From NCBI GenBank assembly GCA_029565535.1, contig JAKQNZ010000095.1:1-41864 (forward strand): a stretch of 41,864 bases of DNA, given 5' to 3'. Shown piece after piece: positions 1-41,864 of the stretch. The notes under the pieces were generated by a model. The model searched no databases, was not told the origin of the DNA, and was given only the letters and a program-made list of their open reading frames with translations. The DNA comes from Candidatus Cloacimonadota bacterium. GTDB taxonomy: Bacteria; Cloacimonadota; Cloacimonadia; Cloacimonadales; Cloacimonadaceae. The position numbers and the translations under genes were made by a program. How positions within the stretch are numbered: position 1 is the first letter of the stretch; each line of letters begins with the position of its first letter.

Positions 1-1
1 T

Positions 2-982
2 TTTCCCGGGGGTCATGGACTGATCCGCACTTTGAAGTATTTTCCCAATATATACACCTCTAATCTACCGAACAAGCCTATCAAGATCTGGATGGGCGAA
101 ACCACCTTGACCGATCTTTCCGAAGGCTGGGTTCCTGTGAATCAGCTTCAGTTGGTCTATGATGGGGTGGTTGATCTCCAGGCGGGTCTGCCGGTTCTGA
201 CCATCGTTTTGGACAATAGATATAGCTGGCAGGGGGGAAACCTGGTGATCATGATGCAGAGGGTTTGGGATAATGAGTATTACAGTAGCATGGACAAATT
301 CTGGGGCTTGAACAGCGCTTTGGAGCTAACCTGTTACCGCAGCAGCGATACCGAAACCCTCGATCCCAATAATCTTCCCACCAATTTCCTTACCAGCCAT
401 TTTTATCCCGGCGTTAAGATAGGTTTTCTCTTAACCGGCGATGAACAGGCTTATATTTCAGGCAGAGTTACAGGAGGGGGACATGTGCTTCCTCAAGCTA
501 CGGTTTCACTAACAGATAGAGTAAGTGGCACAACCACGAACCGCGGGGAATATATGCTGAAAACCACGATCGGATATTACAATCTGACGGTTAGCAAAGA
601 CGGGTATCTACCCTATAATAATGCTTATGCTGTAAATTACCACGAAAATACCCTAAACTTCAATCTTACTCCCAGTGCCTTGGATGATCCCTATACGCCG
701 GAGCTGAAGCCCAAGCTAAGCCTTTATCCCAATCCTTTCAATCCAGTTTCGACCCTTGCCTTTTCGATTAATAAGGACAATGCGCCAGTGAAAATTGAAC
801 TTTTTGACCTGAAAGGCCGCAAGATCAGGATCATAGCAGACGGCATTTACCAAAAGGGCGAACAACGGGTCAGCTTCAAAGCGGTGGATGAAAGTGGAGC
901 CGCATTGGCTTCGGGGGTCTACTTTATAAAAGTCCAAACCGGAAGCAGCAGTAAGCTAATCAAAGCTCTTTTAATGAAATAG
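2..982 (+). CDS. Secreted/surface protein with type IX-type C-terminal sorting domain (5' end cut by window)
   Basis: The frame is open from the first bases of the window, so the true start lies upstream; the TTG at 32 is only an internal codon. The visible part (about 326 residues) has an N-terminal part I cannot assign. Then comes a carboxypeptidase-regulatory-like beta-sandwich (about residues 150-215 from the window edge, with ISGRV...GTTTNRGEYML and a YNLTVSKDGY stretch), a short linker, and a C-terminal sorting domain beginning LYPNPFNP and ending in LIKALLMK. That last domain is typical of cargo of the Por (type IX) secretion system in FCB-group bacteria. Function of the passenger is unknown. 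It ends 295 bases before adk and is probably not in the same transcription unit. Confidence 0.85.
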   Translation, partial: FPGGHGLIRTLKYFPNIYTSNLPNKPIKIWMGETTLTDLSEGWVPVNQLQLVYDGVVDLQAGLPVLTIVLDNRYSWQGGNLVIMMQRVWDNEYYSSMDKFWGLNSALELTCYRSSDTETLDPNNLPTNFLTSHFYPGVKIGFLLTGDEQAYISGRVTGGGHVLPQATVSLTDRVSGTTTNRGEYMLKTTIGYYNLTVSKDGYLPYNNAYAVNYHENTLNFNLTPSALDDPYTPELKPKLSLYPNPFNPVSTLAFSINKDNAPVKIELFDLKGRKIRIIADGIYQKGEQRVSFKAVDESGAALASGVYFIKVQTGSSSKLIKALLMK

Positions 983-1037
983 CATCATCATAACATAAAA
1001 AAAACACCGGACAAAGTAGCTACAACTGAGCTATTCG

Positions 1038-1103
1038 CTTACCCATCCTATGCTTACCCTATAATTATTGGATGGGTAAGGGATGGGTATAGGTTGGGAT
1101 GTC
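1038..1103. repeat. Hairpin and GGATGGGTA-type dispersed intergenic repeat, copy 1
   Basis: Bases 1038-1048 and 1070-1080 form a perfect 11-base inverted repeat (CTTACCCATCC / GGATGGGTAAG) with a 21-base loop. The right arm is followed by a second GGATGGGTA at 1081-1089. The block 1066-1101 is closely similar to 18431-18466, and a weaker relative lies at 27368-27408. Nothing else in the spacer 983-1277 looks coding. Confidence 0.6.
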
Positions 1104-1228
1104 AGAAGTGATGAGGGGGCAAGGAGATGAAGGGATAGTAGGGGGGAATATAAAGCATGAAAGACGAATAGCTGCATTAAAGCAATTAACCCAGGAACAG
1201 CTGTAATGCAGCCCAGGCAAAGAATTGC

Positions 1229-1237
1229 CTTGACAGA
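1229..1237 (+). promoter_or_regulatory. CTTGACAGA box upstream of adk
   Basis: Contains a perfect -35-like TTGACA at 1230-1235, about 43 bases before the adk start. The hexamer 16-17 bases downstream (around 1252-1258, TTTTAA) is a poor -10. The same nonamer occurs in four other spacers of this window, so it may be the main promoter element for the long operon that begins with adk. Confidence 0.4.
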
Positions 1238-1277
1238 ACTATCTGAGTGTGTTTTAAGGAACATACTGAGGTAAATT

Positions 1278-1910
1278 ATGACAGATGTAATAGTATTTCT
1301 GGGAATCCAAGGCAGCGGGAAAGGCACTCAGGCCAAACTGCTGGCCGAAGAAACCGGCTTTCAGCACATTAATATTGGCGACCTGTTCCGCGAGCAGATC
1401 AGCAAAGGAAGCGAGCTGGGCAAAAAGGTTCAAGCCATTATCACCAGAGGTGATCTGGTGGAGGACGAGCTTGTGTTTGACCTCGTTCAAAGTTCATTGG
1501 CTCCCGATTGCCCCGGGATTATTTTCGATGGCTTTCCCCGAACGCCAGCTCAGGCGGAGTATCTTTTAGCCCATTATAATGTAAAACGCGTATACTATCT
1601 TGATCTTAGCGAAGCCGATGCCATTTCCAGAATCGAAGCCCGCAGGATTTGTTCGGGTTGTGGTGAAAACTACAATCTGATCAGCCGCAGGCCCTCTCAA
1701 GAAGGCATTTGCGATATCTGCGGAGCTGATTTGATCCAAAGGGCAGACGATACTGGCGAGGCCATCCGGAAACGGGTAAACGAGTTTTATATGCAGACCT
1801 TCCAGCTTAAGGAGCTCTTCAAGCAAAAGGCAGCTTTGGTAGAGCTATCAGCAAGCCAGCCGATCAGGGATTTAAAGAGCATCATCACCAAAGACATCCA
1901 GCTAGGTTAA
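1278..1910 (+). CDS. adk: Adenylate kinase
   Basis: Cytoplasmic nucleoside monophosphate kinase catalysing ATP + AMP = 2 ADP. The 210-residue protein has the P-loop GIQGSGKGT at residues 9-17, the AMP-binding region with TRGDLVEDELV near 57-66, and DGFPRT at 84-89. It has a long LID domain carrying a zinc-binding cysteine set (C125, C128, C145, C148), as in the zinc-containing form of the family. Length is normal. The ATG at 1278 has GAGG seven bases upstream. It is the first gene of a long co-directional run; the next gene starts 11 bases after its stop. In other genomes adk often sits in the ribosomal-protein (sec/rpl) operon; here it is with potassium transport genes. Confidence 0.97.
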   Translation: MTDVIVFLGIQGSGKGTQAKLLAEETGFQHINIGDLFREQISKGSELGKKVQAIITRGDLVEDELVFDLVQSSLAPDCPGIIFDGFPRTPAQAEYLLAHYNVKRVYYLDLSEADAISRIEARRICSGCGENYNLISRRPSQEGICDICGADLIQRADDTGEAIRKRVNEFYMQTFQLKELFKQKAALVELSASQPIRDLKSIITKDIQLG

Positions 1911-1921
1911 GCCAGGTATTT

Positions 1922-3613
1922 ATGCCTGCAGATAACAAACAGACCATACTTAAACACATTGAGTTCACAGCCTATCTTTTGGCGGGGTGGAGCTTCCTGG
2001 TTCTGTATCTGGAGCCCATTTTGCAGTATCTGGCGAATTTTAAGATCATCGAAGCCGGCACTGCTCTGGCCAACATAATTTTGCTTTCGCTCACAATTCT
2101 CTACCGGGTTCTTAGTGGCGAGGCAGCCAAACGCAAAAGCATTGTTTACTTTGATATTCTGCTGCTGTTTCTGGGCACCTTGCTGATGGCCTATCAGGCC
2201 AAATTCGTGATCTTTTTCCTGCTGATCAGGCAAACCTATTTCATAATGCAATACCTGATCTTTCGTGCTTTTGAGGGCAGGTTTTACCGGCTGCTGACCA
2301 ATAATCCCCCTGTTTCACTGATGTTAAGCTTTGCCGGCGTGATTCTGGTCGGCTCGGTGCTTTTAATGTTGCCCGCCGCCACCAACGATGGAAGGGTAAC
2401 TCATTTTATCGATGCCATCTTCACAGCCACTTCCGCTACTTGTGTAACGGGTTTGGTGGTAGTAGATACGGGGACTTACTTCAGCCTGTTTGGTCAACTT
2501 GTGATCCTGGCTTTAATCCAGGTGGGCGGACTGGGAATTATGACGATTTCCACTGCTTTTGCCATCATAATGGGGCAACGGATCACTCTGAAACTGGAAA
2601 ACATAATGCACAATGTGGTCGGGGACACCACCACGGTAAACCTGTTCAATCTGTTGCGCAGCATCATAATAGTGACTGCCATCATCGAAGGGATAGGGGC
2701 TGGTGTTCTATACATAGTTTTCTCAAAGGTTCTGCCTCCCGGACAGGCATTGTATCACTCAATTTTCCATTCGATTTCTGCGTTTTGCAATGCCGGCTTT
2801 GCGCTTTGGAGCGATAGTATCGTCAGTTTTCGTGATTCCCCGGTAATGGTTTTCGGGATTACTTTTCTGATTATTCTGGGCGGTTTGGGCTTTACCGTAT
2901 TGATCGATGTTTACCGCTATCTGTTTGCCCCGCAAAAAATTCGCAAGCTAACCCTGCATTCCAAGCTGGTGATGCTTACCACTTTAGGATTGATCATACT
3001 GGGTTTTGTAAGCATCTACATTGGCGAGTATTCTCATAGCATGAAGGATTTTACGGTGTACAAGAGGCTGTTGAACTCCTGGTTCCAGTCCATCACCTTG
3101 CGCACTGCCGGTTTTAATACTGTAGATATTGGTGATTTGGGAGCTGCCACAATCCTGGTATCCATTGTGCTGATGTTCATCGGAGCTTCCCCGGGCTCGA
3201 CTGGCGGCGGAATCAAGACCACCACTTTCAGCGTTTTGGTGCTATCGGTTACCAGCATGCTGACCGGTAAACGAGATTTGAGTATTTTCAACCGGAAAAT
3301 TCCCATAGCCAATGCCCGTGAGGCGACTTCCCTGGCTACGCTGTCTGCTTCCATTATTTTTGTAATTGTGTTTTTTCTCATGTTATCCGAGCCTTTTGCC
3401 TTTGATAAGCTTCTTTTCGAAGCCGTTTCCGCCTTTGGCACCGTTGGTCTGTCCACTGGCATCACTGGCAGGCTCAGCTACCCTGGAAAACTATTGATTA
3501 CTATGCTGATGTATATTGGCCGCATCGGACCCCTTACTATGATATATGCCTTCTCTCTGCGAAAAAAACAGGCAAACCTAGATTTTGCGGAGGAGAAAAT
3601 CGCTATAGGGTAG
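1922..3613 (+). CDS. ktrB: TrkH/KtrB-type potassium transporter, membrane subunit
   Basis: Inner-membrane K+ uptake subunit. The four P-loop filters of the superfamily are visible, each with its single key glycine: TCVTG (173-177), CNAGF (289-293), RTAGF (394-398) and GTVGL (506-510). GASPGSTGGG (421-430) between the last two is the gating-loop region of TrkH/KtrB. The 563-residue protein is longer than a typical KtrB of about 450; roughly the first 125 residues contain about four extra hydrophobic helices. The partner RCK subunit follows 40 bases downstream. The single-RCK partner argues for a Ktr-like system, but trkH would be an equally reasonable label. Confidence 0.9.
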   Translation: MPADNKQTILKHIEFTAYLLAGWSFLVLYLEPILQYLANFKIIEAGTALANIILLSLTILYRVLSGEAAKRKSIVYFDILLLFLGTLLMAYQAKFVIFFLLIRQTYFIMQYLIFRAFEGRFYRLLTNNPPVSLMLSFAGVILVGSVLLMLPAATNDGRVTHFIDAIFTATSATCVTGLVVVDTGTYFSLFGQLVILALIQVGGLGIMTISTAFAIIMGQRITLKLENIMHNVVGDTTTVNLFNLLRSIIIVTAIIEGIGAGVLYIVFSKVLPPGQALYHSIFHSISAFCNAGFALWSDSIVSFRDSPVMVFGITFLIILGGLGFTVLIDVYRYLFAPQKIRKLTLHSKLVMLTTLGLIILGFVSIYIGEYSHSMKDFTVYKRLLNSWFQSITLRTAGFNTVDIGDLGAATILVSIVLMFIGASPGSTGGGIKTTTFSVLVLSVTSMLTGKRDLSIFNRKIPIANAREATSLATLSASIIFVIVFFLMLSEPFAFDKLLFEAVSAFGTVGLSTGITGRLSYPGKLLITMLMYIGRIGPLTMIYAFSLRKKQANLDFAEEKIAIG

Positions 3614-3653
3614 GGGGACACCTGAAACCTGAAACCCACAAAGGAGTATAAAC

Positions 3654-4358
3654 ATGGCGCGCTACGCGGTAATCGGACTCGGTCGCTTTGGCATGACAGT
3701 TGCCAGAATCCTTGCAGAAAATGGCATGGAAGTGATCGCCATAGACAAAAAACAGGAACTGGTAAACGAGATCAGTTCGCTGGTTACAACGGCCTATTGC
3801 ATGGATGCCACAGATGAATACGCCCTGCGCCAGAAGAGCTTGAATGAAACGGACGCAGTAATAATCGGAATCGGCAGCAACATCGAAGAATGCATCCTGA
3901 CTGCCGCAATCCTGAAAAAGATCGGGGTTGGAATAATTTATGCCAAGGTGGAATCCCAACTTCACGGACGCATCCTGGAACTGATCGGCGTTCAACACAC
4001 CCTACTGCCCGAAGAGATGGTAGGCAATCAACTGGCCCGTACCTTGATTTCACGCAATGTGCTGGACTACGTGAATCTCTCCAGCGGACACATTGTAGTG
4101 GAACTCATTGCGCCCAAAGATTTTGTGGGAAAACCGCTTCAGGAATTGGCACTTCCCACCAAACGCGGAGTGAATGTGGTTGCAATAAAATACAGCTATC
4201 TGGCGGTAACAGACGATGGGCGGAACGTTATCGAAAAACGCTTGAACGACATGCCCGGCGCAAATGATATCGTAAACGAAGGCGATGTGCTGATTCTTTT
4301 GGGACCCAAAGGAAACATCGACAAGTTGATTTTCGATACTGCAGTGAATAAGGACTGA
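3654..4358 (+). CDS. ktrA: KtrA/TrkA-type RCK regulatory subunit of the potassium transporter
   Basis: Cytoplasmic ring-forming gating subunit for the preceding membrane protein. Residues 1-120 are an RCK_N Rossmann domain with GLGRFG at 8-13 and an acidic residue (D31) at the end of the second strand, which fits binding of NAD(H) or ATP/ADP. Residues about 145-230 are an RCK_C domain. At 234 residues it has one RCK unit, like KtrA, not two as in E. coli TrkA. The ATG has a strong AAGGAG at 3641-3646. A short direct repeat (CCTGAAA twice, 3621-3635) lies in the gap before it. The ligand cannot be decided from sequence alone. Confidence 0.92.
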   Translation: MARYAVIGLGRFGMTVARILAENGMEVIAIDKKQELVNEISSLVTTAYCMDATDEYALRQKSLNETDAVIIGIGSNIEECILTAAILKKIGVGIIYAKVESQLHGRILELIGVQHTLLPEEMVGNQLARTLISRNVLDYVNLSSGHIVVELIAPKDFVGKPLQELALPTKRGVNVVAIKYSYLAVTDDGRNVIEKRLNDMPGANDIVNEGDVLILLGPKGNIDKLIFDTAVNKD

Positions 4359-4360
4359 TC

Positions 4361-5098
4361 ATGAAAAAATCATTAAAATACAAGTATCATCTGCTGGTCT
4401 CAATCCTTTTTGGAATAATCGCCTTACAAACCATTATCATGTTATTTGTGATCAGCCAGTCGAAAGACCTGCTAAGCTTGGCCAGCGATATTCATTCGGT
4501 GATCATCATCTTTGTATTTATTCTTTTCGTATATATCGTGGTTATCTATAACTATATTCCCTTCAAGCTACAAAAGGCGATCAGGCAGATCGAGCAATTG
4601 GTGGAGCATATTTCCACAGGAAATTATCAGATAGACATAGACAGCTCTATGTATGACCAGGACAAGGATTTTCAGAGCCTCATCCTTTCGCTTGAGAAGA
4701 TGCTGGGAATTATTGTTCGTTTTGATCAGGCTAAAGCCGACAAGATATATGAACACCATCAGAGGATTCAATTGCTGATTAATCTGATCCCAGAAGCGGT
4801 GCTTATTACCGGTTCTAACGGCGACATTGTGTATTGTAACGACAGCTTACGTGCAGAGTTTCCCAATCTAACCGAAATGGTCAATCTAAATGAGTTGATC
4901 TGGAAAAAGGACTATCATACCAGAATTTTTGCAGTTGTGCTGGATTCTCTGCGCTATGGTAAAAATCTCTACAACGTATCGGTAGACGACTTGGTATATC
5001 TGGGTAAAACCGTGATTAATGGATCGATAATCAGAAACCGTAAAGGACTCTCCACTGGAGCTGTGTTTGTGATGAATATTACTAAGAATGAAAAATAG
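4361..5098 (+). CDS. Membrane-anchored PAS-domain protein without an output domain
   Basis: The 245-residue protein has two hydrophobic segments (about 11-33 and 44-66) enclosing a short loop. A charged, HAMP-like helical stretch follows (about 67-115), then a PAS fold (about 135-240; LLINLIPEAVLITGSNGDIVYCN is the typical PAS opening). No histidine kinase, cyclase or phosphodiesterase domain follows; the reading frame ends right after the PAS domain. The ATG lies two bases after the ktrA stop and the end overlaps the next gene by 11 bases, so it is translationally linked to both. It could be a truncated sensor or a partner that signals through another protein. Its ligand is unknown. Confidence 0.75.
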   Translation: MKKSLKYKYHLLVSILFGIIALQTIIMLFVISQSKDLLSLASDIHSVIIIFVFILFVYIVVIYNYIPFKLQKAIRQIEQLVEHISTGNYQIDIDSSMYDQDKDFQSLILSLEKMLGIIVRFDQAKADKIYEHHQRIQLLINLIPEAVLITGSNGDIVYCNDSLRAEFPNLTEMVNLNELIWKKDYHTRIFAVVLDSLRYGKNLYNVSVDDLVYLGKTVINGSIIRNRKGLSTGAVFVMNITKNEK

Positions 5099-6119
5099 GA
5101 TCAAGGTGCAATACACTGCAGAAGGCGAAAAGAGACTGGATAAGTTTCTGGTTGAACTGAACATTCAGGAATTGTATTCACGCAGTTTTATCGAAAAGCT
5201 GATTGATGCAGACCGTATCTTGGTTAATCTGGTTCCTGTGAAAAAAAGCTATCCCCTTAGAGATGGTGACGAGATACTCATCGATCTTCCCGAGCCGGAG
5301 CCAGTAAAAGCCATAGCGCAAGATATCCCTCTGGACCTGGTTTACGAAGATGATGATTTGGCAATAATCAATAAAGAAGCCGGAATGATAGTACATCCTG
5401 GCTTTGGAAACCCGGACAATACCCTGGTAAATGCCATTATGCATCGATTTGGGGGAAATCTGTCCAGCGGCCGCGAAGAAAATCGTCCTGGAATTGTTCA
5501 TCGCCTGGATAGAGGTACCTCGGGATTAATCATCATAGCCAAGCATGATGCTGCCCAGGCAAAGCTTCAGGATATGTTTGCTGCCCGAGAGATCAGCAAA
5601 ACATATCTGGCGGTATGCACCGGGGTTCCCGATCCACCAGTCGGAAGCATCGAAACCTTTATCAACCGCAGCATAAGAAACCCACGGATGATGTGTGTTT
5701 CCGAGGAAGGCCGCTATGCCCTAACCCATTATGAGACAATCCACATCTGGCACTTTTTTGCCCTGCAGAAGATAAACCTGGCTACAGGAAGGATGCACCA
5801 GATCAGGCTGCACTTCGCCCACATTGGGTACCCGATTTTGGGTGATTTGCTATACAATACCCGTCGCTATGTACATAGCCTGGTTCCCCAAAATATGAAG
5901 CGCAAGATTACCGAACTTCTTACCACTCATCTGCACCGTCAGGCTTTGCATGCCTGGAAACTGGATTTCTTGCATCCCTTCAGCGGACAGCAGATATCCG
6001 TATGCGCACCTCTTCCGGAAGACCTGATCTATACGCTAAACTGGTTGAATCAGTATTTTGCTATTGACACGGAATGCCAGGACATGAACATGCTCCAGAG
6101 TAAGGAGAACCAAAATTGA
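5088..6119 (+). CDS. RluA-family 23S rRNA/tRNA pseudouridine synthase
   Basis: Isomerises uridine to pseudouridine in structured RNA. The 343-residue protein has an N-terminal S4 RNA-binding domain (about 13-70). The catalytic domain follows, with GIVHRLDRGTSG at 135-146, where D141 is the nucleophile, and later RMHQIRLHFAHIGYPILGD, the second conserved family motif. An S4 domain plus this length is most like RluD, which modifies helix 69 of 23S rRNA, but the exact target cannot be assigned here. The ATG at 5088 overlaps the PAS gene by 11 bases. Confidence 0.93.
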   Translation: MKNRIKVQYTAEGEKRLDKFLVELNIQELYSRSFIEKLIDADRILVNLVPVKKSYPLRDGDEILIDLPEPEPVKAIAQDIPLDLVYEDDDLAIINKEAGMIVHPGFGNPDNTLVNAIMHRFGGNLSSGREENRPGIVHRLDRGTSGLIIIAKHDAAQAKLQDMFAAREISKTYLAVCTGVPDPPVGSIETFINRSIRNPRMMCVSEEGRYALTHYETIHIWHFFALQKINLATGRMHQIRLHFAHIGYPILGDLLYNTRRYVHSLVPQNMKRKITELLTTHLHRQALHAWKLDFLHPFSGQQISVCAPLPEDLIYTLNWLNQYFAIDTECQDMNMLQSKENQN

Positions 6120-7348
6120 AGACAAATCATGCAAAAGAAAACGACCTTGATCTGTGTACCATAGAGGACGCCATAGAAGCTATCCACAGAGGTGAAATGC
6201 TGATCGTGGTGGATGATGAAAATCGTGAAAACGAAGGCGACCTGCTAATGGCGGCCGACAAGGTGACACCTGAAGCAGTCAATTTTATGATCTCTAATGG
6301 GAAAGGACTGCTCTGCGTTCCGATGGAAGCGGAAGTAGCCCAAAGACTAAATATATCTTTGATGACGGAAAAGAACAGTGATCGCCAGGGCACCAAGTTT
6401 ACCATATCCGTGGATGTGATAGAGGGGACCACAACTGGTATTTCTGCAACTGAAAGGGCAAAAAGCATCAAGGCTCTGGCAGATCCGAATTCCAGGGCAA
6501 ACCAGTTTATGCGTCCCGGTCATGTATTTCCACTTCTGGCAGAACGGGGTGGAGTACTGAAAAGAGCTGGGCACACAGAAGCCGCGGTTGACTTGGCGAA
6601 GTTTGCCGGGCTCAACCCTGTGGGAGCCATTTGTGAGATCATCCGTGAAGATGGAGAGATGGCCAGGCTGAACGACTTGATTCCCTTTGCAAAAAAACAC
6701 AATTTGAAGATAATCAGCATTGAATCGCTCATCCATTGGCGGCGCAAGAAAGAAAGATTGGTGCACGTTGTATCCAAGGCTAAATTGCCCACCAAGTATG
6801 GCCTTTTCGATATCATCACTTATGCCAGCGATATTTCGGACGAGTATCATCTCGCATTGGTGATGGGGGAAATCAATAAAGATGAGGCTACTTTGGTGCG
6901 GGTTCATTCGGAATGCCTTACGGGTGATGCCTTGCACAGCATTCGCTGTGATTGTGGCGAACAACTGGCCAGGGCATTTGAAATGATTACCCAAGAGGGC
7001 AAGGGTGTAATCCTGTATATGCGTCAGGAAGGCAGAGGAATCGGCCTTTTGAACAAGATTAAGGCATATCATCTTCAGGATAATGGGGCTGATACGGTTC
7101 AAGCGAACCTGCAGCTCGGTTTTCCTGAAGACCTGCGAGACTACGGAATCGGGGCTCAGATGCTGAAAGACTTGGGTCTGAAGAAAATCAAGCTGCTCAC
7201 CAATAATCCCAAGAAAATTGTGGGTCTTACAGGCTATGGCCTGGAAATCGTCGAAAGAATACCTATAGAGATAAAAGCCAAAGAGACCAATAGAGGCTAC
7301 TTGAAAACCAAAAAAGCCAAGCTGGGGCACTTGCTTAATGATGTTTAA
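6116..7348 (+). CDS. ribBA: Bifunctional 3,4-dihydroxy-2-butanone 4-phosphate synthase / GTP cyclohydrolase II
   Basis: Catalyses both entry steps of riboflavin synthesis. Residues 1-205 are the RibB part, with DDENRENEGDL at 33-43 (metal and substrate binding) and GHTEAAVDL near 152. Residues 215-410 are the RibA part, with zinc ligands C267, C278 and C280 in RVHSECLTGDALHSIRCDCG and the catalytic region RQEGRGIG at 303-310. Start is TTG at 6116, four bases inside the previous gene, with AAGGAG eight bases upstream; no in-frame ATG fits better. No other rib genes are near and no FMN riboswitch is visible, so it is probably expressed as part of the operon. Confidence 0.96.
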   Translation: MKTNHAKENDLDLCTIEDAIEAIHRGEMLIVVDDENRENEGDLLMAADKVTPEAVNFMISNGKGLLCVPMEAEVAQRLNISLMTEKNSDRQGTKFTISVDVIEGTTTGISATERAKSIKALADPNSRANQFMRPGHVFPLLAERGGVLKRAGHTEAAVDLAKFAGLNPVGAICEIIREDGEMARLNDLIPFAKKHNLKIISIESLIHWRRKKERLVHVVSKAKLPTKYGLFDIITYASDISDEYHLALVMGEINKDEATLVRVHSECLTGDALHSIRCDCGEQLARAFEMITQEGKGVILYMRQEGRGIGLLNKIKAYHLQDNGADTVQANLQLGFPEDLRDYGIGAQMLKDLGLKKIKLLTNNPKKIVGLTGYGLEIVERIPIEIKAKETNRGYLKTKKAKLGHLLNDV

Positions 7349-8123
7349 AAGACTTTCATCGTTGATTATTCTTGCTTGCCTGGTGATTGGCCTTTTCAGC
7401 GTGGAAATTCCCAAAGCAGAAGGCTTTATAAATGATTTTGCGGGGCTGTTGAGTGAGCCAACCCGAGTCAAGATTAACGATTGGGCGATTGAACTCCGAG
7501 AAAAAACGGGAGTGGATTTTGTAATCGTTACCTTGAAAGATATCGGTGGTGCCAATGAAGTAGATTTTGGAGTGAAGCTGTACCAAAACTGGAAGATAGG
7601 CAGCACTAAGGACGAAGGCGTTTTGATCATGCTGGCACATCAAGAGAGAAAACTTCGTTTTGAAGTGGGCTATGGCTCAGAGGGGTATATCACAGATGCC
7701 TACATTCAGCAGGTATATAACACAATGAAGGGGTATCTGGGAAAAGGCAGTGAAAACTGGGATGAAGCCTTCATCCAGGGTTCGCTGATGCTGCTATCAA
7801 CCATTGCAACAGAAAAAGGAATTACCCTTTCGGGAATGTCCGAGTATTCCAAACGTGGCGCAGGCAGGAACCAGAGATCAACTGCAGGCGGTCTGGGCTT
7901 CATAGTTATTTTTATCATCCTGATGATTGTTACCAAGGGCAGAATCCTGGAAGTATTGATCTGGATGTCCATTCTGGGTGGTCGCGGAGGCGGCTCCTGG
8001 GGTGGAGGGAAAAGTGGCGGCTCCTGGGGTGGAGGAAGTAGTGGAGGCTTTGGCGGATTTGGAGGTTTCGGCGGCTTTGGGGGAGGACGATCCGGTGGGG
8101 GCGGAGGCGGAGGAGGTTTTTAA
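7338..8123 (+). CDS. TPM-domain (YgcG-like) membrane protein with glycine-rich tail
   Basis: The 261-residue protein starts with a signal peptide (about 1-28). A TPM domain follows (about 30-155: FINDFAGLLSE..., VDFVIVTLKDIGG, LRFEVGYGSEGYITDA), then one transmembrane segment (about 180-205), then a tail made almost only of Gly, Ser, Trp and Phe. This is the usual layout of YgcG-type proteins. TPM domains have been linked to phosphatase activity and to photosystem repair in plants, but the bacterial role is unclear. The start overlaps ribBA by 11 bases and the stop overlaps the next start by one base (TAATG). Confidence 0.85.
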   Translation: MMFKRLSSLIILACLVIGLFSVEIPKAEGFINDFAGLLSEPTRVKINDWAIELREKTGVDFVIVTLKDIGGANEVDFGVKLYQNWKIGSTKDEGVLIMLAHQERKLRFEVGYGSEGYITDAYIQQVYNTMKGYLGKGSENWDEAFIQGSLMLLSTIATEKGITLSGMSEYSKRGAGRNQRSTAGGLGFIVIFIILMIVTKGRILEVLIWMSILGGRGGGSWGGGKSGGSWGGGSSGGFGGFGGFGGFGGGRSGGGGGGGGF

Positions 8124-8701
8124 TGATCTTTTTGAAATCTTTGCTGTTTATTGCCTGGAACATGGCTCTGGGCTTGTCGTTGGTCATGCTATTCAAATGG
8201 CTGCTTTTTAACTCCAAGCCGCGTTATATCTTTGGGAAAAGGATACCTCTCACTCCTGGTTTTTTCGTAGCTAAGCGTGATTGGGTTTTCAGCAAAGCGC
8301 GGGACATTCTTCATGACTATCTGGAACAAGCAGCTGATCCCTTGCACAAAACTGGGTATTTGAATAAATGGCTTGGCAGGATCAGGCAGTTTCTCTGGCA
8401 AAAAACCGATTTTGTGGCTGAATGGAAGTTCTTGCCTGGTAAGCTGAAAACTACGATCCGTACTAAGATTGTGGATTCCTTCGCGGGTTTGGCTAACAAC
8501 CTGCTACGCAAGACAGTTCCCAGGCTGATCGAACAGCTCAGAGTGGAACACCGGATCGACGATTATGATTTTCAGTTCAGCGTGGAGTTTTTCTACGGAT
8601 ATTTTCGCAAGTATGTTTATAAGCCATTGCTCATCGCATTTGCCGCGTTGAACTTCATCATTGGGGTCATGAACATGATCCTCTACCTCGTAATTGCATA
8701 A
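8123..8701 (+). CDS. DUF445-like membrane protein
   Basis: 192 residues with a hydrophobic N-terminal segment (about 3-28) and another at the C-terminus (about 165-190). The segment LFKWLLFNSKPRYIFGKRIPLTPGF at the first helix border resembles the conserved opening of DUF445/YheB proteins (a KP...G.R.P.TPG pattern). The central part is helical and charged. Family membership is a recognition by eye and no biochemical function is known for the family. It is coupled to the TPM gene (one-base overlap) and lies three bases before the channel gene. Confidence 0.65.
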   Translation: MIFLKSLLFIAWNMALGLSLVMLFKWLLFNSKPRYIFGKRIPLTPGFFVAKRDWVFSKARDILHDYLEQAADPLHKTGYLNKWLGRIRQFLWQKTDFVAEWKFLPGKLKTTIRTKIVDSFAGLANNLLRKTVPRLIEQLRVEHRIDDYDFQFSVEFFYGYFRKYVYKPLLIAFAALNFIIGVMNMILYLVIA

Positions 8702-8703
8702 AT

Positions 8704-9876
8704 ATGGGGATAATCCACAGAACGCTTCATCAGCGATCAAGAAGACATAGGTTCTCTGGAGAGAATCAAAGGTTATTGAAGCGCTTTTTATGGGTGTGTT
8801 TGTTTATTGCGATTCTATTGTTAGTTTCTGCTCTTTTAGCCTGGGTTTTTGAACATCGCGGATATGAAGGGTCATCAATCAAATCATTTTGGGATGGCAT
8901 CTGGTGGTCTATCGTCACAATTGCCACCGTGGGATATGGAGACAAATATCCAATCACTTTTCCCGGAAGGTTGGTTGGGATAACTCTGATAGTAGTTGGC
9001 TATGCGTCTCTATCATTTTTTACAGGTTTAATCGCTTCTCTTTTCGTGGAAGACAAATTGAAAGGAGCCAAAGGTTTGAAACAGATTCATGCTCATGATC
9101 ATGTGGTGATCTGTGGGTGGAACAATAGTGGCGATTTCCTCTTGAAAGCGCTGCTTGAAAAGAACTTGCAGTCAGTACAAATATGCATTATAGCCAATGA
9201 GACTCCAGAGTTCTTTGAGCGCTTGGAAGCAAGATTTCCAGCTTTATCGCTCAGCTTTGTCAGGGGTGAGGGAACTCAAGAGGAGATTCTTCTTCGAGCC
9301 TCAGTGCCCACGGCAGCCAAGGTTATCATTCTGGCCGACCAGCAATTGGATCGCAGCGCTGCTGATGATCGAAGTATCATTATTGCCAACGCAGTGCATT
9401 TCATGGCCAAGAAAGACAAGATAACGGTACAATTGTTGAACACTGAGAACCGCTCAATGCTGCAACGTTTGGGAATTAGTAATATTCTGGTATGGGATGA
9501 TATTGGAGGGTACCTGCTCGCCAATAGCATATCAGACATCAATTGCCTATCTGCGTACTACCAGTTGGTGAAGGATAATGAAAGCCGTTTGTGCAGCATG
9601 AAGATCAGCGATAGTTTCGTTGGCAGAAGTTATGGAGAGCTTTTCGATCACTTGTACAAGGAGGGTGGCAGATTGCTTTTGGGATTGCTCTGTAAAGAAC
9701 CAGAGCTTGAGATGCAGGCTATCTTTACTGCCGACAGCAGTGGGATAGATCAATTCATCCAGTATGCATTGAGTCGTTCCCAGAAATCATTCGCGGAGGA
9801 TAAAAGTAACATCAGGTGGAATCCTCCCCGTGATTCTGCTATTCAATCCAATGACCATGCCATATTTTTGGCCTGA
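8704..9876 (+). CDS. Two-helix potassium channel with cytoplasmic RCK (TrkA-N-like) domain
   Basis: Inner-membrane K+ channel of the MthK/Kch type. Helix 1 spans about 27-49, the pore helix and selectivity filter TVGYGD are at 75-80, and helix 2 spans about 90-112. A Rossmann-like RCK domain starts at about 131 (HVVICGWNNSG), with a looser nucleotide-binding loop than KtrA. A second RCK/RCK_C-like portion continues to residue 390. Length is normal for the family. A cyclic-nucleotide-binding protein is encoded 11 bases downstream, which may be a regulator in trans. With ktrBA upstream, the operon contains both an uptake system and a channel for K+. Confidence 0.92.
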   Translation: MGIIHRTLHQRSRRHRFSGENQRLLKRFLWVCLFIAILLLVSALLAWVFEHRGYEGSSIKSFWDGIWWSIVTIATVGYGDKYPITFPGRLVGITLIVVGYASLSFFTGLIASLFVEDKLKGAKGLKQIHAHDHVVICGWNNSGDFLLKALLEKNLQSVQICIIANETPEFFERLEARFPALSLSFVRGEGTQEEILLRASVPTAAKVIILADQQLDRSAADDRSIIIANAVHFMAKKDKITVQLLNTENRSMLQRLGISNILVWDDIGGYLLANSISDINCLSAYYQLVKDNESRLCSMKISDSFVGRSYGELFDHLYKEGGRLLLGLLCKEPELEMQAIFTADSSGIDQFIQYALSRSQKSFAEDKSNIRWNPPRDSAIQSNDHAIFLA

Positions 9877-9887
9877 GGTGGTTTTTT

Positions 9888-10388
9888 ATGATTGATCTTT
9901 CGATACTCCAAAAAGTTCCTCTCCTCACTGGTTTGAGCATCCAACATCTCTCCACCCTGCAACCCCTGCTGAAGGAGCTCAGAGTAGCAAAGGGGACCTA
10001 CATTCTAAGGGAAAATACCAGCGGTGATAAGTTTTATCTTCTGACAGACGGATGTGTCCAGGTTACCAAGGATCTTGTGAAAGGCTTCGAAGATGACACC
10101 GCAACCACAGAAAAGGTACTGGCAACTTTATGCGGTAAGGACTTGCCTACGTTTGGAGAGAACGGAGTTTTGGGCCAGGGTGATCGAATTGCTAACATAA
10201 TCGCTACTACTGACAGTGTTCTTTGGACCTTAAGCAAGTCCGATTTCGAAGGATTTGCCAGCCATAACTATGAAGCGGCCTATATCTTCATGACCAATAT
10301 TGCCCGAAAGATATCTATGAATTTGAAATCCACCGACGATAATCTGGTCAAACTTGCCACGGCTCTCTACATAGTGGTTCAGCATTAG
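9888..10388 (+). CDS. Stand-alone cyclic-nucleotide-binding-domain protein
   Basis: 166 residues forming one cNMP-binding beta-barrel. GDKFYLLTDGCVQV is the typical start of the roll and FGENGVLGQGDRIANIIATTDSVLW corresponds to the phosphate-binding cassette with its conserved arginine. There is no C-terminal helix-turn-helix, so it is not a CRP/FNR-type transcription factor as it stands. The ATG follows a GAGGTGG-type ribosome site. The canonical cassette alanines are partly changed, so ligand binding needs testing. The position right after the potassium channel suggests a channel-associated subunit, which is an inference. Confidence 0.85.
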   Translation: MIDLSILQKVPLLTGLSIQHLSTLQPLLKELRVAKGTYILRENTSGDKFYLLTDGCVQVTKDLVKGFEDDTATTEKVLATLCGKDLPTFGENGVLGQGDRIANIIATTDSVLWTLSKSDFEGFASHNYEAAYIFMTNIARKISMNLKSTDDNLVKLATALYIVVQH

Positions 10389-10442
10389 ACCGGTTGTTTG
10401 CTTTTCGCAATCTTTGAATTACATTAGCTTTAAGGGTGCACT

Positions 10443-10550
10443 ATGGGTCGCATCATCATATTACTCATGGTGGTTATGTACAGCCTTCAGTTAGCTTGGC
10501 TGCCAAGCCCCCAGTTATTGGTAACTGATAAGTTATATAGGAGATATTAA
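10443..10550 (+). CDS. Possible 35-residue small membrane peptide upstream of lon
   Basis: An ATG at 10443 opens a 35-codon frame ending TAA at 10548-10550. The product begins MGRIIILLMVVMYSLQLAWL, a strongly hydrophobic helix, and ends in a basic tail (KLYRRY). AAGGG lies about nine bases upstream of the ATG. The stop is two bases before the lon start, and the lon ribosome site (AGGAG) lies inside this frame, so translation of the peptide would run into lon. It may be a leader peptide, a small membrane protein, or chance. Confidence 0.35.
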   Translation: MGRIIILLMVVMYSLQLAWLPSPQLLVTDKLYRRY

Positions 10551-10552
10551 AG

Positions 10553-12928
10553 TTGGAAGATACAACAAGCAGAATTCCCCGAACCCTGCCAGTGCTTCAT
10601 ATGAGCAGCGTAGTGATGTTTCCCTACCTGCTGATGCCTTTGGTAGTGTCTGATGAAGAATCTAAGCTGGTCATTGATTACGCCTTATCAAACGACAAAT
10701 TGATGGCTTTCTTTCTGGATAAGGAGGGGGGCGAGAGCGACGTGACGGAACTTGCCAGCGTCGGTACTGCGGTAACGATTCTCAGGATGTTGCGCAATCA
10801 GGATGGTTCCATTAGTTTGCTTTTACAGGGTTCTGCCAGAATCAAACAGCAGAAGGTGGTTCAGAAGTCGCCCTTCATTATGGTGGATGTGGAACAGATA
10901 GCCGAAGTATTAACTGAAGACACCGAGGTGCAGGCCTATCGGACCATTGCCCTGGAGTTACTTGAGAAAATCTCTCAGGAAAGCAGTCTACTAAACCGGG
11001 AAATGATTAGTGGGCTTAGCAATATCAAGCAACCCGGCCGAGTAGCCGACATCATAGCTGGAAACATCGACCTCAACATCAGTGATCGCCAAAAGATCCT
11101 GGAACTGATAAACGTAAAACAACGTTATAAATACTTGAATAACTGCCTGGCCGAGTTGATTCGCCAGATGCGCGTGGAAAACCATATCCGCAGCAACATT
11201 CAGTTGGAAATGAATGAGGATCAGCGCCGGTATTATCTGCGGGAACAGCTTGATGCGATTCGCAGGGAACTTGGTGAGACAGACGAAGTAAGCAAGGAAA
11301 TTCTCAAGTGGCGGGAATTGATAGACAAGAACAAGCTCCCGGAGCATGTAAGAGAAGTGGCTTTTGAAGAACTGGAAAGGCTTTCCTCGATGCAACCGGC
11401 TGCCAGCGAATATGGCGTGATCCGCAATTACCTGGATTGGATAGTTAATCTTCCCTGGCGGGTTTATAGCAACGACAGGCTTGATCTGAAAAAGATAGAC
11501 AAAATTCTTACCAAAGACCACTATGGCCTGGAAAAAGCCAAGGAACGCATCCTGGAATACATTGCAGTGAAAAAACTGAAAGGCCATCTAAAAGGTCCCA
11601 TCCTATGCTTTGTTGGCCCTCCTGGAACTGGAAAAACCTCGATTGGCAAATCTGTAGCACAAGCATTGAACCGCAAGTTCATCAGAATGTCCTTGGGCGG
11701 AATCCATGACGAGGCGGAAATCCGAGGTCATCGCAGAACCTATATTGGTGCCATGCCAGGCAAGATATTAATGGAGATAAAACGGCAGGGAACCGCCAAT
11801 CCGGTCTTCATGCTGGATGAGATAGATAAACTGGGGCGCGATTTTCGCGGTGATCCCGCTTCTGCGCTTCTGGAAGTGCTCGACCCTGAGCAAAACAATA
11901 GTTTTGTAGATAACTACATCAATCTGGCCTTCGATCTTTCCGAGGTTATGTTTATTACTACTGCCAATTCGCTTGATACGATCCCGCCTCCCTTGCGGGA
12001 TAGAATGGAGATAATCGAGTTTTCCAGTTATCTCGAAAACGACAAACTGGAGATAGCCAAAAACTATTTGATTCCACGGGAACTAGATGAAAATGGGCTC
12101 CAAAATCAAGACCTTAGCTTCAGCAAAGCTGCTCTGCAAGAAGTGATCCGTTATTACGTTCGGGAAGCGGGAGTGCGAAATCTGCAAAGGCGGATTGGCT
12201 CTGTGTTCCGCAAAATTGCCAAAGAAGTAGCCTTGGGGACACAGCAAAAATGGCAGATTAAAGCTGAGGACATCGCCAAATACCTTGGACCCCGTAAATA
12301 CAGCCTTGAGCTGGCTAACCGTAAACCAGAGATTGGGATCGTAACCGGCTTGGCCTGGACTGGCTATGGTGGCGAGATCATGATTTGTGAAACGTCTCGA
12401 ATGCCTGGTAAAGGCGGCTTACAGCTAACTGGTCTGCTGGGTGAAGTGATGAAAGAATCTGCCAGGTTGGCAATCAGCTTTTTAAGGGCGAACCACCTGC
12501 GCTACCATATCAATCCCAAGGACTTTGATACCTTCGATGTGCATATCCATTTGCCCTCGGGTGCCGTGCCCAAGGATGGCCCCTCAGCGGGCATTGCCCT
12601 GACTGTCGCTCTGGCCTCTTTATACATGAAGCGTCCGGTTCGTCACGATATTGCGATGACGGGCGAGCTTACTCTGCAGGGAAAGGTACTGGCAATCGGA
12701 GGTCTGAAAGAAAAGCTACTGGCTGCCAAACGAGCCGGGATAAAGCAGGTAGTATTGCCAGAAGAGAACCGTCAGAGCCTTGCCGACTTTCCCCAGACTA
12801 TCCTGGAGGGAATGAACCTTAGCTATGTAAGCACGGTGGATCAAGCGATCAAGTTGCTTTTGCTCCCGGCCACAGAGAAAAATGAGCTGAAGGCAAAACG
12901 TTTGCGTAAGATAACCGATAATAACTAA
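10553..12928 (+). CDS. lon: ATP-dependent protease Lon
   Basis: Soluble AAA+ serine protease that degrades misfolded and regulatory proteins. The order is N-terminal LON substrate domain (about 10-205), coiled-coil, AAA+ module with Walker A GPPGTGKT at 355-362 and Walker B VFMLDEIDKLG, and the protease domain with PKDGPSAG, where S678 is the nucleophile and the lysine in GGLKEKLLAAKRAG (about 721) completes the dyad. The 791 residues match the usual LonA length. The start is TTG at 10553 with AGGAG about ten bases upstream. It is separated from the tig-clpP-clpX cluster found on the other strand; in many bacteria lon sits next to clpX. Confidence 0.97.
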   Translation: MEDTTSRIPRTLPVLHMSSVVMFPYLLMPLVVSDEESKLVIDYALSNDKLMAFFLDKEGGESDVTELASVGTAVTILRMLRNQDGSISLLLQGSARIKQQKVVQKSPFIMVDVEQIAEVLTEDTEVQAYRTIALELLEKISQESSLLNREMISGLSNIKQPGRVADIIAGNIDLNISDRQKILELINVKQRYKYLNNCLAELIRQMRVENHIRSNIQLEMNEDQRRYYLREQLDAIRRELGETDEVSKEILKWRELIDKNKLPEHVREVAFEELERLSSMQPAASEYGVIRNYLDWIVNLPWRVYSNDRLDLKKIDKILTKDHYGLEKAKERILEYIAVKKLKGHLKGPILCFVGPPGTGKTSIGKSVAQALNRKFIRMSLGGIHDEAEIRGHRRTYIGAMPGKILMEIKRQGTANPVFMLDEIDKLGRDFRGDPASALLEVLDPEQNNSFVDNYINLAFDLSEVMFITTANSLDTIPPPLRDRMEIIEFSSYLENDKLEIAKNYLIPRELDENGLQNQDLSFSKAALQEVIRYYVREAGVRNLQRRIGSVFRKIAKEVALGTQQKWQIKAEDIAKYLGPRKYSLELANRKPEIGIVTGLAWTGYGGEIMICETSRMPGKGGLQLTGLLGEVMKESARLAISFLRANHLRYHINPKDFDTFDVHIHLPSGAVPKDGPSAGIALTVALASLYMKRPVRHDIAMTGELTLQGKVLAIGGLKEKLLAAKRAGIKQVVLPEENRQSLADFPQTILEGMNLSYVSTVDQAIKLLLLPATEKNELKAKRLRKITDNN

Positions 12929-12936
12929 CTCATCAG

Positions 12937-14382
12937 ATGGAACGTTATCCCAATATCAATATTCTGCTTAATCTGCCGCGGTACTATCTGCCTAAAGCGG
13001 AGTTCGTGCTGCGCACCTATTGCTATATTCTGCGTCTGAATCCTAAATTCCTTTACGGGACCCATTATGAGGGGGCTCATCTATATTATGGCCCACAAAC
13101 CGGTTCGACTTATCCCATAAAGGTTTACTTTGACCCTGCAACAGCGGATTTTTTTGAGAAACGAGAGCTCTATCCCCTGGAGAAAGTAAACTTCACAAAA
13201 TTCAAAAGCGAGCATATCCCCTTTCTGTTTTCTCAGAGCGGAGGTCTGTTTTCCTTTGCCGATGATGCTTGTGTTTTCCGGAAGGACATCATTGCCAGCG
13301 GATTTTACTTCCTCACCTGCTGGCACGAGTACATCCTGTCCTATCACGGCCAAAACCGGGGCAGGATAGACTATAAGCAAAGCCTGCAATACAGATGGGA
13401 CTTTACCGAAACTCCGGTTGTTGACGTATATTGCCAGATGTTGTTATACGTGATGGATATATATCTTCCAGAATTTATCCGCGATATTGCCTGGGCTGAG
13501 GATAAGCGTTTTGCCATGTCGCTTTCACACGATATAGATTATTGGAACTATTGGGACGAATCCACCAAAATGGAGGCTTATCTATATAACCTTAAAACCT
13601 TTTACCGTCGCCCTCTAAACGCTTCATACAAACTGACCGGACATCTTCTGCACAAGAATCTGCTATACAATCCCTGGAAAACCTTAAGGTCTTTGGCCCG
13701 GCAGGAATTCGAAAAGGGGGTTCGCTCCACCTGGTTTCTTCTAGCCAGGGACGATTTTGCAGATAAGCGTCAGAACTATATATCTGATACGCAATCTCAG
13801 GTTCAGATTCAGGATCTGCTTGGGCAGCAGGAGGTTGGGTTGCATGGTTCGCCTGAATCAGCTTTCGATCCAGAAAAGCTGGCTGAGGAGCTTGCCAATC
13901 TGAGGGCCTTGGGTTTCAATCCAACCGGATTCCGAACTCACTATCTGCATTTTGACTATCAGAAGAGTTTTTCTATCCTGGAAAACGCTGGGATAAAGTA
14001 CGATTCTACTTTGGGGTATTGGGAGAGAATCGGGTTTCGGGCTGGAATCTCCTTTCCTTTTTTTCCTTTCAATATTGCTGAAAACCGTCCTTTCCGGGTT
14101 TTGGAGATTCCCTTGATCGTAATGGATACCACTCTCTATTCACATAAAGCCATGAATCTCAACTATCTGTCTGCCAGGCGGGCTTTGCGCAGGCTGATTG
14201 ATGTGGCTGCTAAATATCAATCCCATGTATCGCTATTGTGGCATAACACCAGTTTCGATCCAGTAGATTTTCCATTTTGGGGAAAGCTGTATTGGGACAC
14301 GATAGACTACGCCCTCAAAAAAAGCGGCTGGATTACCTCACTTCACAGCATTTATGAAGAATGGGTAAATCTGAGCTACTAA
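12937..14382 (+). CDS. Polysaccharide-deacetylase-like protein (NodB-type fold with DUF7033-like N-terminus)
   Basis: 481 residues. The N-terminal about 190 residues are conserved-looking but of unknown function. The rest resembles a carbohydrate esterase 4 barrel: SLSHDIDYW carries H198, D199 and D201 (NodB motif 1, HDxD instead of the usual TFDD), GLHGS near 305 corresponds to the metal-binding histidine strand, and TGFRTHYLHFD is the motif-3 equivalent. There is no signal peptide. It would be expected to act on a glycan precursor or envelope polymer. It lies eight bases after lon and 17 bases before plsC. Similar proteins are frequent in Bacteroidetes polysaccharide loci. The substrate is unknown. 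Confidence 0.75.
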   Translation: MERYPNINILLNLPRYYLPKAEFVLRTYCYILRLNPKFLYGTHYEGAHLYYGPQTGSTYPIKVYFDPATADFFEKRELYPLEKVNFTKFKSEHIPFLFSQSGGLFSFADDACVFRKDIIASGFYFLTCWHEYILSYHGQNRGRIDYKQSLQYRWDFTETPVVDVYCQMLLYVMDIYLPEFIRDIAWAEDKRFAMSLSHDIDYWNYWDESTKMEAYLYNLKTFYRRPLNASYKLTGHLLHKNLLYNPWKTLRSLARQEFEKGVRSTWFLLARDDFADKRQNYISDTQSQVQIQDLLGQQEVGLHGSPESAFDPEKLAEELANLRALGFNPTGFRTHYLHFDYQKSFSILENAGIKYDSTLGYWERIGFRAGISFPFFPFNIAENRPFRVLEIPLIVMDTTLYSHKAMNLNYLSARRALRRLIDVAAKYQSHVSLLWHNTSFDPVDFPFWGKLYWDTIDYALKKSGWITSLHSIYEEWVNLSY

Positions 14383-14399
14383 TCAGGAAGTAAAACTTA

Positions 14400-15116
14400 A
14401 TGAAAACAATCTTATGGAAGACCTTTTTCCTGTTATTCATGTTCCTTTGTTTGATCGCTTATCTTATCTTTGCCCTGTTGAAGCTGATCACTCCCAAAAA
14501 GATCTACCATGGCCTGGTGCAAAAAGTAGTTCGTTTTTGGGCCAGGACTACTCTGCTTTCCACAGGCAGTTCGGTCCAGGTGGATGGAAGCGAAAACCTG
14601 CCTGAGAATCGCAACATCTGTTTTATCAGCAATCATCAGGGGATGTTCGATATCCCCCTGGTTCTGGGCTTCGTGGGAGTCCCCACGGGATTTATCGCCA
14701 AGCAAGAGCTTTTTAAAATCCCCGTGCTGAGCCATTGGATGCGGGAAATACCCTGTGTCTTCATCGATCGCGGGTCTGCCCGAAAGGCAATCGAGAGTTT
14801 TGCAGCTAGTGCTGAGGTTATCAAAGCAGGGCATCCAATGGTGATTTTCCCAGAAGGAACTCGCAGCCGTAGCGATAAACTGGGAGAATTTCATCAAGGC
14901 AGTTTAAAGCTGCCGGGAATGGCTGGCGCTACGATCGTTCCTTTGGCGATCAAGGGGAGTTGGCGGGTCTTCGAAATAGATAAAAAGATACATGCTGAAA
15001 AGCTCAAACTCCGCATTCTGCCAGCTATTACCCCTGATTCTGATATCTACAGGGATAAGCGTATGCTGTCGGAGCATCTGCATCAGCTTATTGAAACCAC
15101 ATTGAATGAGATGTAG
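14400..15116 (+). CDS. plsC: 1-acyl-sn-glycerol-3-phosphate acyltransferase
   Basis: Inner-membrane enzyme that acylates lysophosphatidic acid to phosphatidic acid in phospholipid synthesis. A hydrophobic N-terminal helix (about 5-28) is followed by the acyltransferase motif I NHQGMFD (HX4D), motif II around GFIAKQELFKIPVLS, and motif III FPEGTRSRS. The 238-residue length is normal. An AGGAAG ribosome site precedes the ATG at 14400. Acyl-donor and acceptor specificity cannot be told; other members of this family act on lipid A or ornithine lipids. Confidence 0.92.
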   Translation: MKTILWKTFFLLFMFLCLIAYLIFALLKLITPKKIYHGLVQKVVRFWARTTLLSTGSSVQVDGSENLPENRNICFISNHQGMFDIPLVLGFVGVPTGFIAKQELFKIPVLSHWMREIPCVFIDRGSARKAIESFAASAEVIKAGHPMVIFPEGTRSRSDKLGEFHQGSLKLPGMAGATIVPLAIKGSWRVFEIDKKIHAEKLKLRILPAITPDSDIYRDKRMLSEHLHQLIETTLNEM

Positions 15117-15122
15117 GCTTAA

Positions 15123-15842
15123 ATGAAGCGATTAGTGCTGTTAGGATTAGCTTTCATTTGTCTCTTTCGTTTTGCCTGGGCAGAAACAGAACTGCACTGG
15201 GGTCCTACGCTGGGCTTCAATATCGCTCAGCATTATGGTACTAAGGGTGATGATCTGGATTTTGAAGTGCAAACCGGTTTGCGTACAGGTTTAGCGGCTG
15301 GCGCTTTTCTGGATTTGCAGGCGTTGCCAAATCTCAGTTTGGGATATGAATTGCTTTACAGCCAAAAAGGTTCGCACGAAACAATCACCATCAGACGCAT
15401 GGAACTCGATGGAGAAATGCAAGACCTGGCGAAACCGGCAGTGATGAAGGTGGATTATCTGCTGGACTATTTGGAAGTGCCAGTGCTGCTGAAAGTAAGG
15501 GTTTTGGATAAGAAGAGCTTTTCCGCCAAAGCGATTACCGGCACAGCCATGGCTATAAAAGTGAAAGGCAAGCACAAGCTGAATGGGAAAGTATATTTGC
15601 CTGAGGGGGACGGCTTTGAGGAGCTTCTAATCAATGAAGGCAGCGATCTTGCAGACCTGAACATGTTTGATTTCAGCTTTGTTTATGGGGGAGCGCTGGA
15701 TTTCAAAACCAAACTGCCTCTCAGTTTGCAGTACCGCTTCACTTTGGGCTGGGATTATCTTGCTTTGCCCACCTACCAGCTCTTTGAGCCAGTGGAGCTA
15801 AGAAACCAAACCTGGACTCTATTTTTACAGACCCAGTTTTGA
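15123..15842 (+). CDS. Outer-membrane beta-barrel protein (PorT-like)
   Basis: 239 residues with a clear signal peptide (MKRLVLLGLAFICLFRFAWA, cut before ETE). Alternating hydrophobic and polar strands follow, as in small eight-stranded barrels (GPTLGFNIAQHYG, LSLGYELLYSQKG, LDYLEVPVLLKVRV, SLQYRFTLGWDYLAL) and an aromatic C-terminal end (TLFLQTQF). The DYLEVPVLLK strand is typical of PorT/outer-membrane-beta-barrel families common in Bacteroidetes relatives. Partner and cargo are unknown. It is six bases after plsC. Confidence 0.8.
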   Translation: MKRLVLLGLAFICLFRFAWAETELHWGPTLGFNIAQHYGTKGDDLDFEVQTGLRTGLAAGAFLDLQALPNLSLGYELLYSQKGSHETITIRRMELDGEMQDLAKPAVMKVDYLLDYLEVPVLLKVRVLDKKSFSAKAITGTAMAIKVKGKHKLNGKVYLPEGDGFEELLINEGSDLADLNMFDFSFVYGGALDFKTKLPLSLQYRFTLGWDYLALPTYQLFEPVELRNQTWTLFLQTQF

Positions 15843-15910
15843 ACCAATTTCTACGTTGAGCTTCTTTGTTGGGAAAACAAACCTAACTTCATACTTTAGT
15901 GGAGGATAAC

Positions 15911-17329
15911 ATGCTTACCAATAACCGGTATCTTGCAGCGCTAATGCTGATGCTCGTAGCAGTTCTGCCTGTTCAGGCAGAGCTGGACAGGATGTTCAGC
16001 AGCGGTTTGTATAACGGAAACCAAGTGGATATACTGGTCAACAGCCCCAACGGCAGCGTCTGTTATGAAGCTCCGGGAGGGGTAGCCCAGCTTGAGATGC
16101 AAAACGCCTGGAACATCACTGGCTGGCAAAGGGCAGCCCTCGATATGCCCCCCAGTGGTCATATCGGATTCTGGTATCCAAGTCCGGAACTTACCTTAAA
16201 TCCTATCTATTATGGAGGAACCCAAGCTCCCGATCTTTCAACCTATATTGGCCTGGATTTAGATGCGAATGGGGATCACCTCTACAACTCTCAATGGCTG
16301 GATATCGCAGTTCTCAAACACAGTTTTTCCTCAGACAGGCTATATTTTGCCATGCAGTGCATGGGGGGCAGCTATCCGGTTAGTTCTGGGCTTACCTATT
16401 TTGCCTATATGCCGGTTTTGGTGGATCCTGATTCAGTTCCGGAAGACAATCCTATTGTCTACGGCTTGATGTATACAGTATCGGTGCCAGGAGTCATAAG
16501 TCCCGGCTTATATAAGATCACTGGGACTGGTTTCTCCGGGCTTAGCAGAATAGGGGATATAGAAACCTCAGTTCAGGATGGGCATTTGCTGCTATCCTGC
16601 GCCATTTCAGATCTTCTGGCCGATCCGGATTTCAACGCCTGGTTTGATCCCCAAAACCCCAGGATCGCGAATGTCGCCACCACCAGCAGGATAACTCTGA
16701 TCAATGGTATCCAACAGGCTGATATCACTCCGGGCCTGGATCTTCTGTTGCGCCCCCAAGCGGTGCCTCTGCAGAATTCCTCAGTACCAGTTCTTAGCGA
16801 GGCAGGACTTCTGGAAAACCCGGATGGTTTGCTAATCCCGAGGATCAGCTACTTTGATGCAGATCAAAACTTCCCACGGGTGGCAAGTTTCAGCGTAGAT
16901 GGGGGGGAGGAGTATCCTTTGAGCCCAATGGATTTGGGAGCAGAGGCCTTTGCAGCAGCGGTCGTTTTTGGGCATCCCGGAATTCCTGAGCCCGAGTCCT
17001 GGAGCGAACTGCGTTTTCGCTTTTCGCATGGAGATACTTTTGAGTATCACACCTATCAGAACAGCTCCGACAATCATGATGATACCTTTGTCCTTATCCC
17101 AAAGCTGGAGCTGTATCCCAATCCTGCTACCCATGTTCTCAACTTCAAATCTGGTAGTGATGCTGGAGTAAAACTGGCAATCTACAACCTGAAGGGCCAA
17201 AAGCTGGACGAGTTGAACCTCGATGGTAAATCCGAGCTGAGTTTGAATCTAAAAGATTACATGCCTGGAGTGTACTTTGTAAAATCCCTTAACGGTAATG
17301 GGACAATCAAGCGTTTTGTAAAAATGTGA
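15911..17329 (+). CDS. Secreted protein with type IX-type sorting domain
   Basis: I chose the ATG at 15911 because GGAGG at 15901-15905 sits just before it; the upstream GTG at 15899 would bury the ribosome site. The 472-residue product has a signal peptide ending VLPVQA. The body (about 25-390) is beta-rich with no catalytic domain I recognise. The C-terminal sorting domain starts LELYPNPATHVLNF and ends FVKSLNGNGTIKRFVKM, carrying the Por-type YPNP motif and a GVYFVK strand. It closes the long + strand operon and is followed by a weak terminator-like hairpin. Confidence 0.85.
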   Translation: MLTNNRYLAALMLMLVAVLPVQAELDRMFSSGLYNGNQVDILVNSPNGSVCYEAPGGVAQLEMQNAWNITGWQRAALDMPPSGHIGFWYPSPELTLNPIYYGGTQAPDLSTYIGLDLDANGDHLYNSQWLDIAVLKHSFSSDRLYFAMQCMGGSYPVSSGLTYFAYMPVLVDPDSVPEDNPIVYGLMYTVSVPGVISPGLYKITGTGFSGLSRIGDIETSVQDGHLLLSCAISDLLADPDFNAWFDPQNPRIANVATTSRITLINGIQQADITPGLDLLLRPQAVPLQNSSVPVLSEAGLLENPDGLLIPRISYFDADQNFPRVASFSVDGGEEYPLSPMDLGAEAFAAAVVFGHPGIPEPESWSELRFRFSHGDTFEYHTYQNSSDNHDDTFVLIPKLELYPNPATHVLNFKSGSDAGVKLAIYNLKGQKLDELNLDGKSELSLNLKDYMPGVYFVKSLNGNGTIKRFVKM

Positions 17330-17354
17330 TTGCTTCACTTGCTGTTGCCCTTGG

Positions 17355-17382
17355 ATAACCCTAAAAATATTGGGTTATTTTA
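17355..17382 (+). terminator. Likely Rho-independent terminator after the sorting-domain gene
   Basis: A seven-base inverted repeat (ATAACCC at 17355-17361, GGGTTAT at 17372-17378) is followed by TTTTA. The stem is AT-rich, so termination may be partial. It would end the long operon that starts at adk. Confidence 0.5.
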
Positions 17383-17713
17383 CTCCCGTTCTGGATTATC
17401 CCCAAAAGGCAAGGCAATCTAACATTCACATGATTGGCCAGAGGAACAACAACCAGATTTGAGCGCAAAGACCGTAGCACATAGTAACGAATTGCATTCT
17501 TGCCACAAGCACTTCAAGCTGTCATTGAAAACCAGCCAGAGGTGTATATTGTAATTTGGGACCTAAGCTCCAGATATGCTGTCAGTTAAAGCCTCTAAAT
17601 CCCCTTAGGGGTGGCATCATTATTGAATGAGACCAGTTTGGTGTCACCCCATGTGGGATATATGTTCATAACTGCATATTTTCCAAAAGTTAACACCTCT
17701 GGCTATAATATTA

Positions 17714-17787
17714 CATCCCTATCGGGATTTAAGTGATGCACTATATTAGCTTCCAGATAGCATTGAAGGTTGAATCATTCAACAGCC
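17714..17787. repeat. Dispersed intergenic repeat, copy A
   Basis: About 74 bases that match, in inverted orientation, the last part of the window (41790-41863) at roughly 85 percent by eye. Shared blocks include CATCCCTATCGGGATTT, AGTGATGCACT, GCTTCCAGATAGCATTGAA and ATTCAACAGCC. The first block is itself a small hairpin (ATCCC/GGGAT). The two copies are about 24 kb apart. Confidence 0.8.
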
Positions 17788-17801
17788 AAATGTACTGGTT
17801 G

Positions 17802-17851
17802 TTTCTGCAGAGCGTCAGGCGAAAGCCCCTTAGCCCAGCAGCTTGCAGAAA
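17802..17851. repeat. Stem-loop downstream of trmL
   Basis: TTTCTGCA (17802-17809) pairs with TGCAGAAA (17844-17851), and weaker pairing continues inside. It lies 48 bases beyond the trmL stop. There is no T-run on either strand, so a classical terminator is unlikely. Confidence 0.4.
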
Positions 17852-17898
17852 TCCCATCACAAACGAGTCCGGAGCTTAAGCGAAAGACTACACAAAGC

Positions 17899-18354
17899 CT
17901 ATTTTCCCCATCGCATTTGCCTTAGGGCTTCGAACATCACAACTGCCACCGAATTTGCCAGATTCAGACTGCGGATGTTTTCGCTCATGGGGATGCGGAT
18001 ACCTTGCAGCGGATATTGTTGCAACAGGCTTTCCGGCAAACCGCGGGATTCTGGACCAAACACAAACACATCTCCATCCCGATACCTTTGATCCCAATAG
18101 CAGGTTTTCACCTTGGTGCTGGCCAGAAAGATTCTCTCCGGATTGAAGGCAGTGTAGATTTCATCGAGATCCTCGTGTACATGCAGCTTCAAGTGCGGCC
18201 AGTAATCTAATCCGGCTCGTTTTACCGCTATGTCGTCCAAACGGAAGCGCAGGGGCTTGATAAGGTGCAGAGCGCAGTCAGCGCCTACGCAAAGGCGGCC
18301 TATATTGCCGGTATTCTGGGGGATTTCGGGCTCAAAGAGAACAATATGCAGCAC
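17899..18354 (-). CDS. trmL: tRNA (cytidine(34)-2'-O)-methyltransferase
   Basis: SPOUT-class enzyme that 2'-O-methylates the wobble base of tRNA-Leu isoacceptors using S-adenosylmethionine. The 151-residue protein opens LHIVLFEPEIPQNTGNIGRLC, nearly the E. coli TrmL opening, followed by RAGLDYW. The knotted cofactor site is FGPESRGLPESLL and IRIPMSENIRSLNLANSVAVVMFEA. The start is GTG at 18354 with GAGGG about eight bases upstream. It is transcribed alone, convergent with the + strand operon. Confidence 0.94.
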   Translation of the reverse strand: MLHIVLFEPEIPQNTGNIGRLCVGADCALHLIKPLRFRLDDIAVKRAGLDYWPHLKLHVHEDLDEIYTAFNPERIFLASTKVKTCYWDQRYRDGDVFVFGPESRGLPESLLQQYPLQGIRIPMSENIRSLNLANSVAVVMFEALRQMRWGK

Positions 18355-18417
18355 GAGCGTTCCCTCAAGCCCTATCAGGGATTGATACTAATGGGCTTAA
18401 GCTTTTCCCCTCTATAT

Positions 18418-18510
18418 CATGTCCTATGTTTATTGGATGGGTAGAGGATGGGCAAAGGATGAGATCGGGGGTTAACAGCACTAATTGCATATATCGTATG
18501 GGATTAGCTT
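18418..18510. repeat. GGATGGGTA-type dispersed intergenic repeat, copy 2
   Basis: Bases 18431-18466 resemble 1066-1101 (TATTGGATGGGTA, then GGATGGG, then AGG). The end ATGGGATTAGCTT (18498-18510) is identical to 27396-27408. The block sits in the 195-base spacer between the trmL start and the end of the ThiB-like gene. A five-base hairpin CTCAT/ATGAG follows near 18520. Confidence 0.55.
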
Positions 18511-18549
18511 ACTTTCTCATTTATTATGAGAATTATTCTAGGTTTTTCC

Positions 18550-19599
18550 CTAAGAAATCTGGAATCCAAACAGCCGGTCCCAAAAATCCAGCCAGGTGTT
18601 CAGTTGTTCACTTATTACCCCAAGGGGAAGCTTGTCATTCACACTATAGCTGGAAAAGGGGATAGCCGAAAAGTGCATGGGAAGCAGGGTCTTGCGGTTA
18701 GCGGGAAACATCCCGAGCTTGTATACTATCATTTTTTGGGTGTTCTCATTCAAGAAATGGCGAAGGAATTTCTCGGCCAGGACAGATTTCTGGCTTCCCC
18801 GGTGAATTCCCAGGCTTTCGATGTATTGATAGCTGCCTTCTTTCATCATTGTAACAGCGAACTTCTGGTTTTGGGGATCGAGTTCCTCCAAATGAGCGGG
18901 TATGGTATTCAGGCTTAGCAGCAGGTTGCATTCGCCTTTGGTGAGCGCTGCCAGGGCTTCATTGCGGTCCGGATAACTCTTGTAGATGTTTTTGCGCAGG
19001 CTTTTCCAAAGATGTTCATAACCTTCTGTACCAAAGAGCCCTAAGCTCCAGAAAAGGGTGGCGCGGCCAACTCCAGACTCATGAGGATCGCAGATTGCCA
19101 TTTGAGCCAAATATCTGGCGTTTTGAAGCTCACCGAAGCTTTGAGGCGCAGCGGGGATGCTCCGGGTGTTGTAAATAATCCCCAAATTGCTGTAAGCATA
19201 GGGGATCAGCCGGTATTGGGGATCAAAAATTATCTCCTGGGTCAGTTGGTCTTTATTCAGCTCCGTGGGCGCCACGAAATAGTCAGCCAGGGAATCTGAT
19301 ATGGCAAAGGCATTATCCACTCCAATGGCCAGATCGAATTTGCCGTAGTTTTCCTTAGCGCGTATCGCCTTGCTTAGCTCAGCCGAATTCCTGAAAAGCA
19401 CCAGCTCAAGCCTGCATTCGTTCTTACTGGCGAAATCAGGAACAGTGGAGGCTTCCAAGCCTGACTTCCTGAAGGTGTCTGTGCAGTAAACGGTTAGAAA
19501 CTGCTTTGCTTGTGCGTTTGGCTTGGTAGGTTTCTGCCTTTTCTGGCAAGCAGGAAGACAAAGTGAGAGTATGGCAACCAGGATAATCAACTTTCTCAC
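18550..19599 (-). CDS. ThiB-like ABC-transporter substrate-binding lipoprotein
   Basis: The frame is open further upstream, but GTG at 19599 is the sensible start: it lies two bases after the stop of the preceding gene, has GGAG nearby, and gives a lipoprotein signal with lipobox LPAC (C18). The 349-residue product aligns by eye with E. coli thiamine-binding ThiB: LTVYCTDTF, KFDLAIGVDN, LIPYAYSNLGIIYN, DPHESGVGRATLFW, ALTKGECNLLLSLNTIPAH and EGSYQYIE have direct counterparts. It would bind thiamine or a related solute outside the inner membrane. No thiP/thiQ genes are nearby; the upstream neighbour is an MlaE-like permease. Confidence 0.8.
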   Translation of the reverse strand: MRKLIILVAILSLCLPACQKRQKPTKPNAQAKQFLTVYCTDTFRKSGLEASTVPDFASKNECRLELVLFRNSAELSKAIRAKENYGKFDLAIGVDNAFAISDSLADYFVAPTELNKDQLTQEIIFDPQYRLIPYAYSNLGIIYNTRSIPAAPQSFGELQNARYLAQMAICDPHESGVGRATLFWSLGLFGTEGYEHLWKSLRKNIYKSYPDRNEALAALTKGECNLLLSLNTIPAHLEELDPQNQKFAVTMMKEGSYQYIESLGIHRGSQKSVLAEKFLRHFLNENTQKMIVYKLGMFPANRKTLLPMHFSAIPFSSYSVNDKLPLGVISEQLNTWLDFWDRLFGFQIS

Positions 19600-19601
19600 A
19601 A

Positions 19602-20351
19602 TCAGATAGCTCCGAATAAAAACCATGCCACGATGAAATCCATCACCAGGATGGCGACAGCAGAATAGACCACTGTCTGGGTGGTAGCCCGGCCAACGCC
19701 TTCCGCTCCGCCAAAACAGCGATCGCCGTGAAAACAGGCAAAACTTGTGATTATGAATCCAAAGACCAGAGATTTTGCCAATCCGCCCCACAGATCACTG
19801 GCTTCAAAGTAGCTGCGCATGTTGTTAAAAAAAGTATAGTAATGAATCCCATAACGGAGCCAGGAAAAATACCAGGCTGTAACAATGCCGATCAGATTGG
19901 CAAAAACGGTGATCAGTGGAAAAGCGATGATCCCCGCTAGCAGTCTGGGAAGATACAGAAATTCATGGGGATTTATGTTCATGCTGACGAGTGCGTCGAT
20001 CTGCTCGCTAACCCTCATGGTGCCTATTTCCGCCGCGATTGAAGCTCCCACTTTTCCGGTGAGCACCAAAGCCGTGAGCACAGGTGCAAGCTCGATCAGG
20101 GTTGATTTGCCGATCAGAACGCTGAGAAGGTGCAAGGGAATGTAGCCTTTTGATTGATAAACTGCTTGTAAGGCAGTTACCAATCCCGTGAAAGCAGCGG
20201 TCAGACAGATCAGAAACAGGGAATCATAGCCGATACGCTTGAATTGAATCAGAAACTCCTGATGCCGTTTGGGGATGGAAGCTACACAGGACAGGCTTTT
20301 ACCGATGAAGATGGTGTATTCGCCTATGCCGGCGAAAATGCTACTGATCAT
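19602..20351 (-). CDS. mlaE: MlaE-family ABC transporter permease
   Basis: Inner-membrane permease of the Mla/TTG2/Mce type, which moves phospholipids or other lipids between the membranes. The 249-residue protein has five to six hydrophobic segments. Diagnostic sequences are ELAPVLTALVLTGKVGASIAAEIGTMRVSEQIDAL and, at the end, GGAEGVGRATTQTVV. It overlaps dnaB by 11 bases and is followed after two bases by the ThiB-like lipoprotein gene. The ATPase (MlaF) and MCE-domain protein (MlaD) that normally accompany it are absent from this window. Confidence 0.9.
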   Translation of the reverse strand: MISSIFAGIGEYTIFIGKSLSCVASIPKRHQEFLIQFKRIGYDSLFLICLTAAFTGLVTALQAVYQSKGYIPLHLLSVLIGKSTLIELAPVLTALVLTGKVGASIAAEIGTMRVSEQIDALVSMNINPHEFLYLPRLLAGIIAFPLITVFANLIGIVTAWYFSWLRYGIHYYTFFNNMRSYFEASDLWGGLAKSLVFGFIITSFACFHGDRCFGGAEGVGRATTQTVVYSAVAILVMDFIVAWFLFGAI

Positions 20352-21717
20352 GCAAGGTGTCGAGCGAACGGAAAAGCGTGAATTCCTTGTCGAAGCCCAA
20401 ATCTACGTTTCCTGTGGAGCCATGGCGGTTTTTGCTGATGATGATTTCGGCTATGCCAGGTTTTTCGGTTTTGTCGGGGAAGTAATATTCATCGCGATAG
20501 ATAAACATCACCAGGTCAGCATCCTGTTCTATGGCGCCCGATTCACGCAGGTCAGCCAGTTTGGGACGTTTGTCTTCCCTGGTTTCTGCAGCCCGGTTTA
20601 GCTGGGAAAGTGCAACAACGGGGATCTTCATGTCCTTGGCCAGGATTTTTAGGGCTCGCGAGATCTCGGAGATTTCCTGCTGGCGGTTATCCTTCTCTCT
20701 GGGAATGGTCATCAACTGCAGATAGTCGATCAGGATTAGATCAAGGCCACCAACTTCGGCTGCTAAACGCCTGGTTTTTGCCCTGATATCCAAAGGTGTA
20801 TTTGTTCCGGATTCATCAATGTAGATATGTTTGCTGGAGAGCACTTCCGAGGCCTGCATGATGCGGATAAGCTTTTCTTCGTTCATACCATAGCCCTTTA
20901 GCATACTTTCCATATTAACTTCCGAGGCAGAACTGAACATTCGCATTATCACTTCGTCGGCCGCCATTTCCATGGTAAAAATGGCAACCCTCTTGTTCAG
21001 ATTCACGGCCACGTGGGATGCTATGTTTAACGCCAGAGAGGTTTTTCCCATAGCCGGACGAGCTGCAATGATGATGAACTGGCCTGGCCTGAAGCCGCCA
21101 GTAAGCCTGTCCAGATTGTGGAAACCAGTGCTGATACCAACCACCGGAAGCTTGGTGGAAGCGATCTGGTCTATCGTGCCCAGGACTTCTGTGCTGATCT
21201 GGTCAAACTTCACAAAGCCCTGGTGGGTAGGAAGTTCGGCGATAGCAAAGATGGCTTGTTCTGCCTCGTCCACGATTGTCTTTACGGGTTTGGTCGATGT
21301 GTAACAGGATTCGATGATGCCTGTAGAAGCCAGAATCAAATGCCTTAGTAAGGCCTGCTCAGTAACGATGTTCAGGTGATAATCGAAATTAGCGCTGGAA
21401 ACAACGAAATCGGCGATTTCATTGATGTATGGGATGCCGCCAACCTTTTCCAGCAGGTTGTTGCGCTCCAGGCGATTGATCAGGGTAAGAGGATCGATTT
21501 CGATGGATTCGTTGAAGAGCTCTTGCATGGTGCGGTAAATCTGTTTGTGAGCATTGCGATAAAAGAACTCCTCCTTTATTTTTTCGATGCCTTTACTTAC
21601 CACATCGCTGTCGATCAACATGGCGGAAAGGATTGCCGCTTCGGCGTTTATATCAGCCGGTAAACTGCGTTCGCTAAGGTTTTTGTTCAGCTTTTCGCCG
21701 CTGTCCTGCTTGGCCAT
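20341..21717 (-). CDS. dnaB: Replicative DNA helicase
   Basis: Hexameric 5'-3' helicase that unwinds DNA at the replication fork. The N-terminal DnaB domain (about 18-120, LPADINAEAAILSAML) binds primase. The RecA-like domain has Walker A ARPAMGKTS after GFRPGQFIIIA, ATP-binding FTMEMAADEV, Walker B LILIDYLQLM, and the C-terminal SQLNRAAETREDKRPKLADLRESGAIEQDAD. The 458 residues are normal and no intein is present. It is three bases after coaD and overlaps mlaE. Confidence 0.97.
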   Translation of the reverse strand: MAKQDSGEKLNKNLSERSLPADINAEAAILSAMLIDSDVVSKGIEKIKEEFFYRNAHKQIYRTMQELFNESIEIDPLTLINRLERNNLLEKVGGIPYINEIADFVVSSANFDYHLNIVTEQALLRHLILASTGIIESCYTSTKPVKTIVDEAEQAIFAIAELPTHQGFVKFDQISTEVLGTIDQIASTKLPVVGISTGFHNLDRLTGGFRPGQFIIIAARPAMGKTSLALNIASHVAVNLNKRVAIFTMEMAADEVIMRMFSSASEVNMESMLKGYGMNEEKLIRIMQASEVLSSKHIYIDESGTNTPLDIRAKTRRLAAEVGGLDLILIDYLQLMTIPREKDNRQQEISEISRALKILAKDMKIPVVALSQLNRAAETREDKRPKLADLRESGAIEQDADLVMFIYRDEYYFPDKTEKPGIAEIIISKNRHGSTGNVDLGFDKEFTLFRSLDTLHDQ

Positions 21718-21720
21718 CGT

Positions 21721-22200
21721 TTAGCCCGAATACTTGCGCTGCATGGCCTTTGCCACACAGCCTGGAACGAAGTCTTCCAAGGGGCCGTTGAGCTCTGCCA
21801 GTTGGCGGATCATCGAGGAGGACAGATACATGTAGCGAAGATGAGGCACCAAAAAGATGGTTTCAATGTCTGGGTTCAGCTTTTTGTTCGTTAATGCCAG
21901 GGAAAGCTCGTATTCAAAATCCGAAACGGCTCGCATCCCTCTGATCATGAGTTTGCATTTCTGGCTGCGGGCAAAATCCACAAACAGACCATGAAACATC
22001 ATGACCTTCACCTTGGGCAGATGCTCCGTTGCCTGACGGCATAGCTCAAAGCGCTCTTCTAGGGCAAACATGGGATTCTTGCCAGTATAATCTGCCACGG
22101 CCAAAACCACCTCATCGAAGATATCGCTGGCTTTTTCCAGAATGTTCACATGCCCCAGAGTGATGGGATCAAAGGTTCCGGGATAGATCACCTTGGCCAT
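21721..22200 (-). CDS. coaD: Phosphopantetheine adenylyltransferase
   Basis: Fourth step of coenzyme A synthesis, joining ATP and 4'-phosphopantetheine to dephospho-CoA. The 159-residue protein shows YPGTFDPITLGHVNIL (nucleotidyltransferase TxGH motif), LMIRGMRAVSDFEYE and the SSSMIRQLA motif near the C-terminus. Its ATG overlaps the pepP stop by one base, and dnaB starts three bases after it. Confidence 0.97.
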   Translation of the reverse strand: MAKVIYPGTFDPITLGHVNILEKASDIFDEVVLAVADYTGKNPMFALEERFELCRQATEHLPKVKVMMFHGLFVDFARSQKCKLMIRGMRAVSDFEYELSLALTNKKLNPDIETIFLVPHLRYMYLSSSMIRQLAELNGPLEDFVPGCVAKAMQRKYSG

Positions 22201-23432
22201 TATTTCCTCAAGGCAGCCTGACGTATCTCTTCGATATCGTTGATTTCTTTGGGGATGTTTTGACTCAGCACACAGAAGCCAGTTTCCGTTATTAGCACAT
22301 CGTCTTCGATGCGAACTCCCAGCTTTTCTTCGGGGATGTAGATTCCAGGCTCCACGGTTATCACGTTTCCTGGCTCCAGAGTTGCCATGCGACCGCCCAG
22401 ATCATGAGTATCCATGCCAAGGAAGTGACTAACGTTGTGCATATAGTACTTGGTAACGTCGTCGGTGTTTTCGATCAGCCCGATGGCCAGCAAGCCTTCG
22501 GCAAGAAAGGTGGTGGTTGCCTGGTTCAGATCGGCCAGGGTGACACCTGGTTTGATCATTTCGATCACTCGTTTTTGGGCGTCCAGCACTATGCTGTAGA
22601 TCTGCTTCTGTCGTTCGCTGAAAGTTGCTCCCGCTGGGAAACAACGTGTAATATCGGCACTATAATTGTTATATGCGGCTCCAACGTCCATCAGGATTAG
22701 CTCACCGGCTTCGATCCGGCAGTTATTCTTTTCATAATGCAAAGTGGCGGCATTCAAACCGGAAGCCACAATGGGCGCAAATCCCCAGTTCCTTACGCCG
22801 CTGCGCTGCATGCGATAAAAGAGCATGGCTTCCAGTTCGTATTCCATCATGGCTGCAGTAGCGGTTTCAATCACGTCCATGATGCCTTTCCCGGTGATGT
22901 CGATGGCTTTTTGGAGCTGTTGTATTTCCCAACTGTCTTTGATCTTTCTGAGCGGGGCTATCAGGTCGTTTAGTTGCTTTATCTCGATCTGGGGATGCCT
23001 GGTGCGAAGCGGTTCCAGCTTGAACATAGGAAAGGTCATCGGCCTGCTGAGATCGGCAAAACCAAGATTGGCATAAATGGTCTTCATCATTGGACACATC
23101 GCGGAAAGAGTAGGGTAAAACTCATCAAGGTACTTCACGCGCTTGATTCCGCTAATCTCAATTGCTTCCTCAGCGCTAAGCTTCTTACCTTCCCAGACGA
23201 TTCTTTCTGGATCGCTGCGTTCGATAAAGAGCATATCATTAAAACGTCCACCGAATTTCCCGGCTACGTATATCAACTCCGGATAGGCAAGCCCGGTTAG
23301 ATAGAGGAAGTTATTATCCTGGGAAAATTTACTCAGTTTATCCTGGGAATTGCCAAAAACTATTACATTCTCTCCATCTGCAAGCAGATTGGCCAGTTTT
23401 TCACGTCTGCTGCCAGTTACTTCAGGATTCAT
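22200..23432 (-). CDS. pepP: M24B-family Xaa-Pro aminopeptidase
   Basis: Dimetal peptidase that removes N-terminal residues preceding proline. An N-terminal creatinase-like domain (about 1-165, NNFLYLTGLAYPE) is followed by the pita-bread domain. Metal ligands are visible: two Asp in MDVGAAYNNYSADITR, His in HFLGMDTHDLG, and Glu in ITVEPGIYIP and RIEDDVLI. The 410-residue length fits E. coli PepP. Its AGGAGG ribosome site overlaps the clpX stop codon, showing tight coupling within the clp cluster. Confidence 0.93.
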   Translation of the reverse strand: MNPEVTGSRREKLANLLADGENVIVFGNSQDKLSKFSQDNNFLYLTGLAYPELIYVAGKFGGRFNDMLFIERSDPERIVWEGKKLSAEEAIEISGIKRVKYLDEFYPTLSAMCPMMKTIYANLGFADLSRPMTFPMFKLEPLRTRHPQIEIKQLNDLIAPLRKIKDSWEIQQLQKAIDITGKGIMDVIETATAAMMEYELEAMLFYRMQRSGVRNWGFAPIVASGLNAATLHYEKNNCRIEAGELILMDVGAAYNNYSADITRCFPAGATFSERQKQIYSIVLDAQKRVIEMIKPGVTLADLNQATTTFLAEGLLAIGLIENTDDVTKYYMHNVSHFLGMDTHDLGGRMATLEPGNVITVEPGIYIPEEKLGVRIEDDVLITETGFCVLSQNIPKEINDIEEIRQAALRK

Positions 23433-23441
23433 TATTTCCTC

Positions 23442-24689
23442 CTATTGTTCGTTTGCGGCTTTATTGTTGTTTTTCAGTTGTTTATGCAAGGTGAAAACGG
23501 GTTCGCCATTCGTATTTACTACTTCAGGGGTAATCAGGCAACCTGCGATATCGCTTCTATCTGGAATATCGAACATGATTTTAAGCATGAATTTTTCCAT
23601 GATGCTTCTCAGGCCGCGGGCTCCAGTTTTTTGCGTGATGGCGATTCTGGCGATTTCTTTCAGGGCATCTTCCTCGAATTGCAGGTCTACTCCATCCATC
23701 TCAAAGAATTTTTGATACTGCTTGCAGATTGCGTTTTTAGGCTTTACCAGAATGTCGATCAGGGCTTCTTCGGTGAGCTCGTGCAGAGTGCAGATCACAG
23801 GCATACGGCCAATGAGTTCTGGGATCAGGCCGTACTTCAGGAGGTCGTGGGGGCTGGTATTGTCAAAGATGGTGGCATCTTCGGCTTTTTTACCGAGTTG
23901 CACGTCGAAGCCGATAGCTTTCTTGTCCATGCGTTCTTTAATGATTTTTTCCAGGCCAAAGAAAGCTCCGCCCGCGATAAACAGGATATTCTTGGTGTCG
24001 ATTTCGATAAATTCCTGCTGGGGATGTTTGCGACCGCCTTTGGGGGGTACGTTTACCTTTGTCCCTTCTAAAATCTTCAGTAGAGCTTGTTGAACGCCTT
24101 CGCCGCTAACGTCGCGGGTTATGGAGGGGGTTTCGCTCTTGCGGCTTATTTTGTCTATCTCGTCTATATAAACGATGCCTCTTTCAGCTTTTGCAACATC
24201 ATAATTTGCGTTCTGGATCAGGCGCACCAGGATGTTTTCCACATCTTCGCCGACATAGCCTGCTTCTGTAAGGGTTGTGGCGTCTGAAATGGCGAAGGGA
24301 ACTTGCAGAAAACGTGCCAGTGTTTGGGCGATGAGGGTTTTTCCGCTTCCAGTTGGCCCGATCATCATGATATTGCTTTTTTCCAGGTCCACGTCGTCGC
24401 CGTGTTTTTGCTTGAAAATACGCTTGTAATGGTTGTACACTGCCACGGAGATTATCTCCTTGGCCTTGTCCTGACCAATCACATATTGGTCGAGGTAGCT
24501 CTTTATCTGGCTGGGCAGGGGCATCTTGAATTCTTCAGGAACATGCTCGTCTTTGTTTGAATCGATGATGGTATGACACATCACGATACACTCATCGCAA
24601 ATATTTCCGGCGATACCTCTGATCAGGTTTTTTACTTCATTCTCGGCTCTCCCGCAGAAGGAGCAGCTTAAACTTCTGTATTTATCCAA
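23442..24689 (-). CDS. clpX: ClpX, ATPase subunit of the Clp protease
   Basis: AAA+ unfoldase that feeds substrates to ClpP. The N-terminal zinc-binding domain has C9, C12, C31 and C34. Walker A GPTGSGKT is at 111-118, Walker B is [10 protein letters not shown], and the pore and sensor motifs follow ([30 protein letters not shown]-like IPELIGRMP). 415 residues, as usual. The start is TTG at 24689 with GGAGG six bases upstream; the next in-frame ATG would be far inside the zinc domain. Confidence 0.97.
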
Positions 24690-24725
24690 GGGTTCCTCCC
24701 ATGTGCTTGGGTTAAGGGAAAAGAC

Positions 24726-24741
24726 TGACCAAAAACGGTCA
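24726..24741 (-). terminator. Weak stem-loop between clpP and clpX
   Basis: Read on the - strand, TGACC pairs with GGTCA around a GTTTTT loop and is followed by GTCTTTT. It might attenuate transcription between clpP and clpX, but the stem has only five pairs. Confidence 0.3.
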
Positions 24742-24743
24742 AG

Positions 24744-25328
24744 CTATTTCCGCATTGAGATCACTTCGTCGATTATTCCATATTCCAAAGCTTCGGCAGC
24801 GCTCATAAAGTAATTCCGGTCGGTATCTTCCAAAATCTGGGGGATGCTTTTTCCGGTGTGTTTATGCAAAATTTCGTTCATTCTTTCACGCAGGTAGAGG
24901 ATTTCTTGGGCTTGAATCTGGATATCCACGGCCTGACCCTGAGCGCCGCCCAAAGGTTGATGGATCATGATTCTGCTGTTTGGCAGAGCGGTTCTCTTGC
25001 CTTTTTCACCAGCTGCCAATAACAAGGCGGCCATGCTGGCGGCCTGGCCTATACAGATAGTACTTACTTTGGGTTTTATATATTGCATGGTGTCGTAGAT
25101 CGCCAGTCCGGAAGAGATTATCCCGCCGGGACTATTGATATACATATAGATGTCTCTTTCGGGGTCTTCGCCTTCCAGATGCAGAAGTTGGGCGACCACA
25201 GTATTGGCAAGGTTATCCTCGATCGGACCGCCCAAAAACACGATCCTGTCTTTTAATAGGCGTGAATAGATGTCGTAGGCGCGTTCGCTGCGGCCCACCT
25301 GCTCGATTACGATCGGCATGTAATTCAT
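24744..25328 (-). CDS. clpP: ClpP, proteolytic subunit of the Clp protease
   Basis: Tetradecameric serine protease chamber. 194 residues with the catalytic Ser98 in GQAASMA, His123 in MIHQPLGG and the acidic residue within LEDTDRNYF; the chamber strand INSPGG is at 65-69. The ATG at 25328 is preceded by GGAGG that lies within the last codons of tig. ClpX follows 54 bases downstream on the same strand. Confidence 0.97.
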
Positions 25329-25334
25329 CTTTTT

Positions 25335-26630
25335 TTATTCCTCCGTAGCTTCGCTGGTTTCGGCTTCCGGGATTTCAGCTTCTTCTGTGTTTTCTTCCAA
25401 AATGGTGAATTCACAGGTTTTGGCTATGTTTCTCAGGATAAAGTAGTTGGTGATCCCCATACGATAGCTGGGTTGATCAAGCTCATCTTTATATTTTTCT
25501 TTATAGGCTTCCGCGCTCATATCTTCCAGGATGGCTTCGTGAATCATGTATTCCTCCACCATCTCATCGCTGAGCTCGAGCGGTATGGCCTTGCGAAGGT
25601 TGTTCATGATATACATGCTTACCATTTCCTGGGCTATCTGCATGCGGTATTGATATACCAGGTATTGTTTGTAAGCTGGATTATTCAGCTTTTCAGCTTC
25701 CTGATCGGCTAGGTACTCGATGGTTTTGTGGGGAAGATCGAAGTTATTGTCCACATACAGCTTGCTGATGATGCTGAAGTTGTCGATATTGATATTCACG
25801 TGTTCATTCTTCAGTTTCATATCTTCGCCGATTTTAGCTTTCATCTGTTCCAGGCTGTCAAATTCCATATCCTTGGCAAATTCATCATCCAATTCTGGGT
25901 ATTCCATACGGGTTATACTGTTTACCATAAGCTTCACGCCATATTCAAAGTCATTCTCCAAGGGGAGTGCGGAATCCTTGGTGGCCAGTTTGATGGCTCG
26001 GCCTGGAATTTTGGTTTCCAGTTGGTCTCCAGTTTTTGCGCCTACCAAGGCCTCCAGAGAGCGGTTGTTCACGCCATCTCCGGCAAAAAGCATGCCTGTT
26101 CGGGTAAACTGCTCGCTGCCATGCTGAAAAGTGAATTCAAGGGATACGTAATCGTCTTTGGCGGCGGTTTCAACGTCGATCATGCGACCATTTTCCTGAC
26201 GCAGTTGTTCCAGATACTTTACAACTTCGTCTTCCAGAAGCTGAGGTTTATGAGGAACCGTAAGGCCTTCCAGTTGTTTAAATTCCAGTTCGGGTTCGTG
26301 TTCTAATTCGATCTTCAGGGTCATATCCTGGCCTTTTTCCCAGTTCATTTCCTTTACTTCGGGAAAAAGCAGATAATGCAGATCATGTTCCTTGCCCACT
26401 TCATCGAACACCTCGTCCACATAGTCTTTCATAAAGTATTCTTTGATCTTGTCGGAATGCATGCGCTCCACCATGTTCAGAGGAGCTTTACCCTTGCGGA
26501 ATCCGGGGATCACGATATCCCGGGAAGCCTTGCGAAGATATTTCTCATAGGCTTTGGACACGGTGTCGGTTTCCACTGTAATGTTCAATTCTTTGGTTAC
26601 GGCATTGATCTGATTGATATCTACCTGCAC
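25335..26630 (-). CDS. tig: Trigger factor (ribosome-associated chaperone)
   Basis: Chaperone and peptidyl-prolyl isomerase at the ribosome exit tunnel. The 431-residue protein has the N-terminal ribosome-binding signature GFRKGKAP, a central FKBP-like domain (about 150-240, DDYVSLEFTF...), and a long helical C-terminal domain. The tail is acidic (EENTEEAEIPEAETSEATEE). The start is GTG at 26630 with AGGAG upstream. The tig-clpP-clpX order is widely conserved. A tRNA-Leu gene ends about 31 bases before it. Confidence 0.95.
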   Translation of the reverse strand: MQVDINQINAVTKELNITVETDTVSKAYEKYLRKASRDIVIPGFRKGKAPLNMVERMHSDKIKEYFMKDYVDEVFDEVGKEHDLHYLLFPEVKEMNWEKGQDMTLKIELEHEPELEFKQLEGLTVPHKPQLLEDEVVKYLEQLRQENGRMIDVETAAKDDYVSLEFTFQHGSEQFTRTGMLFAGDGVNNRSLEALVGAKTGDQLETKIPGRAIKLATKDSALPLENDFEYGVKLMVNSITRMEYPELDDEFAKDMEFDSLEQMKAKIGEDMKLKNEHVNINIDNFSIISKLYVDNNFDLPHKTIEYLADQEAEKLNNPAYKQYLVYQYRMQIAQEMVSMYIMNNLRKAIPLELSDEMVEEYMIHEAILEDMSAEAYKEKYKDELDQPSYRMGITNYFILRNIAKTCEFTILEENTEEAEIPEAETSEATEE

Positions 26631-26661
26631 TTTTATCTCCTGTTTGTATATATTATAAAGT

Positions 26662-26746
26662 TGGTGCGAAAGAGGGGACTCGAACCCCTACGAGTTGCCT
26701 CACTGGATCCTAAGTCCAGCGCGTCTGCCAATTCCGCCACTTTCGC
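26662..26746 (-). tRNA. tRNA-Leu (anticodon UAG)
   Basis: Read on the - strand: acceptor arms GCGAAAG and CTTTCGC pair perfectly, D arm GGCGGAATTGGCAGACGCG, anticodon stem CTGGA/TCCAG with loop CTTAGGA giving anticodon UAG, a variable arm (TGAGGCAACTCGT) typical of class II tRNA, and T arm AGGGGTTCGAGTCCCCT. The discriminator A and CCA are encoded (26662-26665). It may be co-transcribed with tig. Confidence 0.96.
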
Positions 26747-26791
26747 ACTATAGATTCAGCATAATTGAGCCATTTTTTTGGAGCTTATGCT

Positions 26792-26800
26792 TCTGTCAAG
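26792..26800 (-). promoter_or_regulatory. CTTGACAGA box upstream of tRNA-Leu and tig
   Basis: The perfect nonamer on the - strand ends about 46 bases before the tRNA. No good -10 lies 16-18 bases downstream; TATGCT lies about 30 bases downstream of TTGACA. It probably drives the tRNA-tig-clp run. Confidence 0.4.
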
Positions 26801-26819
26801 CATTCAGTCTCGCTGGAAG

Positions 26820-27167
26820 CTAAAACTTTATATGCAATGAACTAAGCAGCAGAACCAGGAGATAATACGCGAGGATCGTTAGCCCCGATGAACAAAGCAG
26901 AGCATAACCAAACGGCAACTTCTTCAGGAAAAGCGGAATACTTATAAAGAGCACCAGAGAAGGCAGCACCAGCCAGAAAACCGAAGTGGAGAAAGCGGAA
27001 ACCTTGGCCTTGCTTTTCGTGTCGATCCACAACCAAATCATTGCCAGCATGGACAGGATCGGCAGCGAAATGATGATCCCGCCGATCAGAGTGGACCGCT
27101 TGGAAACTTCACTCACTGCCACGATTATCAGCAGCGAAACCAAAGTCTTTACTAGGTAATGCGACAA
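26820..27167 (-). CDS. DUF3147-family small membrane protein
   Basis: 115 residues with about four hydrophobic helices. The opening KTLVSLLIIVAVSEVSKRSTLIGGIIISLPILSMLAMIWLW matches the pattern I know for DUF3147 proteins (S/E.(A/S)KR then a glycine-rich helix and a polar-flanked helix). Function is unknown. The start appears to be TTG at 27167 with AGAGG upstream; no ATG is available. It has its own likely promoter. Confidence 0.75.
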   Translation of the reverse strand: MSHYLVKTLVSLLIIVAVSEVSKRSTLIGGIIISLPILSMLAMIWLWIDTKSKAKVSAFSTSVFWLVLPSLVLFISIPLFLKKLPFGYALLCSSGLTILAYYLLVLLLSSLHIKF

Positions 27168-27201
27168 AAAGAACCTCTCTTATGGTTTTCAAATGTTTCA
27201 C

Positions 27202-27230
27202 AATATGCTTGGATAATTGATCTTGTCAAG
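27202..27230 (-). promoter_or_regulatory. Likely sigma70-type promoter for the DUF3147 gene
   Basis: On the - strand TTGACA (27229-27224) is followed after 16 bases by CATATT (27207-27202), a four-of-six match to TATAAT. The start codon lies about 35 bases downstream. This is a variant of the CTTGACAGA box (CTTGACAAGA). Confidence 0.5.
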
Positions 27231-27367
27231 CCCCATTTCTGGCTACACTTCTGTCGTTGCTCTGCAGAACTGAGGTTATATAAGCAGTTCAAGTAATTGC
27301 TGCCAGTTAACGAGTGCAAAAATCCCATCTGGGGAACTATCGCTAGTACCTTGTCCCACCTTTTGCA

Positions 27368-27408
27368 CATCCTATAAATATTGGGTATGAATAGGATGGG
27401 ATTAGCTT
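27368..27408. repeat. GGATGGG-type dispersed intergenic repeat, copy 3 (short)
   Basis: CATCCTAT...ATATTGGGTAT...AGGATGGGATTAGCTT shares its outline with the blocks near 1043 and 18418, and ATGGGATTAGCTT (27396-27408) is identical to 18498-18510. Confidence 0.45.
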
Positions 27409-27428
27409 TACAGCAGTTTCGCTGTAAA
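27407..27428. repeat. Perfect eight-base hairpin
   Basis: TTTACAGC (27407-27414) and GCTGTAAA (27421-27428) form a perfect stem with loop AGTTTC. There is no adjacent T-run, so its role is unknown. Confidence 0.4.
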
Positions 27429-27723
27429 AGTTGCTTCTGAGCTTGCTCTTCGAGCCTGCTTATGTGCTTAGCCCCGAAGTGGTAATTCTGGATAAAACAT
27501 CACAATTATTACTGCAGATTGACTATGGCCACTTTAAGGCCTTATAGGATGTCTGGGAAAGCCGTATGCGATTAGTGCCCCGAAAGCTACTTTATCATGC
27601 TGGATGCAGGTAGCAAGCCAGCCCATGAAAATCAGGAGAAAAAACACTGGACAGGTGCCATCCTCAAAATAATCAACTGCGCCTCCAGTAGTGTTTATCA
27701 GTCCTTGATGTTTGGGCCGGTGC

Positions 27724-27752
27724 AAAGAAAATGCCCGGCATTACCGGGCATT
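27724..27752 (-). terminator. Rho-independent terminator of the propeller-protein gene
   Basis: AATGCCCGG (27730-27738) and CCGGGCATT (27744-27752) form a perfect nine-pair GC-rich stem with a five-base loop. On the - strand the stem is followed by TTTCTTTGC. It lies 18 bases past the stop of the gene that ends at 27770. Confidence 0.85.
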
Positions 27753-27769
27753 ATCACTCTAAGAGTGGA

Positions 27770-30064
27770 TTATTTCAGCAGGACTGCCTTGCTTTGGAAG
27801 CTTTTAACTCCCGTCTTAAGGACTATCTCATAGATCCCTGAGGGGCAGGCTTTGCCAGATTCTGCCATTCCATCCCAAGCAACATGATGAAAGCCAATGT
27901 CCTTCGATCCTAAGCTCAGATTCCTTACAACCTGGCCCCGGATGTTAAATATCTGGATGCTTACGTTCTGTTTTGAGTCCAGATAGAAGGGGATAACCAG
28001 GTTTGGATTGAAGGGATTGGGATATACAGAGTGCATCTTGGTAGTGAATTGCGGTACAGGAATGGATTCATGTCCCGGCATCAAGGTAATGCTGGTGGGT
28101 CCATGAAACCAGATATGTCCATCGAAATCCAGGCTCTGAAGCCAGTAATGATATGTGCCAAACCCTTCTGTTTCGGTATCTTCATAACTATATAAGGTTT
28201 GGGTGGAGCTATTCAGAGCCTCAATAAGCGGACTGACCAGCAGGGCGGTTTCCAGGTTAGGTACATTGTTTCGATAGATTTTATAGCCAAGGACTCCGGT
28301 TTCGGTTTCAGTGATCCAGTTCAGTTTCACGTTCGTAACCCCTGAAGCGATTGCGCTAAAGGAAGACAATGTGACGGGCAGAGTGCTGTCCTCATCGCCC
28401 AATATGATGGGAACTCCGCCTTTTGCTGCACCGAAATCCACATTCAAAAAGCTAATTTTGCCACTGAGGTTTGGGAATGAATGCCATTGCCCGTTGAAAT
28501 ATGCAGCACCCCACAGCAGGGTAGTAGTGATCTCAAAGCTCTGAACGCCATACCCAAAAAGAGCAAACGAATAATCTGCGCCGCCGGGATTGTTAACAGG
28601 CGGAAACAAACCAAGTTCTCCAGAATTGAATCCTGTTCCCGAAAGTACTTCGATGGTTACCAGGGTTCCTCCCTCAAGTTGAAGTGGCATGGGAGTAAGA
28701 GGAAGATATGTGTAAACTGGAAACAGCTTTGTAATATAAACGTCCTGATTTCCGCTACTGACCAGGATGTTGCTGCCGAAAGCCGCATTCAGCCCTCTGA
28801 AGTAGCCGGTTACATAGCAATTGGCTTCATTATCAAGGGTAATCCCATAACCGTGGTCTTCGCTGGCTCCACCGCCACGCATTCCCCAAAGCCATTCTCC
28901 CGAGGTGTTCAAACAGGCTACGAACATATCAACGCTGTTGGAATTGCTTTGAATAATCTGGTCGCCGAAGCTACAGATGCCGGAAAACATCCCTGTCAAA
29001 CAACAATTGCCATCGCTGCTGGCTATGATGCTCAATCCCTGTTCCACGGCGTTGCTTCCCGCCTGAGTAGTCCATTGCCAGTTGCCAGCATCGTCCAGCT
29101 TGGACACAAATAGCTTTCCCGATTCTGGAACCAGGCTTGAACCACCAAAGACAGCAGGATCAGATGCGAACCAACCTGTAGCATAACAATTGCCCTCTGC
29201 ATCCAGAGCGATGCCATATCCCTGATCCCGTACTGACCCACCAGCTTTCCTAGCCCATTGCCAGGTTCCGGAAGAATTGAGCTTAGCGATAAAAATGTCG
29301 TCGGAACCACTGCCCGATAGGCTAAGCTGGTTGCCCCCAGTTCCAAACTGGATATTGCGGTCGAATCTACCCGTTATGAAGCAGCTTCCAGAACTTGAAA
29401 CGGCGATGCCTCTCCCGCTGGAATTTGGGGATGCCCCACTGGAAGGATAACCGTAATCCCACCAAAGTTGAGCCCCATTTGTTGTCCATTTTCCAATAAA
29501 GACGCAGACCCGGCTCGAAACATATATTTCACCAGTCACATAGCAATCTCCGCCCTCATCAACGCCAATTCCGAATCCCCGGTCATGGTTTGCATATCCG
29601 AAGTTTTGCGCCCACAACCAATTGCCTCCGGTATCCAGTTTTGCAACGAAAATATCAGCCAATCCATTAGATACCAAAGGGATTTCGCCGAAGAGGGCGG
29701 AGCCGACGAAGGCCCCGGTAACATAGCAGTTGCCAGCACTATCGACAGCTATGCCGTACCCATAATCCCAAGCGGTACCCCCAGCTTGTTTCACCCATTG
29801 CCAGTTGCCTACCGCATTCATTTTGGCTATGAAGATATCTGTGCCTCCAGAGCTTGTAAGGGTTGTTCCTCCAAAGATGGCAGTTCCCTCAAAATATCCG
29901 CTTACATAGCTATTGCCGTCTGCGTCAACTGCAATGCTTTGGCCATAATCTCCACCGGATCCTCCTGCACTCTTCGCCCAGGAAAAATCGTAGCTGTCTG
30001 CAAATAAATGAATACTAATCGCACACATTAGAAGAAGTGTACACCATACGAGCATCTTTTTCAT
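27770..30064 (-). CDS. Secreted seven-bladed beta-propeller (SBBP-repeat) protein with type IX-type sorting domain
   Basis: I prefer the ATG at 30064 (GGGAG just upstream) over the TTG at 30076. The 764-residue product has a signal peptide ending IHLFA. Exactly seven SBBP-type repeats follow (about 20-450), each with a core like GIAVDxxGNCYVTGxF and xDIFIAKLNxxGxWxW, matching one seven-bladed propeller. A middle region and a fibronectin-III-like segment (about 565-660, LPVTLSSFSAIASG, GVLGYKIYRN) precede the sorting domain (SVYPNPFNPNLVIPF ... SFQSKAVLLK). It is probably a cell-surface binding or adhesion protein; the ligand is unknown. It is transcribed alone and ends in a strong terminator. 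Confidence 0.88.
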   Translation of the reverse strand: MKKMLVWCTLLLMCAISIHLFADSYDFSWAKSAGGSGGDYGQSIAVDADGNSYVSGYFEGTAIFGGTTLTSSGGTDIFIAKMNAVGNWQWVKQAGGTAWDYGYGIAVDSAGNCYVTGAFVGSALFGEIPLVSNGLADIFVAKLDTGGNWLWAQNFGYANHDRGFGIGVDEGGDCYVTGEIYVSSRVCVFIGKWTTNGAQLWWDYGYPSSGASPNSSGRGIAVSSSGSCFITGRFDRNIQFGTGGNQLSLSGSGSDDIFIAKLNSSGTWQWARKAGGSVRDQGYGIALDAEGNCYATGWFASDPAVFGGSSLVPESGKLFVSKLDDAGNWQWTTQAGSNAVEQGLSIIASSDGNCCLTGMFSGICSFGDQIIQSNSNSVDMFVACLNTSGEWLWGMRGGGASEDHGYGITLDNEANCYVTGYFRGLNAAFGSNILVSSGNQDVYITKLFPVYTYLPLTPMPLQLEGGTLVTIEVLSGTGFNSGELGLFPPVNNPGGADYSFALFGYGVQSFEITTTLLWGAAYFNGQWHSFPNLSGKISFLNVDFGAAKGGVPIILGDEDSTLPVTLSSFSAIASGVTNVKLNWITETETGVLGYKIYRNNVPNLETALLVSPLIEALNSSTQTLYSYEDTETEGFGTYHYWLQSLDFDGHIWFHGPTSITLMPGHESIPVPQFTTKMHSVYPNPFNPNLVIPFYLDSKQNVSIQIFNIRGQVVRNLSLGSKDIGFHHVAWDGMAESGKACPSGIYEIVLKTGVKSFQSKAVLLK

Positions 30065-30282
30065 CTTTTCTCCCAAAATTGCTTCACTATAGTTTAAGCA
30101 TGTCTTGCCAATCCATAAGTTCTTAGCAAATCATGGCTTAGCGTGGTGTTCCTGACAGGCATGCTGAATTTTAAACTATTCCGCAAATCCAACAAAGTGG
30201 CATGGTTTTTGAAAAACCTTGTATCTCTGTATGCCAAGCTAAACTTCTGCAGCACTTACGCAGCTTGGATTGAAAATGAAAT

Positions 30283-30291
30283 TCTGTCAAG
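30283..30291 (-). promoter_or_regulatory. CTTGACAGA box facing the propeller-protein gene
   Basis: A perfect copy of the nonamer on the - strand, 219 bases before the chosen start. There is no recognisable -10 at 16-18 bases (CAAGCT). Confidence 0.3.
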
Positions 30292-30432
30292 ATTGACTTT
30301 CTACTAAACATCCATGAATCATATGCTCTGTAGATTTCTTTCCACAGCATGATACAATGTAGCAACGGATCAAGATCATAGCGCTGATGGAAAGCGCAAC
30401 ACGAATTTAGTAGTGATTTTCTATGAAAGTAT

Positions 30433-30441
30433 CTTGACAGA
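30433..30441 (+). promoter_or_regulatory. CTTGACAGA box facing the beta-helix-protein gene
   Basis: TTGACA at 30434-30439, 80 bases before the start. The hexamer at 17 bases is AAACCT (poor); CATATT is found 29 bases downstream instead. Confidence 0.4.
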
Positions 30442-30471
30442 AATAAACCTCTCAGTAAACCTGAAAATCAT

Positions 30472-30500
30472 ATTAGAACTCCACTTCAATGAGTTCTAAT
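30472..30500. promoter_or_regulatory. Perfect ten-base inverted repeat in the leader of the beta-helix gene
   Basis: ATTAGAACTC (30472-30481) and GAGTTCTAAT (30491-30500) flank a nine-base loop, ending eight bases before the AAAGGAGG ribosome site. It could be an operator or an mRNA hairpin that affects translation. Confidence 0.5.
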
Positions 30501-30519
30501 CAACTAAAGGAGGATCAAG

Positions 30520-32874
30520 ATGAACAGGATTCTATTAATTTTGTTGTTTTTAGTTATGGTAAGCTTGGAAGCCCGGGATATCTTTACTGAGTCGTTTCCG
30601 AACTCGCCCAGTCTTCCTGCAGGATGGACGCTGCAATCCGATACCCCTGCGGCCTGGAGTGTTACGTCTTCTAGCTATGCCGGGGGTAGTCCCGGAGAAC
30701 TTAGGTTAATGTATACTCCCCATTATCTGGGTATTCAACGCTGCATTACTCCCGCCTTCGATACTTCCAAAGCCTACGACCTTGGGTTGTCCTTCCGGCA
30801 TGCGTTGTTTGATTGGAGTGGCTCAGAGATAATCTATGCTCTGAAGGTTGAGATTTCATACGATCTGAGTAGCTGGACTACCCTACAATCATGGTCGGTA
30901 AGTGCTGATATCCCTCCCACCCTGGTGAATATTGACATTCCTTATGCGACGGGACGCGCAGCCACTACCTACATTTCCTTCACTTTTGAAGGTGATAATA
31001 ATGACCTCAACTACTGGTACATAGATGATGTTAAGGTTAGCTATAACAATACTCTGGGCTCTGGGCTATGGGACCCGGGCATATATGACATCGCTGGTAA
31101 CCTGACAGTACGCCCCACTGATGTTTTGCAGTTACAGCCAGGCACAGAGCTCAGGTTTGGCTCGGAAAATTCCATGATCGTTGTGGGTCGTTTATGGTCA
31201 TTGGGCTCTGCAGACCAGCCTGTAATCTTCACGGAGAATATCTTAGGCGCAGGTTGGCAGGGGATATCCCTTGAATCCGGGGCAAGCATTGATTCTTCTT
31301 TGATTCTCTACTCTGAAATCCGGGAAAGCAATGATATTGGGCTAATGATAAATTCTACCGCAAAAGTAAGGTGCCAACACTGTCTATTCTATGGCAATAA
31401 CGCGGTTCAGAAAGGAGGCGGGATAGATTGTGCATCTGATCACGTTAAAATCCTGGATTGTGAATTTTCCCACAACAATTCTCAGGATATTGGTGGAGCA
31501 ATATATCTTAATAAGCCTCAAGTGATTATTCAAAATTGCGATTTCAACTTTAATACAGCTCTTGATGGGGCGGCAATTTTTTGTTTACAGAATGCCGGAA
31601 CCATTGCCGGCAACGTTTTTCACGATAACTATGGCAACACATCCATTGTATATCTAAGCTCGGCCAGCCTGGACGGTTTTCAAGACAATCAATTCTTTTC
31701 CAATAGCGGGGGTCCGGCTGCTGCTGTGCTTCGCACTTTTGGGTGTACTGGACAGGCAGAAATGCTATTAATATATAACAATTCGATGCATGGAATTCTC
31801 AGCCAGAGTTATAACGGTTCCTACTCACATGCCACTATCGTGAATGGGGTAGATCAGACTAAGTATGGATTAATAGCTCAGACAAACACGGTGATCAATA
31901 ACTCCATTATCTGGGGATATGAATACGGTATTTACAACAACACATCCAGTGAGTTTCTACACGTAAAGTATTCATGTATTCAGAATGGCATCGCAGGGAT
32001 TGGAGGCAATGGAATTCTGAACGACTACTATATTAACTGCATATCGACTGATCCTCAGTTTAGGGATCCTGCTTTGTACGACTATGGCTTGTTCTTTACC
32101 TCCCCCTGCATAGATACGGCAGACCCAACTTCGTCTTCCGATCCGGATGGGTCTAGAGCGGACATGGGCTATTACGCCTGTGCTTACCTGAACAATCCTG
32201 TTCTGTTTGAGGCGATTGATGTAACACCTGATCAAGGCCATAGACTCCATCTGGCCTGGTCTCGCAGCACTAGCGATGCTACCTATAATCCTCTGGGTTT
32301 CTATTCGGTTTGGCGCCAGGCTCAAACCCGCAGGGCTGATGCAATTGTGGTGAACAATCCGCTTCAGGCTGCCTCTTTGGCTCTTGGCACCGGACAGCAG
32401 GTTTGTTGGTTAGATGGAAACAGATACTGGGACTACATAATTCAAGTGCCGGCCTTAACTCAGTCAGTTTATGGGTTGGTGGTGGAAACCCTAGCCGATT
32501 CATCTGCATCGGGACTCCATGAAGCTGAATATAGGGTCATCTATGCCAATCAATTAGCTTTCTGGCCATCTGAGGCACTTAGCGGATACTCTGTTGATAA
32601 TATTCCTCCCAATCCAGCCAGAGGTTTGGTGCTGATGCCTGCCGCCAACAATCGTATGCAGTTGTCCTGGGAAGAGGTTACTGAGGGTAGTTGGGAAGGT
32701 AACTCCTATCCTGAACTAAATCAGATAAGTTATAGAATCTATGCGGATGAAACCCCAGATTTTGAGCCGGGTCCTCAAAACTATTTGGGAACAACTACAA
32801 ACATTCAAACTCTGATTGATAATTTCGGCTACCCTAAACGTTTTTTCCGGATTATCAGCACTGATTCTCAATAA
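30520..32874 (+). CDS. Secreted right-handed beta-helix protein without sorting domain
   Basis: 784 residues; signal peptide MNRILLILLFLVMVSLEA. Residues about 20-175 resemble a choice-of-anchor-J/cleaved-adhesin beta-sandwich (ESFPNSPSLPAGWTLQ, YWYIDDVKVSY). Residues about 190-520 are repeated short strands typical of parallel beta-helices (GISLESGASIDSSLILYSEIRES, CLFYGNN, VKILDCEFSHNN, VIIQNCDFNFNTALDGAAIFC, NSIIWGYEYGIYNN). Residues about 550-784 are fibronectin-III-like. The protein ends FFRIISTDSQ with no YPNP-type sorting domain, unlike the other surface proteins here. A strong AAAGGAGG precedes the ATG and a terminator follows. The polymer it binds or cuts is unknown; I see no lyase active site. 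Confidence 0.82.
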   Translation: MNRILLILLFLVMVSLEARDIFTESFPNSPSLPAGWTLQSDTPAAWSVTSSSYAGGSPGELRLMYTPHYLGIQRCITPAFDTSKAYDLGLSFRHALFDWSGSEIIYALKVEISYDLSSWTTLQSWSVSADIPPTLVNIDIPYATGRAATTYISFTFEGDNNDLNYWYIDDVKVSYNNTLGSGLWDPGIYDIAGNLTVRPTDVLQLQPGTELRFGSENSMIVVGRLWSLGSADQPVIFTENILGAGWQGISLESGASIDSSLILYSEIRESNDIGLMINSTAKVRCQHCLFYGNNAVQKGGGIDCASDHVKILDCEFSHNNSQDIGGAIYLNKPQVIIQNCDFNFNTALDGAAIFCLQNAGTIAGNVFHDNYGNTSIVYLSSASLDGFQDNQFFSNSGGPAAAVLRTFGCTGQAEMLLIYNNSMHGILSQSYNGSYSHATIVNGVDQTKYGLIAQTNTVINNSIIWGYEYGIYNNTSSEFLHVKYSCIQNGIAGIGGNGILNDYYINCISTDPQFRDPALYDYGLFFTSPCIDTADPTSSSDPDGSRADMGYYACAYLNNPVLFEAIDVTPDQGHRLHLAWSRSTSDATYNPLGFYSVWRQAQTRRADAIVVNNPLQAASLALGTGQQVCWLDGNRYWDYIIQVPALTQSVYGLVVETLADSSASGLHEAEYRVIYANQLAFWPSEALSGYSVDNIPPNPARGLVLMPAANNRMQLSWEEVTEGSWEGNSYPELNQISYRIYADETPDFEPGPQNYLGTTTNIQTLIDNFGYPKRFFRIISTDSQ

Positions 32875-32904
32875 CAAAGTTCCCAGCATACTGGCTCCAG
32901 ATTG

Positions 32905-32942
32905 AACAGCCTCCAGATCATGCACACTGGAGGTTGTTTTTC
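32905..32942 (+). terminator. Rho-independent terminator after the beta-helix gene
   Basis: CCTCCAG (32910-32916) and CTGGAGG (32927-32933) form the main stem. After a bulged G, AACA pairs with the following TGTT, and the RNA runs into TTTTTCTATTT. Confidence 0.8.
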
Positions 32943-32956
32943 TATTTAACCCAAAC

Positions 32957-33105
32957 AATGCAGTAATGCAGTTCCCTATCCCAGGAATGCCAGCGTCTCG
33001 CTGGCACGGTTTTACCAGCCTCAGGCTGGTTTTTATACCAGCGAGACTCTGGCAGACCTTTCCGGTGAGACACCGGAATTCCGGGTGCTGGCATTCTACT
33101 GCATT
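32957..33105. repeat. Nest of palindromes inside an outer inverted repeat (REP- or MITE-like)
   Basis: The outer arms are AATGCAGTA plus GAATGCCAGC on the left (32957-32965, 32985-32994) and the uninterrupted reverse complement on the right (33087-33105). Inside are hairpins GCCAGCG/CGCTGGC (32989-33005), ACCAGCC/GGCTGGT followed by TTTTAT (33014-33034), CCGGTG/CACCGG (33062-33076) and the palindrome CCGGAATTCCGG (33073-33084). GTCTCGCTGG (32995-33004) also pairs with CCAGCGAGAC (33038-33047). No coding frame is present. Confidence 0.75.
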
Positions 33106-33214
33106 ATCTGGGGTTTATGCTGATCGATAGAACTCAAGCTTAGATAGTAGGATGTTGCGTAGTGCGTAGGTCAGGCAAGCTTTTTTGGGAAGGAAAGTTT
33201 ATTGCCTGGCAATA

Positions 33215-33230
33215 CGATATAATTATATCG
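33215..33230. promoter_or_regulatory. Perfect palindrome CGATATAATTATATCG upstream of rex
   Basis: A self-complementary 16-mer containing TATAAT at 33218-33223, with no clear -35 element 16-18 bases before it. It may be an operator overlapping a promoter. Confidence 0.45.
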
Positions 33231-33251
33231 ATATAAAAAGTGTAGATATGT

Positions 33252-33260
33252 CTTGACAGA
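33252..33260 (+). promoter_or_regulatory. CTTGACAGA box upstream of rex
   Basis: TTGACA at 33253-33258, 63 bases before the rex ATG. The hexamer 17 bases downstream is AGCTTG (poor); CATAAG occurs 28 bases downstream. Confidence 0.4.
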
Positions 33261-33321
33261 TTTGTGGGCTTGATTAGCTTGACTTCCATAAGCTGAGCTT
33301 GAGCTCGGAAAAGGAGATCAA

Positions 33322-33966
33322 ATGGACGCTATCCCGATTATGACGCTAAAAAGACTGCCACAATATCTGGAAGCCATATACAAATTTAAACGGGCCGGCC
33401 TGAAAATGGTTTCGGCCACGAAAATTGCAGTATTTACTGACGTACATATGACCCAGGTTCGCAAGGACCTTGCATATACCGGAGTAGTGGGAACCCCCAA
33501 GGTGGGACATAAGATAGACGAATTGATCTCAGCGATCGAACAATGTTTGAACTGGAACGATGCCTCGTCCTGTTTTTTGGTTGGCGTAGGCCATCTGGGC
33601 AAGGCCTTGATGGGGTATTCAGAATTAAGCCGTAAAGGGCTAAGAATTATTGCTGCCTTCGATGTGAATCCAGAATTGGCCGGAACCGAACTGCATGAGA
33701 TACCAATATATAATGTAGATAAACTGAGCAACCTGCTTAATCGCCTGCATATTCATATCGGGATAATAACCACTCCTGCCGATGCGGCTCAGGAAGTAGC
33801 GGATCTGCTAGTGGCAAATGGTGTAATTGCGATCTGGAATTTTACTCCTGCCAAGCTCAATTTACCGGAAGAGGTGATTGTAGAAAACATAGATATGAGT
33901 TCATCCCTGGCTGTTCTCTCTCGCCGAGTGGCCGAAAAACTCTACCACCCCATTACCAGGAACTGA
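33322..33966 (+). CDS. rex: Redox-sensing transcriptional repressor Rex
   Basis: Dimeric DNA-binding protein that responds to the NADH/NAD+ ratio and represses fermentative and hydrogen-metabolism genes. The 214-residue protein has an N-terminal winged helix (about 6-80; LKRLPQYLEAIYKFKRAG, HMTQVRKDLAYTG) and a Rossmann domain with GVGHLG at 88-93 and an Asp (AAFDVNPEL) after strand 2. A domain-swapped C-terminal helix follows. It has its own AAGGAG site. The hydrogenase genes start 97 bases downstream, so Rex is the obvious candidate regulator of them, although no consensus Rex box is visible. Confidence 0.94.
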   Translation: MDAIPIMTLKRLPQYLEAIYKFKRAGLKMVSATKIAVFTDVHMTQVRKDLAYTGVVGTPKVGHKIDELISAIEQCLNWNDASSCFLVGVGHLGKALMGYSELSRKGLRIIAAFDVNPELAGTELHEIPIYNVDKLSNLLNRLHIHIGIITTPADAAQEVADLLVANGVIAIWNFTPAKLNLPEEVIVENIDMSSSLAVLSRRVAEKLYHPITRN

Positions 33967-34063
33967 TATAGAGCCTAGTTAGGAATCAATCCGGAATACA
34001 GCAAAAACCTCTTACAATACAAGTACGTCTTGAAAAACTTAAAAAAAATAGATAGGAGTTAGC

Positions 34064-34564
34064 ATGAGTGCGTCATACGCAGCAGCACACAGCTTCAACA
34101 AGGTTTTGGAGATACTGGATCGTTATGATCGTAGCGAAACCAAGATAATCCCCATCCTGCAGGCGGTTCAGGAAGAATACCGCTATCTTCCTCAGGAAGT
34201 GATGACCTTTATCGCCACCTCATTGGGTGTTTCACCAGCCCGATTATTTGGTGTGGCAACCTTTTACAGCCATTTTTCTCTGGAGCCGAAGGGAAAACAC
34301 ATCTTGAAAATGTGTGATGGCACAGCCTGCCACGTAAAGGGTTCTTTAGCGGTGATCGAAGCCATCCGTAAACGTTTGAACTTGACGGCCAAAAAGATCA
34401 CGACAGACGACATGATGTATACTTTTGAAACGGTGTCCTGCCTGGGGGCTTGTGGGTTGGCTCCTGTTCTGGTTGTGGATGACGAGGTCCATGGACAGGT
34501 AACGCCCGAACAAGCGCTGCAACTTATCGAAAAGATCGAAACTGAGGAGAAGGAAAATGCTTAA
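34064..34564 (+). CDS. hydC: [FeFe] hydrogenase subunit HydC / NuoE-like [2Fe-2S] protein
   Basis: 166 residues: an N-terminal helical bundle (about 10-70, IIPILQAVQEEYRYLP, FGVATFYSHF) and a thioredoxin-like [2Fe-2S] domain with ligands C84, C89, C126 and C130 (CDGTAC ... CLGAC). This is the NuoE/24-kDa type found as the gamma subunit of trimeric hydrogenases. The start has TAGGAG upstream. It overlaps the next gene by eight bases, so the two subunits are translated together. It acts in the cytoplasm as part of HydABC. Confidence 0.93.
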   Translation: MSASYAAAHSFNKVLEILDRYDRSETKIIPILQAVQEEYRYLPQEVMTFIATSLGVSPARLFGVATFYSHFSLEPKGKHILKMCDGTACHVKGSLAVIEAIRKRLNLTAKKITTDDMMYTFETVSCLGACGLAPVLVVDDEVHGQVTPEQALQLIEKIETEEKENA

Positions 34565-36449
34565 TCTGGAACTGGTCCGCGAATCCTACAATCAAGCCAG
34601 GTCGCTCTGTAAAAAGCGAATCGTGGTTTGCGCCGGCACAGGCTGCATTGCCAATGGCTCGCTTAAGGTTTTTGAAAGCCTGAAAAACTCGATCGCCCTG
34701 AGAGGTCTGGATATCACTGTATCCCTAAAATCCGAGGATCAAAATAATCTGAAAGAACACGATGTATATATGATTGGCAGTGGGTGTCAGGGATTTTGCC
34801 AGGTTGGTCCGCTGGTCACCATAGAACCAGCTGGAATAATGTATGGCCACGTAAAACCTGAAGACGCGGAAGAAATCGTGGAGAAATCAATCCTGAAGGA
34901 CGACCCAATAGAAAGGCTGCTTTACCACGATCCCGTAAGCGGGAAGGCCTATAAGGGAACTGCCGAGATCCCTTTCTATACACGCCAAAGCCGAACCGGA
35001 CTAAAGGACTGTGGTCACGTAGATCCGGAAAACATCAGCGAATACATAGCTCACGGGGGATACTTTGCAGCCCGTGATGCTTATCTGAATTACGACTCGG
35101 AACAGATATGCAAATTGTACCAGGAGAGCGGGCTCCGTGGAAGAGGTGGAGGCGGATTCTCTACTGGCTTGAAGTGGGAATTTGCCCGTCGGGAAATGAA
35201 TGATAAGAAATACGTGATTTGCAATGGTGACGAAGGCGATCCAGGTGCTTTCATGGACAGGTCGATATTGGAAGGCAATCCACACAGTGTAATCGAAGGG
35301 ATGATGATCGCCGCTGCCGCCATCGGAGCTGACGAGGGATATGTATATGTAAGGATGGAGTATCCTCTGGCCTGTAGCAGGATCAGAAAGGCCATCCAGA
35401 CAGCTGAAAGTTATGGCATACTAGGTGATAATGTGTTTGGAAGCGGTAAGAGCTTTCGGATAAACGTAATGGAAGGGGCTGGTGCGTTTGTTTGCGGAGA
35501 AGAAACGGCGCTGTTGGCATCCATCGAAGGTAAGCGCGGTATGCCCAACCCCAAGCCTCCTTTCCCTGCTCAAAAAGGTTTGTTTGGCAAACCAACCGTT
35601 ATAAATAACGTGGAGACCCTGGCCCTGGTGCCTGTGGTACTGCGTGATGGTGTGCAAAAATTTCGCAGCTTGGGAACAGATAAATCTCCAGGGACAAAGA
35701 CTTTTGCTCTTACTGGTCATGTTGCAAACACCGGGCTGATCGAAGTTCCTTTTGGCACTACAATCAGGGAAATCGTGTTTGAGATTGGCGGGGGAGTTTT
35801 AGACAAGGACGGCAAGATTAACAACGATTCTTTCAAAGCAGTGCAGATTGGCGGCCCCAGTGGTGGCTGCCTAACCAGCGAACATCTTGATTTTCCCCTG
35901 GACTTCGATTCATTGGGCCAGATTGGAGCCATGGTTGGCTCTGGAGGAATGGTGGTGATGAACGACAGTACTTGCATGGTGGAAACAGCGCGCTATTTCA
36001 TGACCTTTACCCAGCATGAATCATGTGGTAAATGCGTTCCCTGTCGCGAAGGAACCCGGCAAATGCTGGAAATGCTGGAGGATATAGTGGCAGGAGAAGG
36101 TACGGAAGAAACCCTGGATTTGCTTCAGGAAGCAGGTGAAGCAGTGAAGATAACATCTCTTTGCGGTCTGGGAAAATCCGCGCCCAACCCGGTACTATCT
36201 ACTTTGCGTTATTTCAGATCTGAATACGAAGCTCATGTGAATGCGAAGTATTGCCCCACCAAATCCTGTAAAGCGCTTACTCCAATCTCGATCGATCCAG
36301 AGCTCTGCAAAGGCTGTACCCTTTGCAAAAGAGTTTGTCCGGTTGGAGCCATAAGCGGAGAAGTAAAGAAAGCTCACAGCATAGACCCTTTGGTCTGCGT
36401 TAAATGCGGCGCTTGTGTAGCAACCTGCAAGTTCAAAGCCATCAGTTAA
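34557..36449 (+). CDS. hydB: [FeFe] hydrogenase subunit HydB / NuoF-like flavoprotein
   Basis: NAD(H)- and FMN-binding subunit. In order: an N-terminal thioredoxin-like [2Fe-2S] domain (C25, C30, C77, C81), the NuoF core with GRGGGGFSTGLKW near 195 (NADH/FMN site) and NGDEGDPGAFMDRS, a [4Fe-4S] site with CGKCVPC at 490-496, and a C-terminal double [4Fe-4S] ferredoxin (C584, C587, C590, C594 and a second set around 613-623). The 630 residues and the domain order fit HydB of electron-bifurcating hydrogenases, which couple NADH and reduced ferredoxin to H2. Bifurcation itself is inferred from the family. Confidence 0.95.
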   Translation: MLNLELVRESYNQARSLCKKRIVVCAGTGCIANGSLKVFESLKNSIALRGLDITVSLKSEDQNNLKEHDVYMIGSGCQGFCQVGPLVTIEPAGIMYGHVKPEDAEEIVEKSILKDDPIERLLYHDPVSGKAYKGTAEIPFYTRQSRTGLKDCGHVDPENISEYIAHGGYFAARDAYLNYDSEQICKLYQESGLRGRGGGGFSTGLKWEFARREMNDKKYVICNGDEGDPGAFMDRSILEGNPHSVIEGMMIAAAAIGADEGYVYVRMEYPLACSRIRKAIQTAESYGILGDNVFGSGKSFRINVMEGAGAFVCGEETALLASIEGKRGMPNPKPPFPAQKGLFGKPTVINNVETLALVPVVLRDGVQKFRSLGTDKSPGTKTFALTGHVANTGLIEVPFGTTIREIVFEIGGGVLDKDGKINNDSFKAVQIGGPSGGCLTSEHLDFPLDFDSLGQIGAMVGSGGMVVMNDSTCMVETARYFMTFTQHESCGKCVPCREGTRQMLEMLEDIVAGEGTEETLDLLQEAGEAVKITSLCGLGKSAPNPVLSTLRYFRSEYEAHVNAKYCPTKSCKALTPISIDPELCKGCTLCKRVCPVGAISGEVKKAHSIDPLVCVKCGACVATCKFKAIS

Positions 36450-36462
36450 TAGGGAGATTATC

Positions 36463-38463
36463 ATGGAAAAATATGTATATATAAACGACAGGCCTATCCT
36501 CTGGGAGGGCGAAACCAATATCCTTGCCCTGGCGCGTAAAGCCCATATCGAGATTCCTACTTTTTGCTACCATAGCGACCTCAGTATCTATGGCGCATGC
36601 CGGCTTTGCATGGTGGAACTGGAAGGTAGGGGGCTGGTAACCTCATGTTCTACAGAGCCTTTTGAGGGTATGAGGATCAAAACGCATACTGACCAGATAC
36701 TGAAGCTTCGGAAAACCATCGTGGAGATGCTGCTGGCCAATCATGACCAGGAATGCACGAAATGCAGTAGAGCTTCCGACTGCAAATTGCGCGACCTTTC
36801 AAACCGGCTAAGCATTGACAAGGTTAGATTTCGCCAAACCCGCGAACGCAAGCCGAAAGACCTGGGCAGCGAGTCATTGGTAAGAGATCCAAACAAATGC
36901 GTTCTCTGTGGGGATTGCGTAAGGTTCTGCTCAGAAATTCAAGGCATTGGTGCCATCGATTTTGCAGCGAGGGGGCAGAATGTAAATGTAGCTGCTGCAT
37001 ATGGAAAAAGCCTTTCTCAGGTGGATTGCGTGAATTGCGGTCAATGCGCCGCAGTTTGCCCTACAGGCGCGATTACTGTAAAAAGCCACATTCCTCAAGT
37101 TTGGGATGCCATTCACAGTGCAGACAAGTATGTAGTTGCCCAGATAGCTCCTGCAGTAAGGGTAGCTTTGGGCGAGATGTTCAACCTTCCCTCTTGTGAT
37201 CTGACTACTGGCAAGATGGTTGCCGCAATGCGCATACTGGGCTTTCAAAAAGTATTCGACACTGCTTTTTCGGCAGACCTGACTGTGGTGGAGGAAGCCA
37301 ACGAGTTTATCGCTCGTAAATCCCGGGGCGAAAAACTCCCCATTTTCACCTCTTGCTGTCCTGCTTGGGTAAAATATGCAGAGCAGAGCTACCCTCAGCT
37401 TCTGGAGAATCTTTCCAGTTGCCGGTCCCCGCAGCAGATGTTTGGCTCCATCGCCAAGGAAAGGCTTCCAAAGCAACTGAATGTGGAAAAGGAAAAGCTT
37501 TTCGTGGTCTCGATTATGCCTTGCACCGCAAAAAAATACGAATGTAAAAGACCCGAGTTCGTACATGATGGAATCGCCGACGTCGATGTGGTAATCACTA
37601 CTCAGGAACTGGGAAAAATGATTAAAGAAGCTGGTATCGACATTGCTTCCCTGGAGCCAGAATCAATGGATTTACCCATGGGCTTCGCAACTGGTGCGGG
37701 AGTAATCTTTGGAAATAGCGGTGGCGTTAGTGAAGCAGTTTTGCGCTATGCCGCAGATAAATTCCAGATTCCTGTTCCCGAGAACATCGTTTTGCAGGAA
37801 GTGCGTGGCACATCCGGTTTACGTGAAGCAAGCCTGGCAGACGGAAATCTGCGGATGGCAGTAGTGCATGGCTTGAAAAATGCCCAGGAACTATGTGATA
37901 AGATAATTAACGGCGAAGCGGAATATGACATAGTGGAAGTAATGGCCTGTCCTGGAGGTTGCACAGGTGGTGCAGGACAACCGATAGTGCAATCAGCCAA
38001 ACAACGCAAAGACAGAACCACCTCCATCTATCACGCAGATAGGGCCATGCCGATGCACCGGGCTCAGGATAATCCCTTTATCAATGAGCTATACAGCGCT
38101 TTGCTCGATAAACCGAACAGCCACAAAGCCCATGAATTGCTGCATACCGCATATAAACACCGTAAACGCATCGATGACGACGAACTGAGTCTATCCGGTG
38201 CGGGTTCCGAGGACAGATGTAAAGTAAGGGTTTGCGTTGGAACCTCTTGCTACCTGCGTGGGTCTCAGGATATTCTGGCCAAAACCCTGAAAATGGTCGA
38301 AGAAAACGCTTGGGGAAATCGCTTTGACATAGGTGCTACTTTCTGCAGTGAGAAATGCGACAAAGGCCCCACCATCTGCATTGGAGACAAGGTGATTCAT
38401 CACGCCAACCTAAAGGAAGTAAAAGAGATGATTACCAAACACGCCGAAGCGAGAGAAAAATGA
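36463..38463 (+). CDS. hydA: [FeFe] hydrogenase catalytic subunit HydA
   Basis: Cytoplasmic H2-producing or -consuming subunit. In order: plant-type [2Fe-2S] (C35, C46, C49, C62), His-Cys [4Fe-4S] site (H94, C98, C101, C107), a double [4Fe-4S] ferredoxin (CVLCGDCVRFC, CVNCGQCAAVC), and the H-cluster domain with L1 TSCCPAW at 296-302, L2 MPCTAKKYE at 352-360 and L3 MACPGGCTGGAGQP at 494-507. A C-terminal thioredoxin-like [2Fe-2S] domain follows (CVGTSC ... CSEKC). All catalytic cysteines, including the proton-transfer cysteine of L1 (C298), are present. The 666 residues fit the group A bifurcating type. No hydE/F/G maturases are in the window. Confidence 0.96.
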   Translation: MEKYVYINDRPILWEGETNILALARKAHIEIPTFCYHSDLSIYGACRLCMVELEGRGLVTSCSTEPFEGMRIKTHTDQILKLRKTIVEMLLANHDQECTKCSRASDCKLRDLSNRLSIDKVRFRQTRERKPKDLGSESLVRDPNKCVLCGDCVRFCSEIQGIGAIDFAARGQNVNVAAAYGKSLSQVDCVNCGQCAAVCPTGAITVKSHIPQVWDAIHSADKYVVAQIAPAVRVALGEMFNLPSCDLTTGKMVAAMRILGFQKVFDTAFSADLTVVEEANEFIARKSRGEKLPIFTSCCPAWVKYAEQSYPQLLENLSSCRSPQQMFGSIAKERLPKQLNVEKEKLFVVSIMPCTAKKYECKRPEFVHDGIADVDVVITTQELGKMIKEAGIDIASLEPESMDLPMGFATGAGVIFGNSGGVSEAVLRYAADKFQIPVPENIVLQEVRGTSGLREASLADGNLRMAVVHGLKNAQELCDKIINGEAEYDIVEVMACPGGCTGGAGQPIVQSAKQRKDRTTSIYHADRAMPMHRAQDNPFINELYSALLDKPNSHKAHELLHTAYKHRKRIDDDELSLSGAGSEDRCKVRVCVGTSCYLRGSQDILAKTLKMVEENAWGNRFDIGATFCSEKCDKGPTICIGDKVIHHANLKEVKEMITKHAEAREK

Positions 38464-38702
38464 CCACGATCCACATCTGCATGGGCAGTTCCTGCTTTGC
38501 CAGGGAGAACAGGGAAAACCTGAGAGTGATAGAGGACTATCTGAGAGCCAATGGGATGACAGATAGCGTTCATATCGAAGGTTCGCTATGCATGGGTGAA
38601 TGCTCACGCGGACCAAATATCACCATAAACGGAAATCCATATTATGAGGTTCATTCTGAGGATTTACCGTCTATCCTTGATAAAGAGCTGTTGCAAATAT
38701 GA
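38460..38702 (+). CDS. Small thioredoxin-like [2Fe-2S] ferredoxin between the two hydrogenase genes
   Basis: The start is ATG at 38460, overlapping the hydA stop by four bases (ATGA); a longer upstream frame only shadows hydA. The 80-residue protein is one thioredoxin-like [2Fe-2S] domain with C7, C12, C44 and C48 (CX4C, CX3C). The same spacing occurs in HydC, the HydB N-terminus and the HydA C-terminus, and the sequence around it (CMGSSCFARENRENL, LCMGECSRGPNITI) is most like the HydA tail. It overlaps the sensor gene by four bases. It probably carries electrons to or from the downstream hydrogenase-like protein. Confidence 0.9.
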   Translation: MTTIHICMGSSCFARENRENLRVIEDYLRANGMTDSVHIEGSLCMGECSRGPNITINGNPYYEVHSEDLPSILDKELLQI

Positions 38703-40390
38703 ATGACCAAAAACCGATCTACACCGAAAAAACTGAATGTCAGGATTGCTACAAATGTGTCAGGGGTTGCCCCGTGAAAGCCATTCGCGTTGTATCTGGT
38801 TCCGCTCAGGTGATTCCCGAAGCCTGCATCCTATGTGGCCATTGCACAGAAGTATGCCCTGTGGGAGCCAAGAAAATACGTAATGACCTCGGCGAAGCTA
38901 TAAGGCTGTTGAAAAGCAAGAAACAGGTATTTGTTTCTCTGGCACCTTCCTACAGAACAGAATTCAGCGGGATCGACAGCGCTAAGTTGATCGCGGCTAT
39001 CCTGGAGCTTGGCTTTTTCGGGGTGTCGGAAACAGCATTGGGGGCACAGGTGGTTTCGGCCGCCTGTGCCGACCTGCTTTACAGGGAAGCTGGTTCCATC
39101 CAGATTTCTTCTGCTTGCCCCAGTGTTATCCACCTGATCGAGCAATACTATCCGCATCTGGTAAAATACATTACTCCGGTTGTTTCGCCCCTGCAAGCTC
39201 ATAGCAAGCTACTGAAAGCTGAATATGGTGATGAGGTTGGAATAGTGTTCATTGGCCCTTGCGTAGCCAAAAAAAACGAAACCAAGGATATCTTCGATGT
39301 AGCTCTTACCTTTAGTGATCTACGCCGTTGGTTCAATCTAAAAAGTATCGATTGGAATGCGCTGCCTTCGGGGTATGGCTTTTTGCCGTTTTCTGCTGCT
39401 GAGGGAGGGCTGTATCCCATCGATGGAGGAATGATTGACGGAATCAAATGCTGTAATCCGCCCCAAAACACTCTCTTCATGAGTTTCTCTGGGGTTCAGG
39501 ATATCGTAGAGGCTCTGGAAGAACTTGATTCAAGGCATCTGGATCGTCCGGTTTTCATTGAAACTCTGGCTTGTCCGGGTGGCTGCGTGAATGGCCCCGG
39601 GGTTAGTAAACGTGGTTCAACTGCACAGAAACGATATAGGGTTCAAACAGAAACTCCACCTCCCGAGCAAAGAGATTTGCATGCAATTCCCAACATCAGT
39701 GCTACCTATTCCAGCCGCGAAATTGTACAGGAGAGGCATAGCAAATCCGAGATAGCTGAAGCCCTGCTGAAGATTGGCAAGAAACGGGGAGAGGATGAAC
39801 TGAACTGCGGGGGTTGCGGCTATGATAGCTGCAGGGACTTTGCCTGTGCGCTCATCGAAGCTAAGGCTGAGCCGGCAATGTGTGTATCCTATTTGCGCAA
39901 GCTTGCGCAGAATAAAGCAGCTGCTCTCATCAAGGCGATGCCTTCGGGAGTGGTAATCGTAGATCAACACCTGCAGATCGTAGAATCAAATGCCCCATTT
40001 ATCAGTATCATTGGCGGCGATGCGGCGATCGTTTCTGAAGCGGATCCTGATTTGGAAGGCGCATATCTGGAGCGTCTGATACCGTTTCATGGTCTTTTCG
40101 CCGACGCCATCCAGGATGGTACAGAAGTTCAGATTCAGGACATCCGCTACAATGGGAAAATTATTCGGCTTACCCTCTTCTCGATCCAGAAACACATCCT
40201 GCTGGGGGGTATCTTGCAGGATATCACGGAGCCGGTTATCCAGCGGGAACAGATTATCGAAAAAGCCCAGGAAGTTATGCGCAAAAACCTCACTACTGTC
40301 CAGCAGATAGCTTTTTTACTTGGTGAAAACGCTGCCGATAGCGAAGTGCTGCTTTCCTCAATCGTGCAGAGTTTTTCTAGCAAGGATTGA
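38699..40390 (+). CDS. Group-C-like (sensory) [FeFe] hydrogenase with Fe-S and PAS domains
   Basis: 563 residues. A double [4Fe-4S] ferredoxin (C14, C17, C20, C24; C43, C46, C49, C53) leads into an H-cluster domain with L1 ISSACPS (A139, C140), L2 GPCVAKK (C188) and L3 LACPGGC (C292, C296). A further four-cysteine Fe-S motif follows (CGGCGYDSC ... MC, about 365-390), then a PAS domain (about 400-515). The first of the two adjacent L1 cysteines, which relays protons in catalytic enzymes, is alanine, while cluster ligands remain. This matches HydS/HfsB-type proteins proposed as H2 sensors. Gene order with a PP2C phosphatase downstream also fits that class. Activity is an inference. Confidence 0.9.
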   Translation: MNDQKPIYTEKTECQDCYKCVRGCPVKAIRVVSGSAQVIPEACILCGHCTEVCPVGAKKIRNDLGEAIRLLKSKKQVFVSLAPSYRTEFSGIDSAKLIAAILELGFFGVSETALGAQVVSAACADLLYREAGSIQISSACPSVIHLIEQYYPHLVKYITPVVSPLQAHSKLLKAEYGDEVGIVFIGPCVAKKNETKDIFDVALTFSDLRRWFNLKSIDWNALPSGYGFLPFSAAEGGLYPIDGGMIDGIKCCNPPQNTLFMSFSGVQDIVEALEELDSRHLDRPVFIETLACPGGCVNGPGVSKRGSTAQKRYRVQTETPPPEQRDLHAIPNISATYSSREIVQERHSKSEIAEALLKIGKKRGEDELNCGGCGYDSCRDFACALIEAKAEPAMCVSYLRKLAQNKAAALIKAMPSGVVIVDQHLQIVESNAPFISIIGGDAAIVSEADPDLEGAYLERLIPFHGLFADAIQDGTEVQIQDIRYNGKIIRLTLFSIQKHILLGGILQDITEPVIQREQIIEKAQEVMRKNLTTVQQIAFLLGENAADSEVLLSSIVQSFSSKD

Positions 40391-40393
40391 TCA

Positions 40394-41569
40394 ATGGCGG
40401 ATTACTTTCTCGAAGCGGACTACTACCAAATCTGCAAAAATGGCTACCAGGCTTGTGGAGATAGCTTTTACAGCATCAAAAACCAGGATCGGCTCGTGAG
40501 TGTGCTTGCCGATGGTTTGGGGAGCGGAATTAAAGCAAGTGTATTGGCAACCCTTACTACCACCATGGCGGCTGGATTCATCTCTTCCCGTATGGATATC
40601 AAGAGGGCAGCCGAAGTGATTCTGGAAACACTGCCTGTTTGCTCTTCCCGTCATATTGGATACAGCACCTTTACGATCATAGATGCGGGTTTTGACGGTC
40701 GCTTGCGAATAATCGAGCACGATAACCCTCCTTACGCCTTTGTCAGAGATGGCCGGATAATGCCGGTGATAAAGCAGGAGATACCCATAAAGAGCTTTCG
40801 TAAAAGCCATTTGTATTATTCTGAGCTCGAATTGCAACCTGAGGATCGAGTTCTGTACTATTCTGACGGAGTTAGCCAAGCCGGGATGGGGCTTCCGCAT
40901 CTACCCCTGGGCTGGCAGGAAAAACGCGTGGAAGATTATATCCTTGGCCTTGTGCAAAAAAACTGCCGGATTTCAGCGGGGCAAATCAGCAAAGACATTG
41001 CGCAAAAAGCCTGTGAATATGATGGATACAAAGCAGCCGACGATATAACCTGTGCTGCGCTATACTTCCGTAATCCGCGCAGAACTATTGTTTTTACCGG
41101 ACCTCCCTATAAAAAAGAACATGATGCCGTTCTGGCCGGAATTGCCAGAGAGTTTAGCGGAAAAAAGGTGATCTGTGGTGGAACAACCGCGGCTATCCTC
41201 TCCAGGGAATTGAATACCAGCATCCAAGTGAATCTGAAGGAAATCAAGGGAAATCTTGAAATCCCTCCCACTGCAAACATGGATGGCTTCGACTTGGTTA
41301 CCGAGGGCACGATTACTCTTTCTCGCTGTCTTAGCGCTTTGGAAGAGGATGCCAATCTGGATGCCATGCCGGAAAGCGCGGTTCGTAAACTCATGAAAAC
41401 CTTGCTCGATAGCGATATCATTGAATTTGTTGTGGGAACCAAAATCAACGACGCCCATCAAGACCCAGCTCTGCCCAAGGATTTGGAAATCCGTAGAAAT
41501 CTGATGAAACAATACTGCAAGGTGCTGGAAAAAAAATACTTGAAGTCTACAAGGATCGTGTTTGTATGA
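40394..41569 (+). CDS. SpoIIE/PP2C-family serine phosphatase with unassigned C-terminal region
   Basis: Likely output of the sensory hydrogenase. Residues 1-225 are a SpoIIE-type PP2C domain with metal-binding aspartates in CGDSF (D24), LADGLGSG (D40), YYSDGV (about 157) and ADDITC (about 216). Residues about 228-391 form a second region I cannot assign, with IVFTGPPYKKEHD, VICGGTTAAILSREL, DLVTEGTITLSR and FVVGTKINDAHQDP. There is no transmembrane or PAS segment, so input should come from a partner. It starts three bases after the hydrogenase-like gene. The phosphoprotein target (for example an anti-anti-sigma factor) is not in the window. Confidence 0.88.
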   Translation: MADYFLEADYYQICKNGYQACGDSFYSIKNQDRLVSVLADGLGSGIKASVLATLTTTMAAGFISSRMDIKRAAEVILETLPVCSSRHIGYSTFTIIDAGFDGRLRIIEHDNPPYAFVRDGRIMPVIKQEIPIKSFRKSHLYYSELELQPEDRVLYYSDGVSQAGMGLPHLPLGWQEKRVEDYILGLVQKNCRISAGQISKDIAQKACEYDGYKAADDITCAALYFRNPRRTIVFTGPPYKKEHDAVLAGIAREFSGKKVICGGTTAAILSRELNTSIQVNLKEIKGNLEIPPTANMDGFDLVTEGTITLSRCLSALEEDANLDAMPESAVRKLMKTLLDSDIIEFVVGTKINDAHQDPALPKDLEIRRNLMKQYCKVLEKKYLKSTRIVFV

Positions 41570-41688
41570 TTCTTCTTGGTCTATATGCTTCTGCTAATCC
41601 GCTGGCCAAAAAACCATGAATTCTCTCCAAGACCTTTCTAAGTGAATAGATCTTGATCAGCAGGTGAATTTGTTTGGTGGCATACTGG

Positions 41689-41738
41689 CCGGTATCATAC
41701 CACATTCATACCGGATGATCATGTGGTATGATTGTGGT
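41689..41738. repeat. Iterated palindrome built on GTGGTATGAT
   Basis: ATCATACCACAT (41694-41705) and ATGTGGTATGAT (41721-41732) form a perfect 12-base inverted repeat. A competing pair, CCGGTAT (41689-41695) and ATACCGG (41709-41715), overlaps it. The GTGGTATGAT unit is repeated directly right after the right arm. It looks like an operator array or cruciform site, not a terminator, as no T-run follows. Confidence 0.6.
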
Positions 41739-41789
41739 ATGATATACTCAAAACAGAGTGAAACCTGGGGCCTGGGGTTAAATACGTAA

Positions 41790-41863
41790 GGCTGTTGAAT
41801 TATTCGCTTTCAATGCTATCTGGAAGCCAATAAAAGTGCATCACTCAAATCCCGATAGGGATG
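41790..41863. repeat. Dispersed intergenic repeat, copy B (inverted relative to copy A)
   Basis: The reverse complement of this stretch matches 17714-17787 over about 74 bases. The repeat may continue beyond the window edge. Confidence 0.8.
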
Positions 41864-41864
41864 A

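Follow-up and report, generated by a model that had tools for sequence, protein, structure and literature searches.

The locus described here raises the question of whether a hydrogen-metabolizing enzyme, a putative hydrogen sensor and the regulatory genes placed beside them are controlled as a single unit. The window, i.e. the whole stretch of DNA that was analysed, corresponds to one entire contig of 41864 bases, with which the view of the neighbourhood ends. The initial annotation had proposed a self-regulating unit with two inputs, NADH/NAD+ through Rex and H2 through a sensor. We re-examined this proposal with domain, profile and structure searches and with the loci of relatives. The relevant features are as follows:

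33212..33233, no strand assigned: candidate operator ATACGATATAATTATATCGATA, with core palindrome CGATATAATTATATCG, 88 bases before rex
33322..33966, + strand: rex, redox-sensing repressor, 214 aa, variant wing TGVVGTPKVGH (NF003994 above cut-off; PDB Rex matches)
34064..34564, + strand: hydC, NuoE-like [2Fe-2S] subunit, 166 aa (PF01257, E 3.1e-50)
34557..36449, + strand: hydB, FMN/NADH subunit with extra Fe-S domains, 630 aa (matches to 8a6t_B and 7p5h_B)
36463..38463, + strand: hydA, catalytic [FeFe] hydrogenase with a C-terminal [2Fe-2S] domain, 666 aa (7p5h_A, PF02906)
38460..38702, + strand: fdx, small thioredoxin-like [2Fe-2S] protein, 80 aa (PF01257, 36 bits, cut-off 24.8)
38699..40390, + strand: hydS, group C (M2f)-like putative sensory [FeFe] hydrogenase, 563 aa (PF02906, 144.6 bits)
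40394..41569, + strand: predicted SpoIIE-type PP2C phosphatase (residues 1-228, PF07228) with a conserved unannotated C-terminal domain (228-391), 391 aa

According to the ORF list, the seven genes (rex, hydC, hydB, hydA, the 80-aa [2Fe-2S] gene, hydS and the PP2C phosphatase gene) all lie on the + strand between 33322 and 41569. A gap of 97 bases separates rex from hydC; further on, hydC and hydB overlap by 8 bases, hydB and hydA are 13 bases apart, hydA/fdx and fdx/hydS each overlap by 4 bases, and hydS and the phosphatase gene are 3 bases apart. Domain matches along the run were Rex, 2Fe-2S_thioredx, Complex1_51K, Fe_hyd_lg_C in both hydrogenases and SpoIIE. The co-directional run and its gaps of at most 13 bases, or overlaps, from hydC onward, both reported in the initial annotation, are thus borne out by ORFs, junction coordinates and domain matches.

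The catalytic enzyme is assigned by sequence to the bifurcating type (group A3). HydB matches the solved HydB 8a6t_B over residues 3-628 (E 9.2e-230) and Thermotoga maritima HydB 7p5h_B over residues 19-629 (E 2.7e-209), while HydA matches T. maritima HydA 7p5h_A over residues 5-660 (E 2.5e-168) and PF02906 with 325.5 bits. Both subunits therefore align nearly full-length, extra Fe-S domains included, with the solved bifurcating enzymes 7p5h and 8a6t. The NCBIfam A6 hydrogenase model scored 742 bits, below its cut-off of 765, and NADH-only relatives of bifurcating HydABC exist (PMC8924675).

HydS appears to be built like the sensory [FeFe] hydrogenases of group C (M2f). Its H-cluster cysteines C140, C188, C292 and C296 are invariant in 50 sequences and align to the motifs of solved HydA chains. 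In the CpI register given by profile alignments to these chains, the nearly invariant A139, G186 and L290 (50 sequences) replace C299, M353 and M497, the CpI-numbered residues that papers on sensory enzymes describe as not conserved in the sensory group (PMC10055695, PMC8163306). Two N-terminal [4Fe-4S] motifs (C14/17/20/24 and C43/46/49/53) are invariant except for the nearly invariant C46, a C-terminal Cx2Cx4Cx16C motif at 370/373/378/395 is invariant in the 50 sequences, and PF04060 was found in all 50. As to the earlier description of a PAS-containing H-cluster protein, the H-domain cysteines are present and the AlphaFold2 model (mean pLDDT 87.3) shows the strand and helix order of a PAS domain at 417-508; the PAS_9 match of the window HydS itself stays below the Pfam cut-off (17.1 bits versus 27, E 0.0068), and PAS_8 was detected at E<=0.01 in 42 of the 50 aligned proteins. 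Outside its PAS-like region, the model superposes on 8zqd_A with a Z of 39.1 (rmsd 2.6, 336 aligned), and the maturase HydG is encoded in the same genome (490.5 bits, cut-off 312.15). Sensing of H2 by HydS is likely.

The last gene product is predicted from its fold and acidic metal ligands to be a SpoIIE-type PP2C phosphatase. PF07228 scored 51.3 bits (cut-off 25), the model superposes on 5ucg_D with a Z of 23.9 (rmsd 2.5, 211 aligned), and D23, D40, D158 and D216/D217, which profile-align to the GD, SDG, SDG and DD motifs of SpoIIE chains, are all invariant in 49 sequences. The conserved C-terminal domain of about 160 residues gave scattered weak Pfam matches, with FIST (E 0.04 at best) and FrhB_FdhB_N (E 0.0096 at best) each appearing in 3 of 33, and nothing below E 0.024 in a PDB profile search; the fold-search matches of the whole model were filled by PP2C chains and concern the PP2C part. 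A search of the genome for STAS or anti-sigma partners conserved with the phosphatase, suggested in the initial annotation, yielded a single pair, STAS plus response-regulator-HATPase, on contig C5. The HATPase member is present in 13/13 HydS-bearing and 9/11 HydS-lacking family genomes and had no match at E<=1e-20 in the HydS-bearing G024 and G039, and it was rejected as a dedicated partner because its occurrence does not track HydS. No STAS, kinase or anti-sigma family was common to at least 4 of the 83 BLAST-clustered neighbourhoods, a procedure that would miss diverged ones. The genome also encodes two Hanks-type kinases and three further SpoIIE-domain proteins.

Conservation was assessed on 80 loci of relatives, namely the best 80 of 250 when ranked by similarity to the window HydS. 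In 77 of them hydS is immediately followed by the phosphatase gene, the rest being one contig end and two loci without phosphatase; group C hydrogenases often have PP2C phosphatases and bifurcating hydrogenases nearby. ORFs in the relatives were chosen by length and similarity, and since several loci hold spurious frames or too-early starts, the small [2Fe-2S] gene was searched again by tblastn; it sits just upstream of hydS in 73/80 loci (64 by ORFs, nine more by tblastn), one other locus being cut at that point and six lacking the gene. Its C7, C12, C44 and C48 are invariant in 23 aligned sequences, i.e. 22 such genes and the C-terminus of the window HydA. Both the HydS-phosphatase and the fdx-hydS adjacencies exceed chance in these 80 loci, and retention beside hydS places the small gene with the sensor module. 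The fdx-hydS-phosphatase triad is kept in loci labelled Cloacimonadota, Spirochaetes, Lentisphaerae, Verrucomicrobia, Nitrospirae, Desulfobulbus and others, and 24 of the 80 loci have hydA downstream of the phosphatase with no hydB nearby, an hfs-like arrangement. Among 24 genomes of the host family, 13 carry HydS, and a cassette-type rex accompanies it in 12/13 versus 0/11 HydS-lacking genomes, the latter including incomplete ones (G011 81%, G013 74%, G019 89%). The gene set seems to be inherited as one block in the host family.

The Rex protein matches NF003994 with 255 bits (cut-off 130), PDB Rex chains with a best E of 1.2e-35, and both the N-terminal winged helix PF06971 and the NAD-binding PF02629 above cut-off. 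A search of up to 300 bases upstream of the window rex found no site resembling the canonical TTGTGAA-N4-TTCACAA (best match 6 mismatches). Nor did a sigma-70-like promoter turn up before rex. The candidate operator listed above is a weak copy, with 3 mismatches to TATCGATA-N6-TATCGATA, of a dyad, TCGATA-N6-TATCGA, found upstream of related rex genes. This dyad is unlike the canonical site in sequence and like it in being 18 bp long and in T1, G3 and A6 of the half-site. Among 63 distinct Rex genes, the dyad with at most 3 mismatches precedes 30/47 with a GxPxxG wing versus 1/16 others, a wing pattern picked after the sequences were seen; 17 of the 47 have no such dyad, and a canonical site with at most 2 mismatches occurs in four (L118, L135, L180 and L231). 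In upstream regions of 250 bases, dyads with at most 2 mismatches were found in 13/20 rex-led, 2/43 fdx-led and 0/12 hydS-led runs, some of the fdx- and hydS-led rows having a rex or an overlooked small gene farther upstream, and shuffled controls gave 0-1 of 81 regions. Five hydA-led and one hydB-led of the 81 regions were excluded from the count because these runs start at or near the contig start, mostly reading wrong places. In two Hydrogenedentes loci without adjacent rex (L122 and L124), arrays of the dyad stand 300-590 bases upstream of fdx or hydS, beyond the 250 bases counted.

Away from the hydS loci, a scan of 14 genomes returned six sites; these genomes were picked since almost every one has a distinct site by its hydS, and are hence informative about where sites lie rather than how frequent they are. 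Two of the six, in the first codons of a gene that looks by eye like a formate-tetrahydrofolate ligase (L160) and beside no recognised redox gene (L161), are probably due to chance. The dyad also precedes a second rex (L159/L201), whose next gene is ferredoxin-rich and hydrogenase-like by eye, and the rex of G033 (L218), a genome without a full HydS match. Further copies occur upstream of an AdhE-like gene of the aldehyde dehydrogenase family (L158, at 152 bases) and of a succinate dehydrogenase/fumarate reductase pair (L171, at 50 bases), both kinds of gene being Rex targets. In the genome of the window, sites with at most 3 mismatches showed no excess (15 versus 17 for a reversed-pattern control). 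Among the literature matches listed for a query that also matched 'rex' inside other words, no relevant report linked this dyad with Rex. The palindromic site upstream of rex makes an NADH/NAD+ input, and with it Rex control of the cassette, plausible.

Altogether, the best explanation, which we consider probable, is a seven-gene H2-metabolism cassette with its own control. Rex would respond to NADH/NAD+, bind the dyad and repress its own promoter and, by read-through in a transcript shared with hydC, the genes behind it, while HydABC would interconvert H2 and NADH plus reduced ferredoxin. HydS would act as a slow [FeFe] hydrogenase-type sensor whose H-cluster equilibrates with H2, its electrons running via the [4Fe-4S] clusters and the Cx2Cx4Cx16C cluster, the latter probably shared with the small thioredoxin-like [2Fe-2S] partner. 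The PAS/coiled-coil end would relay this state to the PP2C phosphatase, which would then dephosphorylate some protein; both this output and the direction of the signal are inferred, and what links the phosphatase to HydS is the conserved adjacency of their genes. As for the self-regulating unit initially proposed, a group C-like HydS, a PP2C phosphatase and a bifurcating-type HydABC do form one run, and the block with its own rex recurs in host family genomes; its NADH/NAD+ input stands as plausible.

In a different account, less probable than the cassette and still to be taken seriously, rex and hydC would be transcribed apart, with Rex only autoregulatory and a separate promoter driving the sensor module. 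The 97-base gap would suit it, as would gaps of 67-113 in 6/7 Cloacimonadota loci with rex within the best 80 of 250 and the 43/81 upstream regions whose run starts with fdx. Against this, in 15/18 non-Cloacimonadota loci hydC or fdx begins -74 to 45 bases after rex (the negative values depending on chosen starts), the distance is -4 in the relative G010 (L055), and the gap in the window holds no promoter-like or terminator-like site and no palindrome. Somewhat more doubtful is the idea that another regulator binds the TCGATA dyad, which would merely accompany rex operons while Rex uses canonical sites. A canonical-like site does occur besides the dyad in L180 and L135 (1 mismatch) and L118 (2 mismatches), and HydS clusters without adjacent rex can carry the dyad (L109, L122, L124, L094 and L057); however, the dyad strongly favours rex-led runs (13/20) over those led by fdx or hydS (2/55), recurs before the second rex and that of G033 as well as before the AdhE-like and succinate dehydrogenase/fumarate reductase genes, shares the length and three half-site positions of Rex sites, and BLAST clustering gave no other regulator family in at least 4 neighbourhoods.

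We regard as improbable that HydS instead balances redox as a slowly working catalytic hydrogenase, the small [2Fe-2S] protein carrying its electrons and the phosphatase not reading it. Its H-cluster ligands and ferredoxin clusters are intact, and the metabolic role of Cloacimonadota group C1 enzymes was left open by the authors who discussed them (PMC8542988), but the proton-relay cysteine and both framing methionines are replaced, the C-terminal end is PAS-like and the phosphatase adjoins in 77/80 loci; moreover, deletion of hfsB in Thermoanaerobacterium saccharolyticum alters fermentation and gene expression, which its authors read as regulatory (PMC5707799).

The component kinds of the cassette are all already known. 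In T. maritima, TM1423 is presumably the phosphatase, and the sensor lies, by locus numbers, on the other side of the enzyme, whereas in the window hydS follows hydA and rex comes first. As here, TM1420-TM1426 place a sensory M2f hydrogenase, there bearing a PAS domain, next to a bifurcating enzyme of three subunits, the dimeric sensory D(M2f) enzyme TmHydS being encoded upstream of HydABC (PMC3561251, PMC10055695). The hfsABCD operons of T. saccharolyticum and Thermoanaerobacterium thermosaccharolyticum likewise combine a PAS [FeFe] hydrogenase, HfsB, with HfsC, which resembles serine phosphatases (PMC11837493, PMC5707799), but their catalytic partner is HfsD rather than HydABC and rex is not among the four operon genes described. 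The Ruminococcus albus cluster likewise pairs a group C sensor, there bearing a PAS domain, with a putative Ser/Thr phosphatase, and differs in being tied to a ferredoxin-only hydrogenase and an alcohol/aldehyde dehydrogenase (PMC6776011). In Hydrogenedentota, a PAS-bearing group C3 hydrogenase, BfuT, stands beside the A3 bifurcating BfuABC; the main text of PMC11406978 contains none of the words 'Phosphatase', 'SpoIIE' and 'Rex', whereas three Hydrogenedentes loci of our set (L109, L122 and L124) do have the phosphatase. Pairings of a sensory hydrogenase with a phosphatase, or with a bifurcating hydrogenase, are hence already published across these four settings. Canonical Rex regulons, e.g. 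that of Caldicellulosiruptor bescii, also have Rex acting on its own gene and on those of [FeFe] hydrogenases (PMC6391272), but with TTGTGAA-N4-TTCACAA sites and another wing sequence than the window-type Rex. Our additions are the block-wise occurrence of the cassette in the host family and the TCGATA-type dyad upstream of many Rex genes.

A broader reading, which we offer tentatively as an open possibility ranking below the cassette itself, is that a Rex subfamily spread over several phyla has exchanged TTGTGA half-sites for TCGATA/TCGAGA ones while keeping the 18-bp dyad, which often recurs in arrays at a period of 14 bp. Its main targets would be the operons of [FeFe] hydrogenases, and in Cloacimonadota this Rex would be inherited as a unit together with HydABC and the HydS-phosphatase module, in which the conserved C-terminal domain of the phosphatase would be an undescribed signal-receiving domain. 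That group C [FeFe] hydrogenases sense H2 is a common assumption, but one review terms this role putative, as direct evidence from physiology is lacking (PMC8924675). With enzyme, sensor, phosphatase and redox repressor present or absent together, the cassette would offer a closed system in which to test it; the dyad would give a way to predict genes under this type of Rex, and the conserved C-terminal domain of the phosphatase would be the place to seek its contact with HydS.

Seven open reading frames, all on the forward strand, lie where the initial annotation had placed them, and the name given to each is backed by Pfam/NCBIfam matches:

33322-33966, +, rex
34064-34564, +, hydC
34557-36449, +, hydB
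36463-38463, +, hydA
38460-38702, +, 80-residue [2Fe-2S] gene (fdx)
38699-40390, +, hydS
40394-41569, +, phosphatase gene

The tight spacing proposed from hydC onwards was likewise confirmed, with junctions of -8, +13, -4, -4 and +3 bases, and 97 bases separate rex from hydC. The window is one entire contig of a 2.6 Mb genome (234 contigs, 97% complete), and the closest named relatives of its HydS, among the best 80 of 250 loci, belong to Candidatus Cloacimonadota and share at most 86% identity. Alike short frames (..WQTFPVRHRNS.CW.STALSG..) occur at two intergenic spots of this genome (window 32966-33130 and L044:1-321, on another contig), which suggests a dispersed intergenic repeat. Past the phosphatase gene, shortly before the contig ends, 41680-41740 holds repeats of the CATACCACA/TGTGGTATG type, both inverted and direct.

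Among the 80 named loci (the best 80 of 250 by likeness to the window HydS), the phosphatase gene lies directly 3' of hydS in 77, the three exceptions being one contig end and two loci without a phosphatase (L131 and L140), and the small [2Fe-2S] gene directly precedes hydS in 73. The catalytic partner differs among these 80 loci: hydB lies within eight genes in 33, and an hfs-like arrangement with a downstream hydA but no hydB is found in 24; rex lies within eight genes in 25. Because adjacency is near-constant within fdx-hydS-phosphatase while the catalytic partner and rex vary, this triad constitutes the fixed part, of which HydABC and rex are frequent yet exchangeable companions. In the four hfs-like loci inspected (L079, L107, L108 and L117), a second [2Fe-2S]-like protein of ~90 residues precedes the downstream hydA. 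Nearby families in the 83 clustered loci, identified by eye, include HydF-like (14/83) and aspartase-like (13/83) proteins.

Within the host family (24 genomes, G000-G023), HydS is present in 13 genomes, partial or in pieces in G003 and G005, and absent from 11, three of which are less than 90% complete. Cassette-type Rex is encoded by 12 of the 13 HydS-bearing genomes and by none of the 11 others; hydC comes next after it in all eleven non-window genomes, as in the window, and in the thirteenth HydS genome, G005, the first called gene of a fragmented cassette contig is hydC. At E ≤ 1e-10, eight of the HydS-lacking genomes gave no match to Rex; G013, G016 and G017 have only a second Rex type. 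The cassette behaves as one unit in the host family. The second Rex of the window's own genome (L191, G000:C151:9936-10547) shares 56% identity with the cassette Rex, has a diverged wing and lacks a TCGATA-type site in its upstream region; this type recurs across the family.

The four H-cluster cysteines of HydS (C140, C188, C292 and C296) are invariant across 50 aligned members, and A139, G186 and L290 are nearly so. In a profile alignment to solved HydA chains, these three fall opposite the C, M and M beside the cluster ligands (C299, M353 and M497 in the CpI numbering of the papers). The TmHydS and TamHydS papers (PMC10055695, PMC8163306) recognise M2f/M2e enzymes by changes at those positions, a pair of [4Fe-4S] motifs at the N-terminus and Cx2Cx4Cx16C, with PAS setting M2f apart. 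Window HydS carries an exact Cx2Cx4Cx16C (370/373/378/395); its PAS match is weak (E 0.0068, under the cut-off), and PAS_8 was matched at E ≤ 0.01 by 42 of the 50 members. At 417-508 the model (mean pLDDT 87.3) shows a pair of strands, then helices and three further strands, after which a long helix begins. The structure comparison, which covers residues 1-344, supports an [FeFe] hydrogenase there (8zqd_A; Z 39.1, rmsd 2.6, 336 aligned).

The match of HydA to its T. maritima counterpart extends over residues 5-660, C-terminal [2Fe-2S] domain included, and two solved bifurcating HydB chains match window HydB across almost its full length. A bifurcating-type HydABC is thus present, and we infer its activity. 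Besides a HydG maturase, the genome encodes three Fe_hyd_lg_C proteins in total: HydA, HydS and one of 582 residues from contig C221. A 435-residue protein of a relative (L031:1447-2751) combines H-domain, ferredoxin and FeS domains without a PAS match, and similar matches occur in many relatives; a search of the window's own genome for such a protein found none. This 435-residue protein may correspond to the group C1 enzyme reported from Cloacimonadota.

A PP2C domain with the acidic residues retained occupies phosphatase residues 1-228; its comparison with SpoIIE 5ucg_D gave Z 23.9 and rmsd 2.5 over 211 aligned residues. Residues 228-391 are modelled as a second domain (pLDDT mostly >90, low at 354-361) without convincing match among Pfam and PDB sequences. 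Across 33 sequences (alignment A4), its G10, P12, G36, T38, E78, G79, D115, G122 and N126, among others, are invariant, and a conserved AHQDP-type stretch coincides with the low-confidence loop 354-361. Mean column identity is 57% for this domain (33 sequences) versus 52% for the whole phosphatase, the two sets being different. No substrate is recognisable within the cassette. Elsewhere in the genome (L044:2584-3886, G000:C5), a STAS protein adjoins a response-regulator-HATPase fusion, the pair sitting between EF-G-like and PrmC-like genes. This HATPase is widespread in the family with or without HydS, and SpoIIE/RsbU-style partner switching is therefore only a possibility.

An unusual palindrome precedes rex. 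With ≤3 mismatches allowed, TATCGATA-N6-TATCGATA turned up 58 times across 83 loci (1.36 Mb), distributed over 32 of them, compared with 1-6 times in five Markov simulations; 49 of the 58 sites lie upstream of rex or the triad (list read by eye). In a motif-free 6-mer dyad search over 81 upstream regions, TCGATA-N6-TATCGA ranked top with 6 loci, against 3 for the best among 30 shuffles. At ≤2 mismatches within 250 bases, the dyad occurs in 13/20 rex-led, 2/43 fdx-led and 0/12 hydS-led runs; two loci without adjacent rex (L122 and L124) carry dyad arrays 300-590 bases out. In 14 genomes, picked since nearly all had a clear site at the hydS locus, the relaxed pattern TMTCGAKA-N6-TMTCGAKA at ≤1 mismatch was found 22 times and its reversed form twice; hydS loci account for 16 of the 22. 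Of the remaining six, one lies 152 bases before an AdhE-like aldehyde dehydrogenase-family gene (L158), two stand in tandem ahead of a second rex, after which comes a ferredoxin-rich gene resembling a hydrogenase (L159), and one is 50 bases upstream of paired succinate dehydrogenase/fumarate reductase genes (L171); those of L160 and L161 are probably chance. At L108:9044-9093 and L122:7599-7648 the dyad grows into an array of four boxes resembling TATCGATA, repeated every 14 bp, which is not a helical-turn multiple; the L108 array overlaps a promoter-like pair, TTGACA-N17-TATAAA (by eye).

Among 63 distinct Rex genes, 47 encode a GxPxxG wing, a pattern picked after the sequences were seen, and 16 do not; a dyad (≤3 mismatches, within 300 bases) accompanies 30 of the former and one of the latter, L187, whose wing, GQARCG, is close to the pattern. 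In simulated upstream regions the corresponding count was 0-3 of 55. In the host family, the dyad is found at 9/12 cassette-type versus 0/11 second-type Rex genes. The wing reads SYFGALGKKGYGY, NNFGGFGQQGYGY and SYFGEFGKRGVGY in solved Rex proteins versus AYTGVVGTPKVGH in window Rex. The core is 18 bp long, as is the canonical Rex site, TCGATA/TCGAGA shares T1, G3 and A6 with TTGTGA, and T3, G5, A6, A8 and their mirror positions are nearly invariant in 23 sites at ≤2 mismatches. Several results complicate this picture: the window carries a weak copy, dyad sites are not in excess in its genome, and 17 of the 47 GxPxxG-wing genes lack the dyad; a canonical site at ≤2 mismatches accompanies four of the 47.

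Published work already describes sensory hydrogenases encoded upstream of a bifurcating enzyme (PMC3561251), the pairing of HfsB with the serine phosphatase HfsC (PMC11837493, PMC5707799), a phosphatase that likewise accompanies the R. albus sensor (PMC6776011), the BfuT protein of Hydrogenedentota (PMC11406978) and Cloacimonadota enzymes of group C1 (PMC8542988). Since such systems are in print, the enzyme, sensor and phosphatase are of a known kind. Our literature search found neither the rex-led block nor the unusual site, which is weak evidence of absence as subscription papers were mostly outside its coverage. The rex-led block and the unusual upstream site set the cassette apart as a variant. 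In the most likely working, Rex would repress the run at high NAD+ and let go as NADH rises, a step drawn from Rex biology (PMC6391272); HydABC would, by homology, interconvert H2 with NADH and reduced ferredoxin; and HydS may sense H2 or the ferredoxin state and tune the phosphatase.

Follow-up and report, generated by a model that had tools for sequence, protein, structure and literature searches.

The window (the whole stretch of 41,864 nucleotides analysed here) carries, on its forward strand, an operon in which genes for an electron-bifurcating hydrogenase and Rex are accompanied by those for a sensory hydrogenase and a phosphatase with an additional C-terminal domain (CTD). The genes and features considered are the following:

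33322-33966, forward strand: Rex redox-sensing repressor (Pfam, NCBIfam).
34064-38463, forward strand: hydC-hydB-hydA (34064-34564, 34557-36449 and 36463-38463), electron-bifurcating hydrogenase.
38460-38702, forward strand: small [2Fe-2S] thioredoxin-like protein of the same operon.
38699-40390, forward strand: HydS, sensory group C-type [FeFe] hydrogenase (ferredoxin-like clusters, H-cluster domain, FeS domain PF04060, PAS domain).
39941-40378, forward strand: PAS domain and C-terminal helix of HydS, the proposed docking/output element.
40394-41569, forward strand: HfsC-type phosphatase (PP2C/SpoIIE plus CTD), an intact reading frame of 391 amino acids.
40394-41071, forward strand: PP2C (SpoIIE) phosphatase domain, residues 1-226 (Pfam, Foldseek, SpoIIE alignment).
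41075-41566, forward strand: CTD, an alpha/beta domain undescribed in the libraries searched, residues 228-391, about 165 residues (AlphaFold2 model, 59-row alignment).
41096-41125, forward strand: CTD loop after strand 1, TGPPYKKEHD, residues 235-244 (conservation, DSSP).
41174-41188, forward strand: CTD loop after strand 2, CGGTT, candidate phosphate-binding loop, residues 261-265 (conservation, DSSP, MgsA alignment).
41303-41317, forward strand: CTD loop after strand 5, EGTIT, residues 304-308 (conservation, DSSP).
41435-41449, forward strand: CTD loop after strand 6, GTKIN, residues 348-352 (conservation, DSSP).

Among the operon genes, hydC is matched by Pfam and NCBIfam families, and hydB and hydA are named by sequence and conserved gene order; the mechanically called frame 38355-38702 starts too early for the small [2Fe-2S] protein, whose likely start is the ATG at 38460. 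HydS has the features of a group C enzyme: an H-cluster domain (PF02906) and an extra FeS motif (PF04060), both above the Pfam cut-off, a PAS domain, matched only weakly (PAS_9, E 0.007), and loss of the second active-site cysteine, the prototypes' second Cys being replaced in SSACPS at residue 137. The helix after the PAS domain (window 40244-40378, residues 516-560) carries the strongly conserved sequence QxIAxLLGExxAxxE, which is a probable output motif and is unnamed in the literature examined. The phosphatase gene lies directly 3' of the HydS gene, with a gap of three bases. The order is the same in Ruminococcus albus and Monoglobus, where the two genes overlap by eight bases, and in Acetoanaerobium noterae the PP2C-CTD gene is about 0.9 Mb away from HydS.

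A phosphatase accompanying a sensory hydrogenase is already known. HfsC, encoded in Thermoanaerobacterium hfsABCD, is homologous to serine phosphatases and accompanies a sensory [FeFe] hydrogenase with a PAS domain (PMC11837493), and the HydS cluster of R. albus likewise has such a phosphatase beside its sensory [FeFe] hydrogenase (PMC6776011). In the window, as in R. albus, the phosphatase gene comes immediately after that of a group C-type [FeFe] hydrogenase with a PAS domain; in the window, the operon partner is HydABC with Rex. The R. albus phosphatase aligns over 97% of the window protein, including the CTD, at 31% identity; the likeness to HfsC is one of gene context and description, the sequence comparison having been made with the R. 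albus homologue. The published accounts of HfsC and the R. albus phosphatase that were found describe the phosphatase only and make no mention of the CTD, subscription journals being thinly covered, so that an earlier description is possible.

The N-terminal half of the protein is matched by PF07228 (SpoIIE) over residues 31-223 (E 1.8e-13, 51.3 bits against a cut-off of 25; 53.1 bits in the genome scan), and by the structures 3pu9 (TMt 0.80) and SpoIIE 5mqh/5ucg in Foldseek; profile and structure searches together give SpoIIE, RsbX and one Sphaerobacter phosphatase as its relatives. Residues D23, D40-G41, D158 and D216-D217 align with the metal-site positions of SpoIIE, where D628, G629, D746 and D795 are the metal residues (PMC5468089), and are retained by all homologues aligned over PP2C, for which reason the window phosphatase is probably active. 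The Bacillus subtilis SpoIIE belongs to the same phosphatase family (profile match to 3t91/5mqh, E about 4e-16), but the window protein lacks an N-terminal regulatory region ahead of PP2C, and the match stops at window residue 226, before the CTD. The last PP2C strand of the predicted model ends at this same residue, and a conserved domain follows, which bears out the earlier note's placing of a second region after a PP2C core ending near residue 225. The host genome, of 2.6 Mb, in which the window belongs to contig C6, encodes three further SpoIIE-type phosphatases. On contig C5 of the same genome, unlinked to the phosphatase, a STAS protein gene adjoins one for a fused receiver-HATPase_c_2 (RsbW-like) protein (L109:2584-3886, reverse strand); the pair is a candidate partner-switching module for SpoIIE-type phosphatases, with possible substrates, and because of the three other phosphatases it is not assignable to that of the window. 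Close to the window end, a short way 3' of the phosphatase gene, lies a 26-nt inverted repeat (41693-41744, spacer 0, 88% complementary), possibly a terminator or a mobile-element remnant.

The remaining part of the protein is a compact separate domain that is in no family library searched. The earlier note could name no similarity for this region, from which it quoted TGPPYKKEHD, ICGGTTAAIL and a third motif (residues 235-244, 260-269 and 346-358), and this held: the CTD of the window protein has no match above the curated Pfam or NCBIfam cut-offs, the CTDs of 55 homologues have only weak, scattered matches in these libraries (best E-values about 0.001-0.01), and a profile search against PDB sequences gave no match. 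Structure prediction and a fold search, proposed at the outset as a way of finding a well-known domain, gave a confident alpha/beta model (AlphaFold2, pLDDT 88.7, pTM 0.85, 56-row input alignment) with nothing in the PDB at E 1e-3 or better in Foldseek; comparison of the model with viral protein structures and a search of viral contigs also gave no match. In the 59-homologue alignment, which spans Cloacimonadota, Elusimicrobia and Clostridia, residues 225-391 can be aligned even where identity falls to 22-30%. Seven columns are invariant, and dN/dS of the CTD, where measurable, is 0.06-0.08; its conservation far exceeds chance.

When the alignment is mapped onto the AlphaFold2 model, the invariant residues concentrate in the loops after strands 1, 2, 5 and 6, where mean conservation is 0.59, against 0.43 in the remaining CTD. 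Only 206 of 20,000 random loop placements (1%) were as conserved, a figure that is a description and not a clean test, the four loops having been chosen with the alignment already in view. Conserved loops at strand ends are the usual look of a ligand pocket or active site and suggest one here; they could instead make a protein interface. With no confident structural homologue, it is this conservation pattern that argues for ligand binding, and the earlier suggestion that the CTD senses a ligand fits the pattern.

The distribution of the CTD bears on what drives the phosphatase. Among 125 Cloacimonadota genomes, the CTD and HydS are each found in 33, and both in 31. The two HydS-only cases are a genome of 59% completeness and a contig edge, and the two CTD-only genomes (G050 and G081), together with the second locus of G051, encode a PAS protein of 166-174 residues directly upstream of PP2C-CTD. 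These PAS-only proteins match just HydS residues 401-557 and, like HydS, have the strongly conserved QxIAxLLGExxAxxE helix at their end, with the LGE motif at the close of the PAS-terminal helix; they are a variant sensor without the H-cluster part. At their loci (L046:7021-7518, reverse strand; L050:1210-1731, forward strand; L052:7755-8264, reverse strand), the hydrogenase domain is absent and Rex and/or HydABC are in the same cluster. Firmicutes were sampled through three records of a plasmid collection. The PLSDB records NZ_CP154629.1 (L061) and NZ_AP026896.1 (L118) are labelled plasmids, measure 2.6 and 4.9 Mb and are probably chromosomes.

In a sample of 199 Elusimicrobia genomes, the CTD is found in 23, fused to PP2C in 13 and as a free gene only in the other 10; with three genomes having both forms, free CTD genes, of 150-160 residues, are present in 13. 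In the 10 free-only genomes, neither HydS nor a PP2C-CTD fusion was found, the best hydrogenase matches being frames of about 480 residues that cover HydS residues 19-304 only. Eight of the 13 free copies are directly after HydABC or at most two genes away, three are at a cinA locus and two are on contigs too short to tell. At the cinA locus, the order cinA-HydS-PP2C-CTD in G151 and G259 compares with cinA-CTD in G148 and G293, and this comparison of relatives indicates that HydS and PP2C were lost and the CTD kept, two gains being less likely. The distribution of free CTDs on the tree needs two state changes, the simplest account being that PP2C was lost twice independently. Five free copies give dN/dS values of 0.15-0.30 among themselves and are under purifying selection, which rules out a decaying remnant. 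In the Elusimicrobia loci L064:2067-2549, L073:5893-6369 and L079:6190-10894, HydS-PP2C-CTD or a free CTD is flanked by cinA on one side and, on the other, by a gene cluster that includes a NUDIX-like reading frame. An association of the CTD with the group C sensor, which the earlier note proposed to test, thus describes Cloacimonadota and breaks down in the 10 free-only Elusimicrobia genomes. Occurrence without hydrogenase neighbours, which was to count against a role for the domain beside the sensor, is frequent with respect to group C sensors and not with respect to hydrogenases in general, since most free CTDs still adjoin HydABC.

These data also bear on the idea that the sensory hydrogenase docks on the CTD and that HydS, once bound there, recruits or switches the phosphatase. 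In Cloacimonadota, the CTD nearly always occurs together with HydS and their genes are adjacent, as one would also expect if the CTD were the dock, and the phosphatase has no further domain to offer. Against this, the free CTDs exist in 10 genomes without HydS, and three loci retain PP2C-CTD with a PAS-only partner; the available precedent, moreover, places a PAS-helix input on the PP2C switch itself (PMC12143880). In RsbU, it is established that a sensor domain drives PP2C dimers via a helical linker, and the same is predicted for RsbP (PMC12143880). The window system resembles both in that a SpoIIE-type PP2C would be controlled, by way of a helical linker, from a PAS or sensor domain (PMC12143880). 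It differs in that the PAS domain and helix belong to another protein, HydS or a PAS-only one, and in the CTD at the C-terminus of the phosphatase. HydS ends in PAS plus helix and the adjoining phosphatase begins at once with PP2C; with PP2C-CTD preceded in some loci by a PAS-helix protein only, the PAS-helix of HydS appears as the natural phosphatase input, as in RsbP and RsbU, which weakens the earlier note's premise, the lack of any other input domain on the phosphatase. Taken together, the free CTDs without HydS and the PAS-only loci make the PAS-helix of HydS the likelier dock; the CTD is then most likely an input of its own that binds a ligand, and we regard docking on the CTD as unlikely.

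Alternatively, the CTD would bind the target in place of a ligand: it would keep the phosphatase, or just itself, attached to HydABC, Rex or a further product of the operon and serve there as adaptor or inhibitor. The eight of 13 stand-alone loci beside or near HydABC, and the placing of PP2C-CTD in one operon with HydABC in the window, are in keeping with such a role. The three free CTDs at the cinA locus are away from HydABC, however, and the R. albus PP2C-CTD adjoins HydS, AdhE and another hydrogenase and not HydABC, and we give this explanation, too, only a low probability.

Candidate fold relatives of the CTD were mostly rejected. FIST N (PF08495) reached 15.5 bits against a cut-off of 23.2, over 43 residues only, and appeared in four of 56 CTD members (best E 0.041); the UbiX flavoprotein fold was the top Foldseek match (E 2e-3) but at a TM of 0.33, and sirtuin-like proteins gave weak NCBIfam matches. 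For these last two, as for the RpiA-type fold suggested by the GGTT motif and the Rex-type Rossmann fold, profile comparison was null. The best weak lead, which is not an assignment, is the MGS-like superfamily (PF02142: MgsA, the CarB C-terminus and the PurH N-terminus). The methylglyoxal synthase (MGS) of Thermotoga maritima appeared among the Foldseek matches (probability 0.82, TM about 0.4 to the CTD model), and Escherichia coli MgsA was for this reason compared with the CTD profile, where it ranked top of 400 non-CTD proteins (28.1, runner-up 22.7). The MGS-family profile scores 25 against the CTD, similar to its score against its own relative PurH in the same program (25). The match centres on the GTT phosphate loop after strand 2, and the likeness, at scores of 25-28, takes in the strand-helix-strand-GTT-helix-strand order of the CTD first half. 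MgsA TGTT aligns with CGGTT of most fused CTDs, which in HydABC-linked free CTDs is mostly replaced by LGSST or CGSST, so that the ligand or function of these may differ. Of 14 single MGS sequences, few scored above background against the CTD profile, free CTDs alone did not match MGS, and CarB and PurH did not match the CTD; the MGS scores are below any family threshold. That the CTD is an enzyme of this superfamily, whose substrate would be a nucleotide or a phosphorylated three-carbon metabolite, is very improbable despite the MgsA rank, the GTT loop and the T. maritima match, given the low TM, the many MGS sequences at background, the absence from the CTD alignment of the catalytic motifs SGPxGGD and HxxD, which MGS sequences have, and the absence of PF02142 from the Pfam families listed for 56 CTD members.

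The reading that we prefer, tentatively and as one that may well be right or wrong, is that the PAS-helix of HydS docks on PP2C, that the CTD is a second ligand-binding input, and that the free CTD is a stand-alone regulator. HydS would control the phosphatase through its PAS domain and C-terminal helix docked onto the PP2C switch, the pair amounting to the PAS-linker-PP2C device of RsbP divided between two proteins. The CTD would bind a small metabolite, probably phosphorylated or nucleotide-like, at its strand ends and, as a second input, would let metabolism adjust the phosphatase. In genomes that lost HydS and PP2C, the CTD would have been kept as a stand-alone regulator, mostly near the bifurcating hydrogenase operon. 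The points that we infer are PAS-helix docking, ligand binding, which way the effect goes and what the phosphatase acts on.

Three things seem to be new: the delimited CTD, for which the libraries have no entry, the CTD encoded as a free gene, and the variant with a PAS-only protein. With this, the half of the HydS-linked phosphatase that lacked a description is defined, and the likely dock, the PAS-helix of HydS, is told apart from the likely second input, the CTD, of which the free form of 150 residues is suited to purification and ligand screening. In the hfs system, ethanol rises when hfsA or hfsB is deleted, and flux is diverted to lactate when hfsC or hfsD is deleted (PMC5707799, PMC11837493). 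It is conceivable, although we consider it rather doubtful, that the CTD founds a new metabolite-sensing family of hydrogen metabolism, which would bring a second signal into H2-sensing phosphatases and, in its free form, regulate the bifurcating hydrogenase alone after loss of sensor and phosphatase. The findings bear on the route from H2 sensing by HydS/HfsB to gene expression and to the partition of flux between ethanol and acetate.
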